Source of the DNA: Halomonas sp. CH40 | GTDB taxonomy: Bacteria > Pseudomonadota > Gammaproteobacteria > Pseudomonadales > Halomonadaceae | Reading direction: 5' to 3' | Assembly: GCA_041875495.1 (NCBI GenBank) | Contig: CP112982.1 | Location: forward strand, 1,550,001-1,614,000 | Length of the DNA: 64,000 bases | Part shown: positions 1 to 64,000 of the stretch, one piece after another | How the letters are laid out: each line of letters opens with the position of its first letter | How positions within the stretch are numbered: the first letter of the stretch is position 1 | Notes under the pieces: model-generated | What the model saw: only the letters and a program-made list of their open reading frames with translations | Database searches by the model: none | Told to the model about the DNA's origin: nothing | Program-made: the position numbers and the translations under genes

Positions 1-2
1 GT

Positions 3-122
3 ATCCATTTTGATCAGCTGGAGCAGGTAGACCCTGTGGCAGCGGTAGAAGTCTTCAACCTGCGTCGCAACATGACCAAGACGGGGATCTTTCGGGACAT
101 AGAGCCATTTCAGCTGGTTTAA
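3..122 (+). CDS. 3' end of an unidentified gene entering from the left
   Basis: An open frame runs in from the window edge and stops at TAA 120-122. The visible C-terminus ends [19 protein letters not shown] second, degenerate copy of this gene end lies at 3601-3710, about 90 bp upstream of tniQ. Because the element around it is a Tn7-like CRISPR transposon in which tnsABC normally precede the cargo, this could be the end of tnsC. I cannot confirm that from 39 residues, and a cargo gene is equally possible. Confidence 0.5.
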
Positions 123-137
123 GAAAGCCTGAGAGAA
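36..137. repeat. Direct repeat copy A (gene 3' end)
   Basis: About 100 bp covering the end of the left-edge gene matches 3601-3710 in the same orientation at roughly 85-90 percent identity over the best 83 bp. The similarity runs through the stop codon (TAA here, TAG in copy B) and a dozen bases beyond. The two copies bracket the XRE/helicase/AbrB block. Confidence 0.75.
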
Positions 138-575
138 ATTGAACGGCTTGATGCTCTTGGTAAAGTCCAGAATAGCTGGCAATGTACTTGGGTGATAAAA
201 CTCGTTGAGTTCTCCATTGATTGCAGAAAACTGCTTGTTTATAGACATAAAATACGCAGATCTTCGGCCTTGAGGATATACACACCGTGAAAGACAAGTC
301 AGTTTCTGCTTATAGCACCTCAATGGGAGTGCGTTACGTGAGAGTTCACGGGCTCCCTGAAGCATTTCAGAGAGGTTTTGAATAAGCGTCTGTGACGTGA
401 AGCATGGCAACTCGCATTCAAGCTCTTTGTTACGCCACCGACCAGCAGCTTTGGTTAGTGGCGCTGGCGGCTGGGCAATAACGTTACACTATAGAATAAC
501 GTTACACTATAGAATAACGTTACACTATAGGGTGGTGGGTGCCATGAGCTGAATTTATCCCTATGAAGCACGTCA
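123..575. other. Gene-poor stretch with short ORF remnants
   Basis: I see no convincing gene. Two short plus-strand frames exist (GTG at 287 to stop at 385, 32 aa; ATG at 404 to stop at 481, 25 aa), without recognisable similarity or clear ribosome-binding sites. The notable feature is the triple 18-bp repeat at 477-530. Confidence 0.5.
477..530. repeat. Three perfect tandem 18-bp repeats
   Basis: The unit AATAACGTTACACTATAG occurs three times without mismatch (477-494, 495-512, 513-530). Each unit contains two palindromes, TAACGTTA and CTATAG. It sits just beyond the 3' end of the minus-strand XRE gene. The phased palindromic design resembles iteron or operator arrays rather than coding DNA. 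Confidence 0.85.
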
Positions 576-809
576 TCACTGCCCAGCACGTAAAATAGCC
601 TTGGAGGGCAGCAGGGAGGCTGGCTCGCATTGGAGAACTGCAGCGATCTCATATAATTTTTCTACAGTAATATTAACTTCTCCTCGTTCGATTCTTCCTA
701 CATAGCTACGGTCGATGCCAGCAGCTAAAGCAAAGGCTTCTTGTGAATACCCTGCCATTTTTCGTTTTTCTCTGATATTTCTTCCTAGAGCCGTCGCTAG
801 CTCACCCAT
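576..809 (-). CDS. Small XRE-family helix-turn-helix regulator
   Basis: The 77-residue protein is almost entirely one HTH_3 domain. NIREKRKMAGYSQEAFALAAG (approximate residues 11-31) followed by DRSYVGRIERGE is the standard Cro/C1 fold, and the size matches restriction-modification controller proteins. The start is supported by an AAGGAGA ribosome-binding site a few bases upstream on the minus strand. It is divergent from the winged-helix/helicase pair at 921, so the 810-920 gap probably holds both promoters. XRE regulators are known in I-F3 CRISPR transposons, where some control tniQ-cas and guide expression. Whether this one does so is inference. Confidence 0.85.
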   Translation of the reverse strand: MGELATALGRNIREKRKMAGYSQEAFALAAGIDRSYVGRIERGEVNITVEKLYEIAAVLQCEPASLLPSKAILRAGQ

Positions 810-920
810 ATCCGCCCTATCTCCTTTTGGGCGGGAATATCCTTCGTTGCGGCTTATCTAGCCACAGTCTATAATCCGCAAAATGAACTGTAGTCCTTTT
901 TATGGCTGATTCTTATCACG

Positions 921-1550
921 GTGATCGTTATGCCAGCTCCATCCCCTTCGATTGATCGACGTATCTTCGAGCTCCTTTTGGAGCAAGAAAATTCGCATTT
1001 CACTGTTCGTGGTATACGGGATCAGTACGCAGAGCGATATGGGATTGCGAAAAACGATAGGGCAAAGCTAAGGAGCTTCCTATACGAAGGCATCAATAAA
1101 CTGCTTCGCGTTGGTGCCGTACAGCAAGATGAGCAAAAGCGGAAAAGGGATCAGGTTTACCACGTGTTGCCGACCATCCATGACACGCCAATTAACTGGG
1201 ACGGTGAACGCTTTGAGGCATGGCATAAAAGACAAAAATCTTCTTCAAAACAGAAGGCGCTGAGCGTAATTACTGCTACTGATTTGATCAGTAATGAAGA
1301 AGATAGTAAAGAAAACGATGATATACATGAAAGTCGTAACCTTGCATTGGAAAAAGAGCTTCTAGAAACCCAGAGCGAGTTTCTGTCTGCTATGGGGGAA
1401 ACGGAAAAATTTCGCCATCTGATGACTCAGTACCCTGACTTGCGGTCAAGCTTTGACAGTGATCATCGCGAGGCCTATGAACGTAGTGCTCGCCTCCTTG
1501 GCAGCGTCCGTGCTTTAGAAAAATCACTACAGCGATTAAGGGGAACATGA
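921..1550 (+). CDS. Winged-helix/coiled-coil protein of unknown function
   Basis: Protein of 209 residues with a GTG start; an in-frame ATG at 930 is an alternative. Residues about 5-80 look like a winged helix (RRIFELLLEQENSHFTVRGI, then a recognition helix and a basic wing with KRKRDQ). The middle is low in complexity and acidic (NEEDSKENDD). The C-terminal third is heptad-rich and likely helical. The stop overlaps the ATG of the helicase gene by 4 bases, implying translational coupling and a joint function. I do not recognise a named family. Confidence 0.75.
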   Translation: MIVMPAPSPSIDRRIFELLLEQENSHFTVRGIRDQYAERYGIAKNDRAKLRSFLYEGINKLLRVGAVQQDEQKRKRDQVYHVLPTIHDTPINWDGERFEAWHKRQKSSSKQKALSVITATDLISNEEDSKENDDIHESRNLALEKELLETQSEFLSAMGETEKFRHLMTQYPDLRSSFDSDHREAYERSARLLGSVRALEKSLQRLRGT

Positions 1551-2902
1551 AAAAGCCTCTACGCTCATGGCAGGAAGACTGCCTCACATCAGCAAAAGAG
1601 CACTATCTTCGGCATAGTGATTTTTTCGTCCAAGCAACACCAGCAAGTGGAAAAACGCGACTGGCAGCCGAAATTGCGCGCTGGCTGCTCGCAGAAAAAC
1701 GTATCGATTTCGTTGTTTGTTTTGCACCGACCAGAGAAGTGGTAGCCGGTATACAGCGAACGTTTGCTGAGGTATTAAAATCACGCTTTGGTGATGCGTT
1801 AGCCTCAGTAGGCGCGGCCTATACCTACCAATCTATGGAGTATCAGCCTGAGGAATTCTGGGCGTTATTCGAGCAGTACGCCATATTGGTCGTCTTTGAT
1901 GAGATTCATCATTGTGCCGGACATGACCCACTGTTGAGTAATGGGTGGGGTCAACAGATACTCCTGCGAATTCAGGACAATGCTCGCTACACTCTGGCGT
2001 TGTCAGGAACACCTTGGCGTTCCGATGAATTGCCGATTGCCTTGGCACGATATAGTGATCCAGAAGGTAAGTTGATCTGTGATTATCGCTATGATCTTCA
2101 AGCGGCTGTTCAGGATGGTGTATGTCGTTCGCCACGCATTACGTTAGTTGATAACTTACTGATTCATCTAACTGAGGAGACTGAGACTACAGCATCAGTG
2201 AAGGCATTCTCATCCTTCCAGCAGCTCCTGGGAACATCACCCATCAGTTACGAAGATCTATTACGGCATGATGACGTTTTGAACGCAGTACTGGATATGA
2301 GTATTGAAAAGCTCAGCCATGTGAGACAGCGTGTGCCCAACGCAGGTGGACTCGTCGTAGCAACTGATATTGAGCATGCCCATCAAATTGCAGCGCTTTT
2401 ACGCGATAGAAGTGAAAGTTTTGTGGTTGTCACTAGCCAGACACCTGGAGCGCATCAGCTAATTGATCAATTTCGGCATAGTGATACCCGTTGGATTATT
2501 GCCGTCAGCATGATTTCAGAGGGTACTGATATACAACGGTTGTGTGTATGCGCGTATCTCAGCAGAATCCGCACGGAGTTGCATTACAGGCAGGTGTTGG
2601 GGAGGATCCTGCGAAGGATGGGCATTATAGATGACGCTGCATGGCTCTATGTGGTTGCCGAGCCTCTGCTACGACAATATACTCAACGCATTGCAGACGA
2701 TCTGCCTGATGATCAGGCGACGCTTCAGGTTCAAAAGCTGAATCAACGTCTAAAGAAGGTAAGATCTGGCCAAGAAGCATCAAACGATGAGCAGTGCTCG
2801 CAACAGGACTCAGAACAGCATGAAATGCCCTTTGATGAACCACCCTTGCTGACCCTGAGCTTCTCAGAGCACTATCGTCAACAATTGTTAGCATTAATAT
2901 GA
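1547..2902 (+). CDS. SF2 DEAD/DEAH-box helicase
   Basis: The 451-residue protein has all main superfamily-2 motifs: Walker A as ATPASGKT near residue 30, motif II as DEIHH, motif III as SGTPWR, motif V as SMISEGTDIQ and motif VI as QVLGRILRR. Two RecA-like domains account for nearly the whole length, leaving only a short charged tail, so there is no fused nuclease. It belongs with the ResIII/DEAD-like group used in many defence and restriction systems. It is coupled to the upstream winged-helix gene (ATGA overlap) and lies in the cargo of the CRISPR-associated transposon. A defence role is inference from context. Confidence 0.9.
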   Translation: MKKPLRSWQEDCLTSAKEHYLRHSDFFVQATPASGKTRLAAEIARWLLAEKRIDFVVCFAPTREVVAGIQRTFAEVLKSRFGDALASVGAAYTYQSMEYQPEEFWALFEQYAILVVFDEIHHCAGHDPLLSNGWGQQILLRIQDNARYTLALSGTPWRSDELPIALARYSDPEGKLICDYRYDLQAAVQDGVCRSPRITLVDNLLIHLTEETETTASVKAFSSFQQLLGTSPISYEDLLRHDDVLNAVLDMSIEKLSHVRQRVPNAGGLVVATDIEHAHQIAALLRDRSESFVVVTSQTPGAHQLIDQFRHSDTRWIIAVSMISEGTDIQRLCVCAYLSRIRTELHYRQVLGRILRRMGIIDDAAWLYVVAEPLLRQYTQRIADDLPDDQATLQVQKLNQRLKKVRSGQEASNDEQCSQQDSEQHEMPFDEPPLLTLSFSEHYRQQLLALI

Positions 2903-3194
2903 TGCCAACCTCTCGCAAAATCACTTTGGAAGGTTTTGGCTATGACTTACTCTGCCTCATAGCTAAGCAGACCCTTTTAACTGATGCTGTGGAAATGCCG
3001 AAGTGCTCATCGGTCGCCCTAATACTGGCGTTACTGGAATACTGAAACAATCCCGCTTACTGTGAGGGTGGTGAGCACTGATCTTCCAACCACATAGAAA
3101 AAGTGCCATGTCGACCACGAAGCTATGGAATTTCTTGACCCGGTTAACGCCTTACCCTTAAGTAGGAATAACACGTTTTGCTACTCGGAGAGAG
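2903..3194. other. Intergenic stretch, no gene seen
   Basis: Roughly 290 bases between the helicase and the AbrB-type gene. No open frame of credible length or composition is present. An AGGAG-like site near 3187 serves the gene that starts at 3195. Confidence 0.5.
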
Positions 3195-3437
3195 ATGGCT
3201 ACGGCAACGCTTACGTCGAAAGGGCAGGTCACGATTCCTGTTCAAGTTAGGGCTTCATTAGGGCTTGACTCAGGGGATCGCATTGAGTTTGTGGAATTGG
3301 AAAAAGGGCAGTATGCCATCATTGCTGCTACCCATTCGGTAAAAGACCTGAAGGGCATGATACGCACCCCAGCTAATCCGGTGAGCATTGAGGATATGAA
3401 TGCGGCAATTGCAGTGCACGGAGCTAGTACACGATGA
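3195..3437 (+). CDS. AbrB/MazE/SpoVT-type antitoxin
   Basis: The 80-residue protein begins MATATLTSKGQVTIPVQVR, the classic swapped-hairpin AbrB DNA-binding domain (TSKGQVTIP). The C-terminal half normally wraps the toxin in VapB-type antitoxins. The start has a good ribosome-binding site (GGAGAGAG). The stop overlaps the ATG of a downstream frame beginning like VapC, the usual vapBC arrangement. The toxin is truncated (see 3434), so the antitoxin is an orphan. Confidence 0.9.
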   Translation: MATATLTSKGQVTIPVQVRASLGLDSGDRIEFVELEKGQYAIIAATHSVKDLKGMIRTPANPVSIEDMNAAIAVHGASTR

Positions 3438-3490
3438 TTGGTCTGGATATCAACGTATATTGGTTTGATGTGTGTCACAAGATGACCTAG
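3434..3490 (+). pseudogene. Truncated vapC (PIN toxin) remnant
   Basis: The frame begins MIGLDINV, matching the VapC N-terminus in which the Asp is the first PIN-domain metal ligand. It diverges at once and stops at codon 19, against about 130 residues for the family. It starts inside the stop of the antitoxin gene, as in intact vapBC operons. The rest of the toxin is not found downstream. Confidence 0.7.
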
Positions 3491-3802
3491 TTCAATCTCC
3501 GAAGGCGACTGACTCGATCGAATTGTTAGCAGCTGTGGAGCCAGGCTTCATCGCCATGGTTTCGGGTGTGTAGCTGGTATGGGTGCTTCAGAGCTGCCTT
3601 GTTGCAGCGGTAAAGGTAAAGATAGAGGCCTTCAGTCTGCATCGCAACATGACCAAAACGAGGATCTTTCGGGATATAGAGCCATTTCAACTGATTTAGG
3701 AAAGCCTAAAAGACCTGCATAGTAGCTTCTATTGCTAAAAAGTGTGTATTTGAGCTAGTTTGCTGCTATATCTTGATAAGCATTACTTAGCAAAGGGTTG
3801 CT
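3491..3802. promoter_or_regulatory. Region upstream of tniQ holding repeat copy B
   Basis: No gene. It contains the degenerate gene-end repeat at 3601-3710, then about 90 AT-rich bases before the tniQ ATG at 3803, which presumably carry the operon promoter. A GGGTTG stretch just upstream is a weak ribosome-binding site. Confidence 0.5.
3601..3710. repeat. Direct repeat copy B (degenerate gene 3' end)
   Basis: Matches 36-137. Its frame still ends [18 protein letters not shown] before TAG, but the upstream part is interrupted by stops, so it is a remnant. Lying just before tniQ, it suggests that the gene ending at 122 was once directly upstream of tniQ, and that the block between the copies was gained by duplication or recombination. 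Confidence 0.75.
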
Positions 3803-3912
3803 ATGAAACTACTTATTAGGCCTGAACCATATAGAAATGAATCGCTTGAGAGCTACATGCTCCGTTTGTCACAAGAAAACTTCTTTGAATATTATCAACA
3901 GCTTAGTCGAGC

Positions 3913-3920
3913 TATAAAAG
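3913..3920. repeat. Target-site duplication TATAAAAG, left copy
   Basis: The 8 bases before the ISL3 element recur exactly at 5270-5277 after it. Eight-base duplications are typical of the ISL3 family. Perfect identity points to a fairly recent insertion. Confidence 0.95.
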
Positions 3921-5269
3921 GGCTCTTCGTCGTTGGGTGTGGAATTCGCCCCCTGAGCTGAGCCAGAATATTGCCTCCATATTAGCAGGAGGTACGACAT
4001 GGACGGCACCCAGATTTTAACACTCGGCCTTGGCCTGGAAGCGCCCTGGATTCTCAAGGATCAGCACCTGGATACCGCTGCGTCGCCTCACCGCCTGGAG
4101 CTGTATGTCGAGGCGGAGCGTGGCAGCCTCTATCCCTGTCCAGAGTGCGGTAAGGCCTGCCAAGCCCACGACTTTGCTGACAAAACCTGGCGACATCTGA
4201 ACTTCTTTCAGCACCATTGTTACTTGCATGCTCGCGTCCCTCGTACAAAGTGTCCTGAACATGGCGTCAAACGCATAAAGGTGCCCTGGGCGCGGCCCGG
4301 CAGTGACTTTACCCTGTTGTTCGAGCAGGCGGCCATGTCGCTCGTCAAGGAGATGCCAGTGCTGGCTGTCTCCCGGCAGTTGGAGATTTCCGACAAACGA
4401 CTATGGCGCATCGTGCACCACTACGTGAACCGCATGCTGGGAGAGCTGGATCTGTCCAATGTGACCATGGTTGGCGTGGACGAAACCGCGTCCCGACGCG
4501 GGCATCGTTACGTCACCGTGTTCCTCGATATGCAGCGCAAGCAGGAACCGGTGATTTTCGCTGTTCCAGGCTGCGGCAAGGACACCATCAAGGCGTTCAG
4601 TGCCTTCCTGGCGGCTCATGGTGGCGATGTGGACAATGTGGTCGAGGTTGTCTGTGACATGTCACCTGCTTTCCTTAGTGGCGTCACCGAGTCTCTTCCC
4701 AAGGCGGAGGTAACGGTCGACTGGTTCCATATCGTGCAGACCTTCACCAAGCGACTGGACGAGGTGCGCAAGAAAGAACGCCGCGAGCAGAAACACCCCA
4801 AGTCGCTGCGCTGGGCACTGTTGAAGAGCCTGGAAAATGAGAACCACACACCTAAACAGATATCGGCACTTCAGGAGCTGGTTGCCGATCAGAGCGCCAC
4901 GGCCGATGCTTGGGTGATCAAGGAAAAGTTAAGCTGGATCCAGAAAGCGTCAACGCCCAGGGCAGCGCGTTGGCGGATCACGAACTACCTAAAAATCATG
5001 AAAGCAGCAGTTTCTGAGAAGCCTCTACTGAAGCCGATGGGGAAAGCGCTGGAGACACTTGAGCGACACGCTAAAGCGGTAGTCAGGCGCTGGCACTCGG
5101 GGCTGACAAACGCGCGACTAGAAGGAATGAACGGCCTGTTTCAGGCGGCTCGTTCACGTGCACGGGGCTACCGAAATGAAGCTAATTTCATTGCTATGAT
5201 TTACCTGATTGGTAGCCCGGTGGGCCGCCTGCTTGATCAGGCCAAATCCACATGAAATGACGAAGAGCC
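3921..5269 (+). mobile_element. ISL3-family insertion sequence, 1,349 bp
   Basis: The ends are inverted repeats: GGCTCTTCGTC at the left and GACGAAGAGCC at the right, with partial pairing extending to about 26 bp (TGTGGA-containing). A single transposase gene fills the element. It is intact by length and flanked by a perfect 8-bp duplication within tniQ. Confidence 0.95.
3999..5255 (+). CDS. ISL3-family transposase
   Basis: The 418-residue protein has an N-terminal zinc finger (CPECGK, then CPEHG), a helix-turn-helix region and a DDE catalytic domain. Catalytic candidates are the VDET motif near residue 160, the Asp in CDMSPAF, and a C-terminal Glu in NARLEGMN. An AGGAGG ribosome-binding site lies about 7 bases before the ATG. 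Length and motifs match complete ISL3 transposases, so the element is probably still mobile. Confidence 0.95.
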   Translation: MDGTQILTLGLGLEAPWILKDQHLDTAASPHRLELYVEAERGSLYPCPECGKACQAHDFADKTWRHLNFFQHHCYLHARVPRTKCPEHGVKRIKVPWARPGSDFTLLFEQAAMSLVKEMPVLAVSRQLEISDKRLWRIVHHYVNRMLGELDLSNVTMVGVDETASRRGHRYVTVFLDMQRKQEPVIFAVPGCGKDTIKAFSAFLAAHGGDVDNVVEVVCDMSPAFLSGVTESLPKAEVTVDWFHIVQTFTKRLDEVRKKERREQKHPKSLRWALLKSLENENHTPKQISALQELVADQSATADAWVIKEKLSWIQKASTPRAARWRITNYLKIMKAAVSEKPLLKPMGKALETLERHAKAVVRRWHSGLTNARLEGMNGLFQAARSRARGYRNEANFIAMIYLIGSPVGRLLDQAKST

Positions 5270-5277
5270 TATAAAAG
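5270..5277. repeat. Target-site duplication TATAAAAG, right copy
   Basis: Exact match to 3913-3920. It marks the right boundary of the ISL3 insertion in tniQ. Confidence 0.95.
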
Positions 5278-5288
5278 ACTGGCTACAA

Positions 5289-6398
5289 TTGCATGATCAC
5301 GAAGCAGCAGGAGCCTTTCCAGAAGAGTTGTATCGTTTGAATGTTTACCACTCGGCGCAGAGTAGCAGCCGACGCATCCGAGCGCTCAAACTCGTTGAAT
5401 CGCTGACTGATAATGAGCAGCTTCCACTGTTACACCTGGCGGTAGTGCATTCCAGCGAAAAGTTTAGTTCACGTTATGCCAGTTTTTTTTATGCAGGTAG
5501 CCACATTCCAAGAGCGCTGGTTCGCAAAAAGGGGGTGCCGGTTTGTCCTGATTGTCTCAGTGAGTTGAATTACATACGGCAAGAGTGGCACTGGATTCCA
5601 TATCAAGCGTGTATAAGCCATGGCAAACAGATGCTTCACGTGTGTCCAAAATGCGAAGAAGGAATAAATTACACCTATTCCGAATGTTTGCATACTTGCC
5701 GCTGCGGATATGATCTCCGTAACGCAGAAACAGATATTGCAGACGAATGGCAACTGATCGCGAGTCGTCTAGTAGTGGGAGAGTACGCACCTTCAAGACA
5801 TCCGCTGCTAGCTATCCGAACTATCAGCTTACGACTAGCATGTCTGCTTTGGTATCAGCTATATACATATAAGATGCTTGATGATGGCGATCAGGTACCT
5901 GCTCACACTATCGAGCAGGCAATTGAGTATTTTACGCACTGGCCTGAGGTATTTACAGGCGAGCTAGAAGAACAAGCTGCACTTGCGGGCGACAGGTTGG
6001 TATGTGATTTTAATAAAACGTCATTTCGTCATATTTTTGGCGATGTTATTAGCATTTCACGACTAATGCTCAAGCGTTGTCCAGAAGGAGATTTTGTACT
6101 GGCGCCCTTAGAAGGTTTTTTATCTAGACTAGTTGACCAAAACCCGAAAAGCCGTGTACCTAATGCCGCCGATCTACTGATCAGTACGTCAGAGGCAGCA
6201 ATTCTGCTTGGTACATCGTTTGAGCAGGTGTGTCGCTTATACCAGGAAGGGTATTTGAAAATTGCGGTCAGGTTGAAGTCACACGAAAAGCTAATTAACG
6301 GAATAGGTGTTTTTTATTTAAGGGAAATCATAGAGTTACGTCAATCACGAATGCCGATAGAAACAGATATTTACAATAATTATTTACCAGCGTGGTAA
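5289..6398 (+). CDS. tniQ: 3' fragment of TniQ, possibly expressed from TTG
   Basis: This open frame of 369 codons contains TniQ residues from about 44 onward, including the zinc-finger cysteines (VCPDCL, VCPKCEE, TCRCGYD) and the C-terminal helical domain. It is the part of the split gene that could still be translated, starting at TTG 5289 or by fusion from the IS. No good ribosome-binding site is seen. It precedes cas8f-cas5f by 4 bases, so it still anchors the tniQ-cas operon. Confidence 0.7.
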   Translation: MHDHEAAGAFPEELYRLNVYHSAQSSSRRIRALKLVESLTDNEQLPLLHLAVVHSSEKFSSRYASFFYAGSHIPRALVRKKGVPVCPDCLSELNYIRQEWHWIPYQACISHGKQMLHVCPKCEEGINYTYSECLHTCRCGYDLRNAETDIADEWQLIASRLVVGEYAPSRHPLLAIRTISLRLACLLWYQLYTYKMLDDGDQVPAHTIEQAIEYFTHWPEVFTGELEEQAALAGDRLVCDFNKTSFRHIFGDVISISRLMLKRCPEGDFVLAPLEGFLSRLVDQNPKSRVPNAADLLISTSEAAILLGTSFEQVCRLYQEGYLKIAVRLKSHEKLINGIGVFYLREIIELRQSRMPIETDIYNNYLPAW

Positions 6399-6402
6399 CG
6401 CT

Positions 6403-8469
6403 ATGTCTTTTCATACAATGTTGGAAATTGCTGAGCCAAACCGCTCAGAAGCGATTCGCAAAGCCTTCGCTCCATACACGCCACTATTAGAGGTCTCTTG
6501 CAATACGGAGGCTGCTGTGGTGGTGCTCCTTAATTTATCGCATAAGCGACAAAGCGTACCAGAGGTATTAGACAAAAACAGAGCAGCTGCCACGCTCAAA
6601 GACTGGAAACATATTGAAAACTGTGCACAAGAGGTACAATGGCTGCATTCGCATAATTTAAAGTATCCCGATACCCGAGTAGCGCATCAAAGACTACTAT
6701 TAAAAGCTGAGAAGCCTTCGGCAAATGTTGTTTCTTCATTTGATAGTGTTAGCTGTTTGGGCTGGTCACACAACTCGGCAGCTGTTAATAAAGCAAAGCT
6801 GTTTGGAACACAATTTAAATTTTACGGCATACCATACTGCTTAGCTACCATCATTTTAGATAACAATCAGCGATGGTGGGAAGAATTAAAAAAACTTGGT
6901 ATGTCTGATGACCAATGGATTTACCTTCAGTCACTTTTTGATTCTTACTTCAACACAAATATAACACCCTCTTCTGTGGATAGGCGCTCTGTACAGGTCA
7001 CTTTTTTTTATCAGGGAAAAGATATTAGTATCACACCTGTCGTATCAAATTCATTATTGACTGAGATTCAAATTTCTCGTCGTCAAAAAAACGGAAAATT
7101 TTCAAAAATAAAACATTGGCATCCTGCAAGCGTTGGAGATTTAGTTTCATCCTTAGGTGGCCATGTCTCTGCACTTGATTACCCACCTTTTTTAAATTCC
7201 AGGCAAAGATACAAAAAAGGAGTTAATGTAAGCTTTGTTGATAAAGTAGACATTGACTTTTATCACCGTGCTTTAAAAAGCAGAGCCTTTATTTCAGCCT
7301 GCTTGAATATTATTGAAAGCAAAAATATACTTACAAGTAAGGAAAGAAAAGACTACCGTCGCTCTGCCATTAAGTTGCTAAGCCAATCCTTGACTGAATG
7401 GCTTTCACCAATCATTTATTGGCGAGGCATGGAAGGCGAATCAAATGAAGGAGAGGGAAGTGATATAGCAATCCTTTTAACTTCTGCTTCTGATGAAAGT
7501 TTGCTTGAAAACCTATCTGAGCTTAATCGAGAACTGCACAATGCTTTGATTAAAAATCCAAGGACACAGAGCCTTGCTTATCATCCAGATCTTCTAATTC
7601 CTTTCAAATCTCAGCTAAAGGTTTTGCTGAAGGGGTTGAAAAAACAAGAAGGCGAATATCTAGTTGAAGAGTCTTTTTGTTATCTTCACTTGAAAAATGT
7701 GCATGTATTCGATGCACAAGCATTATCTTGTCCTTACCTAGTGGGTTTGCCTTCATTGATGGCAGTATGGGGAACAGTCTATAACTATCAGTTACGCTTA
7801 AAAAACCTTCTTGATCGGAACATTGTGATTGACGGAGTTGCCTGGTTTCTGCGGCAATATGAGTTCTCCTCTGGTGCTCAAATACCTGCTCCTTACCTAC
7901 CACCAGCCAAGCCTGGTGAGGCTCCAAAAAGACCGGGTCTCATTGATATGCGCTTTTGCGATTTACGGATGGATTTAGTTATTCGTTATCGGCTAGAGGA
8001 TGGGCACGATATCTCGCTAAAAGATGACGACTTGCCTATGTTGCAAGCTGCCTTTCCAAGCAGGTTTGCTGGTGGGACTATGCAGCCGCCACCGCTTCAC
8101 CAAGATGTGCACTGGTGCCAATTGCATCGTGATGCTTCAAGCTTATTTGAAGCTATATCACTGTTGCCGGTCGATGGACGATGGATTGTCGACTCCGATG
8201 ACCAGGTAGAGAAGATTGATAGCTTGGTGGCATGGCTGTCAAAGCATCCTAATCACTTACCTGCTTTGAGTGGCTATCAGTTGCTGGAGGTTCCATGCAG
8301 TCGACAGGGGGCGCACCGGCATTTGCATGCCTATGCCGAGCCGCTTGTGAGTCTTGTTGAGACGGTTTCACCCATGAGTTTTAGGCTTAAAAGTCAGACT
8401 TATTTTCTAAAAAACGCATTTTGGAGATTGAAAAGCCAGAACTTGACTATGCTGATGAAGAAAATCTAG
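6403..8469 (+). CDS. cas8f: Fused Cas8f-Cas5f (Csy1-Csy2 fusion) of a type I-F3 Cascade
   Basis: A protein of 688 residues. In canonical type I-F the large subunit and Cas5 are separate genes. A single long fused protein between tniQ and cas7 is the hallmark of the I-F3 transposon variant. The N-terminal part fits the Cas8f PAM-recognition and helical region. The C-terminal part, including HRHLHAYAEPLVSLVETV near the end, fits the Cas5f domain that holds the crRNA 5' handle. It starts 4 bases after tniQ and ends 13 bases before cas7f. Base composition is AT-rich (long A and T runs), unlike the later chromosome. No nuclease subunit follows, so the complex would bind but not cut. Confidence 0.92.
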   Translation: MSFHTMLEIAEPNRSEAIRKAFAPYTPLLEVSCNTEAAVVVLLNLSHKRQSVPEVLDKNRAAATLKDWKHIENCAQEVQWLHSHNLKYPDTRVAHQRLLLKAEKPSANVVSSFDSVSCLGWSHNSAAVNKAKLFGTQFKFYGIPYCLATIILDNNQRWWEELKKLGMSDDQWIYLQSLFDSYFNTNITPSSVDRRSVQVTFFYQGKDISITPVVSNSLLTEIQISRRQKNGKFSKIKHWHPASVGDLVSSLGGHVSALDYPPFLNSRQRYKKGVNVSFVDKVDIDFYHRALKSRAFISACLNIIESKNILTSKERKDYRRSAIKLLSQSLTEWLSPIIYWRGMEGESNEGEGSDIAILLTSASDESLLENLSELNRELHNALIKNPRTQSLAYHPDLLIPFKSQLKVLLKGLKKQEGEYLVEESFCYLHLKNVHVFDAQALSCPYLVGLPSLMAVWGTVYNYQLRLKNLLDRNIVIDGVAWFLRQYEFSSGAQIPAPYLPPAKPGEAPKRPGLIDMRFCDLRMDLVIRYRLEDGHDISLKDDDLPMLQAAFPSRFAGGTMQPPPLHQDVHWCQLHRDASSLFEAISLLPVDGRWIVDSDDQVEKIDSLVAWLSKHPNHLPALSGYQLLEVPCSRQGAHRHLHAYAEPLVSLVETVSPMSFRLKSQTYFLKNAFWRLKSQNLTMLMKKI

Positions 8470-8482
8470 ATAGGCCAACGCA

Positions 8483-9529
8483 ATGAACTCTTTCAAACAT
8501 CTTAGCTACGAGCGGTCTCTTAACCCTGGCAAAGCGGTCTTTTACTATCGCACTGATACGAGTGATTTTGAGCCGCTGCAGGTAGAAGTGACGAGGCAGC
8601 GTGCGCCCAAGGGAACGTTTAGTGACGGCTACACTTCATCTGGGGCTGCACGTGCTAGAGAAACGAGCAGTTTGGGGTTTTCGAACCCAATCGTGATTGA
8701 AACCTGCTATGTACCTCCTTTGGTAGATACCTTATATTGTCGTTTTTCTTTACGAGTCACTTCTAATAGCATAGGGCCAAATATTTGTGATAATAAAGAT
8801 GTTGAAAAAGCATTAAGAGACTTCTCTGAAGCTTATAAAAGTGTGGGCGGTTATCAAGAACTAGCTACTCGGTACGCCAAAAATATACTTTCTGCAGAAT
8901 GGCTGTGGAAAAATAAGATTTCAAGAGAAGTAAATGTTGAGGTGTCTACATCTAACCTTAAGAAATACTTCGTCAAAGATATGCAATATAAAGAATGGAG
9001 GTCTTCGTGGGATGGGGACGATCTTGCGTCATTAGAAGGACTTGCATCTGAGCTTGGGGAATCACTTTCTTGTCAAAAAAAATATCTTTTTGTTGATGTA
9101 AATGCCGCTATAAAGACTGAGTTCTGCCAAGAAATATTCCCTAGTCAGCTATTTGTTGATAAGGATGAAAAAGGTAGCGGAAACCCAAGTAAGCAATTTC
9201 TAAAAAGCACAATGAAAGATGGCCGGCAGTCCGTTAGTTTTGGCGCTTATAAAGTGGGTGCAGCAATTCAAAAGATTGATGATTGGTGGTTAGATGAAGG
9301 AGCAGAATATCCATTAAGAGTGAGTGAGTATGGTTCAGATCGTAGTCAAGTTTTAGCTATGCGTGAACCTACCACTGAAAAAGACTTCTATTCTTTATTG
9401 CAGAGAGTTGAGAATATCACGAAAGACATCCAGGCATCTGGGCAGGCCAGTTCTAATGCCCACTATATAATGTCAGTGTTGGTAAAGGGTGGTATGTTCC
9501 AAAAAGGGATAAAGAGGGATGAAAAATGA
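8483..9529 (+). CDS. cas7f: Cas7f (Csy3), Cascade backbone subunit
   Basis: The 348-residue protein begins FKHLSYERSLNPGKAVFYYR, characteristic of Csy3, the subunit that polymerises along the crRNA spacer. The length agrees with I-F Cas7 proteins (about 330-350). The start lies 13 bases after cas8f-cas5f, and the stop overlaps the cas6f ATG by 4 bases, so all three genes are co-translated. It has the same AT-rich composition as its neighbours. Confidence 0.95.
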   Translation: MNSFKHLSYERSLNPGKAVFYYRTDTSDFEPLQVEVTRQRAPKGTFSDGYTSSGAARARETSSLGFSNPIVIETCYVPPLVDTLYCRFSLRVTSNSIGPNICDNKDVEKALRDFSEAYKSVGGYQELATRYAKNILSAEWLWKNKISREVNVEVSTSNLKKYFVKDMQYKEWRSSWDGDDLASLEGLASELGESLSCQKKYLFVDVNAAIKTEFCQEIFPSQLFVDKDEKGSGNPSKQFLKSTMKDGRQSVSFGAYKVGAAIQKIDDWWLDEGAEYPLRVSEYGSDRSQVLAMREPTTEKDFYSLLQRVENITKDIQASGQASSNAHYIMSVLVKGGMFQKGIKRDEK

Positions 9530-10134
9530 GATATTTTTTGCATATAAAGTATATCGCGCCTGAAGCCAATCATGCTTTTGTAGCAGGCAAGTGTATTGCT
9601 TGCCTGCATGGCTTTATGAGCCTTTCTAAAATAACAACGGCTAGCATTGGTGTTACGTTTCCATCCTGGAGTACAGATGCGATAGGAAATTCAATTGCTT
9701 TCGTGAGCAAAGATATTAATGCCTTATCATACATATCATCTGTGCAATATCTTAAAAATATGGCTAATGAGGGATTTGTTGAAGTCAGTGACATTGAGCT
9801 GGTGCCTACTGAAGCAGAAGAAGTGAGATTCATTCGTAATCAGCATGTTGCTAAGTCCTTTCCCGCTGAGGTTAAAAGGAGGTTAATTCGTGCCAAAAAA
9901 CGAGCTGAACAGCGCGGTGAGCCATTCATGCCAAGTGATATTGTCTCGAACCGCATAGTTGATCATTACCATGTGATTCCTATGGATAGCCGGTCATCAG
10001 GTCAGCGTTTCGCATTATATGTCCAGCGTGCGACACTCGATGGAAAAAGTGGGCAGGGCAGCTACAACAGCTACGGTCTTGCTACGCACCATAAACATTG
10101 CGCCTCAGTACCTAGCTTGCAACAAATAACCTAA
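9526..10134 (+). CDS. cas6f: Cas6f (Csy4), crRNA-processing endoribonuclease
   Basis: A 202-residue protein. The N-terminal ferredoxin-like fold carries His28 in ACLHGF, matching the catalytic His29 of Pseudomonas Csy4. The C-terminus has an arginine-rich RNA-binding helix (VKRRLIRAKKRAEQR) and a Cas6f-type SYNSYGLAT segment. The enzyme cuts at the 3' base of the repeat hairpin and stays bound as the Cascade head. It is the last operon gene, and the array begins about 120 bases later in the same direction. Confidence 0.95.
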   Translation: MRYFLHIKYIAPEANHAFVAGKCIACLHGFMSLSKITTASIGVTFPSWSTDAIGNSIAFVSKDINALSYISSVQYLKNMANEGFVEVSDIELVPTEAEEVRFIRNQHVAKSFPAEVKRRLIRAKKRAEQRGEPFMPSDIVSNRIVDHYHVIPMDSRSSGQRFALYVQRATLDGKSGQGSYNSYGLATHHKHCASVPSLQQIT

Positions 10135-10257
10135 ATCTTTGTTGGCTAATTATTTTCACTGATATCAATCGGTTATATGTTAGGCGTTAAAAAGGGGAAA
10201 TTTAACGTTTTCATTTTATCCAATTGATATCTATAGTCTAAATACTAGCTATGGCTA
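10135..10257 (+). promoter_or_regulatory. CRISPR leader
   Basis: An AT-rich stretch between cas6f and the first repeat. It contains an inverted repeat GATATCAAT (10162-10170) and ATTGATATC (10223-10231), and -10-like TA-rich sequence just before the array (TATAGTCTAAATACTA). The array promoter most likely lies here. Confidence 0.55.
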
Positions 10258-10576
10258 GTGAACCGCCGCATAGGCAGCTGAAAAAAACGCGCCTAATTCC
10301 GAAATAGAGACTTTTCGGTGAACCGCCGCATAGGCAGCTGAAAAAATGCACTGAGTGGGATGCGAGAACTGCATTGCGTGAACCGCCGCATAGGCAGCTG
10401 AAAAAGGTTATTCCGGAGGAGGGGGGAGCTTCATCACGTGAACCGCCGCATAGGCAGCTGAAAAAGCGTTAACGCTCGACAGCCTGCCGATAAACGAGTG
10501 AACCGCCGCATAGGCAGCTGATATAAGGACTGGAAGCAAGCAACGGTAATGATATACCGCCGCAAGGCAGCTATGG
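10258..10576 (+). CRISPR. Type I-F3 CRISPR array, five repeats plus a degenerate sixth
   Basis: 28-bp repeats start at 10258, 10318, 10378, 10438 and 10498 with exact 60-bp spacing, giving 32-nt spacers at 10286-10317, 10346-10377, 10406-10437 and 10466-10497. The repeat begins GTGAACCGCC and ends GGCAGCTGAAAAA. The first four copies are identical. The fifth changes its 3' end to GGCAGCTGATATA. A sixth unit at about 10552-10576 retains only ACCGCCGCAAGGCAGCT, with one loop base deleted. Diverged terminal repeats around the last spacer are known from I-F3 transposons, where they mark the self-homing guide. In every copy the stem pairing CCGCC/GGCAG contains one C-A mismatch. Confidence 0.97.
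10526..10557 (+). other. Putative homing spacer resembling the SRP RNA gene ffs
   Basis: The sequence after the fifth repeat starts AGGACTGGAAGCAAGCA. The conserved apical part of bacterial 4.5S/SRP RNA reads AGGTCCGGAAGGAAGCA. The mismatches are at positions 4, 6 and 12, and the next base differs at 18. Every sixth base is flipped out of a type I crRNA duplex, so mismatches at 6, 12 and 18 would be tolerated. ffs is an established I-F3 attachment site. The exact 3' limit is uncertain because the following repeat is degenerate. Confidence 0.65.
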
Positions 10577-10580
10577 TTCT

Positions 10581-10614
10581 ACACCCTCCAAGATTTCTTG
10601 GAGGGTGTGTTTTT
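10581..10614 (+). terminator. Rho-independent terminator after the CRISPR array
   Basis: A perfect 12-bp stem ACACCCTCCAAG / CTTGGAGGGTGT with a 4-base loop, followed within two bases by a T run. It would end the array transcript just after the degenerate repeat. Confidence 0.9.
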
Positions 10615-10619
10615 AAGAA

Positions 10620-11405
10620 GAACCACAGATGTCCGTGAAGAGCCAAGGCGGTCGCTGCTGGTGAACATCCTGTTGGACGATCTGGACAAGGAGTTGGAAC
10701 GCCGCGGTCACCGCTTCTGCCGCTACCCCAATGACGCTCAGGTGTACATCAAAAGTCGGCGAGCAAGTGAGCGTGTTATGGGCAGCTTTAGTGAGTATAT
10801 CGAGAACTCACTCCGGCTAACGGTCAATCGCCGCAAAAGTGCTGTGTGTCGACCATGGAAACGCAGCTATCTGGCCTAAAGTTTTACTCGGAACAAGCAG
10901 CGGAAGCTGAAGTTAGCCAAGACAAACCTACAGCATATGATACAACGTGTCCGGCAGGTGTTAAAGCGTGGTAGTGGCCATCACATCCAGCAAGTGATCA
11001 AAGATTTAACGCCTATCTTGCGAGGCTGGAAAAATTACATTGGTTTCGTTAATGTGGAGCACCCGTTGGAAACTCTGGATTAAATGGATACGAAGGCGCT
11101 TGCGTAGCCTGCTCTGGCGGCAATGGAAACGTCCAGAGACCCGCTGACGGAAACTCTGAGGCCTAGGTCTGGAGGCGTTGGAAATCGGCGGGTAATGGAC
11201 GAGAGCCCTGGTGTAACACCGGAGCCTCGCACAGGGATCATGCCTTGCCGAGAAAGCGATTTTACGATCAGGGACTGATATCGATACTCGATATTGTAAG
11301 GTGGCTCAAACGTTGTTCATGAACCGCCGTGGTATGGAATCGTATGCTCCGTGGTGTGAGAGGATAGGGAAGGCGACTCCCCTTCTTACCCGATTTGTGC
11401 TAAGT
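10620..11405 (+). mobile_element. Remnant of a bacterial group II intron
   Basis: The segment holds the 3' half of an intron-encoded reverse transcriptase followed by a structured tail. The tail at about 11320-11395 (GAACCGCCGTGGTATGG, then CTCCGTGGTGTGAGAGG) fits bacterial group II intron domains V-VI, and the intron probably ends near CTTACCCGAT at about 11395. The 5' ribozyme and the first part of the reading frame are missing. Lying right after a terminator hairpin is what class C introns prefer, but the class is not certain. Confidence 0.75.
10640..11190 (+). pseudogene. Group II intron reverse transcriptase/maturase fragment
   Basis: The readable part contains NILLDDLDKELERRGHRF, then RYPND where active enzymes have RYADD, then VNRRKSAVCRPWKR. 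A stop at 10876-10878 and frame changes follow. Downstream frames still encode maturase (domain X) pieces such as LRGWKNYIGF and IRRRLRSLLWRQWKRP. The missing palm motifs, mutated catalytic centre and internal stops show it is dead. Confidence 0.85.
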
Positions 11406-11471
11406 GAAAGCTATTTTGAAAATGGGCTGGTTTGCTCTTAAAAGACCAGTCGGGGCAATGAATACCCACTT

Positions 11472-11978
11472 TCACACCACACCGCCACATTCCATAGAGA
11501 GGAGTAGACGCCGAACCTGTTTGGCCTCGATATCAGTACCACAGAGCATGACAGGCGCCTGTCCTCCCAGCGCTTCGTTCGAACTAGACATCCAGTCGAT
11601 CGTTGCCAGCTTGTCCTCGAATACCTCCATCGCAAGGTAACTTACGGTCGCAACCCTATCAAGACGTTCTGATGCCACGGAGTCCAGGTTTTTCCCTTCA
11701 CGTCTGCGTCGGTGAACCGCGGAGACGGACACATTGAGCAATGTCTTAACCTGCTTATCCTGTAGCTGAAAGGTCTCTCGCACTGCTAGGAATAACGTTG
11801 GTGACAGGCCCACCTGGATACTTTTTAAACGCTCAGACTCTTTACACATTGTTTGGGCTGTAATGAACCGCCAGAACTCTGCTGTCCATATTTCACGCTT
11901 ATTACTCCTAGCTTTATGAAGCGAGGTTGGTGATTCTGACATAAGTTGCCTTGTCAAGTGGTGGTTATGAAGATCCAC
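11472..11978 (-). CDS. Xre/MbcA/ParS-type antitoxin (DUF2384), orphan
   Basis: The 168-residue protein has an HTH-like middle (LLNVSVSAVHRRRREGK) and a C-terminal toxin-binding segment near residues 130-168 (DWMSSSNEALGGQAPVML, then ending LLLSMECGGVV). This matches antitoxins of RES-domain toxins, with the sequence W-x4-N-x-ALGG-x2-P typical of the family. The RES toxin should follow within a few bases on the minus strand. The DNA there runs into the group II intron remnant and holds no RES gene, so the toxin has been lost. Palindromes upstream of the start probably serve autoregulation. Confidence 0.7.
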   Translation of the reverse strand: MDLHNHHLTRQLMSESPTSLHKARSNKREIWTAEFWRFITAQTMCKESERLKSIQVGLSPTLFLAVRETFQLQDKQVKTLLNVSVSAVHRRRREGKNLDSVASERLDRVATVSYLAMEVFEDKLATIDWMSSSNEALGGQAPVMLCGTDIEAKQVRRLLLSMECGGVV

Positions 11979-12129
11979 ACGAAGCGGAGTTGGATAACAG
12001 CATGTAGCAACTGTTTCTAGTTGAAGTGTAGCCTGTATCCCATGGTTGGTTATGCTCGCGAACTATGTTTTTGGGTATCGGGTTGGTCTATGTCGATTTT
12101 TTTCAATTTTTTAAACACCGTCTCTCGCC

Positions 12130-12200
12130 ATGTTTATTGCGTAAACATAGATACACTAAAACATGTTTTTATATCGAAATTTGAAGAGAATATAAACATG
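12130..12200. promoter_or_regulatory. Operator-like inverted repeats upstream of the orphan antitoxin
   Basis: ATGTTTA-5 nt-TAAACAT lies at 12130-12148, and CATGTTT (12162-12168) with AAACATG (12194-12200) forms a second pair with the same half-site. The shared ATGTTTA half-site, 150-220 bases upstream of the antitoxin start, suggests binding sites for that HTH protein or for a neighbouring regulator. Confidence 0.5.
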
Positions 12201-12686
12201 ATATGGTGGCCAGATCAGCCATATAACCAGTTTTCCTTTTGAGCGTTTCATAGCTGAATTCAACGAAAGTCATAAGGCACCCATCTGAGTGGAATATTCA
12301 GCAGTTTTTGATCATGTGCTACGACCAAGATCTGATTGTTAAGATGTTTTTTTATGACGTTATTTTATTACCAAAGAAAATGGTCGTTTTATTTTATGTC
12401 ATTTAAAAGTGGAAAAATTATGCCATTTTGTGGTGGATTTCCTGGTTTAAGTGACTGTTTTTTCATTCTGGTTATGTCAGATTGAAGTGGAAACGACAAT
12501 TTATGCCCCTCGAATTATCCCCTTTTCTTTATGCCGTCCTGATACCCAGATGACGAAGCTGCTTTTATGCGGCCTGCTGATGCGATCCTGCCAATCAAAT
12601 TGCCTTTTTGTTCAGCTATAGGACAATGGTGTTTTCCCTCACGTGCGTTTACCGTTTGATTATTATGGTGCAGGTATGGGGGTGGC
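12201..12686. other. AT-rich non-coding stretch with repeated TTATGCC-like boxes
   Basis: No gene is supported. Boxes of the form TTATG(C/T)C in one orientation occur near 12394, 12418, 12472, 12500, 12529 and 12564, with a related TTATTACC at 12365. Some are spaced about 23-35 bases apart. Clusters of direct ~20-bp repeats containing TTTATG-type cores are how TnsB sites look at Tn7-like ends, so this may be the right end of the CRISPR-associated element. No precise end or duplication can be assigned. Confidence 0.35.
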
Positions 12687-13016
12687 ATGAAAAGTCCGGT
12701 TCCAGGTCAATTGAAAGCCGCTAGGCTAGCAGCGGGTATGACACAAAGGCAGCTTGGGGAACACCTCGGGATGGAGCCGAATCTGGCGAGTGCACGCATG
12801 ACGCAGTATGAAAAAGGGCAACATTCGCCCAAGTTTCAATTGCTGAAGAGGCTGTCAGACATTTTGGATGTGCCAGTAACGTACTTTTACTGTGAAGATA
12901 ATACGGCGTCTAAGCTGACTATGGGGCTGCATAGATTGGATGACAAGGAGCGCCAACAGCTCTTACAGGATCTTCAAAAACGCTCGTCCAGCGACAGCGA
13001 TTCTTCTGACGCCTGA
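12687..13016 (+). CDS. XRE-family transcriptional regulator
   Basis: A 109-residue protein. Residues about 6-65 form a clear HTH_3 domain (LKAARLAAGMTQRQLGEHLG, then ARMTQYEKGQHSPKFQLLKRLSDILDVP). The C-terminus is a short acidic/serine tail (KRSSSDSDSSDA). A GGGGGTGG ribosome-binding site precedes the ATG. It heads the more GC-rich chromosomal DNA and is followed by two small membrane-protein genes. The target is unknown. Confidence 0.9.
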   Translation: MKSPVPGQLKAARLAAGMTQRQLGEHLGMEPNLASARMTQYEKGQHSPKFQLLKRLSDILDVPVTYFYCEDNTASKLTMGLHRLDDKERQQLLQDLQKRSSSDSDSSDA

Positions 13017-13115
13017 CCATGCGATTACCTATGAAAATAAAGACAATGATCGCGATTCACTAGGCCAACTACACATCAAGCCAAGCGAGCGAACAAGCCA
13101 GAATCAGGAGGAAGT

Positions 13116-13373
13116 ATGTTCATAAAGCGTCAGGAATGGGCCTCATTGCTGGGTATTTATGCGTTGGGGGCTTTTCTGTATGCGCTCCTGCTAACGCCGG
13201 GATTCAGCTTCACAGGGTTGGTAGCCGGGATGAGCTTTATGTTCATTGGCCTGGTGCTAGGGCTTTGCGGTGCGATTATCGGGCGGCGTAGTGGCCGAAC
13301 CACCATAGGCATTATCGGCGGTTATTTTCTGTTTATCCTGATGCTTGCCTACAATTACCTGACGGCGGCTTAG
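13116..13373 (+). CDS. Small integral membrane protein, unknown function
   Basis: The 85-residue product has three predicted membrane segments: LLGIYALGAFLYALLL; GFSFTGLVAGMSFMFIGLVL running into a glycine-rich stretch; and IGIIGGYFLFILMLAYNY. An arginine cluster (GRRSGR) sits between the second and third. An AGGAGG ribosome-binding site precedes the ATG. No family recognised. Confidence 0.75.
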   Translation: MFIKRQEWASLLGIYALGAFLYALLLTPGFSFTGLVAGMSFMFIGLVLGLCGAIIGRRSGRTTIGIIGGYFLFILMLAYNYLTAA

Positions 13374-13439
13374 CATACTCTCAGCCGCTGCAATGAACGT
13401 CGTGATGATGTCTGGCTAAAGCTTCAACACGAGGACAAC

Positions 13440-13838
13440 ATGCTGCCCGTAGTCTTAAAAGCCTGCCTTATCTGGATAGGTATTCTGGTATTGGCAATCG
13501 CCAATGGTGTTGTGCGTGAAGCAATACTCTTGCCCTGGCTGGGCGAAGTGGCGGCCTACCGGGTCAGTGGTCTGCTGCTTTCAGCGCTGATTCTCGGGAT
13601 GGCATATCTGGCGCTACCCTGGCTGCCTGAGTTGTCATCTCAGCAATATGCATGGCTAGGCCTTGGCTGGCTGGCGCTGACACTGGTGTTTGAATTCTCG
13701 TTCGGCCTCGCTCAAGGCAAAACCTGGCCTGAGATGCTGGCGGCCTATACCTTTCAGCAAGGTAACCTCTGGCCGGTGGTGCTGGCGGTGACTCTATCAG
13801 CGCCTTACCTGGCAGCGAGGATGCGGGGGTGGGTGTGA
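13440..13838 (+). CDS. Four-helix membrane protein, unknown function
   Basis: The 132-residue product has about four hydrophobic segments: VVLKACLIWIGILVLAIANG, VSGLLLSALILGMAYLAL, YAWLGLGWLALTLVFEFSF and NLWPVVLAVTLSAPYLAAR. The conserved-looking EFSFGLAQGKTW loop resembles that of small uncharacterised proteobacterial membrane proteins. It lies 66 bases downstream of the other small membrane protein, so the two may be co-transcribed. Confidence 0.8.
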   Translation: MLPVVLKACLIWIGILVLAIANGVVREAILLPWLGEVAAYRVSGLLLSALILGMAYLALPWLPELSSQQYAWLGLGWLALTLVFEFSFGLAQGKTWPEMLAAYTFQQGNLWPVVLAVTLSAPYLAARMRGWV

Positions 13839-14398
13839 TGCTTCTTGGTAGCGCTGAAAGGATGTTGACTTCGACCTCTCTGGAATTTTGTGACGGCTTC
13901 GTTTTCCTTCAACGCCGACCTTATCGGCGGCAACCTGATGGTGCGGGCAAGCCGAATCACCGCGTCCTTGCTGTTGGTAAGCACGGATGACGCCGGCTTG
14001 CAGCATGCCATCATTCATGGTGGATAAAGGGTTGGCGCGTTATCAATGGACCTCAGCGTGACCCAGCAGTGGGGGAGTGGTCAGCGTTTTCCAGACAGAA
14101 GATGGGGCAGGTGGTGTTTCGTATGCTCAAGGGTGTAGGCGTTGTGGCGGAAAAATCCTCGCCGAATGGTATGTATCGGCTATGCCCCATGATGCTGCGC
14201 TCGGCCTGGCCAAGCTGCATAAAACACTACGCCCCTGAGGCCATGGCCAGCTTGATATCGGCCGCCCGGGCAAATAATGCCTTGAGGGTCTGCAAGGCTT
14301 TCTGCTAGCGTGTTGTGATGATTACCTGCAACAGGGCCTGGTGATGATCCTGTTCGCGCAAATGCCCGCAGCATGGCGAACTACCGTCAACCGTCCTC
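13839..14398. other. Degraded stretch without an intact gene
   Basis: About 560 bases with chromosome-like composition and only broken frames. Pieces such as MPHDAALGLAKLHKTLRP (about 14188-14244) stop quickly. The pattern suggests one or more decayed genes whose identity I cannot assign. Confidence 0.45.
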
Positions 14399-14416
14399 AT
14401 GGGAAGTGTTCGAACG

Positions 14417-14875
14417 ATGGTTAAGTCTCAATCCAGTATCCTGATTCGCTGTTCGGTGCCTGATATCTTCCACTTCGTGGTAACCGATTTTGTCCGCAAC
14501 TATCCGCGGTGGTCGCCTGAAGTTCAATCGCTGACACCTTTGAACAGCGGGCCGCTGACCGTCGGATGGACGGCGCGGCAGGTGAGAATAGATCAAGGGC
14601 GCCGTTCCGAGGCCGATTTCAAGGTCATTGCACTAGAGCCTGAGCGTCGGGTGTGTTTCAAAGGGATCAAAGACCCTTTTGAAATCAACTACTTTTTCGA
14701 ACCGCATTTTGATTACACACGGCTCACCTTCAGTTTCGAAATGGCGCGCCTGAGCTTCGGTTTGCGGCCGTTCGAAAAACTTATTCGTGTTGCCGTCAAG
14801 GATGGTACGGATCGCGTCGTTCGCGATCTGAAAACACTGGCCGAACGAGAACTTGGTCAACAGAAAACAGACTAA
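14417..14875 (+). CDS. SRPBCC (START-like) family protein
   Basis: About 152 residues from ATG 14417; an in-frame ATG at 14399 is possible. The order of a short N-terminal strand (SSILIRCSVPDIFHFVVTDF), a mid-protein antiparallel sheet with alternating hydrophobic residues, and a long amphipathic C-terminal helix (RDLKTLAERELG) is the helix-grip fold that binds hydrophobic ligands. Related proteins appear in polyketide cyclase and lipid-binding families, but the ligand here is unknown. It is followed at short distance by the LOV protein. Confidence 0.8.
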   Translation: MVKSQSSILIRCSVPDIFHFVVTDFVRNYPRWSPEVQSLTPLNSGPLTVGWTARQVRIDQGRRSEADFKVIALEPERRVCFKGIKDPFEINYFFEPHFDYTRLTFSFEMARLSFGLRPFEKLIRVAVKDGTDRVVRDLKTLAERELGQQKTD

Positions 14876-14910
14876 TAGGTTTGATAACGCACCCCTCGGC
14901 TGGAGAAACC

Positions 14911-15366
14911 ATGCTATTTATCCCTGATAAAGATACTGGCGTTATTCCACACGTACTGACACAGATTCTGAATACCTGCGTCAATGGCGTCACGCTCTCC
15001 GACCCGGATCAGCCAGATACCCCGATTATTTATGCCAATACCATTTTTGAGCGGCTGACCGGCTACAGCCAGGAAGAAATTCTGGGGCGCAACTGTCGCT
15101 TTCTGCAGGGTGAGGATCGTGATCAACCCGAGCTGGATAAAATTCGCGCTGCCCTTAAAGTGCATGAACCCGTTGAGGTGACGCTGCGCAACTACCGCAA
15201 GGACGGCACCTTGTTCTACAACCGGCTGATGATTCAGCCGCTGTATGATACCTCGGGCCAGTTAATCTACTATCTGGGCGTGCAGTATGATGCAAGTGAA
15301 CTCATCAATGCGCAGGCCGAGATCGAACGGCTTGAAAAAGCCCTCAAGAAAACCCCTGCCGACTAG
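14911..15366 (+). CDS. Short LOV-domain blue-light photoreceptor
   Basis: About 151 residues from ATG 14911, with GGAG 6 bases upstream; an upstream TTG at 14881 is less likely. GRNCRFLQG contains the cysteine that forms the covalent flavin adduct, within the usual LOV GxNCRFLQ motif. Before it comes IIYANTIFERLTGY and after it RNYRKDGTLFYNRL and LIYYLGVQ, the other PAS/LOV strands. There is no output domain, only a C-terminal helix (AQAEIERLEKALKK) suited to dimerisation. It is therefore a short LOV protein like those of Pseudomonas. Its partner is not evident. Confidence 0.92.
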   Translation: MLFIPDKDTGVIPHVLTQILNTCVNGVTLSDPDQPDTPIIYANTIFERLTGYSQEEILGRNCRFLQGEDRDQPELDKIRAALKVHEPVEVTLRNYRKDGTLFYNRLMIQPLYDTSGQLIYYLGVQYDASELINAQAEIERLEKALKKTPAD

Positions 15367-15379
15367 AATCTGCTGAATG

Positions 15380-15427
15380 AACATGGCCGTTGACTGCTTT
15401 AGATGACGCAGCGCCAACGGCCATGTT
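15380..15427. terminator. Bidirectional hairpin between the LOV gene and a convergent small gene
   Basis: AACATGGCCGTTG (15380-15392) pairs perfectly with CAACGGCCATGTT (15415-15427). It lies between convergent genes and probably terminates both. Confidence 0.7.
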
Positions 15428-15443
15428 ATTGACGGTACCGAGG

Positions 15444-15650
15444 TCAGCTCCGGTTCGATTCAACAACGTCAACCACCCAGTAGGTGTCACGAGCCTGAGC
15501 ATAGGCTTCATCCGGCAGCATATCGCTGTCGCGGATGTTGGCTTCCGCTTCTTCATTGATCGCCTTGTGAAGCGCAGCAGTGGCGGCCTCTGGGGTATCG
15601 AAGATATCGCCATGCGGGCCATTACGCAGGTTGGCAAGTTGGTATTTCAT
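15444..15650 (-). CDS. Small conserved-looking protein of unknown function
   Basis: The 68-residue acidic, alanine-rich protein starts MKYQLANLRNGPHGDIFDTP and is probably mostly helical. An AGGCTTTCC ribosome-binding-like stretch precedes the ATG. It converges on the LOV gene with a strong hairpin between them. No family recognised. Confidence 0.65.
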   Translation of the reverse strand: MKYQLANLRNGPHGDIFDTPEAATAALHKAINEEAEANIRDSDMLPDEAYAQARDTYWVVDVVESNRS

Positions 15651-16229
15651 TGGAAAGCCTCTGTTTGTTATGGGCAGCGCCAGAGCAGCGAGCGAAATGT
15701 GCTTTAAAAAATCCGTGTAAACGTCGGCCTAATTCGACGGAGAGTCGCCACAAGATGTCTGTTCATTCCATGCTGCGTAGGTTCATGCTTGGCTCCAGCG
15801 TAACACGCAGGCACCGCCTGTAAATCCCGTATTGATCGGCTTGCTGACGCCCGGATATCTTCTACTGGCTGTTCTCCTCAGGCAAGCAGAAAGCCTTCGA
15901 ATGCCTGGTCTACCTGCACCGCTACAGGCCGGTGGGGTATCTGATCACCTGGCAGTCGGTAGGGGGCAAAAAGGGCGGTGGGGTCGCCGCGCATCAGCAG
16001 ATCCTGACTGATGGCCAGCAACTAGTAACGACTTCTCTCCAGACTGTCATTCCCGCATACTTTCAGCTGGAATACATTCTGATCTAAAGCCCTTGGCTTT
16101 GGCTAAAAGGTCAAATTGGGCAGCTGAGAAAAATTTGTTTTTTATTTAATAATTGTTGTTAGTTAAGTTGCTAAAGTAGCGTCAAATCCTCTATGCATTC
16201 GGTCAGCGCTAATGTAGCATCCGCGCGGC
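15651..16229. other. Gene-free stretch with a possible decayed frame
   Basis: About 580 bases. A plus-strand frame around 15857-16086 reads DIFYWLFSSGKQKAFECLVY and on to QLEYILI, but has no start, so it may be the end of a decayed gene. Nothing else is supported. Confidence 0.45.
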
Positions 16230-16260
16230 TTGCCACTTTTTGCAAGATGAAACGTATAAT
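16230..16260 (+). promoter_or_regulatory. Likely sigma-70 promoter of the outer-membrane protein gene
   Basis: TTGCCA at 16230-16235 and a perfect TATAAT at 16255-16260 are 19 bases apart, slightly longer than ideal. The coding start is 17 bases downstream of the -10 box. Confidence 0.5.
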
Positions 16261-16277
16261 GCGTAGAGGTAAAAGAA

Positions 16278-16829
16278 ATGAAAAAGAATATTATTTTGTC
16301 CACGTTTGTTGCTGTGTTGGGTATGACCTCAATGATGGCCGAAGCACGTCTTGAGCAAGGCACCCAGGAACTGGGTGTGCAGGGAAACCTGGACCTTGAT
16401 GCACAGGATGATTTTGAACTGAACCTCGATATTACATATGGTCGCTTTATTCGCGATGATTGGCAGGTAGGTGTGAAATCTGGCGTTGGCGCAACAGGCA
16501 GTGTTCTGAATTTTGATCTGGGCCTGTTTACTGAATATAACTTCAATAATGCCACCAACTGGGTACCTTATGTAGGAGCCTCTGCTGGTCTGGCAAGTGC
16601 TAATTTTGATTTTGATGAAGACTTCAAAGACACCGCTGATGTCGATTTTGAAGATGTAACAGCACTAAGTGTTGGCTTGTCAGGTGGCATCAAGTATTTC
16701 ATTAATGACAATGTTGCGATTGCTGGCGAAGTTAACCACAATATTTCTACCGACGACATTAATTTTGATGGTGATGAGCTTTCTGATTCCGCCACCAAGA
16801 TTATGATCGGTACACGTTTTTACTTCTAA
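16278..16829 (+). CDS. Outer-membrane beta-barrel protein
   Basis: The 183-residue protein has a signal peptide (MKKNIILSTFVAVLGMTSMMAEA, cleavage after AEA). The rest shows alternating hydrophobic and polar residues in about eight strands, and it ends in Phe, as outer-membrane barrels do for BAM recognition. Aromatic girdle positions and acidic loops (FDEDFKDTADVDFED) fit a halophile. It resembles small OmpW/OmpX-like barrels; the specific role is unknown. A terminator follows. Confidence 0.85.
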   Translation: MKKNIILSTFVAVLGMTSMMAEARLEQGTQELGVQGNLDLDAQDDFELNLDITYGRFIRDDWQVGVKSGVGATGSVLNFDLGLFTEYNFNNATNWVPYVGASAGLASANFDFDEDFKDTADVDFEDVTALSVGLSGGIKYFINDNVAIAGEVNHNISTDDINFDGDELSDSATKIMIGTRFYF

Positions 16830-16875
16830 TACGCGCTGTATTGGAAGGTTGACTGTTCTGTAAAATCTATTTATG

Positions 16876-16900
16876 CCCTGGATATTATCCGGGGTTTTTT
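16876..16900 (+). terminator. Terminator after the outer-membrane protein gene
   Basis: CCCTGGAT-att-ATCCGGGG hairpin (one G-T pair) followed by six T residues. Confidence 0.85.
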
Positions 16901-17008
16901 GCGTGTAATTAATGTCTGTTTCTGGATAAAAGGTTCAGGCAAGCGTTAACTGTCTCTTTGATTGGTCTCTGCTGAAAATTTCAAATTGGATTCCCGATAA
17001 CTTCACTC

Positions 17009-17098
17009 GGGAATGAGAGGGTGGTGGTTAGATCGGGAATGACGAGATGGTGGTGAGGCTGGAAGTGACGAGGTGGTGGTGAAATTGGGAATGACGGG
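17009..17098. repeat. 26-bp tandem repeat, about 3.5 copies
   Basis: Units begin at 17009, 17035, 17061 and 17087 with an exact 26-base period. The shared core is GGGAATGACGAGGTGGTGG with scattered changes. It is non-coding, between the barrel-protein terminator and the convergent PsiE-like gene. Confidence 0.8.
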
Positions 17099-17120
17099 CT
17101 GTCCCTTTTATTTCTTTTAT

Positions 17121-17567
17121 CTATTCTCGTGGCAAACGCATTAATACAGTGGCAGCAATAGTCAGCAAGACGATGGCACCGGCCTCGAACACGATATTCT
17201 GCGGGTTCATTTCCTTGCCTTGCAGAACGATCAAGCGGGCAATGGCGGTGATGGCAATGAAGATTGGGTAGACAAACGGCGAGCCGCGTCCGGTGTAGGA
17301 GACCAGCACCATGGCGACGACTTCGGTGTACAAGAACAGCAGCAGAATATCGGCCAGTTCGACGTTACCTCGCTGGTAAACCCCGAACAACTCGTTGGCG
17401 GCGGCGCTCAGGGTTAAGAGCCCGGTGATGACCAACAGCAGTTTTTGAAGCAGGCTAAAGCCGCCGACAATAAAAAACTGCTCGGCAGGGCTGATCCTGT
17501 TTGATGCAGGCCTTTTGGGCTCCTGGCTGTCGCTGGGCTGTTTCTTGGTCAAATCTGAGTCTTTCAT
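17121..17567 (-). CDS. PsiE-like phosphate-starvation-inducible membrane protein
   Basis: The 148-residue protein has a charged N-terminal tail (about 30 residues) and then four membrane helices. The stretch LLLFLYTEVVAMVLVSYTGR and a following YPIFIAITAIARLIVL match the PsiE family core, including the conserved Glu within the second/third helix and the IxAIARLI motif. The function of the family is poorly known. Confidence 0.8.
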   Translation of the reverse strand: MKDSDLTKKQPSDSQEPKRPASNRISPAEQFFIVGGFSLLQKLLLVITGLLTLSAAANELFGVYQRGNVELADILLLFLYTEVVAMVLVSYTGRGSPFVYPIFIAITAIARLIVLQGKEMNPQNIVFEAGAIVLLTIAATVLMRLPRE

Positions 17568-17981
17568 GGTGGCTCCTGCTAGGTGAGTACGGGGTTCTCG
17601 AGTCTATGCGCACAGGACTTGTACGAAGGCGTTGGAGTGGTATAACTCTGCTGCTCTGTTCAAGCTATCACCCCGTTCAATCTGCATACACTGAACAGCT
17701 ACCAGCCATTTCCATTGCGGTGACTTTCCCCGTCGTCGTCCGGCTCGACTCTGAAAGTAACAGACCCCGTATCTCAAGGCAGTCATTGATACCCGCGCTG
17801 GCCGTACGCTTTGTTCACTGTACCTGCCTGAGCAGGCCCAGTCGTTATCTGGCGCAAGGATAAGCATCAAAGCCGAAAGTCGATAGACCCTTTTCTTCTT
17901 GCTATTGTTCGCTAATGTAAGTAATTTTATATAATAGAAATATTGTGTAAAAGTGCCGTGCGATCACCTGGAGGGAAGACG
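17568..17981. other. Intergenic stretch, no supported gene
   Basis: Overlapping frames on both strands exist here, but neither has protein-like composition or a good start. The last 60 bases are AT-rich and probably hold the promoter of the gene at 17982; GGAGGG at about 17970 is its ribosome-binding site. Confidence 0.5.
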
Positions 17982-19577
17982 ATGGCTGTGCATACTGATA
18001 TTCAAACGCTTTACCTGACTGTCTATAACCGTCCCGCTGATTGGGTGGGGCTTCTTTATTGGGCGGAACAGCTTGAGGCCAGTGGGCTTGATGCGGTAAA
18101 CCAAGTGTTTACGCAAGCGCCTGAGTTTGATGAACTTTATGCTGGACAGACTCCCCAACAGCAGGCTAACACGCTTTATCAGCATTTGTTAGGCCGTGAT
18201 GTTGAAGCACAAGGCCGTAATTACTGGGCAGCCAAGCTTGAGGAGGGTATAAGCCTTGCTGAGGTGGCACGGTTTATTGCTGATGCGGCAGAAGGAGAAG
18301 ACGCCAGCGCGTTTGAGGCACGTATCGATAATGCCCAGAATCAGACGTATGGCGAGATCATAGATACCCTGTATGCGGGCTACTACGGGCGTGCTGCAGA
18401 CGCAGAAGGTAAAGCTTTCTGGCTGGGCGCCATGAAGTCGTCAAACGGCGACCTTGCACCGCTTATTGAGGCGTTTGGAAATTCTGATGAGTATGTGGTG
18501 CAATACGGCGGCATGGAGACGGACGCGCAGCTGTCGGCTCTGTACAACAAGCTTTTCAGCCGCGAGCCGGATGCAGACGGTGCCGCTTACTGGGCTGAGC
18601 AACTTGATAGCGGTGCATTAACGCTTTCATCTTTAGCATTTACGCTGGCACAAGCTGCCGCAGCTGATGATAAACAAGCGCTTGAAAACAATATTCAGGC
18701 TGTCAAAAATCTCGAACCCGAACCCGAACCCGAACCCGAACCCGAACCCGAACCCGAACCCGAACCCGAACCCGAACCCGAACCCGAACCCGAACCCGAA
18801 CCCGAACCCGAACCCGAAACAGACCCGAATCTGTTACGCCTGGAACTGACTTTGAGTGATCAATGGACATCAGGCAGCAACAGCATTAGTTTTAATCTGG
18901 AGTATCCCTCTACGGTTGCTCTGGATGATGTTTCCTTGCAGGGCGGGGGAGCTTTATCGACCTCGTCATCAAGCTTCAGTAGCGGTGGCGTTACGACGGC
19001 AAGCTATTCACTTTCAGCGACCAACGGTTCTACCAGTGGAGTGCTCGAATTTGAGTTTGTCATCAGTGGCGGGAATGCGGAAGACCTCGTTGTTGACATG
19101 CAAGCGCTAATGGTCAATGACGAAGTTTTAGGCGATACCCGCTATGTGGAGGAAGAGGGAGCTTTGGTTAATCCGGAATATGCACCTGACATGAAAGGCG
19201 TCCTGGATGATTATGGAGATACGCCAGCGACAGCCACTGCTATCGAGTTGGGTGAATCTGTTGATGGCATGATTGAAAAGGCATCAGATAAAGATGTCTT
19301 TGCCGTGGATCTGCAAGCAGGCCAAGACTATCTCTTCCAGATGACGCCTGAAGACGATCTGGATACGGCTTATCTGAGACTGCTTAACCCGGATGGAGGT
19401 GGCATCAGTGGAGCAACGGATGCCAGTGATGATGAAGCGCAGTTTCAGTTTACCGCTGACTCAAGTGATACCTATTACGTTGAGGCATCAGAACGGGGTA
19501 ATGACGATAGAGGTAATTACACCGTTATGGTTGAAGAGGTTGGGGTGACGGCAGGCGATGATGGGCTGATTGCATGA
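17982..19577 (+). CDS. DUF4214 / (Glu-Pro)n / PPC-domain extracellular-type protein
   Basis: About 531 residues from ATG 17982, which has GGAGGG upstream; a TTG at 17943 is less likely. The N-terminal ~240 residues hold three DUF4214 repeats ([53 protein letters not shown]), common in surface-layer and RTX-like exoproteins. A pure Glu-Pro linker of about 17 pairs follows. The C-terminal half has a beta-sandwich and a bacterial pre-peptidase C-terminal (PPC) domain ([13 protein letters not shown], then [17 protein letters not shown]). There is no Sec signal peptide, so export would be type I or similar. The whole protein is very acidic. Confidence 0.88.
18714..18818 (+). repeat. Hexanucleotide GAACCC microsatellite, about 17 copies
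   Basis: A perfect run of GAACCC encodes the Glu-Pro linker. Because the unit is six bases, changes in copy number preserve the frame and only lengthen or shorten the linker. Confidence 0.95.
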
Positions 19578-19781
19578 TTGAATTTACCGACTATTTCGCT
19601 GCAAGTAGCGGGTAGAGTAATTGGAGTTAGGCAAGCGCTTGGGTGATATATAAGCGAGGGCGCTTTGTGCTGGCCAACTTCAGGCTTACTGCGTAAAATC
19701 CCGCTCAGCCGGACCGGAACCCGGCAGCCAGCCATGCTGGCATCTCGCTTTGTACAAATTCTCCGACAATGAGCACCCCTG

Positions 19782-20462
19782 ATGTCACAACCTTCCCAAC
19801 ACCGACCCGCTGTGGTGGTGTATTCCGGCGGCATGGATTCCTTTACCCTGCTGCATCGCGCCCGTCACCAGCATACTGATGTGCATGCGCTTTCCTTTGA
19901 CTACGGCCAGCGCCATTCCCGTGAACTGGGTATGGCCCGCCAGGTCTGCCAGGCCCTTGGCATCGCCCACCAGGTGGTCGATATCCGCGCCATTCACGGC
20001 CTGATTGATAACTCGGCGCTGACCGATCCCCGCCAGGCCATTCCCAGTGGACGCTACGCCGCAAGCAATATGCAGGCGACCGTGGTGCCCAACCGCAACA
20101 TGATGCTGTTATCGATGAGCATCGCCAAGGCCATCAATATCGGCGCTCAGGATGTCTACTATGGTGCCCACGCGGGGGATCACCTGATCTATCCGGACTG
20201 TCGCCCAGCATTTGTGGATGCCATGAACGAAGCCGCTGGCCTGGCCGACTTTAATCCGGTGACCATTCACGCGCCTTACCTGCATGCTGCCAAGGCCGAT
20301 ATTCTGGCCGATGGAATCAGGATGGGGCTGGACTACCGCCACACCTGGACCTGCTACCAGGGCGAGGAACTGGCCTGCGGTGAGTGCGGCAGCTGTATTG
20401 ACCGCCTGGAAGCCTTTGCCGTTAACGGCATTGAAGACCCCATCGCCTACCGGCCGTCCTGA
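19782..20462 (+). CDS. queC: 7-cyano-7-deazaguanine synthase
   Basis: QueC converts 7-carboxy-7-deazaguanine to preQ0 with ATP and ammonia, in the queuosine pathway. The 226-residue protein has the PP-loop SGGMDS at residues 15-20 and the C-terminal zinc site formed by [26 protein letters not shown] and YYGAHAGDH are family-typical. It is followed 19 bases later by queE and then the queD-like gene, so three steps of preQ0 synthesis are encoded together. Confidence 0.97.
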
Positions 20463-20481
20463 TCTCCCAAGAGGCAACACC

Positions 20482-21126
20482 ATGTACCATATCAAGGAAG
20501 CCTTCTACACCTTGCAGGGTGAAGGGGCGCAGAGCGGTCGCGCGAGTGTTTTCTGCCGTTTCAGCGGCTGTAACCTGTGGTCCGGGCGCGAGCAGGATCG
20601 TAGCACGGCCGTCTGCCAGTTCTGTGATACCGATTTTGTCGGCACCGATGGCACGAACGGTGGGCGCTTTGCCACGCCAGCGGCCCTGGCAGAGCATATC
20701 GTCTCGCTGTGGCCAGTAATTTCCAACGCCACGCCATATGTGGTGATGACCGGCGGCGAGCCGCTTCTGCAAGTGGACACCGCGCTTACAGATGCTCTGC
20801 ACGAACGCAGCTTTGAAATAGCGGTGGAAACCAACGGCACCTTGCCCGTGCCCGAGGGCATTGACTGGGTCTGCGTCAGCCCCAAAAGCCAGGCAAGGCT
20901 GGTGGTGACGCAGGGCGATGAGCTCAAGCTGGTCTACCCTCAGCAGGACGCCTTGCCGGAGCGCTTTAGTGCCCTGGATTTCGCCCATTTCTATCTGCAG
21001 CCCATGGATCAGAGTGCCTTGCAGAACCCCAGCGGCAATACCGTGCAGCAGACGGTGGATTACTGTCTCAATCACCCGCAGTGGCGTTTGTCCATGCAAC
21101 TTCACAAACTGGCAGGTTTTGAATAA
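20482..21126 (+). CDS. queE: 7-carboxy-7-deazaguanine synthase
   Basis: A radical-SAM enzyme of 214 residues from ATG 20482, with an AGAGGC site upstream; a longer frame extends into queC but is not needed. The cluster-binding cysteines are spaced C-x3-C-x14-C-x2-C (CRFSGCNLWSGREQ, then CQFC), the variant seen in many proteobacterial QueE proteins rather than the plain CxxxCxxC. TGGEPLLQ and VETNGT are further radical-SAM signatures. Its stop overlaps the next start by one base. Confidence 0.96.
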   Translation: MYHIKEAFYTLQGEGAQSGRASVFCRFSGCNLWSGREQDRSTAVCQFCDTDFVGTDGTNGGRFATPAALAEHIVSLWPVISNATPYVVMTGGEPLLQVDTALTDALHERSFEIAVETNGTLPVPEGIDWVCVSPKSQARLVVTQGDELKLVYPQQDALPERFSALDFAHFYLQPMDQSALQNPSGNTVQQTVDYCLNHPQWRLSMQLHKLAGFE

Positions 21127-21956
21127 TGGCGCTTTTTGTTAACCATTTAACCCATCTGGACGTTTCCATCTGGAACCCTGTTCACGGTCTGACCGGCATG
21201 AGCTGGCTGGTCAACGCTACGCTGGAAGGTGAGTTGGGCGACGACGGCATGCTGCTGGATTTTGGCGAGGTCAAACCCTGGATCAAGCGGGTGCTGGATG
21301 CGGGGCCGGATCATACCTTGCTGGTGCCGAAATATGCAGACGGTGTGACCGAGAAAATTGATGACAAGCGTTGTACGGTGGAGGCTCAGTACCCCTATGC
21401 GATGTGCCTGGAAACGCCGCTAGAGGCAGTGACTGCTCTGCCAACCGCAGAGGTGAGCGAGGCGGATATTCTGGCTCACTGCGAAGCGCTGTTGAATGCC
21501 CAGCGGCCGCCTAACGTCTCTCGGGTCACCCTGACCCTGAGTGCTGAAACCATTGACGGTGCGGCGTTTGGCTACAGCCATGGCCTGAAGCGCCACCTTG
21601 GCAACTGCCAGCGCATTGCCCATGGTCATCGTTCGCGGCTGGAGATTTATCAGCATGCTCAGCGGGTACCCCAGCTTGAGCAGCAGTGGAGTGACTGGCT
21701 CAATCATCGCTACCTGATCGAGGCTGCGGATATTATCGAAACGTCACAAGACGGGCAAATTTTATACCGTTATCTTTCAGCTCAAGGAGCATTCAGCCTG
21801 AGCCTGCCTGAATCACGCACGGCAGTACTCAAGGTGCCCACCACGATTGAAAACATTGCTCAATGGCTGGCGGACAAGGTCGCGGCGCAAACCGGCGAAC
21901 CCACCCGCATCGTGGTGTTCGAAGGGATCAGTAAAGGCGCTACGGCAGATGGGTAA
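21126..21956 (+). CDS. QueD-like 6-carboxytetrahydropterin synthase, extended form
   Basis: The 276-residue protein is more than twice the usual QueD length (about 120). A pterin-synthase-type strand (LLDFGEVKPWIKRVLDAGPDH) appears near residues 42-63. The second part has GYSHGLKRHLGNCQRIAHGHRS, where CQRIAHGHRS supplies the Cys and His expected of the catalytic and zinc site. The order looks like a duplicated or rearranged T-fold. It is translationally coupled to queE, which supports the step making 6-carboxytetrahydropterin. Confidence 0.8.
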   Translation: MALFVNHLTHLDVSIWNPVHGLTGMSWLVNATLEGELGDDGMLLDFGEVKPWIKRVLDAGPDHTLLVPKYADGVTEKIDDKRCTVEAQYPYAMCLETPLEAVTALPTAEVSEADILAHCEALLNAQRPPNVSRVTLTLSAETIDGAAFGYSHGLKRHLGNCQRIAHGHRSRLEIYQHAQRVPQLEQQWSDWLNHRYLIEAADIIETSQDGQILYRYLSAQGAFSLSLPESRTAVLKVPTTIENIAQWLADKVAAQTGEPTRIVVFEGISKGATADG

Positions 21957-22125
21957 TCTGATTTGCTAGATAATGATCACCATTATCTAGCTGGCATAGT
22001 CTCTTCTAGGAACCGTGAATATCACACCGTGTGCACCAAAGAAATGCAAGAAAAGCATGGTGTGATGTTAAAAAGGCCCTTGCTGGGTGATGCAACCCTC
22101 GTTGGCCATGTTGTGGCAGTGGATA

Positions 22126-22689
22126 TCATTCCGTATTGGTGGCTATGCATGGCCAGTTATCCAGCTCGATCATATCTGCAATTAGCCAGCTTCTATCTGA
22201 GTGGCTGAGCGTAGCATTAACCGGCACCATATTGACTTTCAATTGATCATGTTGGCTTAAAAGATGATGTACCTGCCCAACAAAACTTTGAAACCCTACC
22301 TTTTTGTCAAAAGTAACAGCACCACTTTGTGCTATAGCCTCAAGAAGGGGAGCTACTATCTTTCTGGCTTCTTCTATGGGCTTTACTGCATCGTCGTGCA
22401 TTAACTGTAAAACCCTTTGCGCCTGAGGGAGAAGTTCACAAGCGGCCAGTTGCTGTTCTTTGCGGGTGGCTCCGCGGTAGCCTCCTGCCAGTAGCTGACT
22501 TCGGATAGAAGCAAGTTCAGCGACTTGGGGGCAGTTATATTCTTCAAGTATCTTTTCCGATTTTTTGAGCCAATCCATGAAATCATCAACTGCTTGAGGG
22601 CTTTTAGTGGAAAGTGAGTCGACGATCCGTGGTGTTTCCATCAAGAGGTGGTGGTAGGCCTGGCTTTTCATGATATGAGATTGTTTCAT
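22126..22689 (-). CDS. Hypothetical protein, third gene of the DUF2589 operon
   Basis: The 187-residue protein is mostly helical and has no recognised domain. It starts MKQSHIMKSQ, 17 bases after the preceding minus-strand gene, so it is probably translated with it. The operon order is DUF2589 gene, 229-aa gene, then this one. Confidence 0.7.
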   Translation of the reverse strand: MKQSHIMKSQAYHHLLMETPRIVDSLSTKSPQAVDDFMDWLKKSEKILEEYNCPQVAELASIRSQLLAGGYRGATRKEQQLAACELLPQAQRVLQLMHDDAVKPIEEARKIVAPLLEAIAQSGAVTFDKKVGFQSFVGQVHHLLSQHDQLKVNMVPVNATLSHSDRSWLIADMIELDNWPCIATNTE

Positions 22690-22706
22690 GATGTGCTCTT
22701 CGCCGC

Positions 22707-23396
22707 TTATTCGGGAATCAGTTTCCGGGTAACTTTTCCATCTTCATCTTCCATGCGGTGCCACTCAACTCCATCTTCCTGAATGGTAAGCTTGATGTTG
22801 ACCAAGCTTGCCGCTGACTTTTCGCGCAGGATGTCTGTTTCTACCGACACATCCAGATTACCCAGATCAGCGACTGGTTGAGGTTTAATAGTGTCTTTTA
22901 ACTTTTCAGAAAGGCGCTCAGCCACGTGTGAAACGTGTTTTCTTAGATCATCGTCAGATAAGTCAGTTACTTGTATATCAAAGCCTTGCTTTGCAATCTT
23001 GTGTGAAAAGGTCTCAAGAGCTTGCGTCTCGCCGTATTCAATAATGGCTTTATCAAGCAGCTGAGTCTCTTCGTTGATGAATTGCCTAAATCTCTGGGAT
23101 GACGCGCGATTCAGACTTTCCAGGCCCAGGCCAGATAACGTTTCCTGGTAGGCGAGTGAAGCGATCTGGCGACTGTCAAATGATTTCTGTCTACTTACGG
23201 GTTCACCCTGATTTGGGGTTATGGCAACAGGGAACGTTATTTCTACATCTTTCAAACGCATTCTCGGCACAGGGAAATGTTCAAGCAATCTGTGTTTAGC
23301 ATAATCCTCAGCAACGCGGACTGCCTGCAGGTCAGCGCTAACACGCGCGTGTTGAATACTTATAACCAGGCTACCAATATAATCGTGCAGTTTCAT
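22707..23396 (-). CDS. Hypothetical protein, second gene of the DUF2589 operon
   Basis: A 229-residue protein. The N-terminal part (MKLHDYIGSLVISIQHARVS, then VPRMRLKDVEITFPVAI) resembles the layout of the DUF2589 product: a helical start followed by a strand entering a sheet. The C-terminus is a beta-rich, charged segment. It follows the DUF2589 gene after 75 bases. An intact frame suggests that it is retained although the first gene is broken. Function unknown. Confidence 0.75.
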   Translation of the reverse strand: MKLHDYIGSLVISIQHARVSADLQAVRVAEDYAKHRLLEHFPVPRMRLKDVEITFPVAITPNQGEPVSRQKSFDSRQIASLAYQETLSGLGLESLNRASSQRFRQFINEETQLLDKAIIEYGETQALETFSHKIAKQGFDIQVTDLSDDDLRKHVSHVAERLSEKLKDTIKPQPVADLGNLDVSVETDILREKSAASLVNIKLTIQEDGVEWHRMEDEDGKVTRKLIPE

Positions 23397-23943
23397 TCAA
23401 GCTCCTTAACCATTATTACTGACAGGGGTGCCCGCAGGCACCGCCTTGTATATATCGGTTGGAAGGACTAACTAGGCACTGACGATGCTGTCTTCCAATA
23501 GGTTGAGAATCCGGTCAAGACCTGCTGGCATCTCGTCCTGCACTGCATGAACCTTGACATTCAGTGAATAAGACTTTTCAACTTTTTCGCCCCTTGACGA
23601 GGAGCGCTGATAGGAGGCTGACGCCTTAAAATTGACAACCTTGTAGTCAATGCCTAATTCTGCACTGGCAGAAAATTTTGAATTCAGGCTCTTGGTCTGT
23701 GTGGAGGTTAATCGCGCATTAAATTCAATATCTAAGGTGTCAATACGTAAGCTTGGCACTTGTAGCATTGTTATAAAAGGCACTTTAACTGAAACAGTTG
23801 ACGTGGTGTAGCGCTCGTTTTCTGGTGATTCACCAAGTGTAAAATCTGGATTAGGGATTTGCTTTTCATAGTTAAAGTTGACATAGCGAATCACTTGATC
23901 GTAAGCGCCCTTAAATCGACACACTTGACCTAGCCGTGTTCTT

Positions 23944-25539
23944 TCACTTTTTTTCGGCGGGCGCCAAGTTCACGTTCCAGGGCAGCAGCGTTTCCAGTGC
24001 CTCTAACGTATCAGCGGTGGCGATGTGCTCCAGCACATAATGGATATAGGCAGCAGGCTCCAAGCCATTGGCTTTTGCCGTTTCGATGAGTGAATAACAG
24101 GTGGCACTGGCGTGAGCGCCGCGGGAGGTATCCGCGAACAGCCAGGCTCTTCGACCAACGGCAAACGGGCGAATGGCGTTTTCTGCCAGAACATTACTGA
24201 TATGCAGGTCGCCGCGCGCACAATAGCCGATGAGGAAGTCCCATTGGTTCAGCGTATATTCCATCGCCTGACGCGTCAGGCTGCCTTTCATGACGCGGGT
24301 AACATTAGCCTCTAGCCAAGCCTTGAAGGCCTCAAGACGCGGAAGGCTCAGCTCCTGGCGGACACGGTAGCGTTCCACTTCGCTGAGATCCTTGATCTGC
24401 CGTTCGATGGCGTAGAGTTTGTTGATATGGCTAAGCCCTACCTCGGCCTTGGCCGGCGTGGCGCCCTTGCCTTTCGCGTTGACCTTGGCTGCCTTAGACG
24501 CTTCCACGAACTTGCGTCGCGCATGGTCCCAACAGCCAATGCGGGTAATGCCGTTGGCACGGCATACCTGGCCGTAACCGGCGTAGCCATCGGCCTGCAG
24601 GATCCCTGAGAAGTCGTCGAGTAGGCGCACCGGCACGCTGCCGCCGCGGGACGGGTCGTAGGCAAAGAGCACCGACGGTTGATCCGGTGGGCCACCTCGG
24701 GTGACCCACATCCATTTATCTGACTGAGCGGTCTTGCCGTCTTCCTTGAGCACTTGCAGCCGCGTTTCATCGGCTTGCAGATACGCGCTGCTGTTTTGCA
24801 CTTCGCGCATCAGCGTGATCAAGGGCGTGAAGACGTCATTCAGGCGGATGATCCAGTTGGCCATCTGCGTGCGGCTAACAGCGTGGCCTAACCGCTTGAA
24901 CATGCCTTCCAAGCGGTACAGCGGCAAACCGTCTGCGTACTTGGAGGTGATCACGTACGCTAGCAGTGACGTCGACGCCGTGCACTTGCCTAGCGGATGA
25001 ACCGGACGCTCCGCAGTAAGGAGATGGTCGTTGCCCTCAAGCGGGAACACCGCTTTTTCCTGCCAGTATTCGAGGACTTTCAGCTGCGCGGGGATGAACT
25101 GAAGCTCTTCTTTTACCTTGGCGAAGAAGGTCTTGGTCGCCCCGACTTTTTCTTCTTCGCTGAGCGTAAGCTCAATACGCTCACGGACCAGAGTGTCGGA
25201 GAAGCCACGTTGGCGACGTTGACGTGAGGGACGCGGCGCGTCTTGCTCTTCGACATCGTCGGGTAACTGATCGCGTAGCGCCTCGATGTCAGCTTCCAAC
25301 TCCGTCTCATCGAACAGATGAGCCTGGTTCGCAGACTTTTCACTGCGCGCGGCGAACTGCTGAATGCGCTGCAAGCGCAGCTTCTCTTCGAGCAATTGAA
25401 TATAGAGATTACGTTGCTGTAACGCCGTCTGTTGAGCCGTCACCTGTTGCTGAAGCCCCGCCACAAGAGCCACTACCTCAGCGGCGGAGAGGCCACTGAG
25501 ATCAGGCAGTTGGGAGGAGACTTCGGGGTGCTTTTTCAT
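23944..25539 (-). CDS. tnpC: IS66 transposase TnpC
   Basis: A 531-residue DDE transposase. An N-terminal coiled coil (LQQQVTAQQTALQQRNLYIQ) is followed by a zinc-finger-like region and the DDE domain, with LQADETRLQV, the later GYAGYGQVCRANGITRIGCW segment and the LAENAIRPFAVGR helix carrying the catalytic Glu. The length matches intact IS66 TnpC. It is the last of the three IS genes. Confidence 0.96.
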   Translation of the reverse strand: MKKHPEVSSQLPDLSGLSAAEVVALVAGLQQQVTAQQTALQQRNLYIQLLEEKLRLQRIQQFAARSEKSANQAHLFDETELEADIEALRDQLPDDVEEQDAPRPSRQRRQRGFSDTLVRERIELTLSEEEKVGATKTFFAKVKEELQFIPAQLKVLEYWQEKAVFPLEGNDHLLTAERPVHPLGKCTASTSLLAYVITSKYADGLPLYRLEGMFKRLGHAVSRTQMANWIIRLNDVFTPLITLMREVQNSSAYLQADETRLQVLKEDGKTAQSDKWMWVTRGGPPDQPSVLFAYDPSRGGSVPVRLLDDFSGILQADGYAGYGQVCRANGITRIGCWDHARRKFVEASKAAKVNAKGKGATPAKAEVGLSHINKLYAIERQIKDLSEVERYRVRQELSLPRLEAFKAWLEANVTRVMKGSLTRQAMEYTLNQWDFLIGYCARGDLHISNVLAENAIRPFAVGRRAWLFADTSRGAHASATCYSLIETAKANGLEPAAYIHYVLEHIATADTLEALETLLPWNVNLAPAEKK

Positions 25540-25595
25540 GGGCCAATGATACCAGATTCGGTGTGTTAAAGCACTGAAAATAAGAGCTTTATGGC

Positions 25596-25967
25596 CTATC
25601 CGACGCTGTCGTAATGCAGTGTTTTATGGCCGCGCATCAGGGTGATATCGTAGCCATCCAACAGCCAGTTGATCTGCTCGCCAGTCAACGCCATAACGTC
25701 ATCCGAGGGGCCGGGCCACTTGAAGCGCTCCTCGGCCAGCGCCTTGTAGTAGAGCACGAAGCCATTGTCTTCCCACATCAGGCACTTGATTTTATTTCGC
25801 TGCCGGTTAGTAAAGGCATACAGCGCCCCGCTAAAGGGGTTGTGTCCCAGTTCTTGCTCCACCAGTAACGCCAGGCCGTTGGCTTGCTTGCGAAAATCGA
25901 CCGGTGCGCGGTACAGGTAGATCTCGGGCATTTCCCACGCGGGGCGTAAATAGCGCGGCCGCTTCAC
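25596..25967 (-). CDS. tnpB: IS66 Orf2 accessory protein TnpB
   Basis: About 123 residues from a GTG that overlaps the tnpA stop by 2 bases; a second possible start is ATG 25931. It contains the hallmark YLYRAPVDFRKQANGLALLV and FSGALYAFTNRQRNKIKCLMW. The protein is needed for IS66 transposition although its mechanism is unclear. Confidence 0.95.
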   Translation of the reverse strand: MKRPRYLRPAWEMPEIYLYRAPVDFRKQANGLALLVEQELGHNPFSGALYAFTNRQRNKIKCLMWEDNGFVLYYKALAEERFKWPGPSDDVMALTGEQINWLLDGYDITLMRGHKTLHYDSVG

Positions 25968-26284
25968 AGTTGCCTCAGGATATCGCCCAGTAACGCCACG
26001 TTGCCCGCGTGCAAGCCCGTGACCGTGATACCGCCGGGCAGTGATACCGTAAGCCCCGTGGAGTCTATTTCTTTTGCGGTGCCGGTATTGGGATATGCGA
26101 CGGTGGCAAAACTGGCGACTGGCTCTTTTGTTGACGATGCGCTGGCCAAGAGCTTTTGACGCCAGTAAGAAAACTGATGGTACTTTAGCGCTTGTTGCTT
26201 GCAAAACGCCATGCCGGACAAGCCAGAGGTTTGCCATTCGGTGACTTGTTGCTGCCAATATTGCTCACGTTCTTGATGCGTCAT
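25964..26284 (-). CDS. tnpA: IS66 Orf1 accessory protein TnpA
   Basis: The 106-residue helix-turn-helix protein begins MTHQEREQYWQQQVTEWQTS and contains SGMAFCKQQALKYHQFSYWR, the usual IS66 TnpA core. It is the first gene of the element and overlaps tnpB. Confidence 0.94.
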   Translation of the reverse strand: MTHQEREQYWQQQVTEWQTSGLSGMAFCKQQALKYHQFSYWRQKLLASASSTKEPVASFATVAYPNTGTAKEIDSTGLTVSLPGGITVTGLHAGNVALLGDILRQL

Positions 26285-26739
26285 GACACCCCCTCACAAA
26301 GATCTGATGGCATCAGTGTGAGGGGATAAAAGCGAGAGCGGTAGATGCCGGTTTAAGGGCGCTTACACTTGATCCTCGCTATTATCATCTTTTTTCTTAA
26401 AGCCAACTTCCTGCAGGAAATCCACCGCAGCCATGGAGCTTGCCTGCTGAGCCTGTATCGCCGCTTGTAGCGGGCCACCAATGTAGACACCAAAATCGAG
26501 GCTGTTAAGCTCTTCAACAAGTTGAGCCATTTCATTTCTCCTTGTTATATACATAGACTCTAATTATAAGCACGGTATTGTTGTGTTACTGCAGTGCTTA
26601 CTAATGAAAGTAGCTTATTTAAGAAAAATGTGAAGAAAAACTCGCTGAATGATGATAAAAATCTTGGAATATAAGAATTTGTTAATTCTAGTCTATAGCC
26701 TGTGTTTTTTCAAAGGAGCCTAAACCAAGCGGGTGAAAG

Positions 26740-27816
26740 TTAACCCAGCCACTCTTTTATAAGCATGTTAATCATTGCCTCTGCGGGCATTTCTCGCGCT
26801 AAGGGGGCGCCCTGACCCGCCCAGTGGGCGGCAAACCCGTGCTCACCCTGGCGCGCCGCTGCGCTGGCCAGCGCTTTGCCTGCCGCATAGGTGAACGGGT
26901 AATCCGGCGGTGGTGGTGCGCTTGGATGATGAGCTAAGCCAGCATCAATTTCGCGGTGAAAGCGATTGACAATGCCCCGTGCGGCGCGCCCGGAAATACT
27001 CTGAGTGACCTCGGTATGCTGGCTCTGTGGGCTTTTCAATACCCGGCGATAGGCATCATCCGCCGCTGATTCCGGGCATAGCACAAAGGCCGTGCCCAGC
27101 TGAACACCCTCTGCTCCTAGCGCCATGGCTGCTGCAATCCCTTGGCCATCCATGATGCCCCCGGCGGCGATAACCGGTATGCCACACTGCTGGCTAAGCA
27201 AGCGTACCAGCGCCAGGGTGCCGATCCTAGCATCGCCTTTGGTTGGGTCAAATACGCCTCTGTGGCCTCCGGCTTCATAGCCTTGAGCGACGATGACATC
27301 CACCCCAGCGGCCTCTATTTTGCGCGCTTCATCCAGGGTGGTTGCACAGCCCAGGGTAACGATACCTGCCGCTTTGAGCGCCTCGACCCAGGCCGCTTGC
27401 GGCACGCCAAAATGAAAGCTGACAACGGCGGGTTTTTCTTCGATCAGCATATTCAGCGCCGCGTCGTCTTCAACAAAGCTGGTGTAGATTTTATCCAGCT
27501 GGCTGGGCGGTGTTGCGCTGAATTCAGCAAACAGGGGCGCCAGGTGGTTCAGCCAAGCGGCCTCGCGGGCAGCGTCGTATCTCGGTGCCTGATGGCAGAA
27601 CACATTGACGTTAAACGGCTTTGATGTCAGCTCACGAGTTTGAGCGATCAGTTCACGGGCTTTTTTCACTGAGTTGGCGCCAATAGCAATCGACCCAAGC
27701 CCACCGGCGTTACTCACCGCCGCCGCCAGCGCAGGCGTAGACACGCCAGCCATGGGCGCCTGGATAATGGGATAATCAATGCCGAGCTGCTGAGCAAGGC
27801 TGGCCTGTTCTAACAT
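26740..27816 (-). CDS. Nitronate monooxygenase
   Basis: The 358-residue TIM-barrel flavoprotein starts with [21 protein letters not shown], the FMN-binding strand of the nitronate monooxygenase family. [14 protein letters not shown] and [32 protein letters not shown] complete the phosphate-binding loops. It oxidises nitronates such as propionate-3-nitronate to prevent toxicity. It lies on the same strand as topB but is separated by 33 bases; no functional link is evident. Confidence 0.92.
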
Positions 27817-27848
27817 GATCGTCTCGCAAGGAAGGTGGTTATCAAGAG

Positions 27849-29789
27849 TTATTTTTTGCGTTTTGCCCCTGTGGAGGCTGTTCTTTTCCTGCTTCCAGTG
27901 GGTTTGCGTTTTGTATAGCCCTTGTTTGATTTAGCGCCACGCTTAGCAGGCGCTGCGGCTTCACCCTGGGCGGTTTGCAGGCTGTGACGTAGTTTACCGG
28001 CGTCGCTTTGGCGCAGTAGTGCATAAAGATCTTCAACCAGTGCATGCTGGAAGGCATTTGCGTCATCCTGGCGTTCGGCAATGGCGCTTAAACGCTGCTC
28101 CCACAGGGCTGTGCGTTCCGGTGTGCTGACCGCCTCGGGCAGGGCAGCTATCAGGGCGCTGCCCAGGCGGGTGGCGCGTAATGCTTTCTGTTTGCGGACG
28201 ATATAACCGCGTTGCACCAGAGTTTCAAGAATCCCGGCGCGGGTGGCTTCAGTGCCCAGGCCATCGGTGTCGCGCAGGGTGCGGCGCACCTCGGGGTCGT
28301 CCACATAGCGGCTGATATTCATCATCGCCTTGATGATGCTGGCGTCGGTAAAGTGCTCTGGCGGGCGAGTCTCGCGTTCCTCCACACCGGCCGATAGCGC
28401 CTGGCAGGCTTCTCCTTGCGTGAGTGTCGGCAGCGGTGGGGACTCTTCCCGGGTGGTGAACAGGGGCTTCCAGCCGGGGTCGAGCACCTGCTGGCCACGA
28501 GCGCGGAAGCACTCTTCCAGCAGGGTGAATTCGGCTTTTACCTCAAAGGTGCGCAGTGGTGGGTAGAACTGGGCCAGTACATTACGGCTGATTAGCTGGA
28601 ATAGCTTAGCATCGATATCGCTGACTGCGCTGGCATCAAAAGGCTTGCCGGTCGGCGCCAGGGCATGGTGAGCGCCAACCTGTTTATCGTTCCAAGCCTT
28701 GGAGCGACGGCTGAAGTCGGCGCCTGACAGCCAGCCGTTCAGAGTGGTGTCGTTCTGGCAGGCGCTGTTGAGCACCTTGCGCATCCCGGCAAAGTGTTCT
28801 TCCGGCAGGTAGCGGCAGTCTGAGCGCGGGTAGGTAATCAGCTTATGCTGCTCATACAGGCGCTGGCAGCCATCCAGCACTGCCTGGGCGGAAAGCCCGA
28901 AACGCCGCGCCGCATCTACCTGCAGGGCAGAAAGTGAGTAGGGCAGCGGGGCATTCTGGCGTTTTTCCTGCTGTTCCAGCTGGGTAAGCTGTCCCTGGGC
29001 ACCGGGTAAACGGGCGGCCAGGGCATCCGCCGGGATTCGGTCAATCAGGCGGCCCTGTTCATCCAGCGGCTGATTGGGTTTGGGTGCCCACCAGGCGCGC
29101 AGCTGGCCGTGTTGCACCTGTAGATCAACCCATAGCGGGTAGAAGGGGTAAGGCACAAAGTCGCGGATCGTGTTATCACGACGCACAATCAGCCCCAGCA
29201 CCGGCGTTTGCACGCGTCCCACAGAGAGCACGCCATCGTGACCGGCCTGGCGCCCGGTCAGCGTCCAGGCGCGGGTCAGATTGATGCCATACAGCCAATC
29301 TGCCCGGGCGCGCGCTTCAGCCGCGCGATATAGCGGCTGAAAAGTCTGGTTATCCTCCAGCCTGCCCAGCGCCCGCACTACGGCGGGGCGGTTGAGATCA
29401 CTGACCAGTAGCCGCTGCACCGGGCCACGGTAATTCATGTGCTCAATCACTTCCTGCACCAGCAGCTGACCTTCTCGATCCGGGTCGCCGGCATGCACCA
29501 CCAGGCTTGCCTGCTTGAGCAGTTTGCGAATCACACTGAGCTGACCGCGCGCCTTGGGCCTGGGCGCCAGCTGCCAGCGGCTGGGCACAATCGGCAGGCG
29601 GTCCAGGCGCCACTGCTTGTCGGCCGGATCGTAGGCTTCCGGCGGTGCCTGTTCCAGCAGGTGCCCCAGGCACCAGGTTACGGTGGTATCCCCGCACTGG
29701 ATTAGGCCCTCTTGGCGCTGCATGCGGCCGGGGAGTGCCTCGGCAATGGCACGGGCCAGGCTGGGTTTTTCGGCAATAATCACACGCAT
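27849..29789 (-). CDS. topB: DNA topoisomerase III
   Basis: The 646-residue type IA topoisomerase has the Toprim start [19 protein letters not shown], with [12 protein letters not shown] as its acidic motif. The active-site segment [16 protein letters not shown] carries the catalytic Tyr. [20 protein letters not shown] is the domain I/III signature. The C-terminal tail is very basic ([18 protein letters not shown]) and lacks zinc fingers, as in TopB. It decatenates replication and recombination intermediates. Confidence 0.97.
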
Positions 29790-29816
29790 GGCGGCGCCTT
29801 ATGCTTGCTCTTAGGG

Positions 29817-31376
29817 TTAATGTTTATACTTGCTGGCCAGCACTTGCTCGCCTAGTTCAGTCAAACGGTATTTTTGGGTTGGGCTACGTGGTGAGTCAGG
29901 TTGGGTCATTTCAATTAACTTTAAATCAAGTAACGGATTTAGCACTGCTAAACGGAATTTCGTTCTATTGGAGCGCCCCGTAACTTGCATCAAAGCTGTG
30001 ACGGAGGTTTCTTCAACACAGCAATTAAGTAAGTCTACTTGCTCCCTACTTAGTCCCTGCTTAGTCCCTACTTGTTCGGTTACTTCGGGGCTGAGGTTGG
30101 CCACGGCCTCTGTATCGACCAAGAATCCCTTGTGAACGGGTAATCGAATCAAAAAATAGCTGCGCTCATCGTCAGTCTCGAATATCGGTTCTGGAGAACC
30201 GTTAGCTTTCATCACGCGAAGGATCTTTGGTACCCCAGTTGAACGACCTTCGGTTAAATCCAGCTCTTTTAAAAATTCGCCAATACGCCGATTACGGTAG
30301 CGACGGCTGACGGCTTTACCTATTTGTAGATCCTGCAAGCGAATCGAGCGGTCTGGCCCGGGGAAACTGAGCACCACAAGCTCCTGGCCATCAATACGGA
30401 TTTCGATCGGCTCGCGAATTTCATAAGAGCGGTGGTACACCGCATTCACCACGGCTTCTTCAATGGCTGCCTGGGGAAAGTTCCAGAAACGTTCAGCCTG
30501 CGGGCGGTCAGGATGTTTTGTCACGCCTTCTTTTATATAGCTGCGATTAATATAGTCCAGTGCAGTGCGAGTGATGCGACCCAGAGGGCCCTTGAAAACC
30601 TTCTCTTCAAAGTGATCTCCCCCGGCACCATCAGGAAAATACACTGCATCTATCTGAGTGGCTGGGAAGAACTGTTCGGGTTGCTCGTTAAAGAATAATA
30701 GCCCCACGTTTTTGGGAAAGGCCATTTCGCTGGGGCCTCCTACCACATTCATACGGCGGCCCAGGGTTTCGGTATCCATGTTACGAGCTTCAGACGCCAA
30801 TTCGCTATCAATATCGTAGAGAAAGTCACGTATCAAGTAGGGGGAAAGGTCACTTAATTCGGCGGTTTGGCGATAGCGATCATCAAAGGGTACGGTGGCA
30901 GCGAGGCTTAACAGTTCGCGCTCATCCTGCCCTGATGCTTTCACCGTGCTGGTATGTTTGCGCAGGTAATAGGCCCAGTCACTCTTTCTGGCCAAGCTGG
31001 TTTTGGCCTTATAAGGGCGTGTTTCTCCGCCTGGCGCCCACAGCACAAGAATGGTTTTGCCCTGAATCTCATAGGTGGCGGTTAACGGATGAAAGGGCGG
31101 CGCAATCGCTGAATGCCCCAGATTTAACAGCTCTTTTTGAATGGTGTCGATCTGTTCCGGCAATAAACCGGTTGGTGGCAGCTGCGGCTGGCCATTCTTT
31201 TCAGCTACACCGACGAGCACATAACCGCCACCCAGGTTGTGGAAGTCATTGGCGAAGGCACACAAGGTATGCAGAATGGATTCAGGATTCCAGCCTTGCT
31301 TGTATTCAATGCGTTCACTCTCCACTGTTCGGTGGTGGAGCAGGTCATCAATATTGATGGGGAGTTTAGGTGTCAT
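29817..31376 (-). CDS. AlbA_2 (Schlafen-like) domain protein with GHKL-type C-terminal region
   Basis: A 519-residue protein. The N-terminus (ERIEYKQGW, then FANDFHNLGGGYVLVGVAE) is the AlbA_2/Schlafen nucleic-acid-binding domain. The middle (FPQAAIEEAVVNAVYHRSYE, then VVLSFPGP and TGVPKILRVM) is the ATP-binding region often annotated RecG-like in this family. A winged-helix follows at about 430-510 (LLNCCVEETSVTALMQVTGR). Such proteins act as regulators, and some have been linked to phage defence. The role here is unknown. It lies 28 bases upstream of topB on the same strand. Confidence 0.88.
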   Translation of the reverse strand: MTPKLPINIDDLLHHRTVESERIEYKQGWNPESILHTLCAFANDFHNLGGGYVLVGVAEKNGQPQLPPTGLLPEQIDTIQKELLNLGHSAIAPPFHPLTATYEIQGKTILVLWAPGGETRPYKAKTSLARKSDWAYYLRKHTSTVKASGQDERELLSLAATVPFDDRYRQTAELSDLSPYLIRDFLYDIDSELASEARNMDTETLGRRMNVVGGPSEMAFPKNVGLLFFNEQPEQFFPATQIDAVYFPDGAGGDHFEEKVFKGPLGRITRTALDYINRSYIKEGVTKHPDRPQAERFWNFPQAAIEEAVVNAVYHRSYEIREPIEIRIDGQELVVLSFPGPDRSIRLQDLQIGKAVSRRYRNRRIGEFLKELDLTEGRSTGVPKILRVMKANGSPEPIFETDDERSYFLIRLPVHKGFLVDTEAVANLSPEVTEQVGTKQGLSREQVDLLNCCVEETSVTALMQVTGRSNRTKFRLAVLNPLLDLKLIEMTQPDSPRSPTQKYRLTELGEQVLASKYKH

Positions 31377-31530
31377 TCCTCGATCACCCGAGCAGCTTTT
31401 TTGGCGTTTGGTTGGGGTGGTAATGCACGTGTTAAGTCCTTTTAATTACTAGCCTTTCATAATGTCGAAGGGCGTAAGCAAATGCAATTGGCTTTAAAAA
31501 CGCTGGGCAAGCCTTCTTTCCTCTCGCTGT

Positions 31531-31559
31531 AAATATCTTGTATAGATATTTTGTACAAG
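31531..31559. promoter_or_regulatory. Inverted-repeat operator-like site before the ABC1 kinase gene
   Basis: AAATATC-ttgtata-GATATTT (31531-31551) overlaps CTTGTA (31537-31542) and TACAAG (31554-31559). It lies in the gap between the divergent AlbA_2 and ABC1 genes and may bind a dimeric regulator. Confidence 0.35.
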
Positions 31560-31617
31560 GTGGCGCTGTTCTGTAAACTTATCGCATCTTACCAATTTAC
31601 CAGTAGAGGCGAGCGCT

Positions 31618-32865
31618 ATGCGTGAGCGCGGCAGAACGCGGCGATTGATGGGGCTGGGTGCCCGTACCGGCGGGGCCTTGCTGAAAACCCGTATGGGGGG
31701 GCAGGCGGATTGGCGGGCCTTGGGTGAAGCCTTGTTTGAGGGGCTTTCCGAGCTGAAAGGCCCGGCGATGAAGCTGGCGCAGATCATGTCTCAGTGGGAT
31801 GACCTGCTGCCGCAGGATCTGGCCGATGAACTGGCACGTTTGCAGCGCCAGGCCGAGCCGATGCCCTGGCCGCGCATCCGCGAAGCGCTGGTGCTGCAGT
31901 ATGGTGATATTGATGCACACTTCAAGCAGATAGAGAAGCGGCCTTTCGCCAGTGCTTCCATGGGGCAGGTGCACCGCGCGGTAACCAAAGACGATGACAC
32001 TGTGGTGCTCAAGATTCAGTACCCGGGCCTGGCGGAGGTGTTGGAAAGCGATCTCAAGCAGGTCAAACGCCTGATGCGCCTAGGGCGCTGGTTCAAGGTG
32101 CCTCAGGCGCGCCTGGATGCCCTGTTTGAAGAGCTAGCGGCAGGGCTGCGAGAAGAGCTGGATTACCTGGCCGAGGCCAAGGCGCTGGCCCGCTATCGCG
32201 AGCGCTATCAGCATGAGCCGCGTTTGGTGATTCCAGAACCCCTGTTTGAGCTTTCCGGCCAGCATGTATTGGCCATGCGCTTTGTTGACGGCACGCCGCT
32301 GCGGGAGCTGGAAAGTGTTGATGATGAGCGCCGCCAGAAAGTGGCCGAGGTACTGGCTGACTGGATTACCGAAGAGCTGTTTACCTACGGCGAGCTGCAC
32401 GCTGACCCCCATGCGGGCAACTTCGCGGCTGATGAAGATGGGCGCCTGGTGATTTACGATTTTGGTGCCGTCATACCGGTGCCACAAGCGCGCCTGAAGG
32501 CCATGATGCAGTTGCTGGATGCCACCCTTAAACATGACCCCATGGCCATGGATGAGGCGCTGCTCAAGATGGGCGGGCGTCAGGGGCAGGGCGCGCCGCT
32601 TTCTCTGTATCGTGAATCTGCCGAGTGCGTGTCGCCGCTGTTTGCGCCGGGTGAACAGGACTTCAGTGATGTGCGTGTTCACCGCCGCCTGCGGGAGCTG
32701 ACTCCCAAGGTCTGGGCAGCGATGGATCGCCTTCAGCCCCCCGCTGATACGCTGTTGCTGTCGCGGGCACTGAACGGCCACTACTGGAATCTGGTGCGCC
32801 TGCAGGCCCGTCTGGATATGCATGGGCGCACCGCACCGCTGCTGGAGTGGGCCAGAAAGCCCTGA
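31618..32865 (+). CDS. ABC1/UbiB-family atypical kinase
   Basis: The 415-residue protein has the family motifs in order: a KxGQ-like element (GPAMKLAQIMSQ), the alanine-rich loop (PFASASMGQVHRA) in place of a P-loop, the catalytic HADPHAGNF and the metal-binding YDFGAV. ABC1 proteins support ubiquinone synthesis and lipid homeostasis and have weak or no classical kinase activity. It lacks the long C-terminal membrane helices of UbiB, so it is a soluble paralogue rather than UbiB itself. Confidence 0.92.
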   Translation: MRERGRTRRLMGLGARTGGALLKTRMGGQADWRALGEALFEGLSELKGPAMKLAQIMSQWDDLLPQDLADELARLQRQAEPMPWPRIREALVLQYGDIDAHFKQIEKRPFASASMGQVHRAVTKDDDTVVLKIQYPGLAEVLESDLKQVKRLMRLGRWFKVPQARLDALFEELAAGLREELDYLAEAKALARYRERYQHEPRLVIPEPLFELSGQHVLAMRFVDGTPLRELESVDDERRQKVAEVLADWITEELFTYGELHADPHAGNFAADEDGRLVIYDFGAVIPVPQARLKAMMQLLDATLKHDPMAMDEALLKMGGRQGQGAPLSLYRESAECVSPLFAPGEQDFSDVRVHRRLRELTPKVWAAMDRLQPPADTLLLSRALNGHYWNLVRLQARLDMHGRTAPLLEWARKP

Positions 32866-32879
32866 CCAGCCGAGCTGAA

Positions 32880-33485
32880 TCAGAGTGTTTTTAGCCAGAA
32901 CACCATAGGCTTGGCGGTTTCAGCTGATGCGTTGATGTCCTGCCAGCTAAAGGTCGTGGCCAGTTCAGGGTGACGCTGGTAGCCCTGCGCCTGCCAGAAA
33001 CCATGCAGTGGCTGATAGCCAGCTGGTTTGAGCGGGTGATCGGCTGGCCGTTCGACCGCGCAAAAAGCGGCAATGCTGAATCCTTGCTGGCGCGCATGCT
33101 GTTCACGCTCTGCCATAAAGCGTTTACCGATGCCTAGCCCTCGGTAGTCACGCCGCAGGACAGACTCGCCGTAGTAGAACACCTGGTGGGCAGGAATTCC
33201 CTGATGATCAAAGGGGCAGCGAAACTCATCCACTTCGTCCTGCAAGGGCTGGCCAGTTGCCGCGCCGATCAGTTGGTTTTCCTTAAAGGCAAGCACAAAG
33301 AAGCTCTGTGGGTTGGCAGCGTAGCGGCCCAGATAGTCGGCTTCATAGCCCAGATTGCCCGCATAGAGATAAGGGTAATCCCGAAAGACGTCGATACGCA
33401 GTTGGGCGAGGGCATCTATATAGGCGTCTATATGCTTTCCCTGGCAGGTGGTGACGGTCACGTCCTTCATCAATATGGCTCCCAT
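32880..33485 (-). CDS. GNAT-family N-acetyltransferase
   Basis: A 201-residue protein; an internal ATG at 33470 (MKDVTVTT) is an alternative start. FVLAFKENQLIGAATGQPL is the central sheet, and YYGESVLRRDYRGLGIGKRFMAEREQHARQQGF contains the acetyl-CoA pyrophosphate loop (RGLGIGKRF). The C-terminus has the aromatic SYQPLHGFWQAQGYQRH-type ending. The substrate is unknown. It is convergent with the ABC1 gene and divergent from the SEC-C gene. Confidence 0.9.
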   Translation of the reverse strand: MGAILMKDVTVTTCQGKHIDAYIDALAQLRIDVFRDYPYLYAGNLGYEADYLGRYAANPQSFFVLAFKENQLIGAATGQPLQDEVDEFRCPFDHQGIPAHQVFYYGESVLRRDYRGLGIGKRFMAEREQHARQQGFSIAAFCAVERPADHPLKPAGYQPLHGFWQAQGYQRHPELATTFSWQDINASAETAKPMVFWLKTL

Positions 33486-33633
33486 AGTGACTGATGTCTC
33501 GTATTGTAAGAGCAGACAGGCGGATGATGAGACTAACTCTAGCAGGGCCGTTGTTAGCGGCCAATCCTGTCTGCGACAGTCACCCTGGTCATGCTAGACT
33601 AGGGCGCTTTTCATCACTGTAGTGGAGACGCCA

Positions 33634-35445
33634 ATGCTGGCGGTATGGGTTGAGCAATTGCTGGGGTTTGCCTCTGGGGCACTCTCGGCTATCAGGCAGA
33701 ATGAGCATTATCCCGATTTCATGACCTGGGTACGCGCCCACGGCGGCGACTATTTTGGCGGTGATGCCACCCAGGCTCAGGCATTGGCACCTATCGTGTG
33801 GTCGCAGACGCCTCTGGAACGCCTGGATTTTTCTTCCCAACCCTTGGCAACGCCAGGGCGTAATGAGCCGTGCTGGTGTGATTCTGGCCGCAAGTTCAAG
33901 CACTGCTGCTCTCAAGTTGAGTTCCCCACTGATATTCCGCCGCAGATGATGTGGATGTTGTCCCTGCGTGAATGGAAAGGCGCTACCCTTAAAGCGGCGC
34001 TGGCCAGCGGTAAGGCCCCGGCACAGTCACTGCTGGAAGCCGGCTTGATTGCCGCCGAAAGTGGCCAGAGTGGGCGCGCCATGCAGATTCTGGAATCCCT
34101 GTTTGATGGCAGCGACTGGACCCGTCTGCCTGAACAGGCCGAGCCGGCCTTTGAAATCCTGTTGGATATCTACCAGGAGCGCGGCTTTAACCGCAAACGC
34201 GCTGACCTGCTGGATGAAGTGCTGGAGCGCGGCCCCATGTTCCTGCGCGGCGTTGCCCTGGAGCGCTTGTGCCTGACATACCTGGATGGCGATGACCTGG
34301 ACAGCGCCCGCGCGGCTTTTGTGCGCGCCCAGCAGGCGCTGCCGGATTCACCAACGCTGGCGTATATAGAGGCCATGCTACTGCTGCATGAAGGCCATGA
34401 AGAGGAAGCCAAGGCTCGCGCGGATTTCTGGTATCGGCGTCTGGTACGCAAGGGAGAACTGGACGAAGATCAGCTGGATTTTCTGGCCGCGCTGGCGGAA
34501 AACCCAGGGGCGACCCTGGCGGATCAGCTGCTCAGTGCCGAAGACGATCTGGCGACGCCGCTGGTGGCCCTGCAGTCGCTGCTGGCGGCGTTGACGACCG
34601 CGCCCAAGCTGGATATTCGTGCGCGGGGGGAGCGTCTTGATTATCACGTCAGTGCCCGTGAGGCGACCCTGTTTGCAACCTGGCACGCTGAGTTCCAGGT
34701 CATGGTCGATACCGATATTGCCTTAGGCTTTGTTGACGACCCTTGGGATAACGCCGTGGGTTGGATGTCAGCGCTATGTGCCCATCCGGAGTGGCTGGAT
34801 TCACCCCAAGTGGTGCAGGATCTGGCCCTTGCCCTGACCAGCCGCTTTGGCAGCTTGCCGTGGATGGCGCCCAGCCTACTGGAGCCGCTGGCGCTGCGTC
34901 TCGATCGCTGGCTGGATCAGGCGCGCGCCGCCGGTGATGGCAACCTGTGCTGGGACGATGCGGATAACGCTATTTTGCTGCGCACCGGCCTGGCGCTGGT
35001 GGTGGGGATGGAGCGTGGTGCACGCCAGCACTCGCGTCAACTGGCAGAAAAGATGCTGCTGGTGAACCGCGAAGACAGCCTTGGGTTGCTGGAACTGGTG
35101 CTCGACCAGCTGCTGCGCGATGACCGCAACGCTGATGCCCTGAAGCTGCTGGAAGAGCACCGTGACGATGGCTCCATGGCGCTGAATATTCTGTTTGGAC
35201 GCGCTCTGGCCCACTTCCGCCTGGAACATTACCAAGAGGCGGCCAGCATATTGGAAGACATCCAACGCTATAATCGCCACGCCATTGAGCTGTTGGGGGC
35301 CGATAACCCGCGCCCGATGAAACCTAGCTGGGATGGCAATATTGACCCCGGTACCCGTGGCGAAGCCTGGCAATATCGCACCCTGATGCGTGACCAATGG
35401 CGCGCCACACCGGGTGCGCTGGCGTGGCTGTCATCATATCGTTAA
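33634..35445 (+). CDS. SEC-C motif protein with TPR-like repeats
   Basis: About 603 residues from ATG 33634, which has GGAG 6 bases upstream; the GTG at 33622 is less likely. PCWCDSGRKFKHCC near residue 80 is the SEC-C zinc motif (CxCxSGxKxKxCC). The N-terminal 70 residues resemble the UPF0149-like helical segment often found with SEC-C. The remaining ~500 residues are alpha-helical with TPR-like spacing (ALGRALAHFRLEHYQEAASI at the end). It may act in protein quality control or RNA-linked processes; the precise role is unknown. Confidence 0.85.
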   Translation: MLAVWVEQLLGFASGALSAIRQNEHYPDFMTWVRAHGGDYFGGDATQAQALAPIVWSQTPLERLDFSSQPLATPGRNEPCWCDSGRKFKHCCSQVEFPTDIPPQMMWMLSLREWKGATLKAALASGKAPAQSLLEAGLIAAESGQSGRAMQILESLFDGSDWTRLPEQAEPAFEILLDIYQERGFNRKRADLLDEVLERGPMFLRGVALERLCLTYLDGDDLDSARAAFVRAQQALPDSPTLAYIEAMLLLHEGHEEEAKARADFWYRRLVRKGELDEDQLDFLAALAENPGATLADQLLSAEDDLATPLVALQSLLAALTTAPKLDIRARGERLDYHVSAREATLFATWHAEFQVMVDTDIALGFVDDPWDNAVGWMSALCAHPEWLDSPQVVQDLALALTSRFGSLPWMAPSLLEPLALRLDRWLDQARAAGDGNLCWDDADNAILLRTGLALVVGMERGARQHSRQLAEKMLLVNREDSLGLLELVLDQLLRDDRNADALKLLEEHRDDGSMALNILFGRALAHFRLEHYQEAASILEDIQRYNRHAIELLGADNPRPMKPSWDGNIDPGTRGEAWQYRTLMRDQWRATPGALAWLSSYR

Positions 35446-36809
35446 GTGCTTACAACCTTAGGGGCTGGAACCAGCTGCTTGTCACGGCTGACCCAGATGG
35501 CCAAAGCAACGGCGGGTAACCCAAGCAGTGCTGCCGCCACAAAAAAGCTGGCATAGCCCTGTGAGGTCACCATGATGCCGCCAAAGCCACTGATGAACTT
35601 GCCTGGCAGCGTCATCAGTGATGAAAACAGCGCGTACTGCGTCGCGGTGTAGGCTCTTGATGTCAGGCTTGATAAAAACGCGATAAAGACCGCGCTGGCC
35701 AAACCGTTGGCCAGGTTATCGCCGACAATCGTCACAACCAACATGGGGAGTTGGTTGCCTATCATTGCCAGTAGGGCAAACAGCAGGTTGGTCAGCATGA
35801 CCATAACAGCCCCCAGAATCAGCAGCGGCCCAATACCGTAGCGGGCTACCAGAAGCCCGCCCAGAATGCCGCCGGTCACGCTCATGGCAATGCCAAAAAT
35901 ATTGGTAACGTTAGCGATGGTGGCCAGGGAAAAGCCCAGATCGATATACAGAGGATTGGCCATGGAAGCCATGGCCAGATCGCTGATCCGGAAGACGCCG
36001 ATAAACACCAGCACCCAGAGTGCCTTCATACCATAGCGGCGGAAGAAATCGCTGAACGGGCAGATGATCGCACCAATGCTCCAGGCGCCCAGGCGCCGTA
36101 GCCAGCGAGGCTTGCCGCGGCTGGCGCGTAAAAAGGCACGGACTTTGGGTTCGTGGGCAAGTTGAATGGTCAATGAATTGCGCGCTGGTTCAGGGCGCAG
36201 CAGCACCGTAATGACCCCTACACCGACTAACGCCGCCATGCACAGATAGGCGATATTCCATGAGGTAGCGGCGGCCACAAACAGTGCCCCGGCGCCCGCG
36301 GCCATCAAGCCGCCCCGGTAACCAATAATATAGGTAGACGCCATGGCCGCCTGGATATCGTCATCGGCAGATTCGATCCGAAACGCATCAATGGCAATAT
36401 CCTGGGTGGCGGAACCAAAGGCGACCAGCAGCGCGAAGACCGCGACCCAAACCAGATTTCCCTGAGGTTCCAGACTGGCAAGCCCTACCAGCCCGGCGAC
36501 CATCATGGCCTGGGCCAACAGCATCCAGCCGCGCCGCTGGCCAAAGCTGCGCGTAAGTACCGGCAGGGCTAAGCGGTCGACAATCGGCGCCCAGAAAAAC
36601 TTGATCGAATAGAGCATGCCTACCCAGGCAAAGAAACCAATCGCCGCGACTTCAACGCCATCGCTGCGTAGCCAGGCAGAAAGGGTGGAAAATACCAGCA
36701 GAAAGGGCAGACCGGCAGAAAACCCCAGAAACAGCATGGTAATAACCGGCGCATGCCAGTACACAGCAAAGGCGTCCCGCCAGCTGCGTTGCGGCGTTGG
36801 GGTGGGCAT
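35442..36809 (-). CDS. AmpG-like major facilitator permease
   Basis: About 455 residues from ATG 36809, with GGAG upstream; the longer frame from 36854 lacks one. Twelve membrane segments are visible, beginning with VITMLFLGFSAGLPFLLVFS. The LGFSAGLPFLLVFSTLSAWL start and the later SATQDIAIDAFRIE motif are typical of AmpG, which imports cell-wall GlcNAc-anhydro-muropeptides. The 3' end overlaps the convergent SEC-C gene by 4 bases. Confidence 0.92.
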   Translation of the reverse strand: MPTPTPQRSWRDAFAVYWHAPVITMLFLGFSAGLPFLLVFSTLSAWLRSDGVEVAAIGFFAWVGMLYSIKFFWAPIVDRLALPVLTRSFGQRRGWMLLAQAMMVAGLVGLASLEPQGNLVWVAVFALLVAFGSATQDIAIDAFRIESADDDIQAAMASTYIIGYRGGLMAAGAGALFVAAATSWNIAYLCMAALVGVGVITVLLRPEPARNSLTIQLAHEPKVRAFLRASRGKPRWLRRLGAWSIGAIICPFSDFFRRYGMKALWVLVFIGVFRISDLAMASMANPLYIDLGFSLATIANVTNIFGIAMSVTGGILGGLLVARYGIGPLLILGAVMVMLTNLLFALLAMIGNQLPMLVVTIVGDNLANGLASAVFIAFLSSLTSRAYTATQYALFSSLMTLPGKFISGFGGIMVTSQGYASFFVAAALLGLPAVALAIWVSRDKQLVPAPKVVST

Positions 36810-36901
36810 AGGGTGTAGCTCCAGAAAGACGACAATCAAGGGCGGGTGATACACTACGCCCGATGTTTTAAAGCCAATAGCTTACCGGAGAGGAGTTTTC
36901 C

Positions 36902-37420
36902 ATGTCGATTGCCGCGCATCAGGTTGTCACCCTGCATTACGTGCTTAGTGATGTTCAGCATGACGGAGAAAAGCAGGTGTTGGATGATTCCGAGGCTCGT
37001 CAGCAGCCGCTGGAATATTTGCATGGCCACAATAATATCGTGCCTGGCCTGGAGCAGGCGCTGGAAGGGCAGACAGCCGGTAGCGAGTTGAGCGTTACCT
37101 TGATGCCAGCAGATGCCTATGGCATTCGCAATGAAGCCCTGGTGCAGGAGGTTAGCCGCAACTCCTTTGGCAACGCGGAGCTTGAAATTGGCAGCCGTTT
37201 TCAGACCGAAGGCGAAGCCGGGCCGCAGATTGTCACTGTGGTAGCCCTTGAGGGTGATCAGGTAACGGTGGATACCAACCACCCGCTGGCGGGCAGAACT
37301 TTGCGCTACAAGGTCAAAATTCTTGATGTGCGTGATGCAACCCGCGCTGAGCTGGCCAAGGGGCATCCGCTGCCGCCGGGAACCGATCACAGCAAGGTGG
37401 AAGACCGCAAAGTGCTTTGA
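36902..37420 (+). CDS. FKBP-type peptidyl-prolyl isomerase (SlyD-like)
   Basis: The 172-residue protein has HQVVTLHYVLSDVQHDGEKQ at the start, then EYLHGHNNIVPGLEQALEGQ, the FKBP active-site loop with the inserted-flap (IF) chaperone domain at about 70-120 (LMPADAYGIRNEALVQEVSR). It matches SlyD except that the His/Cys-rich metal-binding tail is missing. It acts as a folding helper. GAGAGG precedes the ATG. Confidence 0.93.
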   Translation: MSIAAHQVVTLHYVLSDVQHDGEKQVLDDSEARQQPLEYLHGHNNIVPGLEQALEGQTAGSELSVTLMPADAYGIRNEALVQEVSRNSFGNAELEIGSRFQTEGEAGPQIVTVVALEGDQVTVDTNHPLAGRTLRYKVKILDVRDATRAELAKGHPLPPGTDHSKVEDRKVL

Positions 37421-37548
37421 AAAACTGATGTACGTCAAAAATAGCGCCGCTAAGCGTGGCCCTACAGCGTAAAATTGATCCATGTCAGTTTATGTTGTGC
37501 CATTCGCGGCTATGGTTGTCTCATTACTTCACGGCGGGGAGAGTCGTT

Positions 37549-37710
37549 ATGTACTGGGACGATACTATCATCTTTGGTTTGGTCACCGTGGTGCTTGCGG
37601 TTGTATTCATGGTCGGTTGGGTTGCATTTATCGTTCGCGACCACCGTCGTAAGAAGAACAGCCACACAAAGGTTTCTACTCATTCACAGCCTCATGGCAT
37701 CAGCCATTAG
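37549..37710 (+). CDS. Small membrane protein
   Basis: The 53-residue frame starts MYWDDTIIFGLVTVVLAVVF after GGGGAGAG, contains one hydrophobic helix (to about residue 29) and a basic cytoplasmic tail (RDHRRKKNSH). It follows slyD by about 130 bases and precedes a terminator. Its size and layout resemble small oxidase-associated subunits, but identity is not established. Confidence 0.6.
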   Translation: MYWDDTIIFGLVTVVLAVVFMVGWVAFIVRDHRRKKNSHTKVSTHSQPHGISH

Positions 37711-37818
37711 TGAATGCTTTAAAGGCTTGAAGCGTAGGATGTAGTGATAGCGAACAGCGTTTTTGATTAGCACCAGTTGTCAGGGGAGGATGTTTACTTG
37801 GTTAGTAAACTTCCAGTC

Positions 37819-37846
37819 GCCGGCCCGTTTGGGTCGGCTTTTTTTA
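37819..37846 (+). terminator. Rho-independent terminator
   Basis: GCCGGCCC-gttt-GGGTCGGC hairpin followed by seven T residues, ending the slyD/small-membrane-protein unit. Confidence 0.9.
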
Positions 37847-37906
37847 TTTCAGTTTTCAACCCAATGAATGTAAAATTTAATGAAATAATTCACGATACTT
37901 AACTGG

Positions 37907-38407
37907 ATGCATGCGATGTGGACCAGCCGGGCAGAAAACAGGCAGCAAGTATTGAGGGTGTTATTGGCAATCAGCAGTCTGGTGGTGGCCTGTAACGTAG
38001 CTGCCCAGTCCTCAGTAACACTGCTTGATAACGATAAAGTTCTGGATATCCCTATCGATACCATTGGTTCGGTTCTGCCGCGTCAGCATTTTGAACTTTA
38101 TGACCCTTACCAAGGGCATCAAGTTAACATGCAGGGCGTTATGTTTCGTGACTTTCTGGCGCTGCATTTTGATGAAGTTCCGCCTGCCCTGCGTTTTACC
38201 GCCTGGGATGATTACCAGGTGACGCTGAGTGGCTGGGATGACCCTAATTGGTATCTGGTCACTCATGAAGAGGGCGCGCCAATCAGCTTGCGTGAACGTG
38301 GGCCCTTGCGTCTGGTTGAACGTGATTACGGTGATCGTGATACAGAAAATCTGCGCGAGTTCAATGACTGGATCTGGATGATCCGTAGCATTGAGGCAGT
38401 ATGGTAA
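37907..38407 (+). CDS. Periplasmic molybdopterin-oxidoreductase-like protein
   Basis: The 166-residue protein has a signal peptide (VLLAISSLVVACNVAAQ); ATG 37916 is an alternative start. The mature part, with MQGVMFRDFLALHF, LRFTAWDDYQVTLS and FNDWIWMIRSIEAVW, resembles the beta-rich SUOX-like fold found in small periplasmic proteins that lack the cofactor. It overlaps the next gene by 7 bases. Such proteins often precede a diguanylate cyclase, suggesting that it senses a periplasmic signal for the cyclase. That role is inference. Confidence 0.8.
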   Translation: MHAMWTSRAENRQQVLRVLLAISSLVVACNVAAQSSVTLLDNDKVLDIPIDTIGSVLPRQHFELYDPYQGHQVNMQGVMFRDFLALHFDEVPPALRFTAWDDYQVTLSGWDDPNWYLVTHEEGAPISLRERGPLRLVERDYGDRDTENLREFNDWIWMIRSIEAVW

Positions 38408-39573
38408 CGCCACCTAAGCCATCTTCCGCTGAAAAGTCGCCCTTTCATTCACTTAACCGGCAAGCTCGTCATAAGCCTAAATGGTTCAAGCGCTATCTCA
38501 GCTGGCTGTCGTTAAGCCTGATGAGCTTTCTTGCCTTGATGCTGGTGATTGTCTATGAATCACGCTGGGTCTATCCGGAGATACAGGCCTACTTCAGCCA
38601 GACGGGTAACCTGACGGGTCAGCAGTTAGCCACCCGTTCCCGTGAGTACCTTCAGGATATTCAGGCTGAGATACTGTCAGAAGATGTTAGCGGCGCGTCA
38701 GCGGCTGGCGGATCGCCTATGTTAACCAAGCTTGACCTTGCTTATGGGTTGTTTGATGTATCGGTTTACCATGAGTACGCTTGCACGCAGGAAAGCCTGC
38801 GGTTATTGGATACCTTGTCACAGGCGATTTCAGCACAGTTGATAAGCAATCTGGAGGCGGCTCGTCAACTGCATCGCCCCGTCAAGTGTCTCACTGAAAT
38901 AGAAAAGGATCAGCTTGATCGGCGCGGCGAAGCAATCAATCGTTTTGCTGACAGCACTCGCAGCCATAACCAGCTGGTGACCTCTATTAGTCTGGTAATT
39001 TTCCTGGTGGGGTTGCTGTTCTGGTGGATGCACGAGCGCCAGCTGAGAAAAGTTGAAAAAGCCACCCGCGAGACACTGGCCTGGATTCAGCGCGCCTTAC
39101 ATGACCCGCTGACGGGAGTAGGTAACCGCAGTGCGCTGAATGAGGATTTAGCGGCCTTGCAGGGAACTTCACTGGGGTTGATCCTGATTGATGTAGATTT
39201 CTTCAAGCAGTACAACGACACTCTGGGGCACCCTCAGGGAGACAAGCTATTGTTGACCCTTACCTCACTGATGGCGAATGCCTTTAAGGTAGAAGCAAGG
39301 CTATATCGTCTGGGAGGCGATGAATTTGCAGCGCTTCTTCCCTGTCAAAGCCGAGCAGAGCTGGAAGCATTTTGTGATCAGCTGGTGAGTCAGGTGAGGC
39401 ATGCGGCCTTGCCGCATCCCTCCCATCCTCAGCATAAAGCGGTGACGCTGAGTATCGGCGCTACCCGTTTTTGCGCGGGTCAAAGCGCTTATTCACAGAT
39501 TTATCAGAACGCCGATCATGCCCTCTACGACGTGAAAGCCGCAGGGCGAGATAGTTGGCGCGTCGTTGATTAG
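38401..39573 (+). CDS. Membrane-bound GGDEF diguanylate cyclase
   Basis: The 390-residue protein has an N-terminal membrane helix (YLSWLSLSLMSFLALMLVIV), a periplasmic domain of about 150 residues and a second helix (VTSISLVIFLVGLLFWWMHE). The GGDEF domain follows, with DPLTGVGNR and the intact active-site loop RLGGDEFAALLP. The inhibitory RxxD site is not present (KVEA at that position). It makes the second messenger cyclic di-GMP. It is coupled to the periplasmic protein upstream. Confidence 0.95.
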   Translation: MVTPPKPSSAEKSPFHSLNRQARHKPKWFKRYLSWLSLSLMSFLALMLVIVYESRWVYPEIQAYFSQTGNLTGQQLATRSREYLQDIQAEILSEDVSGASAAGGSPMLTKLDLAYGLFDVSVYHEYACTQESLRLLDTLSQAISAQLISNLEAARQLHRPVKCLTEIEKDQLDRRGEAINRFADSTRSHNQLVTSISLVIFLVGLLFWWMHERQLRKVEKATRETLAWIQRALHDPLTGVGNRSALNEDLAALQGTSLGLILIDVDFFKQYNDTLGHPQGDKLLLTLTSLMANAFKVEARLYRLGGDEFAALLPCQSRAELEAFCDQLVSQVRHAALPHPSHPQHKAVTLSIGATRFCAGQSAYSQIYQNADHALYDVKAAGRDSWRVVD

Positions 39574-39601
39574 AACAATGAGTCGTTGATGAGAGCAAGG
39601 G

Positions 39602-40171
39602 TTAGCGCCAGTTTCGTTGCCAGGCGCGCATCACGCGTTCCGGGTACCAGGTCTTGCCAAGGCTACCGTTATAGCGCGCCAGGGCGCGGGTGAAGTCGCC
39701 GTTTTCGACCGCCAGATAATGGGCCAGAATCGTGCAGCCGTAGCGCAGGTTTCTGGCGGGATCCTTGAGATTGTCGGCGGCAAGGCCAAGCTCCTCAATC
39801 CAGAATGGCATGATCTGCATCAGCCCAACCGCGCCGGCTGACGATACGGCATCTGCCCTGAAAGCACTCTCGACTTCAATCAGTGCCAATATTAGCGAAG
39901 GAGGAAGCCCCGCCAGCGAGGCTTCCTGATAGACACGCTGCAAAATCAAAGCGTGTAGATCCGCTGATGAGACAAAGCGGGCAAGCCGGGGTGACATCTT
40001 TTTTTCCCAGCGCTGTTGTTGTGAATTGGCTGGTGAGGTTGCCTGAGACGCTGCCTCAAAGGTAGGCACCAGGGCCTGCTCGGCGCTGGCCAGTGCAACA
40101 GGGCTGAAAAGCCAGCCGATTACCAGCCAGGCCGCTAGCCGAGGCATCTTCAGGGCCAACCCAATATCCAT
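39602..40171 (-). CDS. Lytic transglycosylase (SLT domain)
   Basis: About 189 residues from ATG 40171 (MDIGLALKMPRLAAWLVIGW, a signal peptide). The frame opens earlier but then overlaps proS. The SLT domain is clear: ALIEVESAFRADAVSSAGAVGLMQIMP holds the catalytic Glu and the GLMQ motif, with RNLRYG and ARYNGSLG following. It cleaves peptidoglycan glycan strands to make anhydromuropeptides. Confidence 0.92.
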   Translation of the reverse strand: MDIGLALKMPRLAAWLVIGWLFSPVALASAEQALVPTFEAASQATSPANSQQQRWEKKMSPRLARFVSSADLHALILQRVYQEASLAGLPPSLILALIEVESAFRADAVSSAGAVGLMQIMPFWIEELGLAADNLKDPARNLRYGCTILAHYLAVENGDFTRALARYNGSLGKTWYPERVMRAWQRNWR

Positions 40172-40250
40172 CCTGAGGGCTACCCTGATAAGGGCTACCG
40201 AGCGCGCCGCCGTCTGCCAGAGGCGGCGGCGCGACGGGGTAGCGCGATAA

Positions 40251-41975
40251 TTAACTGAGCCCGGCCTTATCACGCAGAAAATCAACCACGCTGTCGGCCG
40301 CAATCATGGTGACATCGCTGTCGCGGCGGCCCTTGTATTCCAGCTCACCCTTGTCCAGGCCGCGGTCACCAATCACCAGGCGATGAGGAACGCCCATCAG
40401 CTCCAGATCAGCAAACTTGACGCCTGGGCGGGTGTCGCGGTCATCCAGCAAAACATCCAGCCCGGCGGCGCTGAGCGTCTGATAGAGGCGTTCGGATTCT
40501 TCCCGTATCCGCTGTGATTTATGGGCGTTCATGGGCACCAGCGCCACCTGGAAAGGAGCAATGGCATTGGGCCAGATAATCCCGGAGGCATCGTGGTTCT
40601 GTTCAATGGCCGCAGCGACCACCCGGGTGATGCCGATTCCGTAGCAGCCCATCCAGGGGTGGCTGGTCTTGCCGTTATCGCCCAGCACGTTGGCATTCAT
40701 GGCCTTGGAGTACTTCTGGCCCAGCTGGAAGACATGGCCCACTTCAATGCCGCGCTTGATCGCCAGGGTGCCCTGGCCGTCTGGTGAGGGGTCACCTTCC
40801 ACCACGTTGCGCAGGTCGGCGACTTCCGGCAGAGGCGCATCACGCTCCCAGTTAATGCCGAAGTAGTGCTTGCCATCCGTATTGGCACCGGCGCCGAAAT
40901 CGCTCATCAGAGCCACACTGCGGTCGATAATAATCGGCATTTCGAGCCCGACCGGACCCAGTGAGCCAGGGCCTGCACCGACAACGGCACGAATTTCTTC
41001 TTCATTGGCCATGGTCAGCGGGGTAGCCACCCGGGGGTGATTCTCCGCTTTGACTTCATTCAGTTCATGGTCGCCGCGCACCAGCAAGGCAATCAGGCCG
41101 CCTTCCGCTGCGTGAACCATCAGGGTCTTGATGGTTTTTTCGATAGGCAGGTTGTGCTGTTCGACCAGGGTGGCAATGGTTTTGGCATTAGGGGTGTCAA
41201 CCAGGGTCATTTCCTGGCTTGGGGCCGGGCGTTCCTGTGGGCTGTTGAGGGGCGCAGGCAGGGCTTCGGCTTTTTCCATATTGGCGGCATAGTCAGAGCC
41301 TGTGGAGAAGACGATGTCATCCTCGCCGGAATCTGCCAGTACGTGGAATTCATGGGAGCCGGTGCCGCCAATCGAACCGTTATCCGCAATCACCGGGCGG
41401 AAATCCAGTCCCAGGCGCGTGAAGATACGCGTGTAGGCGTCGTACATGGCCTGGTAGGTGTCCTGCAGCGACGCTTCATCCAGGTGGAAGGAGTAGGCAT
41501 CCTTCATGATGAATTCACGCGAGCGCATGACCCCAAAGCGCGGACGGATTTCATCACGGAATTTGGTCTGGATCTGATAAAAGTTGACCGGCAACTGCTT
41601 ATAGCTGGCAATTTCCCTGCGTACCAGGTCGGTGATGACCTCTTCATGGGTCGGGCCCACGCAATAGTCGCGTTCGTGGCGATCCTTGAGGCGCAAAAGT
41701 TCCGGGCCGTATTGCTCCCAGCGGCCGGATTCCTGCCACAGTTCTGCTGGTTGAACCGCTGGCATCAGCACTTCCTGTGCGCCTGCACGGTTCATTTCTT
41801 CACGCACGATGGTTTCTACCTTGCGCAGGGTGCGCAGGCCCAGCGGCAGCCAGGTGTAAAGCCCGGATGTCAGGCGGCGAATCATCCCGGCCCGCAGCAT
41901 CAGCTGGTGGCTGATAACTTCGGCATCGGCGGGCGTTTCTTTAAGCGTGGCAATCAGTAGTTGGCTGGCGCGCAT
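40251..41975 (-). CDS. proS: Prolyl-tRNA synthetase
   Basis: The 574-residue class II synthetase matches the bacterial type. The N-terminus has [20 protein letters not shown] and [17 protein letters not shown] (motif 1 region). [25 protein letters not shown] is motif 2. The editing (YbaK-like) insertion lies at about 230-390. [20 protein letters not shown] is motif 3. The C-terminal anticodon-binding domain ends the protein. Confidence 0.98.
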
Positions 41976-42274
41976 GAGGTGGGTATTCCCTTGATATTGA
42001 GTCAGTTAGATGAAGAGCAACAGAATAACAGTCTCTGAGCCTGCTGCCTTACAATCAGGAGGTGTTGCTAGTGAAATCGCAGATTATGTTTTGATATCGG
42101 TATTGTACGGCGAAGCGTTGATAGCGGCAAAACGTCAGCGGCTGATAAGTTTGGGTGGCTTGGGTTTTGGTTGTTCTTCATGCTGCCCTGCATGGTAATA
42201 TCCATGACTACTTTTCTTATAGATGGCATCCGTGATTCTGATGTCAAATTTTGTGTTTTTGAGGTTAACCGATA
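41976..42274. other. Intergenic region, no gene supported
   Basis: About 300 bases between the divergent proS and lipoprotein genes. A 62-codon plus-strand frame (42010-42198) is present but has no ribosome-binding site or recognisable composition. Promoters for both genes are expected here. Confidence 0.5.
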
Positions 42275-42754
42275 ATGAAAAATTCAGCTGTTAGCAAGCA
42301 TTCAGGTGGGCGTTGTATACACGGTGAGCGTTTAACTCCTTGGTTGAAAGGCGCCGTGGTTGCCATCTGTGTGGTCGCGCTGACCGGCTGTGGCACTATC
42401 TTCTATCCTGAACGTAAAGGGCAAATCAGCGGCGAGATCGACCCTATCGTGGCGGTTGCCAATGGCGTTGGCCTGCTATTCTTCCTGGTGCCCGGTGTGA
42501 TCGCTTATGCGGTGGACTTTTCCAATGGCACCATTTATCTGCCGGGAACTCATTCGTCCAGCCTGGACGTTCAGCGCCTTGAAGATGCCACCGATACCCA
42601 GGCGCTGGAAAATTTGCTGTCTCAGAAAGCAGGCCAGCCAGTTTCGCTCAACAGTGAGCTTTTGAGGGTTGAAGAGGTAGAAAGCCTCGATGAAGCACTG
42701 GCCCTGGTGCGTATGTCAGGTGTACAGGACGACAAGAAGCTCGGCACCTTCTAG
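42275..42754 (+). CDS. YceK/YidQ-family lipoprotein
   Basis: The 159-residue protein has a long charged start, a hydrophobic segment and a lipobox LTGC. The mature start CGTIFYPERKGQISGEIDPI and the later FLVPGVIAYAVDFSNGTIYLP match the YceK/YidQ-like small lipoprotein domain. It is exported and lipid-anchored; function unknown. Confidence 0.85.
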   Translation: MKNSAVSKHSGGRCIHGERLTPWLKGAVVAICVVALTGCGTIFYPERKGQISGEIDPIVAVANGVGLLFFLVPGVIAYAVDFSNGTIYLPGTHSSSLDVQRLEDATDTQALENLLSQKAGQPVSLNSELLRVEEVESLDEALALVRMSGVQDDKKLGTF

Positions 42755-42772
42755 ATTATTTTTGCTAGACAG

Positions 42773-43651
42773 TTAGCCTATGCGATTATCCAGATAGCGC
42801 TGGAACTCTAGGGGTTGATCAGTAATGGCACTATCGACTCCCCAGTGCCAGTAAGGTGCAAAGGCGCTGGGGTCATTGACGGTATAACAGAGTAACGCAT
42901 AGCCCGCCTGTTTGATGGCTTCAGCCTGAGCGCGCTTCAGGCGATACCATGATGGATGAAGGCTGAAGGCTTGCAGGCGTTGACATTGAGCCTGCCAGTC
43001 AGTTGGCAGAGCGTCGCAGAGAATGCCTAATGCCAGTGTCTGGGCGTCTGCCTGTTCCCGGCAGGCTTGCAGGGCCTGCTGATTGAACGATGAAATAAGC
43101 AGTCGTTCTGAAGGCAGTTCAGCCAACATAAGCGGCAGGCAGGTCTCTACCAGCAGGCGTGGGTCATGCCCCTTGTTGACCTTCAACTCCATATTGACAC
43201 CCATTTCCAACGCGTTCAGCAGATCAAGCATGGCCGACAGGCTGGCCATACGTTCACCTGAAAAGTCATCATTGAACCATCCCCCCACGTCCAGCTTCTG
43301 GGCTTGCGTCCAATCCAGACTCTTCAGATCACCGCGCCCATCCGAGCAGCGGGCGATATCGCCATCGTGCCAGATCACGGCTGTTCCATCGCCCAGTAAC
43401 TGAACATCCAGTTCGACCCAGCGAGCACCCGCTGCATGGGCAGCGCGCACCGCTGCCAGGGTATTTTCAGGCGCCGCCGCAGAATAGCCACGATGAGCAA
43501 TCAGGCGAGGGAGCTGTATAGCAGGATGTTTTAGGTCAGCGCTTGCGGAAATGGGTGTCATGACAGACTCGAAGATCCAGAAAATGATGGCTACCGAGAC
43601 TAGCACAGCAAGATGACAGCCAGAAGATAGTGAGTCTTCAAAAAGCTTCAT
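42773..43651 (-). CDS. Glycerophosphodiester phosphodiesterase
   Basis: A 292-residue protein with an N-terminal hydrophobic segment (signal anchor or peptide). LIAHRGYSAAAPENTLAAVRAA is the GDPD start, with the catalytic His; WVELDVQLLGDGTAVIWHD holds the metal-binding Glu/Asp and the second His; MELKVNKG follows. It releases glycerol-3-phosphate from deacylated phospholipids. The N-terminal helix suggests periplasmic or membrane-associated action. Confidence 0.93.
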   Translation of the reverse strand: MKLFEDSLSSGCHLAVLVSVAIIFWIFESVMTPISASADLKHPAIQLPRLIAHRGYSAAAPENTLAAVRAAHAAGARWVELDVQLLGDGTAVIWHDGDIARCSDGRGDLKSLDWTQAQKLDVGGWFNDDFSGERMASLSAMLDLLNALEMGVNMELKVNKGHDPRLLVETCLPLMLAELPSERLLISSFNQQALQACREQADAQTLALGILCDALPTDWQAQCQRLQAFSLHPSWYRLKRAQAEAIKQAGYALLCYTVNDPSAFAPYWHWGVDSAITDQPLEFQRYLDNRIG

Positions 43652-43734
43652 CCCTGCACAACGTTTTCTTTGTTAATTTCTGGTAAGTTATTAGCCGATA
43701 AACCACAAAAATCGTCATATATAGAGAGGTATCA

Positions 43735-44712
43735 ATGAGCCAGCGAATTGAGTTTGCTGAAACAGGTGGCGCCGAGGTGTTGCAGATGGTTGAGGCGGCA
43801 CCCAAGGCGCCGGGGCCAGGTGAAGTGCGTGTCTGTAACAAGGCTGTGGGCCTTAATTTTATTGATATCTACTTTCGCACTGGCCTGTATCCGGCGCCTT
43901 CGATGCCTTCAGGGCTGGGCACGGAAGGTGCCGGTGTGGTTGAGGCTGTGGGTGAAGGCGTCACCCATCTCAAGGAGGGTGATCGCGTCGCCTATGCCCA
44001 GGGGCCCTTGGGTGCCTATGCCGAGCAGCATACGCTGCCAGCCGACAAGGTAGTGATCCTGCCAGACGGCGTTGATTTTGAAACCGCGGCGGCGAGTATG
44101 CTCAAAGGGTTGACCGTTCAGTATCTGCTGCGCCAGACCTATCCGTTAAAAGGCGGTGAGACCATCCTGTTTCATGCTGCTGCCGGTGGGGTGGGCTCGA
44201 TTGCCTGCCAGTGGGCGCGTGCCTTGGGCGTCAAGCTGATTGGTACGGTCAGCACAGCGGAAAAAGCAGCTCTGGCGGAGAAAAACGGTGCCTGGGCAAC
44301 CATCAACTACAGCACGGAAGATGTGGTTGGGCGCGTGCGTGAACTGACCGACGGGGCCATGTGTGATGTGGTTTATGACTCGATTGGTAAGGACACTTGG
44401 GAGACCTCGCTGGACTGCCTTAAACCACGTGGGTTGATGGTCAGCTTTGGCAATGCGTCCGGGCCGGTGGAAGGCGTCAATATTGGTATTCTGAATCAGA
44501 AAGGCGCTCTGTTTGTCACTCGCCCCAGCCTTAACGGCTATGCTGATACCCGTGAACGCCTGGAAATGATGTGTGAGGATTTCTTTGCCATGCTGAACAG
44601 TGGTCAGGTCAGTATCGATATTGCCCAGCGTTACCCGCTCAGCGAGGCTGGCAAAGCGCAGGAAGCCCTGCAGTCGCGCCAGACGACGGGTTCAACCATT
44701 CTGTTGCCCTGA
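43735..44712 (+). CDS. NADPH:quinone oxidoreductase (zinc-free MDR family)
   Basis: The 325-residue medium-chain dehydrogenase/reductase contains NFIDIYFRTGLYPAP, typical of quinone reductase Qor, the coenzyme-binding AAAGGVGSIACQWARALG and the final GSTILLP. No zinc ligands are present. It reduces quinones with NADPH. A bidirectional terminator follows. Confidence 0.93.
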   Translation: MSQRIEFAETGGAEVLQMVEAAPKAPGPGEVRVCNKAVGLNFIDIYFRTGLYPAPSMPSGLGTEGAGVVEAVGEGVTHLKEGDRVAYAQGPLGAYAEQHTLPADKVVILPDGVDFETAAASMLKGLTVQYLLRQTYPLKGGETILFHAAAGGVGSIACQWARALGVKLIGTVSTAEKAALAEKNGAWATINYSTEDVVGRVRELTDGAMCDVVYDSIGKDTWETSLDCLKPRGLMVSFGNASGPVEGVNIGILNQKGALFVTRPSLNGYADTRERLEMMCEDFFAMLNSGQVSIDIAQRYPLSEAGKAQEALQSRQTTGSTILLP

Positions 44713-44720
44713 TAAAATCG

Positions 44721-44754
44721 CTGCCCGCCACCGTTGAAGCGACGATGGCGGGCA
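44721..44754. terminator. Bidirectional terminator between convergent genes
   Basis: CTGCCCGCCA (44721-44730) pairs perfectly with TGGCGGGCAG (44745-44754); GATAAAAT on the left supplies T residues for the minus strand and TGGTTT for the plus strand. Confidence 0.75.
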
Positions 44755-44775
44755 GTGGTTTAACAGATGCTCTGG

Positions 44776-46977
44776 TTAGCCGTAAGCTAGGTTAGGCAGC
44801 CAGGTGACTAAGGCTGGGAACATGATTACCAGCAATAGCCCCAGAGCCTGCAGCGCCAAAAACGGCAGTGATGAACGGAATATCTGTGCCATGGTGATAT
44901 GCGGTGGACAGACCCCTTTGATATAGAACAGGGCATAGCCAAACGGCGGGCTGAGGAAAGACATCTGCATGTTGACCAGATAGATTACCCCGAACCACAG
45001 CGATACATCCGCTGGGTCAACGCCGGGTAGGCCAAACACACCGCTAAAGGTCATGCCTTTGATCAAGGGCACAAAGATAGGCACCGCGAGCAGCAGGATA
45101 CCCACCCAATCAAGAAACATACCAAGCGCTACCAGCAGCACCATCATTAAGGCCAGTACGGCATAAGGGCCAAGGCCTGCCCCGGCAATCAGGTCCTGAA
45201 CAAAGGTCTGGCCACCCTGCAGGATGTAGAAGCCAACGAAGATGCTGGCGCCAAAGATGATCCACATCACCATGGCGGAGGCAACCAGCGTCGTCATGCA
45301 GGCCGCATGCAGATTGGCCCAGGTCAGGCGTCTGTGCATGGCGGCGACGATCAGGGCGCCAAAGGTCCCGATACCTGCTGCTTCAACCGGGGTAGCGATA
45401 CCCGTAAAGATAATACCCAATACCAACACGACCAGCACGATAGGGGCGAGCATATTGCGCAACAGGCGCAGCTTTTCTTTCATGTCCACGCGGTCTTCTA
45501 CTGGCATGGGCGGTGCCATCTTGATATTCAATGTGCCGCGCATCCAGCAATAGAACCCGTACATGAACGCCAGCATCAGGCCAGGAATCAGCGAGCCAAG
45601 ATAGAGCTCACCGACTGATTGCTGGGCGATAACGCCATAGATAATGGCTAGAATTGACGGTGGAATCAGAATACCCAGAGTGCCGCCTGCCATGATCGAA
45701 CCAATGGCAATTTCCGGATCATAGTTACGTTTGAGCATGGCGGGCAGGGCAATCAGGCCCATGGTCACCACGGCGGCACCAATAACACCGACCATGGCGG
45801 CCAACAGGGTTGAGGCAATGATGGTGGCGATGGCCAGGCCGGCCTTGAGCCCACCCATCCACTTATAAACAACGTCAAACAGCTCTTCAATGATCCCCGC
45901 CTTTTCGAGCACCGAGGCCATGAATATGAACAGTGGAATCGCCGATAGCTGGTAATTGGTCATCATCGGGAAGATGCGTGACGGGATCAGGTTGAGCATA
46001 TTCTGGTCGCCCACCAGATAAAGGAAGACCACGCCCAGGCCACCGGTAACAAAGGCCAGCGGTAAACCCGCTACCAATACCACCATCAGGGAACCGAACA
46101 TCACCAGGGTCAAGCCACCAATACCAACTTGCCCTAGGCTGTTTTCCAGGCTGAACGGCAGGCTGTCGTAGTCGGTCAACACAATGTTGGCGATTTCGAA
46201 AAGTGTCCAGCCGCCGACAACGATAGCCAGCCAAATGAGTGCCTTGGCAAACCCGGCTAGGTTATTGGGCGTTGCCTGGCGCTCATGGCGGTACGCCTGA
46301 ATATCGCGTACTAACTGAGCGATGCCTTGGAGCAGAAGCAACAAGCCGCCGAAGAACATCATGAATTTGACCGGATAGAATTGAATAGCCCATTCCGTAA
46401 AGGAGGTTTCATTGGAGTAGCTGGAACCAAAGAAATAGGCATCACTGACCGCCTGTGAAAAGAAAGTCCAACCGGTGGTTAGCAGGGCCAGGGTGAAAAT
46501 AAAGAAAAACACCGATGTCATGATATCCAGTGCTGCTTTATTGACGGGTTTGGCGCGGGTATAAAGAATATCGACTCTTACATGGCCGCCTTCTCGCAAG
46601 GCATAGGCGCCTGCCAGCAGGTACTGCATGCCGAACATCAGGGTCATTGATTCATGCACCCAGTTAGTCGGTGAGTTGAAGGCATAGCGGACAAGTACTT
46701 CATAAGCAAATATGAAGGGAGCGATTAATGCCCAGTAGGCGACATAGCGGCCAGCAAAACCAGAAACCCCATCAGCCAGCCGGGTGAACAGGTTGCCGGG
46801 AGGGTGGTAAGTTGCCGTAACTTCCTGGCCAGCAGGTATCTCGGCGACATCACCTCCATCAACTTTGCCGCCAAGACGAAAGCTGCGATTAACGAAAAAC
46901 ATCACCACCAATGGCAGCAAGCCGAGCACCGACCAGTATAGCCAGTGGGGTAAGACAAAATTTATCTCGAAATTCAT
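44776..46977 (-). CDS. TRAP transporter, fused DctQ-DctM permease
   Basis: A 733-residue protein combining both membrane subunits of a TRAP carboxylate transporter. After two N-terminal helices, residues about 70-235 are DctQ-like (VHESMTLMFGMQYLLAGAYALREGGHVRVDI). Residues about 290-730 are the DctM channel (GGLGVVFLYLVGDQNML, GTLGILIPPSILAIIYGVIA, FLDWVGILLLAVPIFVPLI). It uses ion gradients to import the ligand bound by the DctP protein encoded just upstream on the same strand. Confidence 0.95.
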   Translation of the reverse strand: MNFEINFVLPHWLYWSVLGLLPLVVMFFVNRSFRLGGKVDGGDVAEIPAGQEVTATYHPPGNLFTRLADGVSGFAGRYVAYWALIAPFIFAYEVLVRYAFNSPTNWVHESMTLMFGMQYLLAGAYALREGGHVRVDILYTRAKPVNKAALDIMTSVFFFIFTLALLTTGWTFFSQAVSDAYFFGSSYSNETSFTEWAIQFYPVKFMMFFGGLLLLLQGIAQLVRDIQAYRHERQATPNNLAGFAKALIWLAIVVGGWTLFEIANIVLTDYDSLPFSLENSLGQVGIGGLTLVMFGSLMVVLVAGLPLAFVTGGLGVVFLYLVGDQNMLNLIPSRIFPMMTNYQLSAIPLFIFMASVLEKAGIIEELFDVVYKWMGGLKAGLAIATIIASTLLAAMVGVIGAAVVTMGLIALPAMLKRNYDPEIAIGSIMAGGTLGILIPPSILAIIYGVIAQQSVGELYLGSLIPGLMLAFMYGFYCWMRGTLNIKMAPPMPVEDRVDMKEKLRLLRNMLAPIVLVVLVLGIIFTGIATPVEAAGIGTFGALIVAAMHRRLTWANLHAACMTTLVASAMVMWIIFGASIFVGFYILQGGQTFVQDLIAGAGLGPYAVLALMMVLLVALGMFLDWVGILLLAVPIFVPLIKGMTFSGVFGLPGVDPADVSLWFGVIYLVNMQMSFLSPPFGYALFYIKGVCPPHITMAQIFRSSLPFLALQALGLLLVIMFPALVTWLPNLAYG

Positions 46978-47093
46978 CGGACACTCCTCCGCGTTGGCAA
47001 CCGTGACAGGCTGACAGCGGATGATCGATTAAGACAGAGGCAAGCAGTGAAGGCGCTACGCCCTGCGGGCGACGTAGCGCAGTGATTCAAGGT

Positions 47094-48260
47094 TTACAGG
47101 TTGAGCTGATAGTCCTTGATATCTTCTTCAGTGATCAAGGCCACGGCAGGATCCATCATGGTGTTAAGGTGTGCCTTGAACAGACGAGTAGCATCGGCAT
47201 CTTTGTTGGCCCACTTGAACCACAGAGGAATGGCCACTTCACGGAAACGGGTCGCGTCTTCTTCGGTCAAGTGGATAATTTCAACACCTTTTTCGCGATA
47301 TTTTGGCCAGGCTTCTGCATTAGCCTTCTGGATGGCAGCATAGTGTTCGCGAGAATAGGCAGCGACCAGATCGTGCATCAGGTCTTGGGTCTGTGATGAC
47401 ATTCGCTCAAAGGTGCGTCGGTTGACCGAAATATCCATAAGGTCGACGGCCTGGTGCAGGCAGGGCGTAGAAGGCGGCCCCATGATGATGTAGTCGGCCA
47501 CTTGCCAGAAGCCCAGTTCGTAGTTGACTGCCGCACCGGTAAAGTCAGCGGCATCAATGGTGCCTTTTTCCAGCGCAGGATAAACCTCTGAACCCGGCAG
47601 CAGAGTTGTCCGCGCGCCAATTTCGGCAAAGGTTTCAGCCACGATGCCACCTGGCATACGTAGTTTTATTCCCTTGAAGTCATCAAAGCTGCGTAGCGGA
47701 ATCTTGGAGTGGATCAGGTTCAGGTCGTGGTGGACGTAGCCGAGTAGCTCCTGGCCCTGGCGACGGTAAAGATCCTTGGCGATATCCATGCCGCCATAGG
47801 CGCCGAACATCATGTCCCATTGGTGGGGAAGCGAAAGCCCCATTGGGAAAGCCGTCAGGAATACACCGGCAGGCATCTTGCCAGGCCAGTAAACGGTAAA
47901 CCAGTTCTGTCCATCCAGTACGCCGTTTCGAACTGCATCGGCCACTTCAAAGGCACCGGCGACAGCGCCAGCCGGGAAAGGCTCAATCGATACTTCACCA
48001 CTGGTGGCTTCAACAACGCCGTTGGCCCAGGCTTCAAAGGTACGATAACCCACGGTGCCGGGTTGCCAGGAAGACTGCATACGGATACGGATGCCCTGCT
48101 GCGCCTGGACATTACCTACCCAGGGAGCAGCAACCGCTGCAGCGGAGCCGACAGCGGCTGTCTTGAGAAAATTGCGGCGTGTTGTAGAGGCTTTGGATAT
48201 TTTCGAAGTAGCGCTATCCAAGTTGGTGAGAAGCGTGTTTTCGTGCTTGTTATTTGACAT
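47094..48260 (-). CDS. TRAP transporter substrate-binding protein (DctP)
   Basis: The 388-residue protein has a twin-arginine signal (TTRRNFLKTAAVGSAAAVAA, cleavage near NVQA), so it would be exported folded. The mature part, with RIRMQSSWQPGTVGYRTFEA and later LRMPGGIVAETFAEIGA, fits the DctP family, closest to the mannitol/chloroaromatic subgroup. LRMPGG contains the arginine that pairs with the ligand carboxylate. It lies 116 bases upstream of the permease gene on the same strand. The ligand is not identified. Confidence 0.93.
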   Translation of the reverse strand: MSNNKHENTLLTNLDSATSKISKASTTRRNFLKTAAVGSAAAVAAPWVGNVQAQQGIRIRMQSSWQPGTVGYRTFEAWANGVVEATSGEVSIEPFPAGAVAGAFEVADAVRNGVLDGQNWFTVYWPGKMPAGVFLTAFPMGLSLPHQWDMMFGAYGGMDIAKDLYRRQGQELLGYVHHDLNLIHSKIPLRSFDDFKGIKLRMPGGIVAETFAEIGARTTLLPGSEVYPALEKGTIDAADFTGAAVNYELGFWQVADYIIMGPPSTPCLHQAVDLMDISVNRRTFERMSSQTQDLMHDLVAAYSREHYAAIQKANAEAWPKYREKGVEIIHLTEEDATRFREVAIPLWFKWANKDADATRLFKAHLNTMMDPAVALITEEDIKDYQLNL

Positions 48261-48508
48261 CTTGTAACTCCAGAGATGGCTTTTTTATAGCCAAGACGTT
48301 GTTATTTTTGTCCTCCTGGAAATTATCAAAAACCACTATGGCCTTCCTTGTGGCTTTTACAAAAGTCATTGGGCATACCGTCTCAACAATCAACCAATAG
48401 CATCATTGTTAAGACGTAATAACCTTCGCAGAATAAGAATGTAGCTAAATCGAGTGAGGTCGCCAATTAATATTTTCAACGGCAGCGATGGTTTGCCTGT
48501 ATGTGGGC
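48261..48508. other. Intergenic region, likely TRAP-operon promoter
   Basis: About 250 bases between the RpiR-type regulator and dctP, both on the minus strand. It is AT-rich near 48295-48310 and 48405-48475. No gene is visible. Confidence 0.4.
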
Positions 48509-49462
48509 TCAATCAACCTCAACATAGGCCCCCATCAGACGCATGCGTTGTTCGAACTGAGAAACGTTATCTACCAGCTGATCGGGACCATAGGCAACAC
48601 ATTCGGCGAGGATAGCTTCGATCAGGGTAATCGCTGAAAGGATGGAGGGAAAAAAGTGTGGCGTGGCATTGGCAAGGTTGAAGGTGATCTGTGCGCCGGG
48701 CACCAGCGGTGATCGCAGGGTGTCAGTGACGACAATTGCCTTGACGCCGTTGAGACGAGTGATCTCCAGTGCCTTGACCGTCTCTGCGCAATAAGGCTCG
48801 AAGCCAAAGGCTACCACAATATCCTGCTCACCGAAGTGGTCCAGCTCGGTGAGTAGCCCACCCTCCAAACCGCGAATCAGATGCAGATTGGGCATGGCGA
48901 TACGCCCAACGTAAGCAAAATGATAGGCGCAGGCGAAGGTGTCACGAAACCCCACCACGGCGACTTTTCTGGCCGCTAGTATCATCTGCGCCGCTTCGCG
49001 CACGCGCCCCTGATTATCGGCAGTAAACAGGCGGCCAATGTTATCGAAAGCCGCATCCCCGACATCAAGAAATACCTGATCGTACGTCTGGCTGGCCAGG
49101 CTGCGCAACTGGCTGGCCTTACCGGAAAGCTCGACAGGCCCAGACTGAACGGCGGATTGAAAGACTTCCCTGAACAGGTCGTAACTCTCAAACCCCAGCC
49201 GCTTGGCCAGACGCACCAGAGTAGAAGGGGTGACCTGGGCTGCTGCTGCCGATTTGCGAATTGACTGGAAGGCAATATCCAGTGGATGTTCCAGCACATA
49301 GCCCGCGGCGAGCTTAAGCTGGGGGCTGAGCTCAACATAAACCTCGGCCAACTGTTGGTGAATGTCATCCAGGCGGCTGACGGCTGAATCGGTGGCGTCA
49401 TGTGTACCTGACGTGAGGCCATCTTGCGTAAGGCCAGGCGCAGGTGGGGTGGTGGACGACAT
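48509..49462 (-). CDS. RpiR/MurR-family transcriptional regulator
   Basis: A 317-residue protein. The N-terminal HTH_6 domain appears at about 40-110 (PQLKLAAGYVLEHPLDIAFQ, then AAAAQVTPSTLVRLAKRLGF). A SIS sugar-phosphate-binding domain follows (VAVVGFRDTFACAYHFAYVG, then GGLLTELDHFGEQDIVVAFG). Divergent from the crotonase/CoA-ligase genes and next to the TRAP genes, it is the natural regulator of the module. Confidence 0.92.
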   Translation of the reverse strand: MSSTTPPAPGLTQDGLTSGTHDATDSAVSRLDDIHQQLAEVYVELSPQLKLAAGYVLEHPLDIAFQSIRKSAAAAQVTPSTLVRLAKRLGFESYDLFREVFQSAVQSGPVELSGKASQLRSLASQTYDQVFLDVGDAAFDNIGRLFTADNQGRVREAAQMILAARKVAVVGFRDTFACAYHFAYVGRIAMPNLHLIRGLEGGLLTELDHFGEQDIVVAFGFEPYCAETVKALEITRLNGVKAIVVTDTLRSPLVPGAQITFNLANATPHFFPSILSAITLIEAILAECVAYGPDQLVDNVSQFEQRMRLMGAYVEVD

Positions 49463-49651
49463 GCAGTTTCCTCGCTAAACATCGTTCTTTAATAAAAAAC
49501 ATTTGTATCATTTTTTATGATTAAAAGATACATGTGTATTGACAAGCTTTGATACCTTGGTCTAGGATCATTTGAAACATACGTACTTAAATAAATTATT
49601 TTCCGAAACATTTGTGTCTTTTCGTCCGCCGATTTTTTGCCGAGCCTGACA

Positions 49652-50506
49652 ATGTCCAACAGTGATTCCCGTTCTTCCGCTGCTTCAACGCTGCCTTCCA
49701 GCCTCAATGCCGAAAACCTGCCTCGCTATGAGACGTTACAGGTTTCCTTGCAGGGTCAGGTGCTTGAAGTGCGTTTCAATCGTCCACACCGCCTGAATGC
49801 TGTGGTTGAGGGCCTGTATCTTGATCTGCTGGATGCTTTGGCGCTGGCTGAGCAGGCGATGAATGTGCGCGCCGTCGTGCTGACGGGCGAAGGGCGCGCC
49901 TTCTGTGTAGGCGCGGACATGAAAGAGCATGGCGGTGCCGCACGCACCTTGTATCAGCGTCGTGAGTATCTGCAGCTGGGTAACGATGTCTGTGAGGCCA
50001 TTTATCGGCTGAAAAAGCCGGTGGTGGCGGCCGTCAACGGCTATGCGCTAGGCGCTGGCGCGGAGATGGCCGTGGCATGTGATTTTATTGTGATGGCAGA
50101 TGAAGCCCAGATTGGCTTTCCGGAAACCAGTATCGGCACATGCGTGGGCGGCGGTGTGTCAAAGCTCCTCCCGCAGCTGGTGGGGCTCAGCCAGGCGCGC
50201 CGTTTGCTGTATATCGGTGACAAGATCAACGCTGAGGAAGCGCAGCGCATTGGCCTGGCGTTAGCCGCCTATCCGGCTGGCGACCTGCTTGAGCAGGCTC
50301 ATGCATGGGGTGCCCGGCTAGCCTGTCAGGCGCCAGTGTCTATCGCCATGCTCAAGCGGCTGGTGAATCAAGGCAGCGCCAATGATTTCGATAGCCAGCT
50401 CCAGCAAGAGTTGGACGCTGTGTTTACCTGTTCGACCACTGAAGACTGGCAGGAAGGGGTTGATGCCTTTGCGCAAAAGCGCCAACCGCAGTTCAACGGC
50501 CGTTGA
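49652..50506 (+). CDS. Enoyl-CoA hydratase/isomerase (crotonase) family protein
   Basis: About 284 residues from ATG 49652; the frame begins at TTG 49637. VRFNRPHRLNAVVEGLYLDL is the crotonase start, AVVLTGEGRAFCVGADMKE forms the first oxyanion-hole strand, and VVAAVNGYALGAGAEMAVAC the second. Catalytic Glu candidates lie in IGFPETSIGT. It acts on an acyl-CoA thioester, probably the product of the adjacent CoA ligase. Confidence 0.92.
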   Translation: MSNSDSRSSAASTLPSSLNAENLPRYETLQVSLQGQVLEVRFNRPHRLNAVVEGLYLDLLDALALAEQAMNVRAVVLTGEGRAFCVGADMKEHGGAARTLYQRREYLQLGNDVCEAIYRLKKPVVAAVNGYALGAGAEMAVACDFIVMADEAQIGFPETSIGTCVGGGVSKLLPQLVGLSQARRLLYIGDKINAEEAQRIGLALAAYPAGDLLEQAHAWGARLACQAPVSIAMLKRLVNQGSANDFDSQLQQELDAVFTCSTTEDWQEGVDAFAQKRQPQFNGR

Positions 50507-50566
50507 TGGCTGCTAAGCCGCGTTTTTGACATCTCCCTTTTTGCACGTTTTTTAGAGGTTATCCCT

Positions 50567-52735
50567 GTGAACCCAATTGAAGGTCATCTCAGCACGCGCA
50601 GCCCGCTGCATAATATTCTGGCGCCGACGGGCATCGCCATAGTCGGCGCGTCGGCCGACCCTACCAAACGCGGTTACAAAGCCATGGTCGGGCTGATCAA
50701 GGACGGGTATCGCGGCAACATTTACCCTGTTAACCCCAAGGCTGAGATGATTCTTGGGGTAAAGGCCTGGCCGTCTATTGCGGCGATTCCCGGTAACCCT
50801 GAGCTGGCGCTTCTGTGTACGCCAGCATCCAGCGTGCCAGGGCTGATTGCCGAATGTGGTCGTCGCGGTATCAAGGGCGCGATTATCCTGGCCAGCGGCT
50901 TTGCCGAAATGAGCGAAGAAGGTGCCCAGCTTGAGCGCGAGATGATGGCCAAGGCTGCAGCGCATGGTGTGCGCGTCATAGGCCCTAACACCTCTGGCGT
51001 TTTCAATCTTCATCATCACCTTAACCTGCTGGCGCTTGACGGCGTTAAAGCCGGAGACATCGGGATTATTTCCCAGTCAGGCAATATGCTGCTGGCGTTG
51101 GCCCTGGAAGCCCAGCATAACGGTCAGGTGGGTTTCAGTACCTATGTTGGCCCCGGCAACCAGAGTGATATCGGCTTCAATGATTACCTGCGCTACCTGG
51201 GAGAAGACGAGCATACTCGGGTGGCGACCCTGTATGTGGAAGGTTTTCGGGATGGTCGGCGTTTTCTTGAGGTGGCCCGCGACGTGACGGCAGTCAAGCC
51301 TGTCGTGGTCTACAAGTCCGGTTCCACTGAACAGGGCCAGAAAGCTGCCAGCTCGCATACCGGCGCGCTAGCAGGCAGCTATCAGATGACGGTTGATCTG
51401 TTGCGTCAGTCGGGTGTCAGCGTGGTGCAGTATTCCGATGAAATTCTACCGGTAGCGGAAGGCCTGGGCCTGCTGCAGAAAGCGCGTGGCAAGCGGGTGG
51501 CGGTGATTGCTGACGGCGGCGGTCAAGCCACGATTGCCTCAGACCGCCTGGCAGAAGCGGGATTGAGCCTGGCGGAACTGAGCGAAGATACCCGCGCCCA
51601 GCTAAGGGCCATTCTGTTCCCGCAGGCGTCTACCCTTAATCCGGTGGATGTGGCCGGGTCTTCAGATGCCAACCCCTCGCTACTGGCCAAGTGCATGGAA
51701 ATCGTTGCAGCAGATGATAACGTTGACAGCGTTTTTCTGGTGGGGATGTTCGGTGGCTATAGCCTGCGCTTTGCTGAATCGCTGCTGGGTGATGAAATGC
51801 GCGGCGCTGAAGCCATGGTCGATCTTTCCAATGCCACGACCAAGCCGCTGGTCGTCTACAGCCTTTATGCCCCCATCAAGCCACCTGCGCTGCGCCGCAT
51901 GCATGAGGCAGGCCTGCCTATCTATGCATCGATTGAACATGCTGTTCGCGTCCTGGCGGCACTTGGCGAGCGTGGCCAGTATCTTGCCGAGCGTGAGCAG
52001 CAAGCGCCTTTTGCAGCGGCGATTCCTGCCGCAAGCGTTCAGGCAATGCTGGCCAGTGCTCATAAAGGTGGGCGCGACCTGCTCGAATATGAGGCCAAGG
52101 CACTGCTGGGTGAGCACGGCATTGCAGTACCCGAGGAGCGCGTGGTGCGCGATGCAAGTGAATTGGCCGAGGTGGCTGCTGAATTTGCCCACCAGCCGCT
52201 GGCCATGAAGGTAGTATCCAAGGATATTCTACATAAATCCGATGCTGGCGGGGTCAAGCTCAACCTGAGTGGAGCGGCCGCACTGAATGAGGCCTACCAG
52301 CAGATCATGGCCTCCGCACGGGCCTACGATGCCAGCGCCGAGATTGAAGGTGTGCTGGTCACTCCCATGGCGGAGAAAGGCGTTGAAGTGATCATCGGTA
52401 TGATGCGCGACCCTATCTTCGGCCCGGTGCTGATGTTCGGTCTGGGCGGAGTTTTTGTGGAAATTCTTGAAGACGTGGCCTTCCGAGCCTTGCCGCTGAG
52501 CCGTTTTGATGCGGCTTGCATGATTGACCAGATCAAGGCTAAAAAGGTCTTTGAAGGCGTGCGGGGGGCAGCAGCGATTGATAAACAGGCACTGACAGAG
52601 TTGCTGCTGAAAGTGGCGCATATTGTTGAGGCCTATCCGCAGATACAAGAGCTTGATCTGAATCCGGTGATTGCCTATCCAGACGGATACGCCGTCGTCG
52701 ATGCCAGGGTGATCGTTGAGCGCGCCGCTGACTAA
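50567..52735 (+). CDS. ADP-forming acyl-CoA synthetase (acetate-CoA ligase family)
   Basis: The 722-residue protein starts at GTG with an AGAGG site. It joins a CoA-binding Rossmann domain (IAIVGASADPTKRGYKAMVG), a succinyl-CoA-ligase-like flavodoxin domain containing the phosphohistidine (KAASSHTGALAGS) and a C-terminal ATP-grasp domain (LLEYEAKALLGEHGIAVPEE, then LAMKVVSKDILHKSDAGGVKL). Such NDP-forming enzymes activate carboxylic acids; feruloyl-CoA synthetases of this type exist. The substrate here is unknown. Confidence 0.94.
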   Translation: MNPIEGHLSTRSPLHNILAPTGIAIVGASADPTKRGYKAMVGLIKDGYRGNIYPVNPKAEMILGVKAWPSIAAIPGNPELALLCTPASSVPGLIAECGRRGIKGAIILASGFAEMSEEGAQLEREMMAKAAAHGVRVIGPNTSGVFNLHHHLNLLALDGVKAGDIGIISQSGNMLLALALEAQHNGQVGFSTYVGPGNQSDIGFNDYLRYLGEDEHTRVATLYVEGFRDGRRFLEVARDVTAVKPVVVYKSGSTEQGQKAASSHTGALAGSYQMTVDLLRQSGVSVVQYSDEILPVAEGLGLLQKARGKRVAVIADGGGQATIASDRLAEAGLSLAELSEDTRAQLRAILFPQASTLNPVDVAGSSDANPSLLAKCMEIVAADDNVDSVFLVGMFGGYSLRFAESLLGDEMRGAEAMVDLSNATTKPLVVYSLYAPIKPPALRRMHEAGLPIYASIEHAVRVLAALGERGQYLAEREQQAPFAAAIPAASVQAMLASAHKGGRDLLEYEAKALLGEHGIAVPEERVVRDASELAEVAAEFAHQPLAMKVVSKDILHKSDAGGVKLNLSGAAALNEAYQQIMASARAYDASAEIEGVLVTPMAEKGVEVIIGMMRDPIFGPVLMFGLGGVFVEILEDVAFRALPLSRFDAACMIDQIKAKKVFEGVRGAAAIDKQALTELLLKVAHIVEAYPQIQELDLNPVIAYPDGYAVVDARVIVERAAD

Positions 52736-52770
52736 TCTTACCCACCGAGCCAATCAAAAAAGGAGCTAGC

Positions 52771-53571
52771 ATGACGCTGCCCGAATTAAAAGATGCCCGT
52801 CTTACCCTTGATAACCGTGTGGCCTTGCTGACCTTTCAACGCCATGATGTGCGCAACGCCCTGACCGGCACGGCGCTGGTCGATGACATTGTGGCGGTGA
52901 CGAAATGGGTGAACCGCAGTGAGGATGTGTCGGTGCTGGTGATCACCGGCGATGGCTCGGCGTTTTCCGCCGGGGGCAATGTCAAGGATATGGCCAGCCG
53001 TGGCGGTGACTTTGCCGGTGACGTAGCCGAGGTGGCTGAACGCTATCGGCGCGGTATCCAGCGTATGCCGCTGGCATTGCAGGCCGTTGAAGTGCCGATT
53101 ATTGCCGCCGTAAACGGCCCGGCGATAGGCGCCGGTTTTGATCTGGCCAATATGGCCGATATACGCATTGCCTCGCGGCGTGCCAAGTTTGGCGAGACTT
53201 TCCTTAATCTGGGCATTATACCCGGTGATGGTGGCGCCTGGTTCATGCAGCGGCAAATCGGCTACCAGCGTGCCTTTGAGCTGACGCTTTCCGGCCGGGT
53301 GATTGATGCTGACGAGGCGCTGGCCTACGGCATTGTGCTGGAAGTGGCCGAGCCGGAAGACCTGATGGAAGCGGCCATGAGTCATGCCCGACGCATCGCC
53401 GCCCAGCCGCCCAAGGCTACTCGGTTAACCAAGCGGCTGATGAAGATGGCCCCGGATATGCAGTTAAAGGCCTTTCTGGATGTATGTGCCACCTTCCAGG
53501 GCATGTGCCATAACGAGCCTGAGCACCTGGAAGCCGTTAACCGGATGCTGGATAGCATGGCCAGGAAATAG
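52771..53571 (+). CDS. Enoyl-CoA hydratase/isomerase (crotonase) family protein
   Basis: A second crotonase, 266 residues. VALLTFQRHDVRNALTGTAL, VLVITGDGSAFSAGGNVKDM and IIAAVNGPAIGAGFDLANMA are the expected strands. GETFLNLGIIPGDGGAWFM holds the region of the catalytic acid. AGGAG lies 7 bases before the ATG. With the ligase and the first crotonase it gives a three-gene acyl-CoA degradation unit. Confidence 0.93.
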   Translation: MTLPELKDARLTLDNRVALLTFQRHDVRNALTGTALVDDIVAVTKWVNRSEDVSVLVITGDGSAFSAGGNVKDMASRGGDFAGDVAEVAERYRRGIQRMPLALQAVEVPIIAAVNGPAIGAGFDLANMADIRIASRRAKFGETFLNLGIIPGDGGAWFMQRQIGYQRAFELTLSGRVIDADEALAYGIVLEVAEPEDLMEAAMSHARRIAAQPPKATRLTKRLMKMAPDMQLKAFLDVCATFQGMCHNEPEHLEAVNRMLDSMARK

Positions 53572-53678
53572 CCGCGCCTGTGCGGATTGGCTTGGCAATC
53601 AGCCTCTTCGGTTTATGATTGCGCTACTTGCGGGTATGATCAATACCGATAGCCCATCAGACTGAGGAGTGACGCTAG

Positions 53679-54482
53679 ATGGAAGGTGTAAAACATATTG
53701 TTGCCGTTGCCTCAGGCAAAGGGGGCGTGGGGAAATCCACAGTGACCGTTAACCTGGCGCTGGCGCTTTCCGCCCAGGGGTATCGGGTTGGCGTGCTGGA
53801 TGCGGATATCTATGGCCCAAGCCAGGCGCAGATGCTGGGCGTCAAGGAAGGCACTCGTCCCCAGGCAGCAGGTGAAGACAAGTTTCTGCCGCTTGAAGCG
53901 CATGGTATCAAGGCCATGTCGATGGCGTTTCTGGTCAACACCAAAGAGCCCATGGTTTGGCGTGGGCCTATGGTGGTCGGGGCATTTCAGCAGCTGTTGA
54001 ATCAGACCCAATGGGGCGAGCTGGATTTTCTGCTAATTGACATGCCGCCAGGCACCGGTGATATCCAGCTGACGCTGTCTCAGCGTGTGCCGGTTGCTGG
54101 CGCTGTGATTGTCACCACGCCCCAGGACATTGCCTTGCTGGATGCGCGTAAAGGCATCGAGATGTTTCGCAAGGTTAACGTGCCGGTATTGGGTATTGTG
54201 GAAAACATGAGCGTCTACCACTGCGAAAAATGTGGCCACGAAGCAGCGATTTTCGGTACCGGCGGCGGTGACCGGATTGCGGCAGAATACGATACCCAGG
54301 TGCTTGGGCGTTTGCCGTTAAGCCTTTCCATCCGTGAGCTGGCGGATTCCGGTAACCCGAGCGTTGCCTCGGAGCCTGACAGCCCGGCAAGCCAGGCATT
54401 TGCGCAGATTGCCCGCCAGATGGCTGCCCAGCTCAGCGGCACTGATAATCAGCAGGGCCCGACGATTTCTTTCAGCGAGTGA
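53679..54482 (+). CDS. apbC: Mrp/ApbC iron-sulfur carrier ATPase
   Basis: The 267-residue P-loop protein contains VASGKGGVGKSTVTVNLALA (deviant Walker A), DIYGPSQAQMLG, LIDMPPGTGDIQL and CEKCGHE (the CxxC that binds a bridging Fe-S cluster). It lacks the N-terminal DUF59 domain found in longer forms. It delivers Fe-S clusters to apo-proteins. dcd follows after 9 bases, a conserved order in gammaproteobacteria. Confidence 0.95.
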   Translation: MEGVKHIVAVASGKGGVGKSTVTVNLALALSAQGYRVGVLDADIYGPSQAQMLGVKEGTRPQAAGEDKFLPLEAHGIKAMSMAFLVNTKEPMVWRGPMVVGAFQQLLNQTQWGELDFLLIDMPPGTGDIQLTLSQRVPVAGAVIVTTPQDIALLDARKGIEMFRKVNVPVLGIVENMSVYHCEKCGHEAAIFGTGGGDRIAAEYDTQVLGRLPLSLSIRELADSGNPSVASEPDSPASQAFAQIARQMAAQLSGTDNQQGPTISFSE

Positions 54483-54491
54483 TACGGCAAC

Positions 54492-55058
54492 ATGAGCATC
54501 AAATCGGATAACTGGATTCGCCGCATGGCCGAACAGCAGGCCATGATCGAGCCCTTTGAACCAGAACAGGTACGTTACGTTGATGGCGAAAGGGTCATTT
54601 CCTATGGCACATCAAGCTATGGTTATGATGTGCGCTGCGCAGACGAGTTCAAGGTCTTTACCAATATCCACTCAGCGGTCGTGGACCCGAAAAACTTTGA
54701 TGAAAAGAGTTTTGTGGATATCAAGGGCGATATGTGCATTATTCCGCCCAACTCCTTTGCGCTGGCGCGAACTGTGGAGTATTTCCGCATTCCGCGCAGC
54801 GTGCTGACGATCTGTTTGGGCAAATCCACCTATGCCCGCTGCGGGATTATTGTCAACGTCACGCCGTTAGAGCCAGAGTGGGAAGGCCATGTGACTTTGG
54901 AATTTTCCAACACCACCAACCTGCCAGCCAAGATCTATGCCAACGAAGGCGTCGCCCAGATGCTTTTCCTGGAATCCGATGAGGTCTGCGAGATGTCCTA
55001 CAAGGACAGAGGCGGCAAATATATGGGTCAGCGCGGAGTGACTCTGCCGCGCACCTGA
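54492..55058 (+). CDS. dcd: dCTP deaminase
   Basis: The 188-residue protein has [39 protein letters not shown] and [20 protein letters not shown] followed by the Glu/Ser/Asn active-site stretch [17 protein letters not shown]. It converts dCTP to dUTP on the route to dTTP. Confidence 0.98.
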
Positions 55059-55087
55059 AAAAGCCAAAATACACCAGTGAATGACAG

Positions 55088-55119
55088 AACGCCCAGCCCT
55101 TGAACAGGGGTTGGGCGTT
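55088..55119 (+). terminator. Hairpin terminator after dcd
   Basis: AACGCCCAGCCC and GGTTGGGCGTT form a long stem (55088-55119) with one wobble; it lies between dcd and the hexamer repeat. Confidence 0.8.
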
Positions 55120-55135
55120 ACTGTTTGCTCACCGC

Positions 55136-55169
55136 CTAACACTAACACTAACACTAACACTAACACTAA
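55136..55169. repeat. CTAACA hexanucleotide repeat, about 5.7 copies
   Basis: CTAACA units begin at 55136, 55142, 55148, 55154 and 55160, with a partial copy to 55169. It is non-coding, between the dcd terminator and the purN stop. Confidence 0.95.
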
Positions 55170-55183
55170 GGGAGATATCAGGT

Positions 55184-55915
55184 TCAGGCTTCGTCGAGTT
55201 CGTCCGCTGCGTCCTCATGGCTTAACCGCAGACCTTCCGGTGGCAGGGCAACGCCATCCAGGGTAGCGCCAGTGCCGCTGTATTGCAGACGGCCATCGAG
55301 GAACCAGTTCACCGCGATCGGTAAAATCAGATGTTCACGGGCATGGATTTTCTCTTTCAGGGTGGCTTCCGTATCGTCGGCAGCAATCTTTAACGCCGCC
55401 TGAATTGCCACTGGGCCGCCATCCAGCTCTTCGGTCACGAAGTGAACGCTGCAACCGTGTTCGCTGGCGCCGTCCGCCAATACCCGGGCGTGGGTGTTAA
55501 GGCCCTGGTAAGCGGGAAGCAACGACGGATGGATATTAAGCATCTTGCCGAGAAAACGCTGCACGAAGCGCGGCGTCAGGATGCGCATAAAACCGGCCAG
55601 CACGATAATATCCGGCTGGTGGCGTTCAATCACCTTGATCAAGGCGCCATCATAGGCCTCGCGGCTGTCATATTCCCGGTGGGGAAGCACCACGGCATCA
55701 ATCCCGGCATCATGGGCACGGGTTAGCCCATAGGCATCCGGTTCGTTGGAGATGACCGCCACAATCTTGCCGCTCAGCTGGTTATGGGCCTGCGCATCAA
55801 TCAACGCCTGAAGGTTGCTGCCACTGCCCGAAATCAGCACGACAATGCTCGGCGCATCGGCAGGTATGGCAGGCAACTCGCTGGTGATCGCATCAGGGGT
55901 CACATTGCTGCTCAT
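55184..55915 (-). CDS. purN: Phosphoribosylglycinamide formyltransferase
   Basis: The 243-residue protein contains [32 protein letters not shown] and [20 protein letters not shown], with the catalytic Asn/His and the [16 protein letters not shown]sp loop. It is about 30 residues longer than E. coli PurN owing to an N-terminal extension and an acidic tail. It makes formyl-GAR in purine synthesis. Its start overlaps the purM stop by 4 bases. Confidence 0.97.
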
Positions 55916-56979
55916 ACGCCCATTTTCTCCAGCGTCACGGCCTCAGCGGTACGTGTGACGATATTGCCCAGGGTATAGACGCTTTCCCCCTGGGCCTGTA
56001 AATGTTCACGCGCCTGCTCAGCCTGTGCGGCGGGAACCACCACCACCATGCCGATGCCGCAGTTCAGCACCCGATGCATTTCGGTTTCATCAACGTTGCC
56101 GTTGCTCTGCAGCCAGTTGAACACCTCAGGGCGCTGCCAGCTGTCCAGGTTGATATGCGCAGCAAGATGATCCGGTAGAACCCGCGGAATATTTTCCAGC
56201 AGGCCGCCACCGGTAATATGTGACAGGGCATGCACCGGAATATCAGTATCGCGCATCAGCGATAGCAGGGGTTTTACATAGATACGGGTAGGGGCCATGA
56301 GGGCAGCGCTGAGCGGCATGCCATCAATCGGAGTGTCGAGTGATGCATCGCTGACCTCAAGGATCTTGCGAATCAGCGAATAGCCGTTGGAATGCGGGCC
56401 GGATGAGGCAAGCCCCAGCAGTACGTCACCTTCATCGACGCGGCTGCCATCAAGAATCTCGGATTTTTCGACGACGCCCACACAGAAGCCGGCCAGGTCG
56501 TAGTCATCACCTTCATACATGCCCGGCATTTCGGCAGTTTCGCCGCCTACCAGGGCGCAGCCTGCCTGTTCGCAGCCAGTGCCAATGCCATTGACCACAT
56601 CGGCGGCGATATCGACATTGAGTTTGCCCGTGGCATAGTAGTCAAGAAACAGCAGCGGCTCGGCGCCAGCAACGATAAGATCGTTGACACACATGGCCAC
56701 CAGATCAATGCCAATGGTGTCATGTTTGCCAAGATCCATGGCAAGGCGTAATTTTGTGCCCACACCGTCAGTGCCGGAGACCAGCACCGGTTCACGGTAG
56801 TTTTTGGGTAGCTCACACAGGGCACCGAAACCGCCTAGCCCGCCCATCACTTCAGGGCGAGAGGTACGCTTGGCAACGTGCTTGATACGTTCGACAAGGG
56901 CATTGCCTGCGTCAATATCAACGCCAGCATCTTTATAGCTAAGCGATGGTTGAGAAGTTGATGAAGGCGTCTGGGTCAT
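55912..56979 (-). CDS. purM: Phosphoribosylformylglycinamidine cyclo-ligase
   Basis: About 355 residues from ATG 56979; the frame opens at 57045 but the family start fits [50 protein letters not shown] and [20 protein letters not shown] are AIR synthetase motifs, followed by [16 protein letters not shown]. It closes the imidazole ring of AIR in purine synthesis. It is translationally coupled to purN. Confidence 0.97.
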
Positions 56980-57136
56980 GGCGAATCCTGATGTAAGCTG
57001 GACGATAAATCGAAAGGCGGATTGTAACACCGACAATAGCATCACGCATCGCTCAAGCAGCCGACGGGTGCGCTTTGTGATGATGGCGGACGGCTGAAGC
57101 CAGCAATGTTCAAATGATTTTCAGGGAGGGACGATT

Positions 57137-58258
57137 ATGCGCCATTCGTGGTGGGGGATGATATTTCTGGTGGTGCTGGCAGGGCTTATCTTCCTGCTGG
57201 ATGCAGTACTGATGCCCTTTGTGGCAGGGATGATTCTGGCTTATCTGGCGGACCCTCTGGCAGACCGTTTCGAGCGCTGGGGGATGCGTCGTGTTCTGGC
57301 CGTCACCAGCGTCTTTCTTATTATGGTGTTGGTGCTGGTGATCAGCCTGTTGATTATCGTGCCCTTGATTATTCAGCAGGCCAAGCAGTTCGGGGAATCC
57401 TTGCCAGCGATTTTTGAATGGGTCAAGAACGTGCTGGCGCCCAAGCTTGAAGAATGGGCGGGCTATGATCTGCAAGCCGAGATGGACAATATCCAGCAGG
57501 TACTGACCAAAAACTGGCGTGATGCCGGTGGCTATCTGGCTCAGGCGTTAGGGCAGATTGGGCGTTCCGGTATGGCGTTGGTGTCTTGGGTGACCTTTTT
57601 GGCCCTGGTGCCGGTCGTTACCTTTTATCTGTTGCTCGATTGGGATCACCTAATGCAACGTCTCGCTGACCTGGTACCAAGGCGCTGGCTTGCGGACACC
57701 CTGCGGCTGGCTGGGCGCTGTGACGAAGTGCTTTCGGCCTTCTTGCGCGGTCAGTTGCTGGTCATGCTGTGTCTTGGGGTTCTGTATGCGCTGGGGTTGA
57801 GCTTGCTCGGGCTGCGGTTTGGGCTCTTGATTGGTTTCGTGTCTGGCCTTGCCAGCATTGTGCCGTTTCTGGGCTTTATTGTTGGCCTGACCATCGCCTT
57901 GCTGGTGGCTGTGTTCCAGATGGGAACCATTTGGGCGATATTAGGCGTTATCGCGATCTTTGCCGCCGGGCAGATGATTGAAAGTGTCGTTCTGCAGCCG
58001 AAACTGCTGGGCGATAAGATAGGCCTTCACCCGGTTGCGGTTATTTTTGCCGTGCTGGTAGGCGGTGAACTCTTTGGTTTTACGGGGGTATTGCTGGCAC
58101 TGCCCGCTGCAGCCGTCATCATGGTACTCTTGCGTGAAGCCCACGATCGCTATAAAAACAGCAGCCTATATGAGGAAGGCAGTACAGTGACACAAGATGC
58201 CAAAGTAAAGGGCCAGCTGGAAGAGCGAGGATCTCATGATGGAAGGGATTCATCATGA
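57137..58258 (+). CDS. AI-2E/PerM-family membrane transporter
   Basis: The 373-residue protein has about eight membrane helices. GMILAYLADPLADRFERWGM and the C-terminal PFLGFIVGLTIALLVAVFQM, then LQPKLLGDKIGLHPVAVIFA are typical of the family. The substrate is uncertain; some members are Na+/H+ or peptide-related transporters. It starts after GGGAGGGA. The stop overlaps the hda ATG by 4 bases, as in many gammaproteobacteria. Confidence 0.94.
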   Translation: MRHSWWGMIFLVVLAGLIFLLDAVLMPFVAGMILAYLADPLADRFERWGMRRVLAVTSVFLIMVLVLVISLLIIVPLIIQQAKQFGESLPAIFEWVKNVLAPKLEEWAGYDLQAEMDNIQQVLTKNWRDAGGYLAQALGQIGRSGMALVSWVTFLALVPVVTFYLLLDWDHLMQRLADLVPRRWLADTLRLAGRCDEVLSAFLRGQLLVMLCLGVLYALGLSLLGLRFGLLIGFVSGLASIVPFLGFIVGLTIALLVAVFQMGTIWAILGVIAIFAAGQMIESVVLQPKLLGDKIGLHPVAVIFAVLVGGELFGFTGVLLALPAAAVIMVLLREAHDRYKNSSLYEEGSTVTQDAKVKGQLEERGSHDGRDSS

Positions 58259-58959
58259 GCCGAGCACCGGCACAGTTACCGCTCGGGGTTGGGTTACGCG
58301 ACGACGCGACCTTCGATAATTTCTATGCCAGCCAGCGTAATGCTGCCCTGGTTAGCCAGCTTCAGGGTCAGCTGAGGGAAGATGGCGAGCCGTATCTGTT
58401 TATCTGGGGTGGCAATGGCACAGGGCGCAGCCACTTGTTGCAGGCAGCCTGTCATGCCGCGTCAGATGCTGGCAGGCGCGCACTGTATCTGCCCCTGGCC
58501 GATATTGGCCATTTTCCGCCGTTGATTCTGGAAGATATTGAACGTCTGGATCTGGTGGCGCTGGATGATCTTGAATGCGTGCTGGGGCGAAAACGTTGGG
58601 AAGAGGGGCTTTTTCACGCGTTCAACCGGTTGCGCGACGGGGGTAAACGGATCGTGATTGCTGCCAAAGGAGCGCCGCGCCAGCTGGATGTGGGGCTTGC
58701 AGATCTTGCCTCGCGGCTTTCCTGGGGAATGACCTTCCATCTTCAGCCGCTGGACGATGAAGAGCGTCTGGCGGCCCTTAAATTGCGTGCCAAGGTGCGC
58801 GGCATGCAGCTGCCGGACGATGTCGGGCGTTATATTCTGCATCGCGGCCCGCGAGAGTTGGGTGCGCTGTGTGAGTCACTGGAGCAGCTTGATAAAGCTT
58901 CTTTGTCTGCCCAGCGCAGGCTGACAATTCCCTTTATCAAGCAGGCGCTCGGCTGGTAG
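58255..58959 (+). CDS. hda: DnaA regulatory inactivator Hda
   Basis: The 234-residue AAA+ protein has the DnaA-like start PLGVGLRDDATFDNFYAS, Walker A as GGNGTGRSHLL, Walker B-like LDLVALDDLECVLG and sensor RLSWGMTFHLQPLDDEERL. Hda with the sliding clamp stimulates ATP hydrolysis on DnaA to prevent re-initiation. It is coupled to the upstream permease gene. Confidence 0.95.
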   Translation: MSRAPAQLPLGVGLRDDATFDNFYASQRNAALVSQLQGQLREDGEPYLFIWGGNGTGRSHLLQAACHAASDAGRRALYLPLADIGHFPPLILEDIERLDLVALDDLECVLGRKRWEEGLFHAFNRLRDGGKRIVIAAKGAPRQLDVGLADLASRLSWGMTFHLQPLDDEERLAALKLRAKVRGMQLPDDVGRYILHRGPRELGALCESLEQLDKASLSAQRRLTIPFIKQALGW

Positions 58960-58992
58960 CGGCTGCATATTGCTATGGCAACCGACACAAAA

Positions 58993-59021
58993 AAATACCG
59001 CCAGGCAAGCTGGCGGTATTT
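58993..59021. terminator. Bidirectional terminator between hda and the phasin gene
   Basis: AAATACCGCCA-ggcaagc-TGGCGGTATTT is a perfect 11-bp stem with A/T flanks suited to both directions. Confidence 0.88.
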
Positions 59022-59090
59022 CAGAAGGCTGTCACTGAGGCCCAGTGTCAGCCTTGGTGCTAGCTAACAGCTAGCTGGCGGAACAGACCA

Positions 59091-59465
59091 TTAAGCAGTT
59101 TTGCTCATCTTGGTGGCTGTTTCCTGGGCTTGCTTGACGTTTTCTTCAGTCAGCTTTTGGCTCTGCTGCATGAAATCCTGCTGCAGGGCAACAACCTTGT
59201 CAGCATCGCCTTTAACGCGCTCAGCCAGTTCTTTGGCTACTTTCTGCTGGTCTTCCATGTAAGAACGCAGGCCTTCGGCATCTTTAACGTTCATCAGGCT
59301 GCGAACCTGTGCCATGCTGGTGTCGACGTAAGCTTTGCTGGCGTCGAGCTGGGCGTTGAACATTTTTTCAGCGAAATCGACGTTCAGAGCGGCGAAGGCG
59401 CGAGCCGGAGCCATAAACATGTTGTCAAACTGCTGAGTCATTTCGTTAGTGTTGATAGTGCGCAT
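59091..59465 (-). CDS. Phasin family protein
   Basis: The 124-residue protein is fully helical and contains FDNMFMAPARAFAALNVDFAE, then the amphipathic middle DAEGLRSYMEDQQKVAKELA. It belongs to the phasin family that coats polyhydroxyalkanoate granules, which fits a PHA-storing halophile. It is preceded on the minus strand by GGAGGG. No PHA synthase is in the window. Confidence 0.9.
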   Translation of the reverse strand: MRTINTNEMTQQFDNMFMAPARAFAALNVDFAEKMFNAQLDASKAYVDTSMAQVRSLMNVKDAEGLRSYMEDQQKVAKELAERVKGDADKVVALQQDFMQQSQKLTEENVKQAQETATKMSKTA

Positions 59466-59762
59466 GATAAACCCTCCGAGGGTATTGGTATTACATTAAG
59501 TCGTGAAGACAAATGAGTAATGGATGCGTTTTGCTGCATGTTGCGTTGCAGTATAGAGAGTCTTTTTGTGCATTGCAACATTATTTGTGTGATGGCGCAG
59601 TGCTGGGTAAAGAAGGTGCCGTCGCTGACGTCTCTCAAGCGATGTTCCAGGGCTTGTCGATGCGCGCACTTGCCTTCAGGTTGGATCATCGTACAGGATG
59701 ATTGTTAATGAAAAATAACATTGACTGAATGTACTACTGAAAGCTGAGACGAGGAGGTAGAC
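59466..59762. promoter_or_regulatory. Divergent promoter region for the phasin and fumC genes
   Basis: About 300 bases with no supported gene. The phasin ribosome-binding site is at its left end and the fumC site (GAGGAGG) at its right. Confidence 0.5.
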
Positions 59763-61139
59763 ATGACGATGCGTACCGAGCGAGACAGCATGGGAGCGCT
59801 GAAAGTGCCGGAAGAGGCGCTTTACGGCGCGCAGACTCAGCGGGCCATCAATAATTTCCAGGTCTCGAATTCGCCCATGCCCTGCGCGTTTATTCACGCT
59901 GTGGCACGTATAAAGCTGGCGGCGGCGCGCACCAACGGCCAGTTGGGTCTGCTGGATCAACCTCGGGCCGAGGCGATTGAAAAGGCCGCCCAGGCGGTGA
60001 TCGATGGCCAGCATGATGACCACTTTCCTATTGATGTTTTTCAGACCGGCTCCGGCACGTCAACCAATATGAACGTTAACGAAGTGCTGGCCCGGTTGGC
60101 CAGTCGTGAGGGAGTCGAAGTGACGCCCAACGACCATGTCAATATGGGGCAGTCAAGCAATGATGTGATTCCTACCGCGATCCACCTCTCAGCGGCGATT
60201 GCCGTCACGCAATCACTGCGGCCTGCTCTGGTGAACCTGCAGGCAATCATTGACCGTCGTGCAGAAGAACTTGCGCAGGTGGTGAAAACCGGGCGCACGC
60301 ACCTGATGGACGCTATGCCGTTGCGCATGGATCAGGAGCTTGGCGCCTGGTCGAGCCAGGTAGGGCAGGCCATTGAGCGTTTTGATAGTGCCATGCAGCG
60401 TTTATGCCGGCTGGCCCAGGGCGGTACCGCAGTGGGCACGGGAATCAACGCCCCTGAAGGCTTTGCCGAATTGATGGCCAAGGATCTGAGTCAGCAGACA
60501 GGGCTTACGCTGGTGCCTAACGACAGCTTTTTTGCCAGTCTGGCCTCCCAGGATGCGGCGGTGGAACTTTCCGGGCAGCTGAAAGGTTTTGCCTGTGTGG
60601 TGATGAAAATTGCCAATGACCTGCGCTGGATGAATTCCGGCCCACTGGCAGGCCTTGGGGAAATTGAGCTGGAGGCACTGCAGCCCGGCAGCTCGATTAT
60701 GCCAGGCAAGGTTAACCCGGTGATTCCCGAGTCTGCCGCTCAGGCGGCGGCTCAGGTGATCGGCCTGGATACGGCCATCAGCGTGGCCGGGCAAAGTGGC
60801 AATTTCCAGCTGAATGTGATGCTTCCACTGGTGGCCTACAACCTGTTGACCTCAATTACCCTGATGAGTAATACCGCCAGGCTATTGGGTGAGCGGGCAA
60901 TTGCCACTTTCAAGGTGCGTGAAGATAACCTGCAAGGCCCTTTAGCGCGTAATCCGATTCTGGTGACCGCCTTGAATGGTGTCATTGGCTATAACGCAGC
61001 GGCAGCCGTTGCCAAGAAAGCCTACCAGGCCGGGCGGCCGATCATTGATGTGGCCGAAGAGGAAACCGACCTGGACCGAGCCACCCTTGAGCGCCTGCTG
61101 GATCCTGTTGTGCTGACTCATGGCGGGGTGCCTGAATAG
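59763..61139 (+). CDS. fumC: Class II fumarate hydratase
   Basis: The 458-residue protein has RTERDSMGALKVPEEALYGA at the start, the substrate-binding SGTSTNMNVNEV and the family signature GSSIMPGKVNP. TGRTHLMDAMP carries the catalytic His. It interconverts fumarate and malate in the TCA cycle, without an iron-sulfur cluster. AGGAGG lies before the ATG. Confidence 0.97.
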   Translation: MTMRTERDSMGALKVPEEALYGAQTQRAINNFQVSNSPMPCAFIHAVARIKLAAARTNGQLGLLDQPRAEAIEKAAQAVIDGQHDDHFPIDVFQTGSGTSTNMNVNEVLARLASREGVEVTPNDHVNMGQSSNDVIPTAIHLSAAIAVTQSLRPALVNLQAIIDRRAEELAQVVKTGRTHLMDAMPLRMDQELGAWSSQVGQAIERFDSAMQRLCRLAQGGTAVGTGINAPEGFAELMAKDLSQQTGLTLVPNDSFFASLASQDAAVELSGQLKGFACVVMKIANDLRWMNSGPLAGLGEIELEALQPGSSIMPGKVNPVIPESAAQAAAQVIGLDTAISVAGQSGNFQLNVMLPLVAYNLLTSITLMSNTARLLGERAIATFKVREDNLQGPLARNPILVTALNGVIGYNAAAAVAKKAYQAGRPIIDVAEEETDLDRATLERLLDPVVLTHGGVPE

Positions 61140-61197
61140 TGGCAGGCGAAGATGGTTAGATAGCCACAAACAGCGGATAGTAAAGAGAGAAGGAAGG

Positions 61198-62271
61198 TCA
61201 GGTCTGCTGTTCTTCCTGTTTGCCTTGCTGGATGGTCTGGTGGGCTTCCAGATGTTCTTCACCGTTAGCGTCAGGCTCTTCATTCTCAGCCTGGCGCGAA
61301 GGGCAGTAACACAATGTGGTCAGAATCGGAAAGTGATCAGAGCCGAACTTCTCCAGACGCTGCATTTTTACGAGGGTGAAATGCTCACTGATAAACACAT
61401 GGTCAAGCGGCCAGCGCAGCACAGGATAGTGAGCATGGAAGGTGCTGAACATGCCGCGCCCACGGCGTGGGTCGAGCATGTTGCCAACCCGACAGAACAG
61501 CCGTGTTGTGCGCGACCAGGCAACATCGTTGAGGTCTCCGGCAACGATGCTTGCTTGTCCATGTTCATGAATCTCTTTTCCAATCCATAAAAGCTCTGCG
61601 TCCCGCCATAGCGATTTCTCGCTTTCGTTGGGGGCGGGAGGCCTGGGGTGGACGGCATAAAACTGCACAATATCACCGCTTGCTAGTACCAACTGGGTAT
61701 GGATGGACGGTATATCGTCCTGAATAAGCCACCGGACTTCAGTATTTTCCAACTTTAGCCTGGAATAAAGATGCATGCCGTAAAGGTTATCTAGCGGAAT
61801 CTTGACAGAGTATGGCCAGTCTTTATCCAGCGCCTTGTCGAGCTGAGTCTGCCACCAGTCGTTGGATTCCAGCGTCAGCACAATGTCGGGCTGATGCCGG
61901 ATGATCATGTCAACCAGCTCCTGAGATTGACGATTGGGCGTTAACACATTGGCAATGAATAGCGTCACCTTGCGTTTTTCAGGTGCCTCTTGGGCGGATC
62001 TTTTCACCTGCACTGGCCATAAGGGCGTCCAGGGCAGAATGTGGCTGAATTGGAGAATGGCGCTGGCAAGTGACAAGGTGACTGAAGTGGTGCGCCAAAG
62101 CCCAGGCTCCAATAACCATAGGCTGGCAAGGGCGCATGACAGAGCAAGCAGAGCAAATTGCAGGCGGGGAAACTCAAAGGCACGTATCCACCACCAGTGA
62201 ACGCGAATGTAGGCAACCAGCGTTGCCAGCAGCAGAAGTAGCGATATGCTTCCCAGCAGAAGTCCGGCCAA
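61198..62271 (-). CDS. Membrane-anchored endonuclease/exonuclease/phosphatase-family protein
   Basis: A 357-residue protein. The first ~85 residues form three membrane helices (LLLGSISLLLLLATLVAYIR; FALLALSCALASLWLLE; a third). The EEP domain follows: LFIANVLTPN (metal-binding Asn), VLTLESNDWW (catalytic Glu), SIVAGDLNDVAWS (Asp/Asn) and GSDHFPILTTL (catalytic Asp-His pair). Metal-dependent phosphodiester or phosphatase activity is likely. The C-terminal tail is acidic and glutamine-rich. Substrate unknown. Confidence 0.9.
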   Translation of the reverse strand: MAGLLLGSISLLLLLATLVAYIRVHWWWIRAFEFPRLQFALLALSCALASLWLLEPGLWRTTSVTLSLASAILQFSHILPWTPLWPVQVKRSAQEAPEKRKVTLFIANVLTPNRQSQELVDMIIRHQPDIVLTLESNDWWQTQLDKALDKDWPYSVKIPLDNLYGMHLYSRLKLENTEVRWLIQDDIPSIHTQLVLASGDIVQFYAVHPRPPAPNESEKSLWRDAELLWIGKEIHEHGQASIVAGDLNDVAWSRTTRLFCRVGNMLDPRRGRGMFSTFHAHYPVLRWPLDHVFISEHFTLVKMQRLEKFGSDHFPILTTLCYCPSRQAENEEPDANGEEHLEAHQTIQQGKQEEQQT

Positions 62272-62444
62272 AGGTGATCTCCTTATCCTAAGCGTGAAGG
62301 TTTGGGTTATCTTAGCGCCTTGGCTGGATAAGTGTCGATTTTATGCTGAAACACTTCCTGTCAGTACCATGCCTGTGTTTTTGAACAAAAATGACTTGCC
62401 TTTCAGCAATAAAGCCGTAAAATACGCATCCGTTGCACAGCAGC

Positions 62445-62521
62445 AGGACCATAGCTCAGTTGGTTAGAGCGCCACGTTGACATCGTGGAGGTCGGCGGTT
62501 CAAATCCGCCTGGTCCTACCA
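62445..62521 (+). tRNA. tRNA-Val (anticodon GAC)
   Basis: A 77-nt cloverleaf. The acceptor stem AGGACCA pairs with TGGTCCT before ACCA. The anticodon stem CCACG/CGTGG encloses TTGACAT, giving anticodon GAC. GGTTCAAATCC is the T loop. CCA is encoded. Confidence 0.97.
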
Positions 62522-62558
62522 GTCTTACTGCAACTTTTCGCAAATATTGATTTGCTTC

Positions 62559-62635
62559 AGGACCATAGCTCAGTTGGTTAGAGCGCCACGTTGACATCGT
62601 GGAGGTCGGCGGTTCAAATCCGCCTGGTCCTACCA
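62559..62635 (+). tRNA. tRNA-Val (anticodon GAC), second copy
   Basis: Identical in sequence to 62445-62521, 37 bases downstream of it. Probably transcribed together and ended by the terminator at 62671. Confidence 0.97.
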
Positions 62636-62670
62636 GTTCATGCCTTTTTATCAGGCTGACACAGATTCCA

Positions 62671-62707
62671 TAAAAAAGCCCTGGGCATCATGCTCGGGGC
62701 TTTTTTG
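62671..62707 (+). terminator. Terminator of the tRNA-Val unit
   Basis: AAAAAAGCCCTGGGC... and ...GCTCGGGGCTTTTTT pair as a hairpin followed by a T run. Confidence 0.85.
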
Positions 62708-62735
62708 TGGCCAGCAGCTTTATGACACAGTAGTA

Positions 62736-63010
62736 CTAGGGTCTGTTGACGTTTCATCGCGAACCGCGTTGCTGCGCCAAAGGGCGTCAGGCAAGGCGCG
62801 ACACGACGGCAATGGTGGTGCCGTGCCCTTACCGAGTGGCGCAACGCCGCATGGCGTCCTTTGGCGCGCAACCCGAAGGGACAGGGCCCTTTTGGCACAG
62901 CCCTGCGTTGCTCGTCGCTAATTGGGAACCACCCGACCACGCTCCTCACGCCTTGCTCTGCACCAAAAGGGCCTCTGTCGCGGCCGTGAGGAAACGTCAA
63001 CAGACCCTAG
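62736..63010. mobile_element. MITE-like element, about 270 bp
   Basis: Perfect 20-bp terminal inverted repeats (CTAGGGTCTGTTGACGTTTC at 62736-62755 and its complement at 62991-63010) enclose about 235 bases with no intact transposase. The outer CTAG or TA may be the target duplication, the usual target of IS5-type elements. It is therefore probably a non-autonomous derivative of an IS with the same ends. Confidence 0.8.
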
Positions 63011-63483
63011 TGCTCGAAAAAGATGGGCAGATCCGTCTGGCGGAGAAAGGTCGCAATCAAACGCTCAATGCCGTTCTGGTCTTCCTCGCTGAAGCGCGCT
63101 GGTATGGGGCTATCCAGGTCGAATACTCCCCACAGCTGACCATCAATTACTACAGGGATGACGAGTTCCGAGCGTGAATCGGCATCACAGGCAATATGGT
63201 CGGCAATAGTGTGAACATCATCAACGCGCTGGGTGCTCTGCTGACGCGCTGCTGCCCCGCAAACGCCTTTGCTGAAAGGAATCGGGTGACAGGCAGGTTT
63301 ACCCTGAAAAGGCCCCAGGCTGAGCATCTCTGGCATTCGCTGCAGATAAAAGCCCACCCAGTTAAGGCTGGGCACTTCATGAAAGACAAAGGCGCAGACC
63401 TGGGCGCTGTTAGTCAGCCAGTCGCGGGTATCCAGCAAAGCTTCCAGCTGTCGGTTGAGCAGGGGATAGTCAATCTGAGGCAT
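63007..63483 (-). CDS. Free methionine-(R)-sulfoxide reductase (GAF domain)
   Basis: The 158-residue GAF protein has NWVGFYL, then LGPFQGKPACHPIPFSKGVCG, which carries the conserved cysteines of fRMsr, and DADSRSELVIPVVIDGQLWG with the third. It reduces free methionine-(R)-sulfoxide. The stop codon TAG lies within the terminal repeat of the adjacent MITE, so the insertion may have shortened or re-set the C-terminus. Confidence 0.9.
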   Translation of the reverse strand: MPQIDYPLLNRQLEALLDTRDWLTNSAQVCAFVFHEVPSLNWVGFYLQRMPEMLSLGPFQGKPACHPIPFSKGVCGAAARQQSTQRVDDVHTIADHIACDADSRSELVIPVVIDGQLWGVFDLDSPIPARFSEEDQNGIERLIATFLRQTDLPIFFEH

Positions 63484-63577
63484 GCAGGTAATTTTCCTTG
63501 GTGTAAAAGCACATCAGGCCAGCAATAAGCTGACCTGACGGTGCTGCGATGCGTTGAGTTTCGAATCCGGCTGGCGT

Positions 63578-64000
63578 TTATTCAATCCAGCCAGGCACGG
63601 CGGCACCCTTGAACAGCTCATCGGCTTTTTCGATGACTTCTTCACGCTGGTAGGCATCCACCAGTTGGCGAATGTCTTCACGCTCTTCATCACCGGCACG
63701 CACGGCGATCAGGTTGACGTAGGGAGACTCAGGGCCTTCCTTGATCAGGGCGTCATCCAGCGTCAGCCCGGCAGGCTGGGCAAAGGTATTGTTGATAAAC
63801 GCCATATCCACATCAGGCAATACCCGGGGTAGCTGGGCAGCTTCGATTTCCCGGAAGCGGAAGTTGCGCGGGTTCTCGGCAATATCCAGCGGTGTGGCTT
63901 CAAGGAAAGTGGGATCTTCCAGGGTAATCAGGCCTTCATTGTGCATCAGGATCAGGGCACGGCCTTCATTGGAAGGGTCATTGGGCAGGGCGATCTGGGC
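63578..64000 (-). CDS. metQ: Methionine ABC transporter substrate-binding protein, 3' part
   Basis: The gene continues past the right window edge; 140 codons and the stop are visible. ALPNDPSNEGRALILMHNEGLI and DVDMAFINNTFAQPAGL are typical of MetQ/NlpA lipoproteins that bind methionine, and LDDALIKEGPESPYVNLIAV follows. The adjacent free methionine-sulfoxide reductase fits a methionine-recovery neighbourhood. The signal peptide and lipobox lie outside. Confidence 0.92.
   Translation of the reverse strand, partial: AQIALPNDPSNEGRALILMHNEGLITLEDPTFLEATPLDIAENPRNFRFREIEAAQLPRVLPDVDMAFINNTFAQPAGLTLDDALIKEGPESPYVNLIAVRAGDEEREDIRQLVDAYQREEVIEKADELFKGAAVPGWIE

Follow-up and report, generated by a model that had tools for sequence, protein, structure and literature searches.

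CRISPR-associated Tn7-like transposons of type I-F3 are the closest described systems. In a review (PMC11406308), the att sites given are ffs or rsmJ for I-F3b, and guaC and yciA for I-F3a; the same review states that TniQ is required for a complete R-loop. The locus analyzed here belongs to the complete genome of Halomonas sp. CH40 (G000). The window is the whole stretch of 64,000 nucleotides that was analyzed, its base 1 being G000:1550001. A search of the open-license literature returned no paper on this element. Judged from its sequence, it is very probably a defective, immobilized derivative of an I-F3b CRISPR-associated Tn7-like transposon.

Extent and Ends of the Element

The element measures 51,636 bp (G000:1510863-1562498) and carries the tniQ/cas module at one end. 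The following features delimit it or lie between the module and its end:

1..12498, no strand: in-window portion of the element; both element ends found, with ATTTA on either side
10598..11100, + strand: remnant of a group II intron reverse transcriptase/maturase (TIGR04416, E 5.8e-15, ORF 10598-10879); 3' limit approximate; adjoins the array terminator
11472..11978, - strand: orphan Xre/ParS-C antitoxin-like gene (NF049845, E 9.4e-23), between the array and the element end
12394..12498, no strand: transposon end on the array side, with repeated TnsB-site-like motifs; terminus ...AAACGACA, shared by the ends of sister elements
12499..12503, no strand: ATTTA target duplication, 5 bp; partner copy at G000:1510858-1510862

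Tn7-like ends bordered by a 5-bp target duplication are present, and comparable ends and 5-bp duplications occur in five of eight relatives; the pattern for the TnsB-site-like motifs was derived from the very sequence it describes, so that its chance figure is overly favorable. The proposal, made from the window alone, that the chromosome is Halomonas-like and carries a Tn7-like element was borne out; the chromosome is that of a Vreelandella. The end is placed at 12498 because of the ATTTA duplication and of the empty-site-like locus in a relative (G245), where similarity of the right flank is only 69% across 129 bp. A longer element, reaching an xre regulator at 12687-13016, was rejected on the same grounds. 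Full-length copies of the Xre/ParS-C-like gene, 83-85% identical, are found after the array in the relatives G243, G229 and G207.

From the 3' piece of tniQ to cas6, the GC content is 42.5%, against 54.9% in window positions 12499-64000. The AT-rich character ascribed to the operon is thus real but limited to it: the whole 51.6-kb element has a GC content of 52.2%, near that of its flanks (54.9 and 56.1%), so the low GC is a mark of the cas operon and not of the island.

Interruption of tniQ and Loss of Transposition Genes

The tniQ gene is present in two pieces:

3803..3920, + strand: 5' piece of tniQ, its ATG at 3803; 90% identical (tblastn) to residues 2-42 of TniQ from G243, an intact relative; weak Pfam TniQ match, E 0.004
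3921..5269, + strand: ISL3-family insertion sequence inside tniQ, 1,349 bp; transposase 3999-5255 (NF033550, E 9.6e-91)
5270..6398, + strand: 3' piece of tniQ, TniQ residues 41-415; PADLOC TniQ_IF, E 1.1e-125

An 8-bp duplication, TATAAAAG, flanks the ISL3 copy (3913-3920 and 5270-5277). In place of the intact tniQ of an I-F3 transposon, the gene is broken by it after ~40 codons, and the Pfam TniQ profile matches the 3' piece only from profile position 78 onward. A shorter TniQ (369 aa) may start from a TTG at 5289, though without the start of the TniQ domain. The single tight operon described in the first-pass annotation, running from tniQ into the array, therefore holds for cas8/5, cas7f, cas6f and the array, which are intact, but not for tniQ.

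At the far end of the element, tnsA retains 75 of 207 residues and is truncated by another ISL3 copy; the ISL3 copies are 99.7-100% identical to one another. Neither tnsB nor tnsC was found in the complete genome by searches that were positive in six of six other genomes. The Pfam TnsA model is uninformative, as it matched neither this genome nor any of 14 controls. Highly diverged tnsB or tnsC genes may be present, or a transposase may be supplied later. The tnsA, tnsB and tnsC genes expected of an I-F3 CRISPR-associated transposon are not all there: because tnsA is truncated and tnsB and tnsC were not found, the element is filed as a defective derivative and not as a complete member. With tniQ broken as well, the gene set for RNA-guided transposition is absent. 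This contradicts the earlier description of the module as the exact gene set of such systems, which had left tnsA, tnsB and tnsC to be sought to the left of the window; only the truncated tnsA was found there. The gene content argues against autonomous transposition activity.

Cascade Genes and Class Assignment

Three genes follow tniQ:

6403..8469, + strand: cas8f-cas5f fusion, 688 aa; PADLOC Cas85f, E 4.9e-247
8483..9529, + strand: cas7f (csy3), 348 aa; PADLOC Cas7f, E 1.5e-83; TIGR02566, E 1.6e-61; I-F3 clade in the Cas7 tree
9526..10134, + strand: cas6f (csy4), 202 aa; PADLOC Cas6f, E 9.8e-36; TIGR02563, E 2.7e-26

All three are complete, uninterrupted ORFs, and the cas region occurs only once in the genome. 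As in I-F3 systems, a fused cas8/5 is accompanied by cas7 and cas6, without linked cas1 or cas2-3: a tblastn search of the element and window with the genome's own Cas1 and Cas2-3 was negative at E 0.01. A whole-genome search found the Cas1 family in a single copy outside the window (G000:397596-398327), within a separate, complete I-F1 locus ~1.15 Mb away (G000:397518-408013, array 408115-410063), so that the lack of cas1 and cas2-3 noticed in the window extends to its surroundings. The I-F1 locus has type I-F effector families in common with the element; it differs in encoding Cas1f and Cas2-3f, in its separate Cas8f and Cas5f, and in the sequence of its 33 repeats. Its 32 spacers gave no match to the element at E 0.05; apart from two short stretches of the right flank (18 and 14 bases), nothing was matched.

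In the Cas7 tree, the window protein groups with I-F3, and 100/100 branches separate it from the I-F1 Cas7 of its own genome. The I-F3b fork with AsCAST is only weakly supported (82/49), and the tree tool warned of long branches meeting. Among the 18 I-F1 rows of this tree, linkage to cas1/cas2-3 was checked for the own-genome locus only. Four rows that bore an I-F1 candidate label by default (L011, L012, L023 and L025) fall in the I-F3 group, L023 and L025 being duplicates of G145 and G110; no row was below the length cut of 250 aa. The closest solved complex among PDB chains is 7u5d for both Cas7 and TniQ, and pairwise identity as well as PDB scores favor AsCAST. The I-F3 class first read from the gene set is confirmed, by the tree and by strong profile matches for Cas85f, Cas7f, Cas6f and TniQ_IF; a placement with canonical I-F1 systems, named in advance as the contrary outcome, did not occur. 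Relative to related elements, dN/dS is ~0.07-0.24 for cas8/5, cas7 and cas6 and 0.06-0.11 for the tniQ piece, values that cannot test present function.

CRISPR Array and ffs Target

The operon is followed by a short array and a terminal guide:

10258..10525, + strand: CRISPR array; 28-nt repeats, of which the first four are ordinary and each followed by a 32-nt spacer, and the fifth (10498-10525) is atypical, ending in GATATA
10526..10557, + strand: terminal guide to ffs, an atypical last spacer; matches its protospacer (G000:1510791-1510822, with a CC PAM) at 22/32 bases
10557..10580, + strand: terminal repeat, truncated and carrying a Cas6-type hairpin; distance from the upstream stem end to the hairpin 39 nt

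The five repeats start at 10258, 10318, 10378, 10438 and 10498, with a spacing of exactly 60 bp, and a terminator-like hairpin downstream of the terminal repeat ends near 10613. The target gene, ffs (SRP RNA), an essential RNA gene, was identified by Rfam. The element is inserted 40 bp past the CC-flanked protospacer, which is still intact after the insertion. The identity of the guide is modest on its own (22/32, against one 21/32 match elsewhere in the 144 kb scanned); of the 476 sites that lie no more than 150 bp from the ends, it is the best match, as expected of an att-site guide. Both the ffs site and a near-identical terminal guide are common to all eight genus relatives, and ffs-inserted sister elements occur in 9 of 81 genus genomes sampled, this one included. 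The ffs site together with the atypical repeat places the element in I-F3b. The terminal unit is 39 nt long here and 41 nt in relatives, compared with 45 nt for ordinary units; this shortened terminal guide, the CC PAM and the 40-41 bp spacing are possibly variant features.

Spacers 1-4 have no more than partial phage matches: two are without a match, and two partially resemble Streptomyces and Klebsiella phages (E 0.9 and 0.3). None of the four matched viral contigs when searched as exact patterns with each sixth base free. Among plasmids, only spacer 4 has a match, to a Halomonas plasmid (28/32, PAM GC, E 0.02).

Origin and Present State

The ancestor was probably inserted by RNA-guided transposition, in which an ffs-guided Cascade would have acted with TniQ, TnsC and TnsAB. 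A recent ISL3 burst would subsequently have disabled the element. The unmatched flanks of the ISL3 copy in tnsA would fit a deletion of the remaining tnsA together with tnsB, tnsC and xre, presumably beside or between IS copies. At most, the remnant could produce crRNAs and, lacking TniQ, a Cascade limited to DNA binding, without transposition or cleavage, and the preserved ends would be movable in principle only with compatible TnsABC and TniQ from another element.

The first-pass annotation implied an I-F3 transposon that still works on its own. That reading would agree with the complete Cascade operon, the ffs guide and the intact ends, but is highly improbable with tniQ split, tnsA truncated and tnsB and tnsC not found in a complete genome. 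The element could also be non-autonomous and still mobile, keeping its ends, Cascade and guides while TnsABC and TniQ come in trans from a related incoming element. Its ends resemble those of intact sisters, and ffs sister elements are frequent enough in the genus for an encounter; however, the target site is already occupied, the genome yielded no compatible TnsB or TnsC, and the cas region is single-copy, which makes such mobility unlikely, though conceivable. A degraded canonical I-F1 locus would share the Cas5, Cas6 and Cas7 families, which are common to I-F1, but the fused cas8/5, tniQ, the transposon ends and the ffs guide all speak against it. This origin was rejected as next to impossible, given the Cas7 tree, the 34.3% identity to the own-genome I-F1 Cas7, the transposon ends and the lack of linked cas1/cas2-3.

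Domestication of the TniQ-less Cascade for another role, for example, guide-directed repression of ffs or of plasmids, would account for the uninterrupted cas8/5, cas7 and cas6 with their low dN/dS, for the resemblance of spacer 4 to a plasmid and for the ffs protospacer being intact despite the insertion. Yet, the low dN/dS pre-dates the damage, since the tniQ piece is equally constrained and the ISL3 copies are almost identical, and too little time may have passed since then to tell; moreover, the R-loop of such a Cascade would be incomplete according to the review cited above. We regard such a role as very unlikely. A related idea, which we consider improbable, is that an I-F3b Cascade without TniQ and TnsABC is kept as a standalone, non-cutting RNA-guided DNA binder whose guide is directed against the host SRP RNA gene, and that this Vreelandella lineage, with its shortened private guide (39-41 vs. 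45 nt, from handle to hairpin), would form a shorter Cascade setting the unusual insertion distance of 40-41 bp seen in its mobile relatives.

As a defective derivative, the element represents a failure case for CRISPR-associated transposons: the transposition genes were lost in a seemingly recent IS burst, and ends, guides and Cascade remained intact. Intact sister elements at the same ffs site are available as a comparison. The genome is also a natural setting in which a complete I-F1 system coexists with an I-F3b guide whose host target is flanked by CC; this raises directly the question of how guides stay private from I-F1. Likewise, a lineage with a private guide 4-6 nt below the ordinary length raises the question of whether guide length sets the insertion distance.

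Comparison with Known Systems

The V. cholerae-type I-F3a system (Tn6677), compared through PDB chains only (6lnb and 6v9q, from V. cholerae), has TniQ and a fused Cas8/5 like the element but is more distant, with a Cas7 E-value of 5.1e-40 versus 3.5e-92 for 7u5d. AsCAST (Tn6900), presumably the system carried by the A. salmonicida plasmid pS44-1 (NZ_CP022176.1), is of the same tnsABC-HTH-tniQ-cas8/5-cas7-cas6 kind, with identities of 43% for the TniQ 3' piece, 44% for Cas7 and 36% for Cas8/5. The start of its terminal guide, AGGACTGGAAG, is a further likeness. Unlike the element, AsCAST has a complete gene set, is plasmid-borne and has a terminal unit of 45 nt.

Much closer are the intact I-F3b-type elements of Vreelandella relatives, G243, G229 (H. 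alkaliantarctica FS-N4) and G267 (V. titanicae BH1). They share with the element the ffs site with CC PAM, the near-identical terminal guide, the atypical repeat ending in GATAT(A/T) and matching ends, and identity to G243 amounts to 81% for the TniQ 3' piece, 76% for Cas7, 69% for Cas8/5 and 68% for Cas6. In contrast to the element, these relatives have kept tnsA-tnsB-tnsC-xre and an unbroken tniQ, and their terminal unit is the longer one of 41 nt.

Cas Operon and Element Ends

The first-pass annotation had placed tniQ, a fused cas8f-cas5f, cas7f and cas6f ahead of a short array, and profile and family searches together with a repeat scan recovered all four genes and the array at the same coordinates. 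The cas8/5, cas7f and cas6f genes are uninterrupted. The tniQ gene does start at 3803, as had been read, but is not a single gene: an ISL3 element of 1,349 bp (3921-5269), flanked on both sides by TATAAAAG, lies inside it. Compared with an intact relative, TniQ residues 2-42 are encoded by the 5' piece and 41-415 by the 3' piece; the Pfam TniQ match in the latter begins only at profile position 78. Two similar stretches (by eye: ...CGCAACATGACCAA...) are located at 1-170 and 3600-3710, either side of cargo genes for a 209-aa protein and a helicase.

The window corresponds to G000:C1:1550001-1614000 in the single-contig, 3.67-Mb Halomonas genome (G000). The array-side end of the element is placed at 12498, marked by repeated end motifs at 12394-12493 (three found vs. 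0.04 expected, with a pattern derived from the same sequence). The partner end at G000:1510863 gives an element length of 51,636 bp, with ATTTA immediately outside both ends. Adjoining the far end is ffs, the gene for SRP RNA (RF00169, 69.9 bits). In G245, a genus relative without a Cas7f match, ffs continues directly into sequence resembling the right flank (69% over 129 bp). The left-side cargo includes:

two antiporter-type NuoL/M-like subunits
heavy-metal-binding-domain protein
PAS-GGDEF proteins
KaiC-like ATPase
ADP-ribosylglycohydrolase-like protein
methyltransferase-HNH protein

Around the array-side end, three further features are visible:

10598-11400, group II intron RT remnant, starting directly 3' of the array terminator
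11472-11978 (-), orphan gene for an Xre/ParS-C antitoxin-like protein, located between the array and the end of the element
12687-13016, xre gene, 188 bp beyond the array-side end

A whole ltrA is present downstream of the array in a Shewanella xiamenensis plasmid element (L107). Three of eight relatives (G243, G229, G207) have a full-length antitoxin-like gene at the same place, and G267 and G233 have a partial one; no neighbouring RES toxin gene was seen for the window copy. The xre gene has 67% identity (106 aa) to the xre found 3' of tnsC in sister elements, and a similar gene lies ~290 bp beyond ffs in G237, a genome with no Cas7f match (L092). The window gene may be either a relic of some earlier element or a resident regulator.

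Disrupted or Missing Transposition Genes

The first-pass annotation had pointed to the DNA left of the window for tnsA, tnsB and tnsC. A tnsA remnant is indeed present, retaining residues 1-75 of 207 before an ISL3 copy that is itself interrupted by an IS66-type element; tnsB and tnsC were not found genome-wide. TnsB and TnsC queries from the intact element of G243 gave no match at E 0.001 in G000, with six of six other genomes positive alongside. At E up to 1, TnsB gave none and TnsC only a 9.5-bit match. In G000, a TniQ family search recovered both halves of the gene (E 1.7e-6 and 0.004), plus a single match at E 0.59. The bases either side of the tnsA ISL3 copy do not match each other, as after a deletion. 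Identity among the ISL3 copies (tniQ, tnsA, I-F1 locus) is 99.7-100%; hence, the damage looks recent. The first-pass call named the right system and missed its state (tniQ split, tnsA cut, tnsB and tnsC not found). Judged by gene content, the element would be unable to move alone. The relative G225 likewise has its tnsA interrupted by an ISL3 relative, at 86% DNA identity, and its tnsB is split; its tniQ and cas genes are intact.

The anatomy suggests an RNA-guided insertion at ffs, after which ISL3 activity would have led to the loss of the transposase genes and tniQ; the structure is directly visible, the order presumed. Cascade genes and guides would have been left behind. The element is ordinary as a kind of system and useful as a case.

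The ffs Guide

The last spacer (10526-10557) follows an atypical repeat that ends in GATATA. It shares 22 of 32 bases with a site in ffs that has an adjacent CC PAM and lies 40 bp from the element. A scan of 144 kb gave one further site at 21/32, so raw guide identity alone is not decisive. The ffs site is the best of 476 sites within 150 bp of the two ends (next best 16/32), and 20,000 shuffled spacers reached a maximum of 19 at the fixed ffs site. The atypical repeat recurs in all eight genus relatives with this Cas7 type. Their guides are near-identical to that of the window, agreeing at 27 or 28 of the initial 29 bases, and in each the tnsA-bearing end lies 40-41 bp beyond a CC-flanked ffs site; the G213 and G233 elements each have their ends on separate contigs. 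Matching 5-bp duplications occur in five (G267, G243, G229, G225 and G242); in the remaining three, the array-side end was not found by the end-motif pattern. The two other-genus elements read (G145, G110) carry different spacers at the end of the array, and a search next to their tnsA gave no ffs core. Spacers 1-4 gave a single match to plasmids: spacer 4 (10466-10497) with Halomonas qaidamensis plasmid NZ_CP080628.1 (28/32, GC PAM, E 0.02).

Possible Exchange between Sister Elements

Across the loci L062, L064, L066, L068, L071, L073 and L075, the xre 3' of tnsC has 100% protein identity among six elements, with 0-4 of 318 bases differing. Compared with G243, the elements of G207, G213 and G242 have tnsB only 49-52% and tnsC 65-66% identical, while tniQ is 92-99% identical. 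Because divergent tnsB and tnsC stand beside near-identical xre and tniQ, tnsABC blocks seem to have been exchanged, with the crossover before xre. In G242, a second TGTCG end and a broken tnsA directly follow the array-side end (L069:13767-14475), as if elements were stacked in tandem at ffs.

Classification and the Co-Resident I-F1 System

In a Cas7 tree of 40 rows, the window groups with Vreelandella elements (96/94, then 100/100). These belong to an I-F3 group of 22 rows, and branches at 100/100 separate this group from 18 rows of I-F1, among them the Cas7 of the I-F1 locus of G000 itself. The I-F3 class proposed at first is therefore upheld. The fork joining AsCAST, the A. salmonicida element, is weak (82/49), and the tree tool warned that long branches meet; hence, the I-F3b assignment comes mostly from site, repeat and similarity. 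The nearest solved sequence is 7u5d (Cas7 E 3.5e-92, TniQ E 4.1e-88), the A. salmonicida complex according to PMC12774636, followed by 30ga (6.3e-87 and 1.2e-69); 6lnb/6v9q chains reach about 5e-40 (Cas7) and 4e-21 (TniQ). PMC11406308 names ffs and rsmJ as I-F3b att sites.

PADLOC identified Cas1f, Cas2-3f, Cas8f, Cas5f, Cas7f and Cas6f at G000:397518-408013, beside an array of 33 repeats (408115-410063). An ISL3 copy, 99.9% identical to that in tniQ, lies between cas2-3 and cas8f (G000:402666-404015; L061:6666-8015) with the duplication TTTTAAGG, and may affect I-F1 expression. Nine genus genomes have this type of I-F3 element; in three of them (G000, G207, G267), a second, I-F1-like Cas7 match occurs. 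A search of 275 family genomes gave Cas7f-like matches in 90 at E 0.001; for 13 of these, G000 among them, the match reaches E 2.5e-88 or better.

Comparison with Known Elements

Counted between the end of a repeat stem and the hairpin that follows, ordinary units are 45 nt long (window, n = 4; relatives, n = 7 read). The terminal ffs unit is 41 nt in eight relatives vs. 39 nt in the window. In comparison, terminal units are 45 nt in AsCAST and V. penaeicida, 46 nt in S. xiamenensis, L011 and L012 (two loci of the I-F3 group in the tree) and 47 nt in Photobacterium. That of Vibrio THAF190c is 31 nt, so the genus of the window is not alone in having short units. PMC12452197 places insertion of a Shewanella element 48 bp downstream, and PMC12774636 reports that 96.6% of PAMs at ffs are TC. 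The window and its genus relatives have a spacing of 40-41 bp and a CC PAM in nine of nine.
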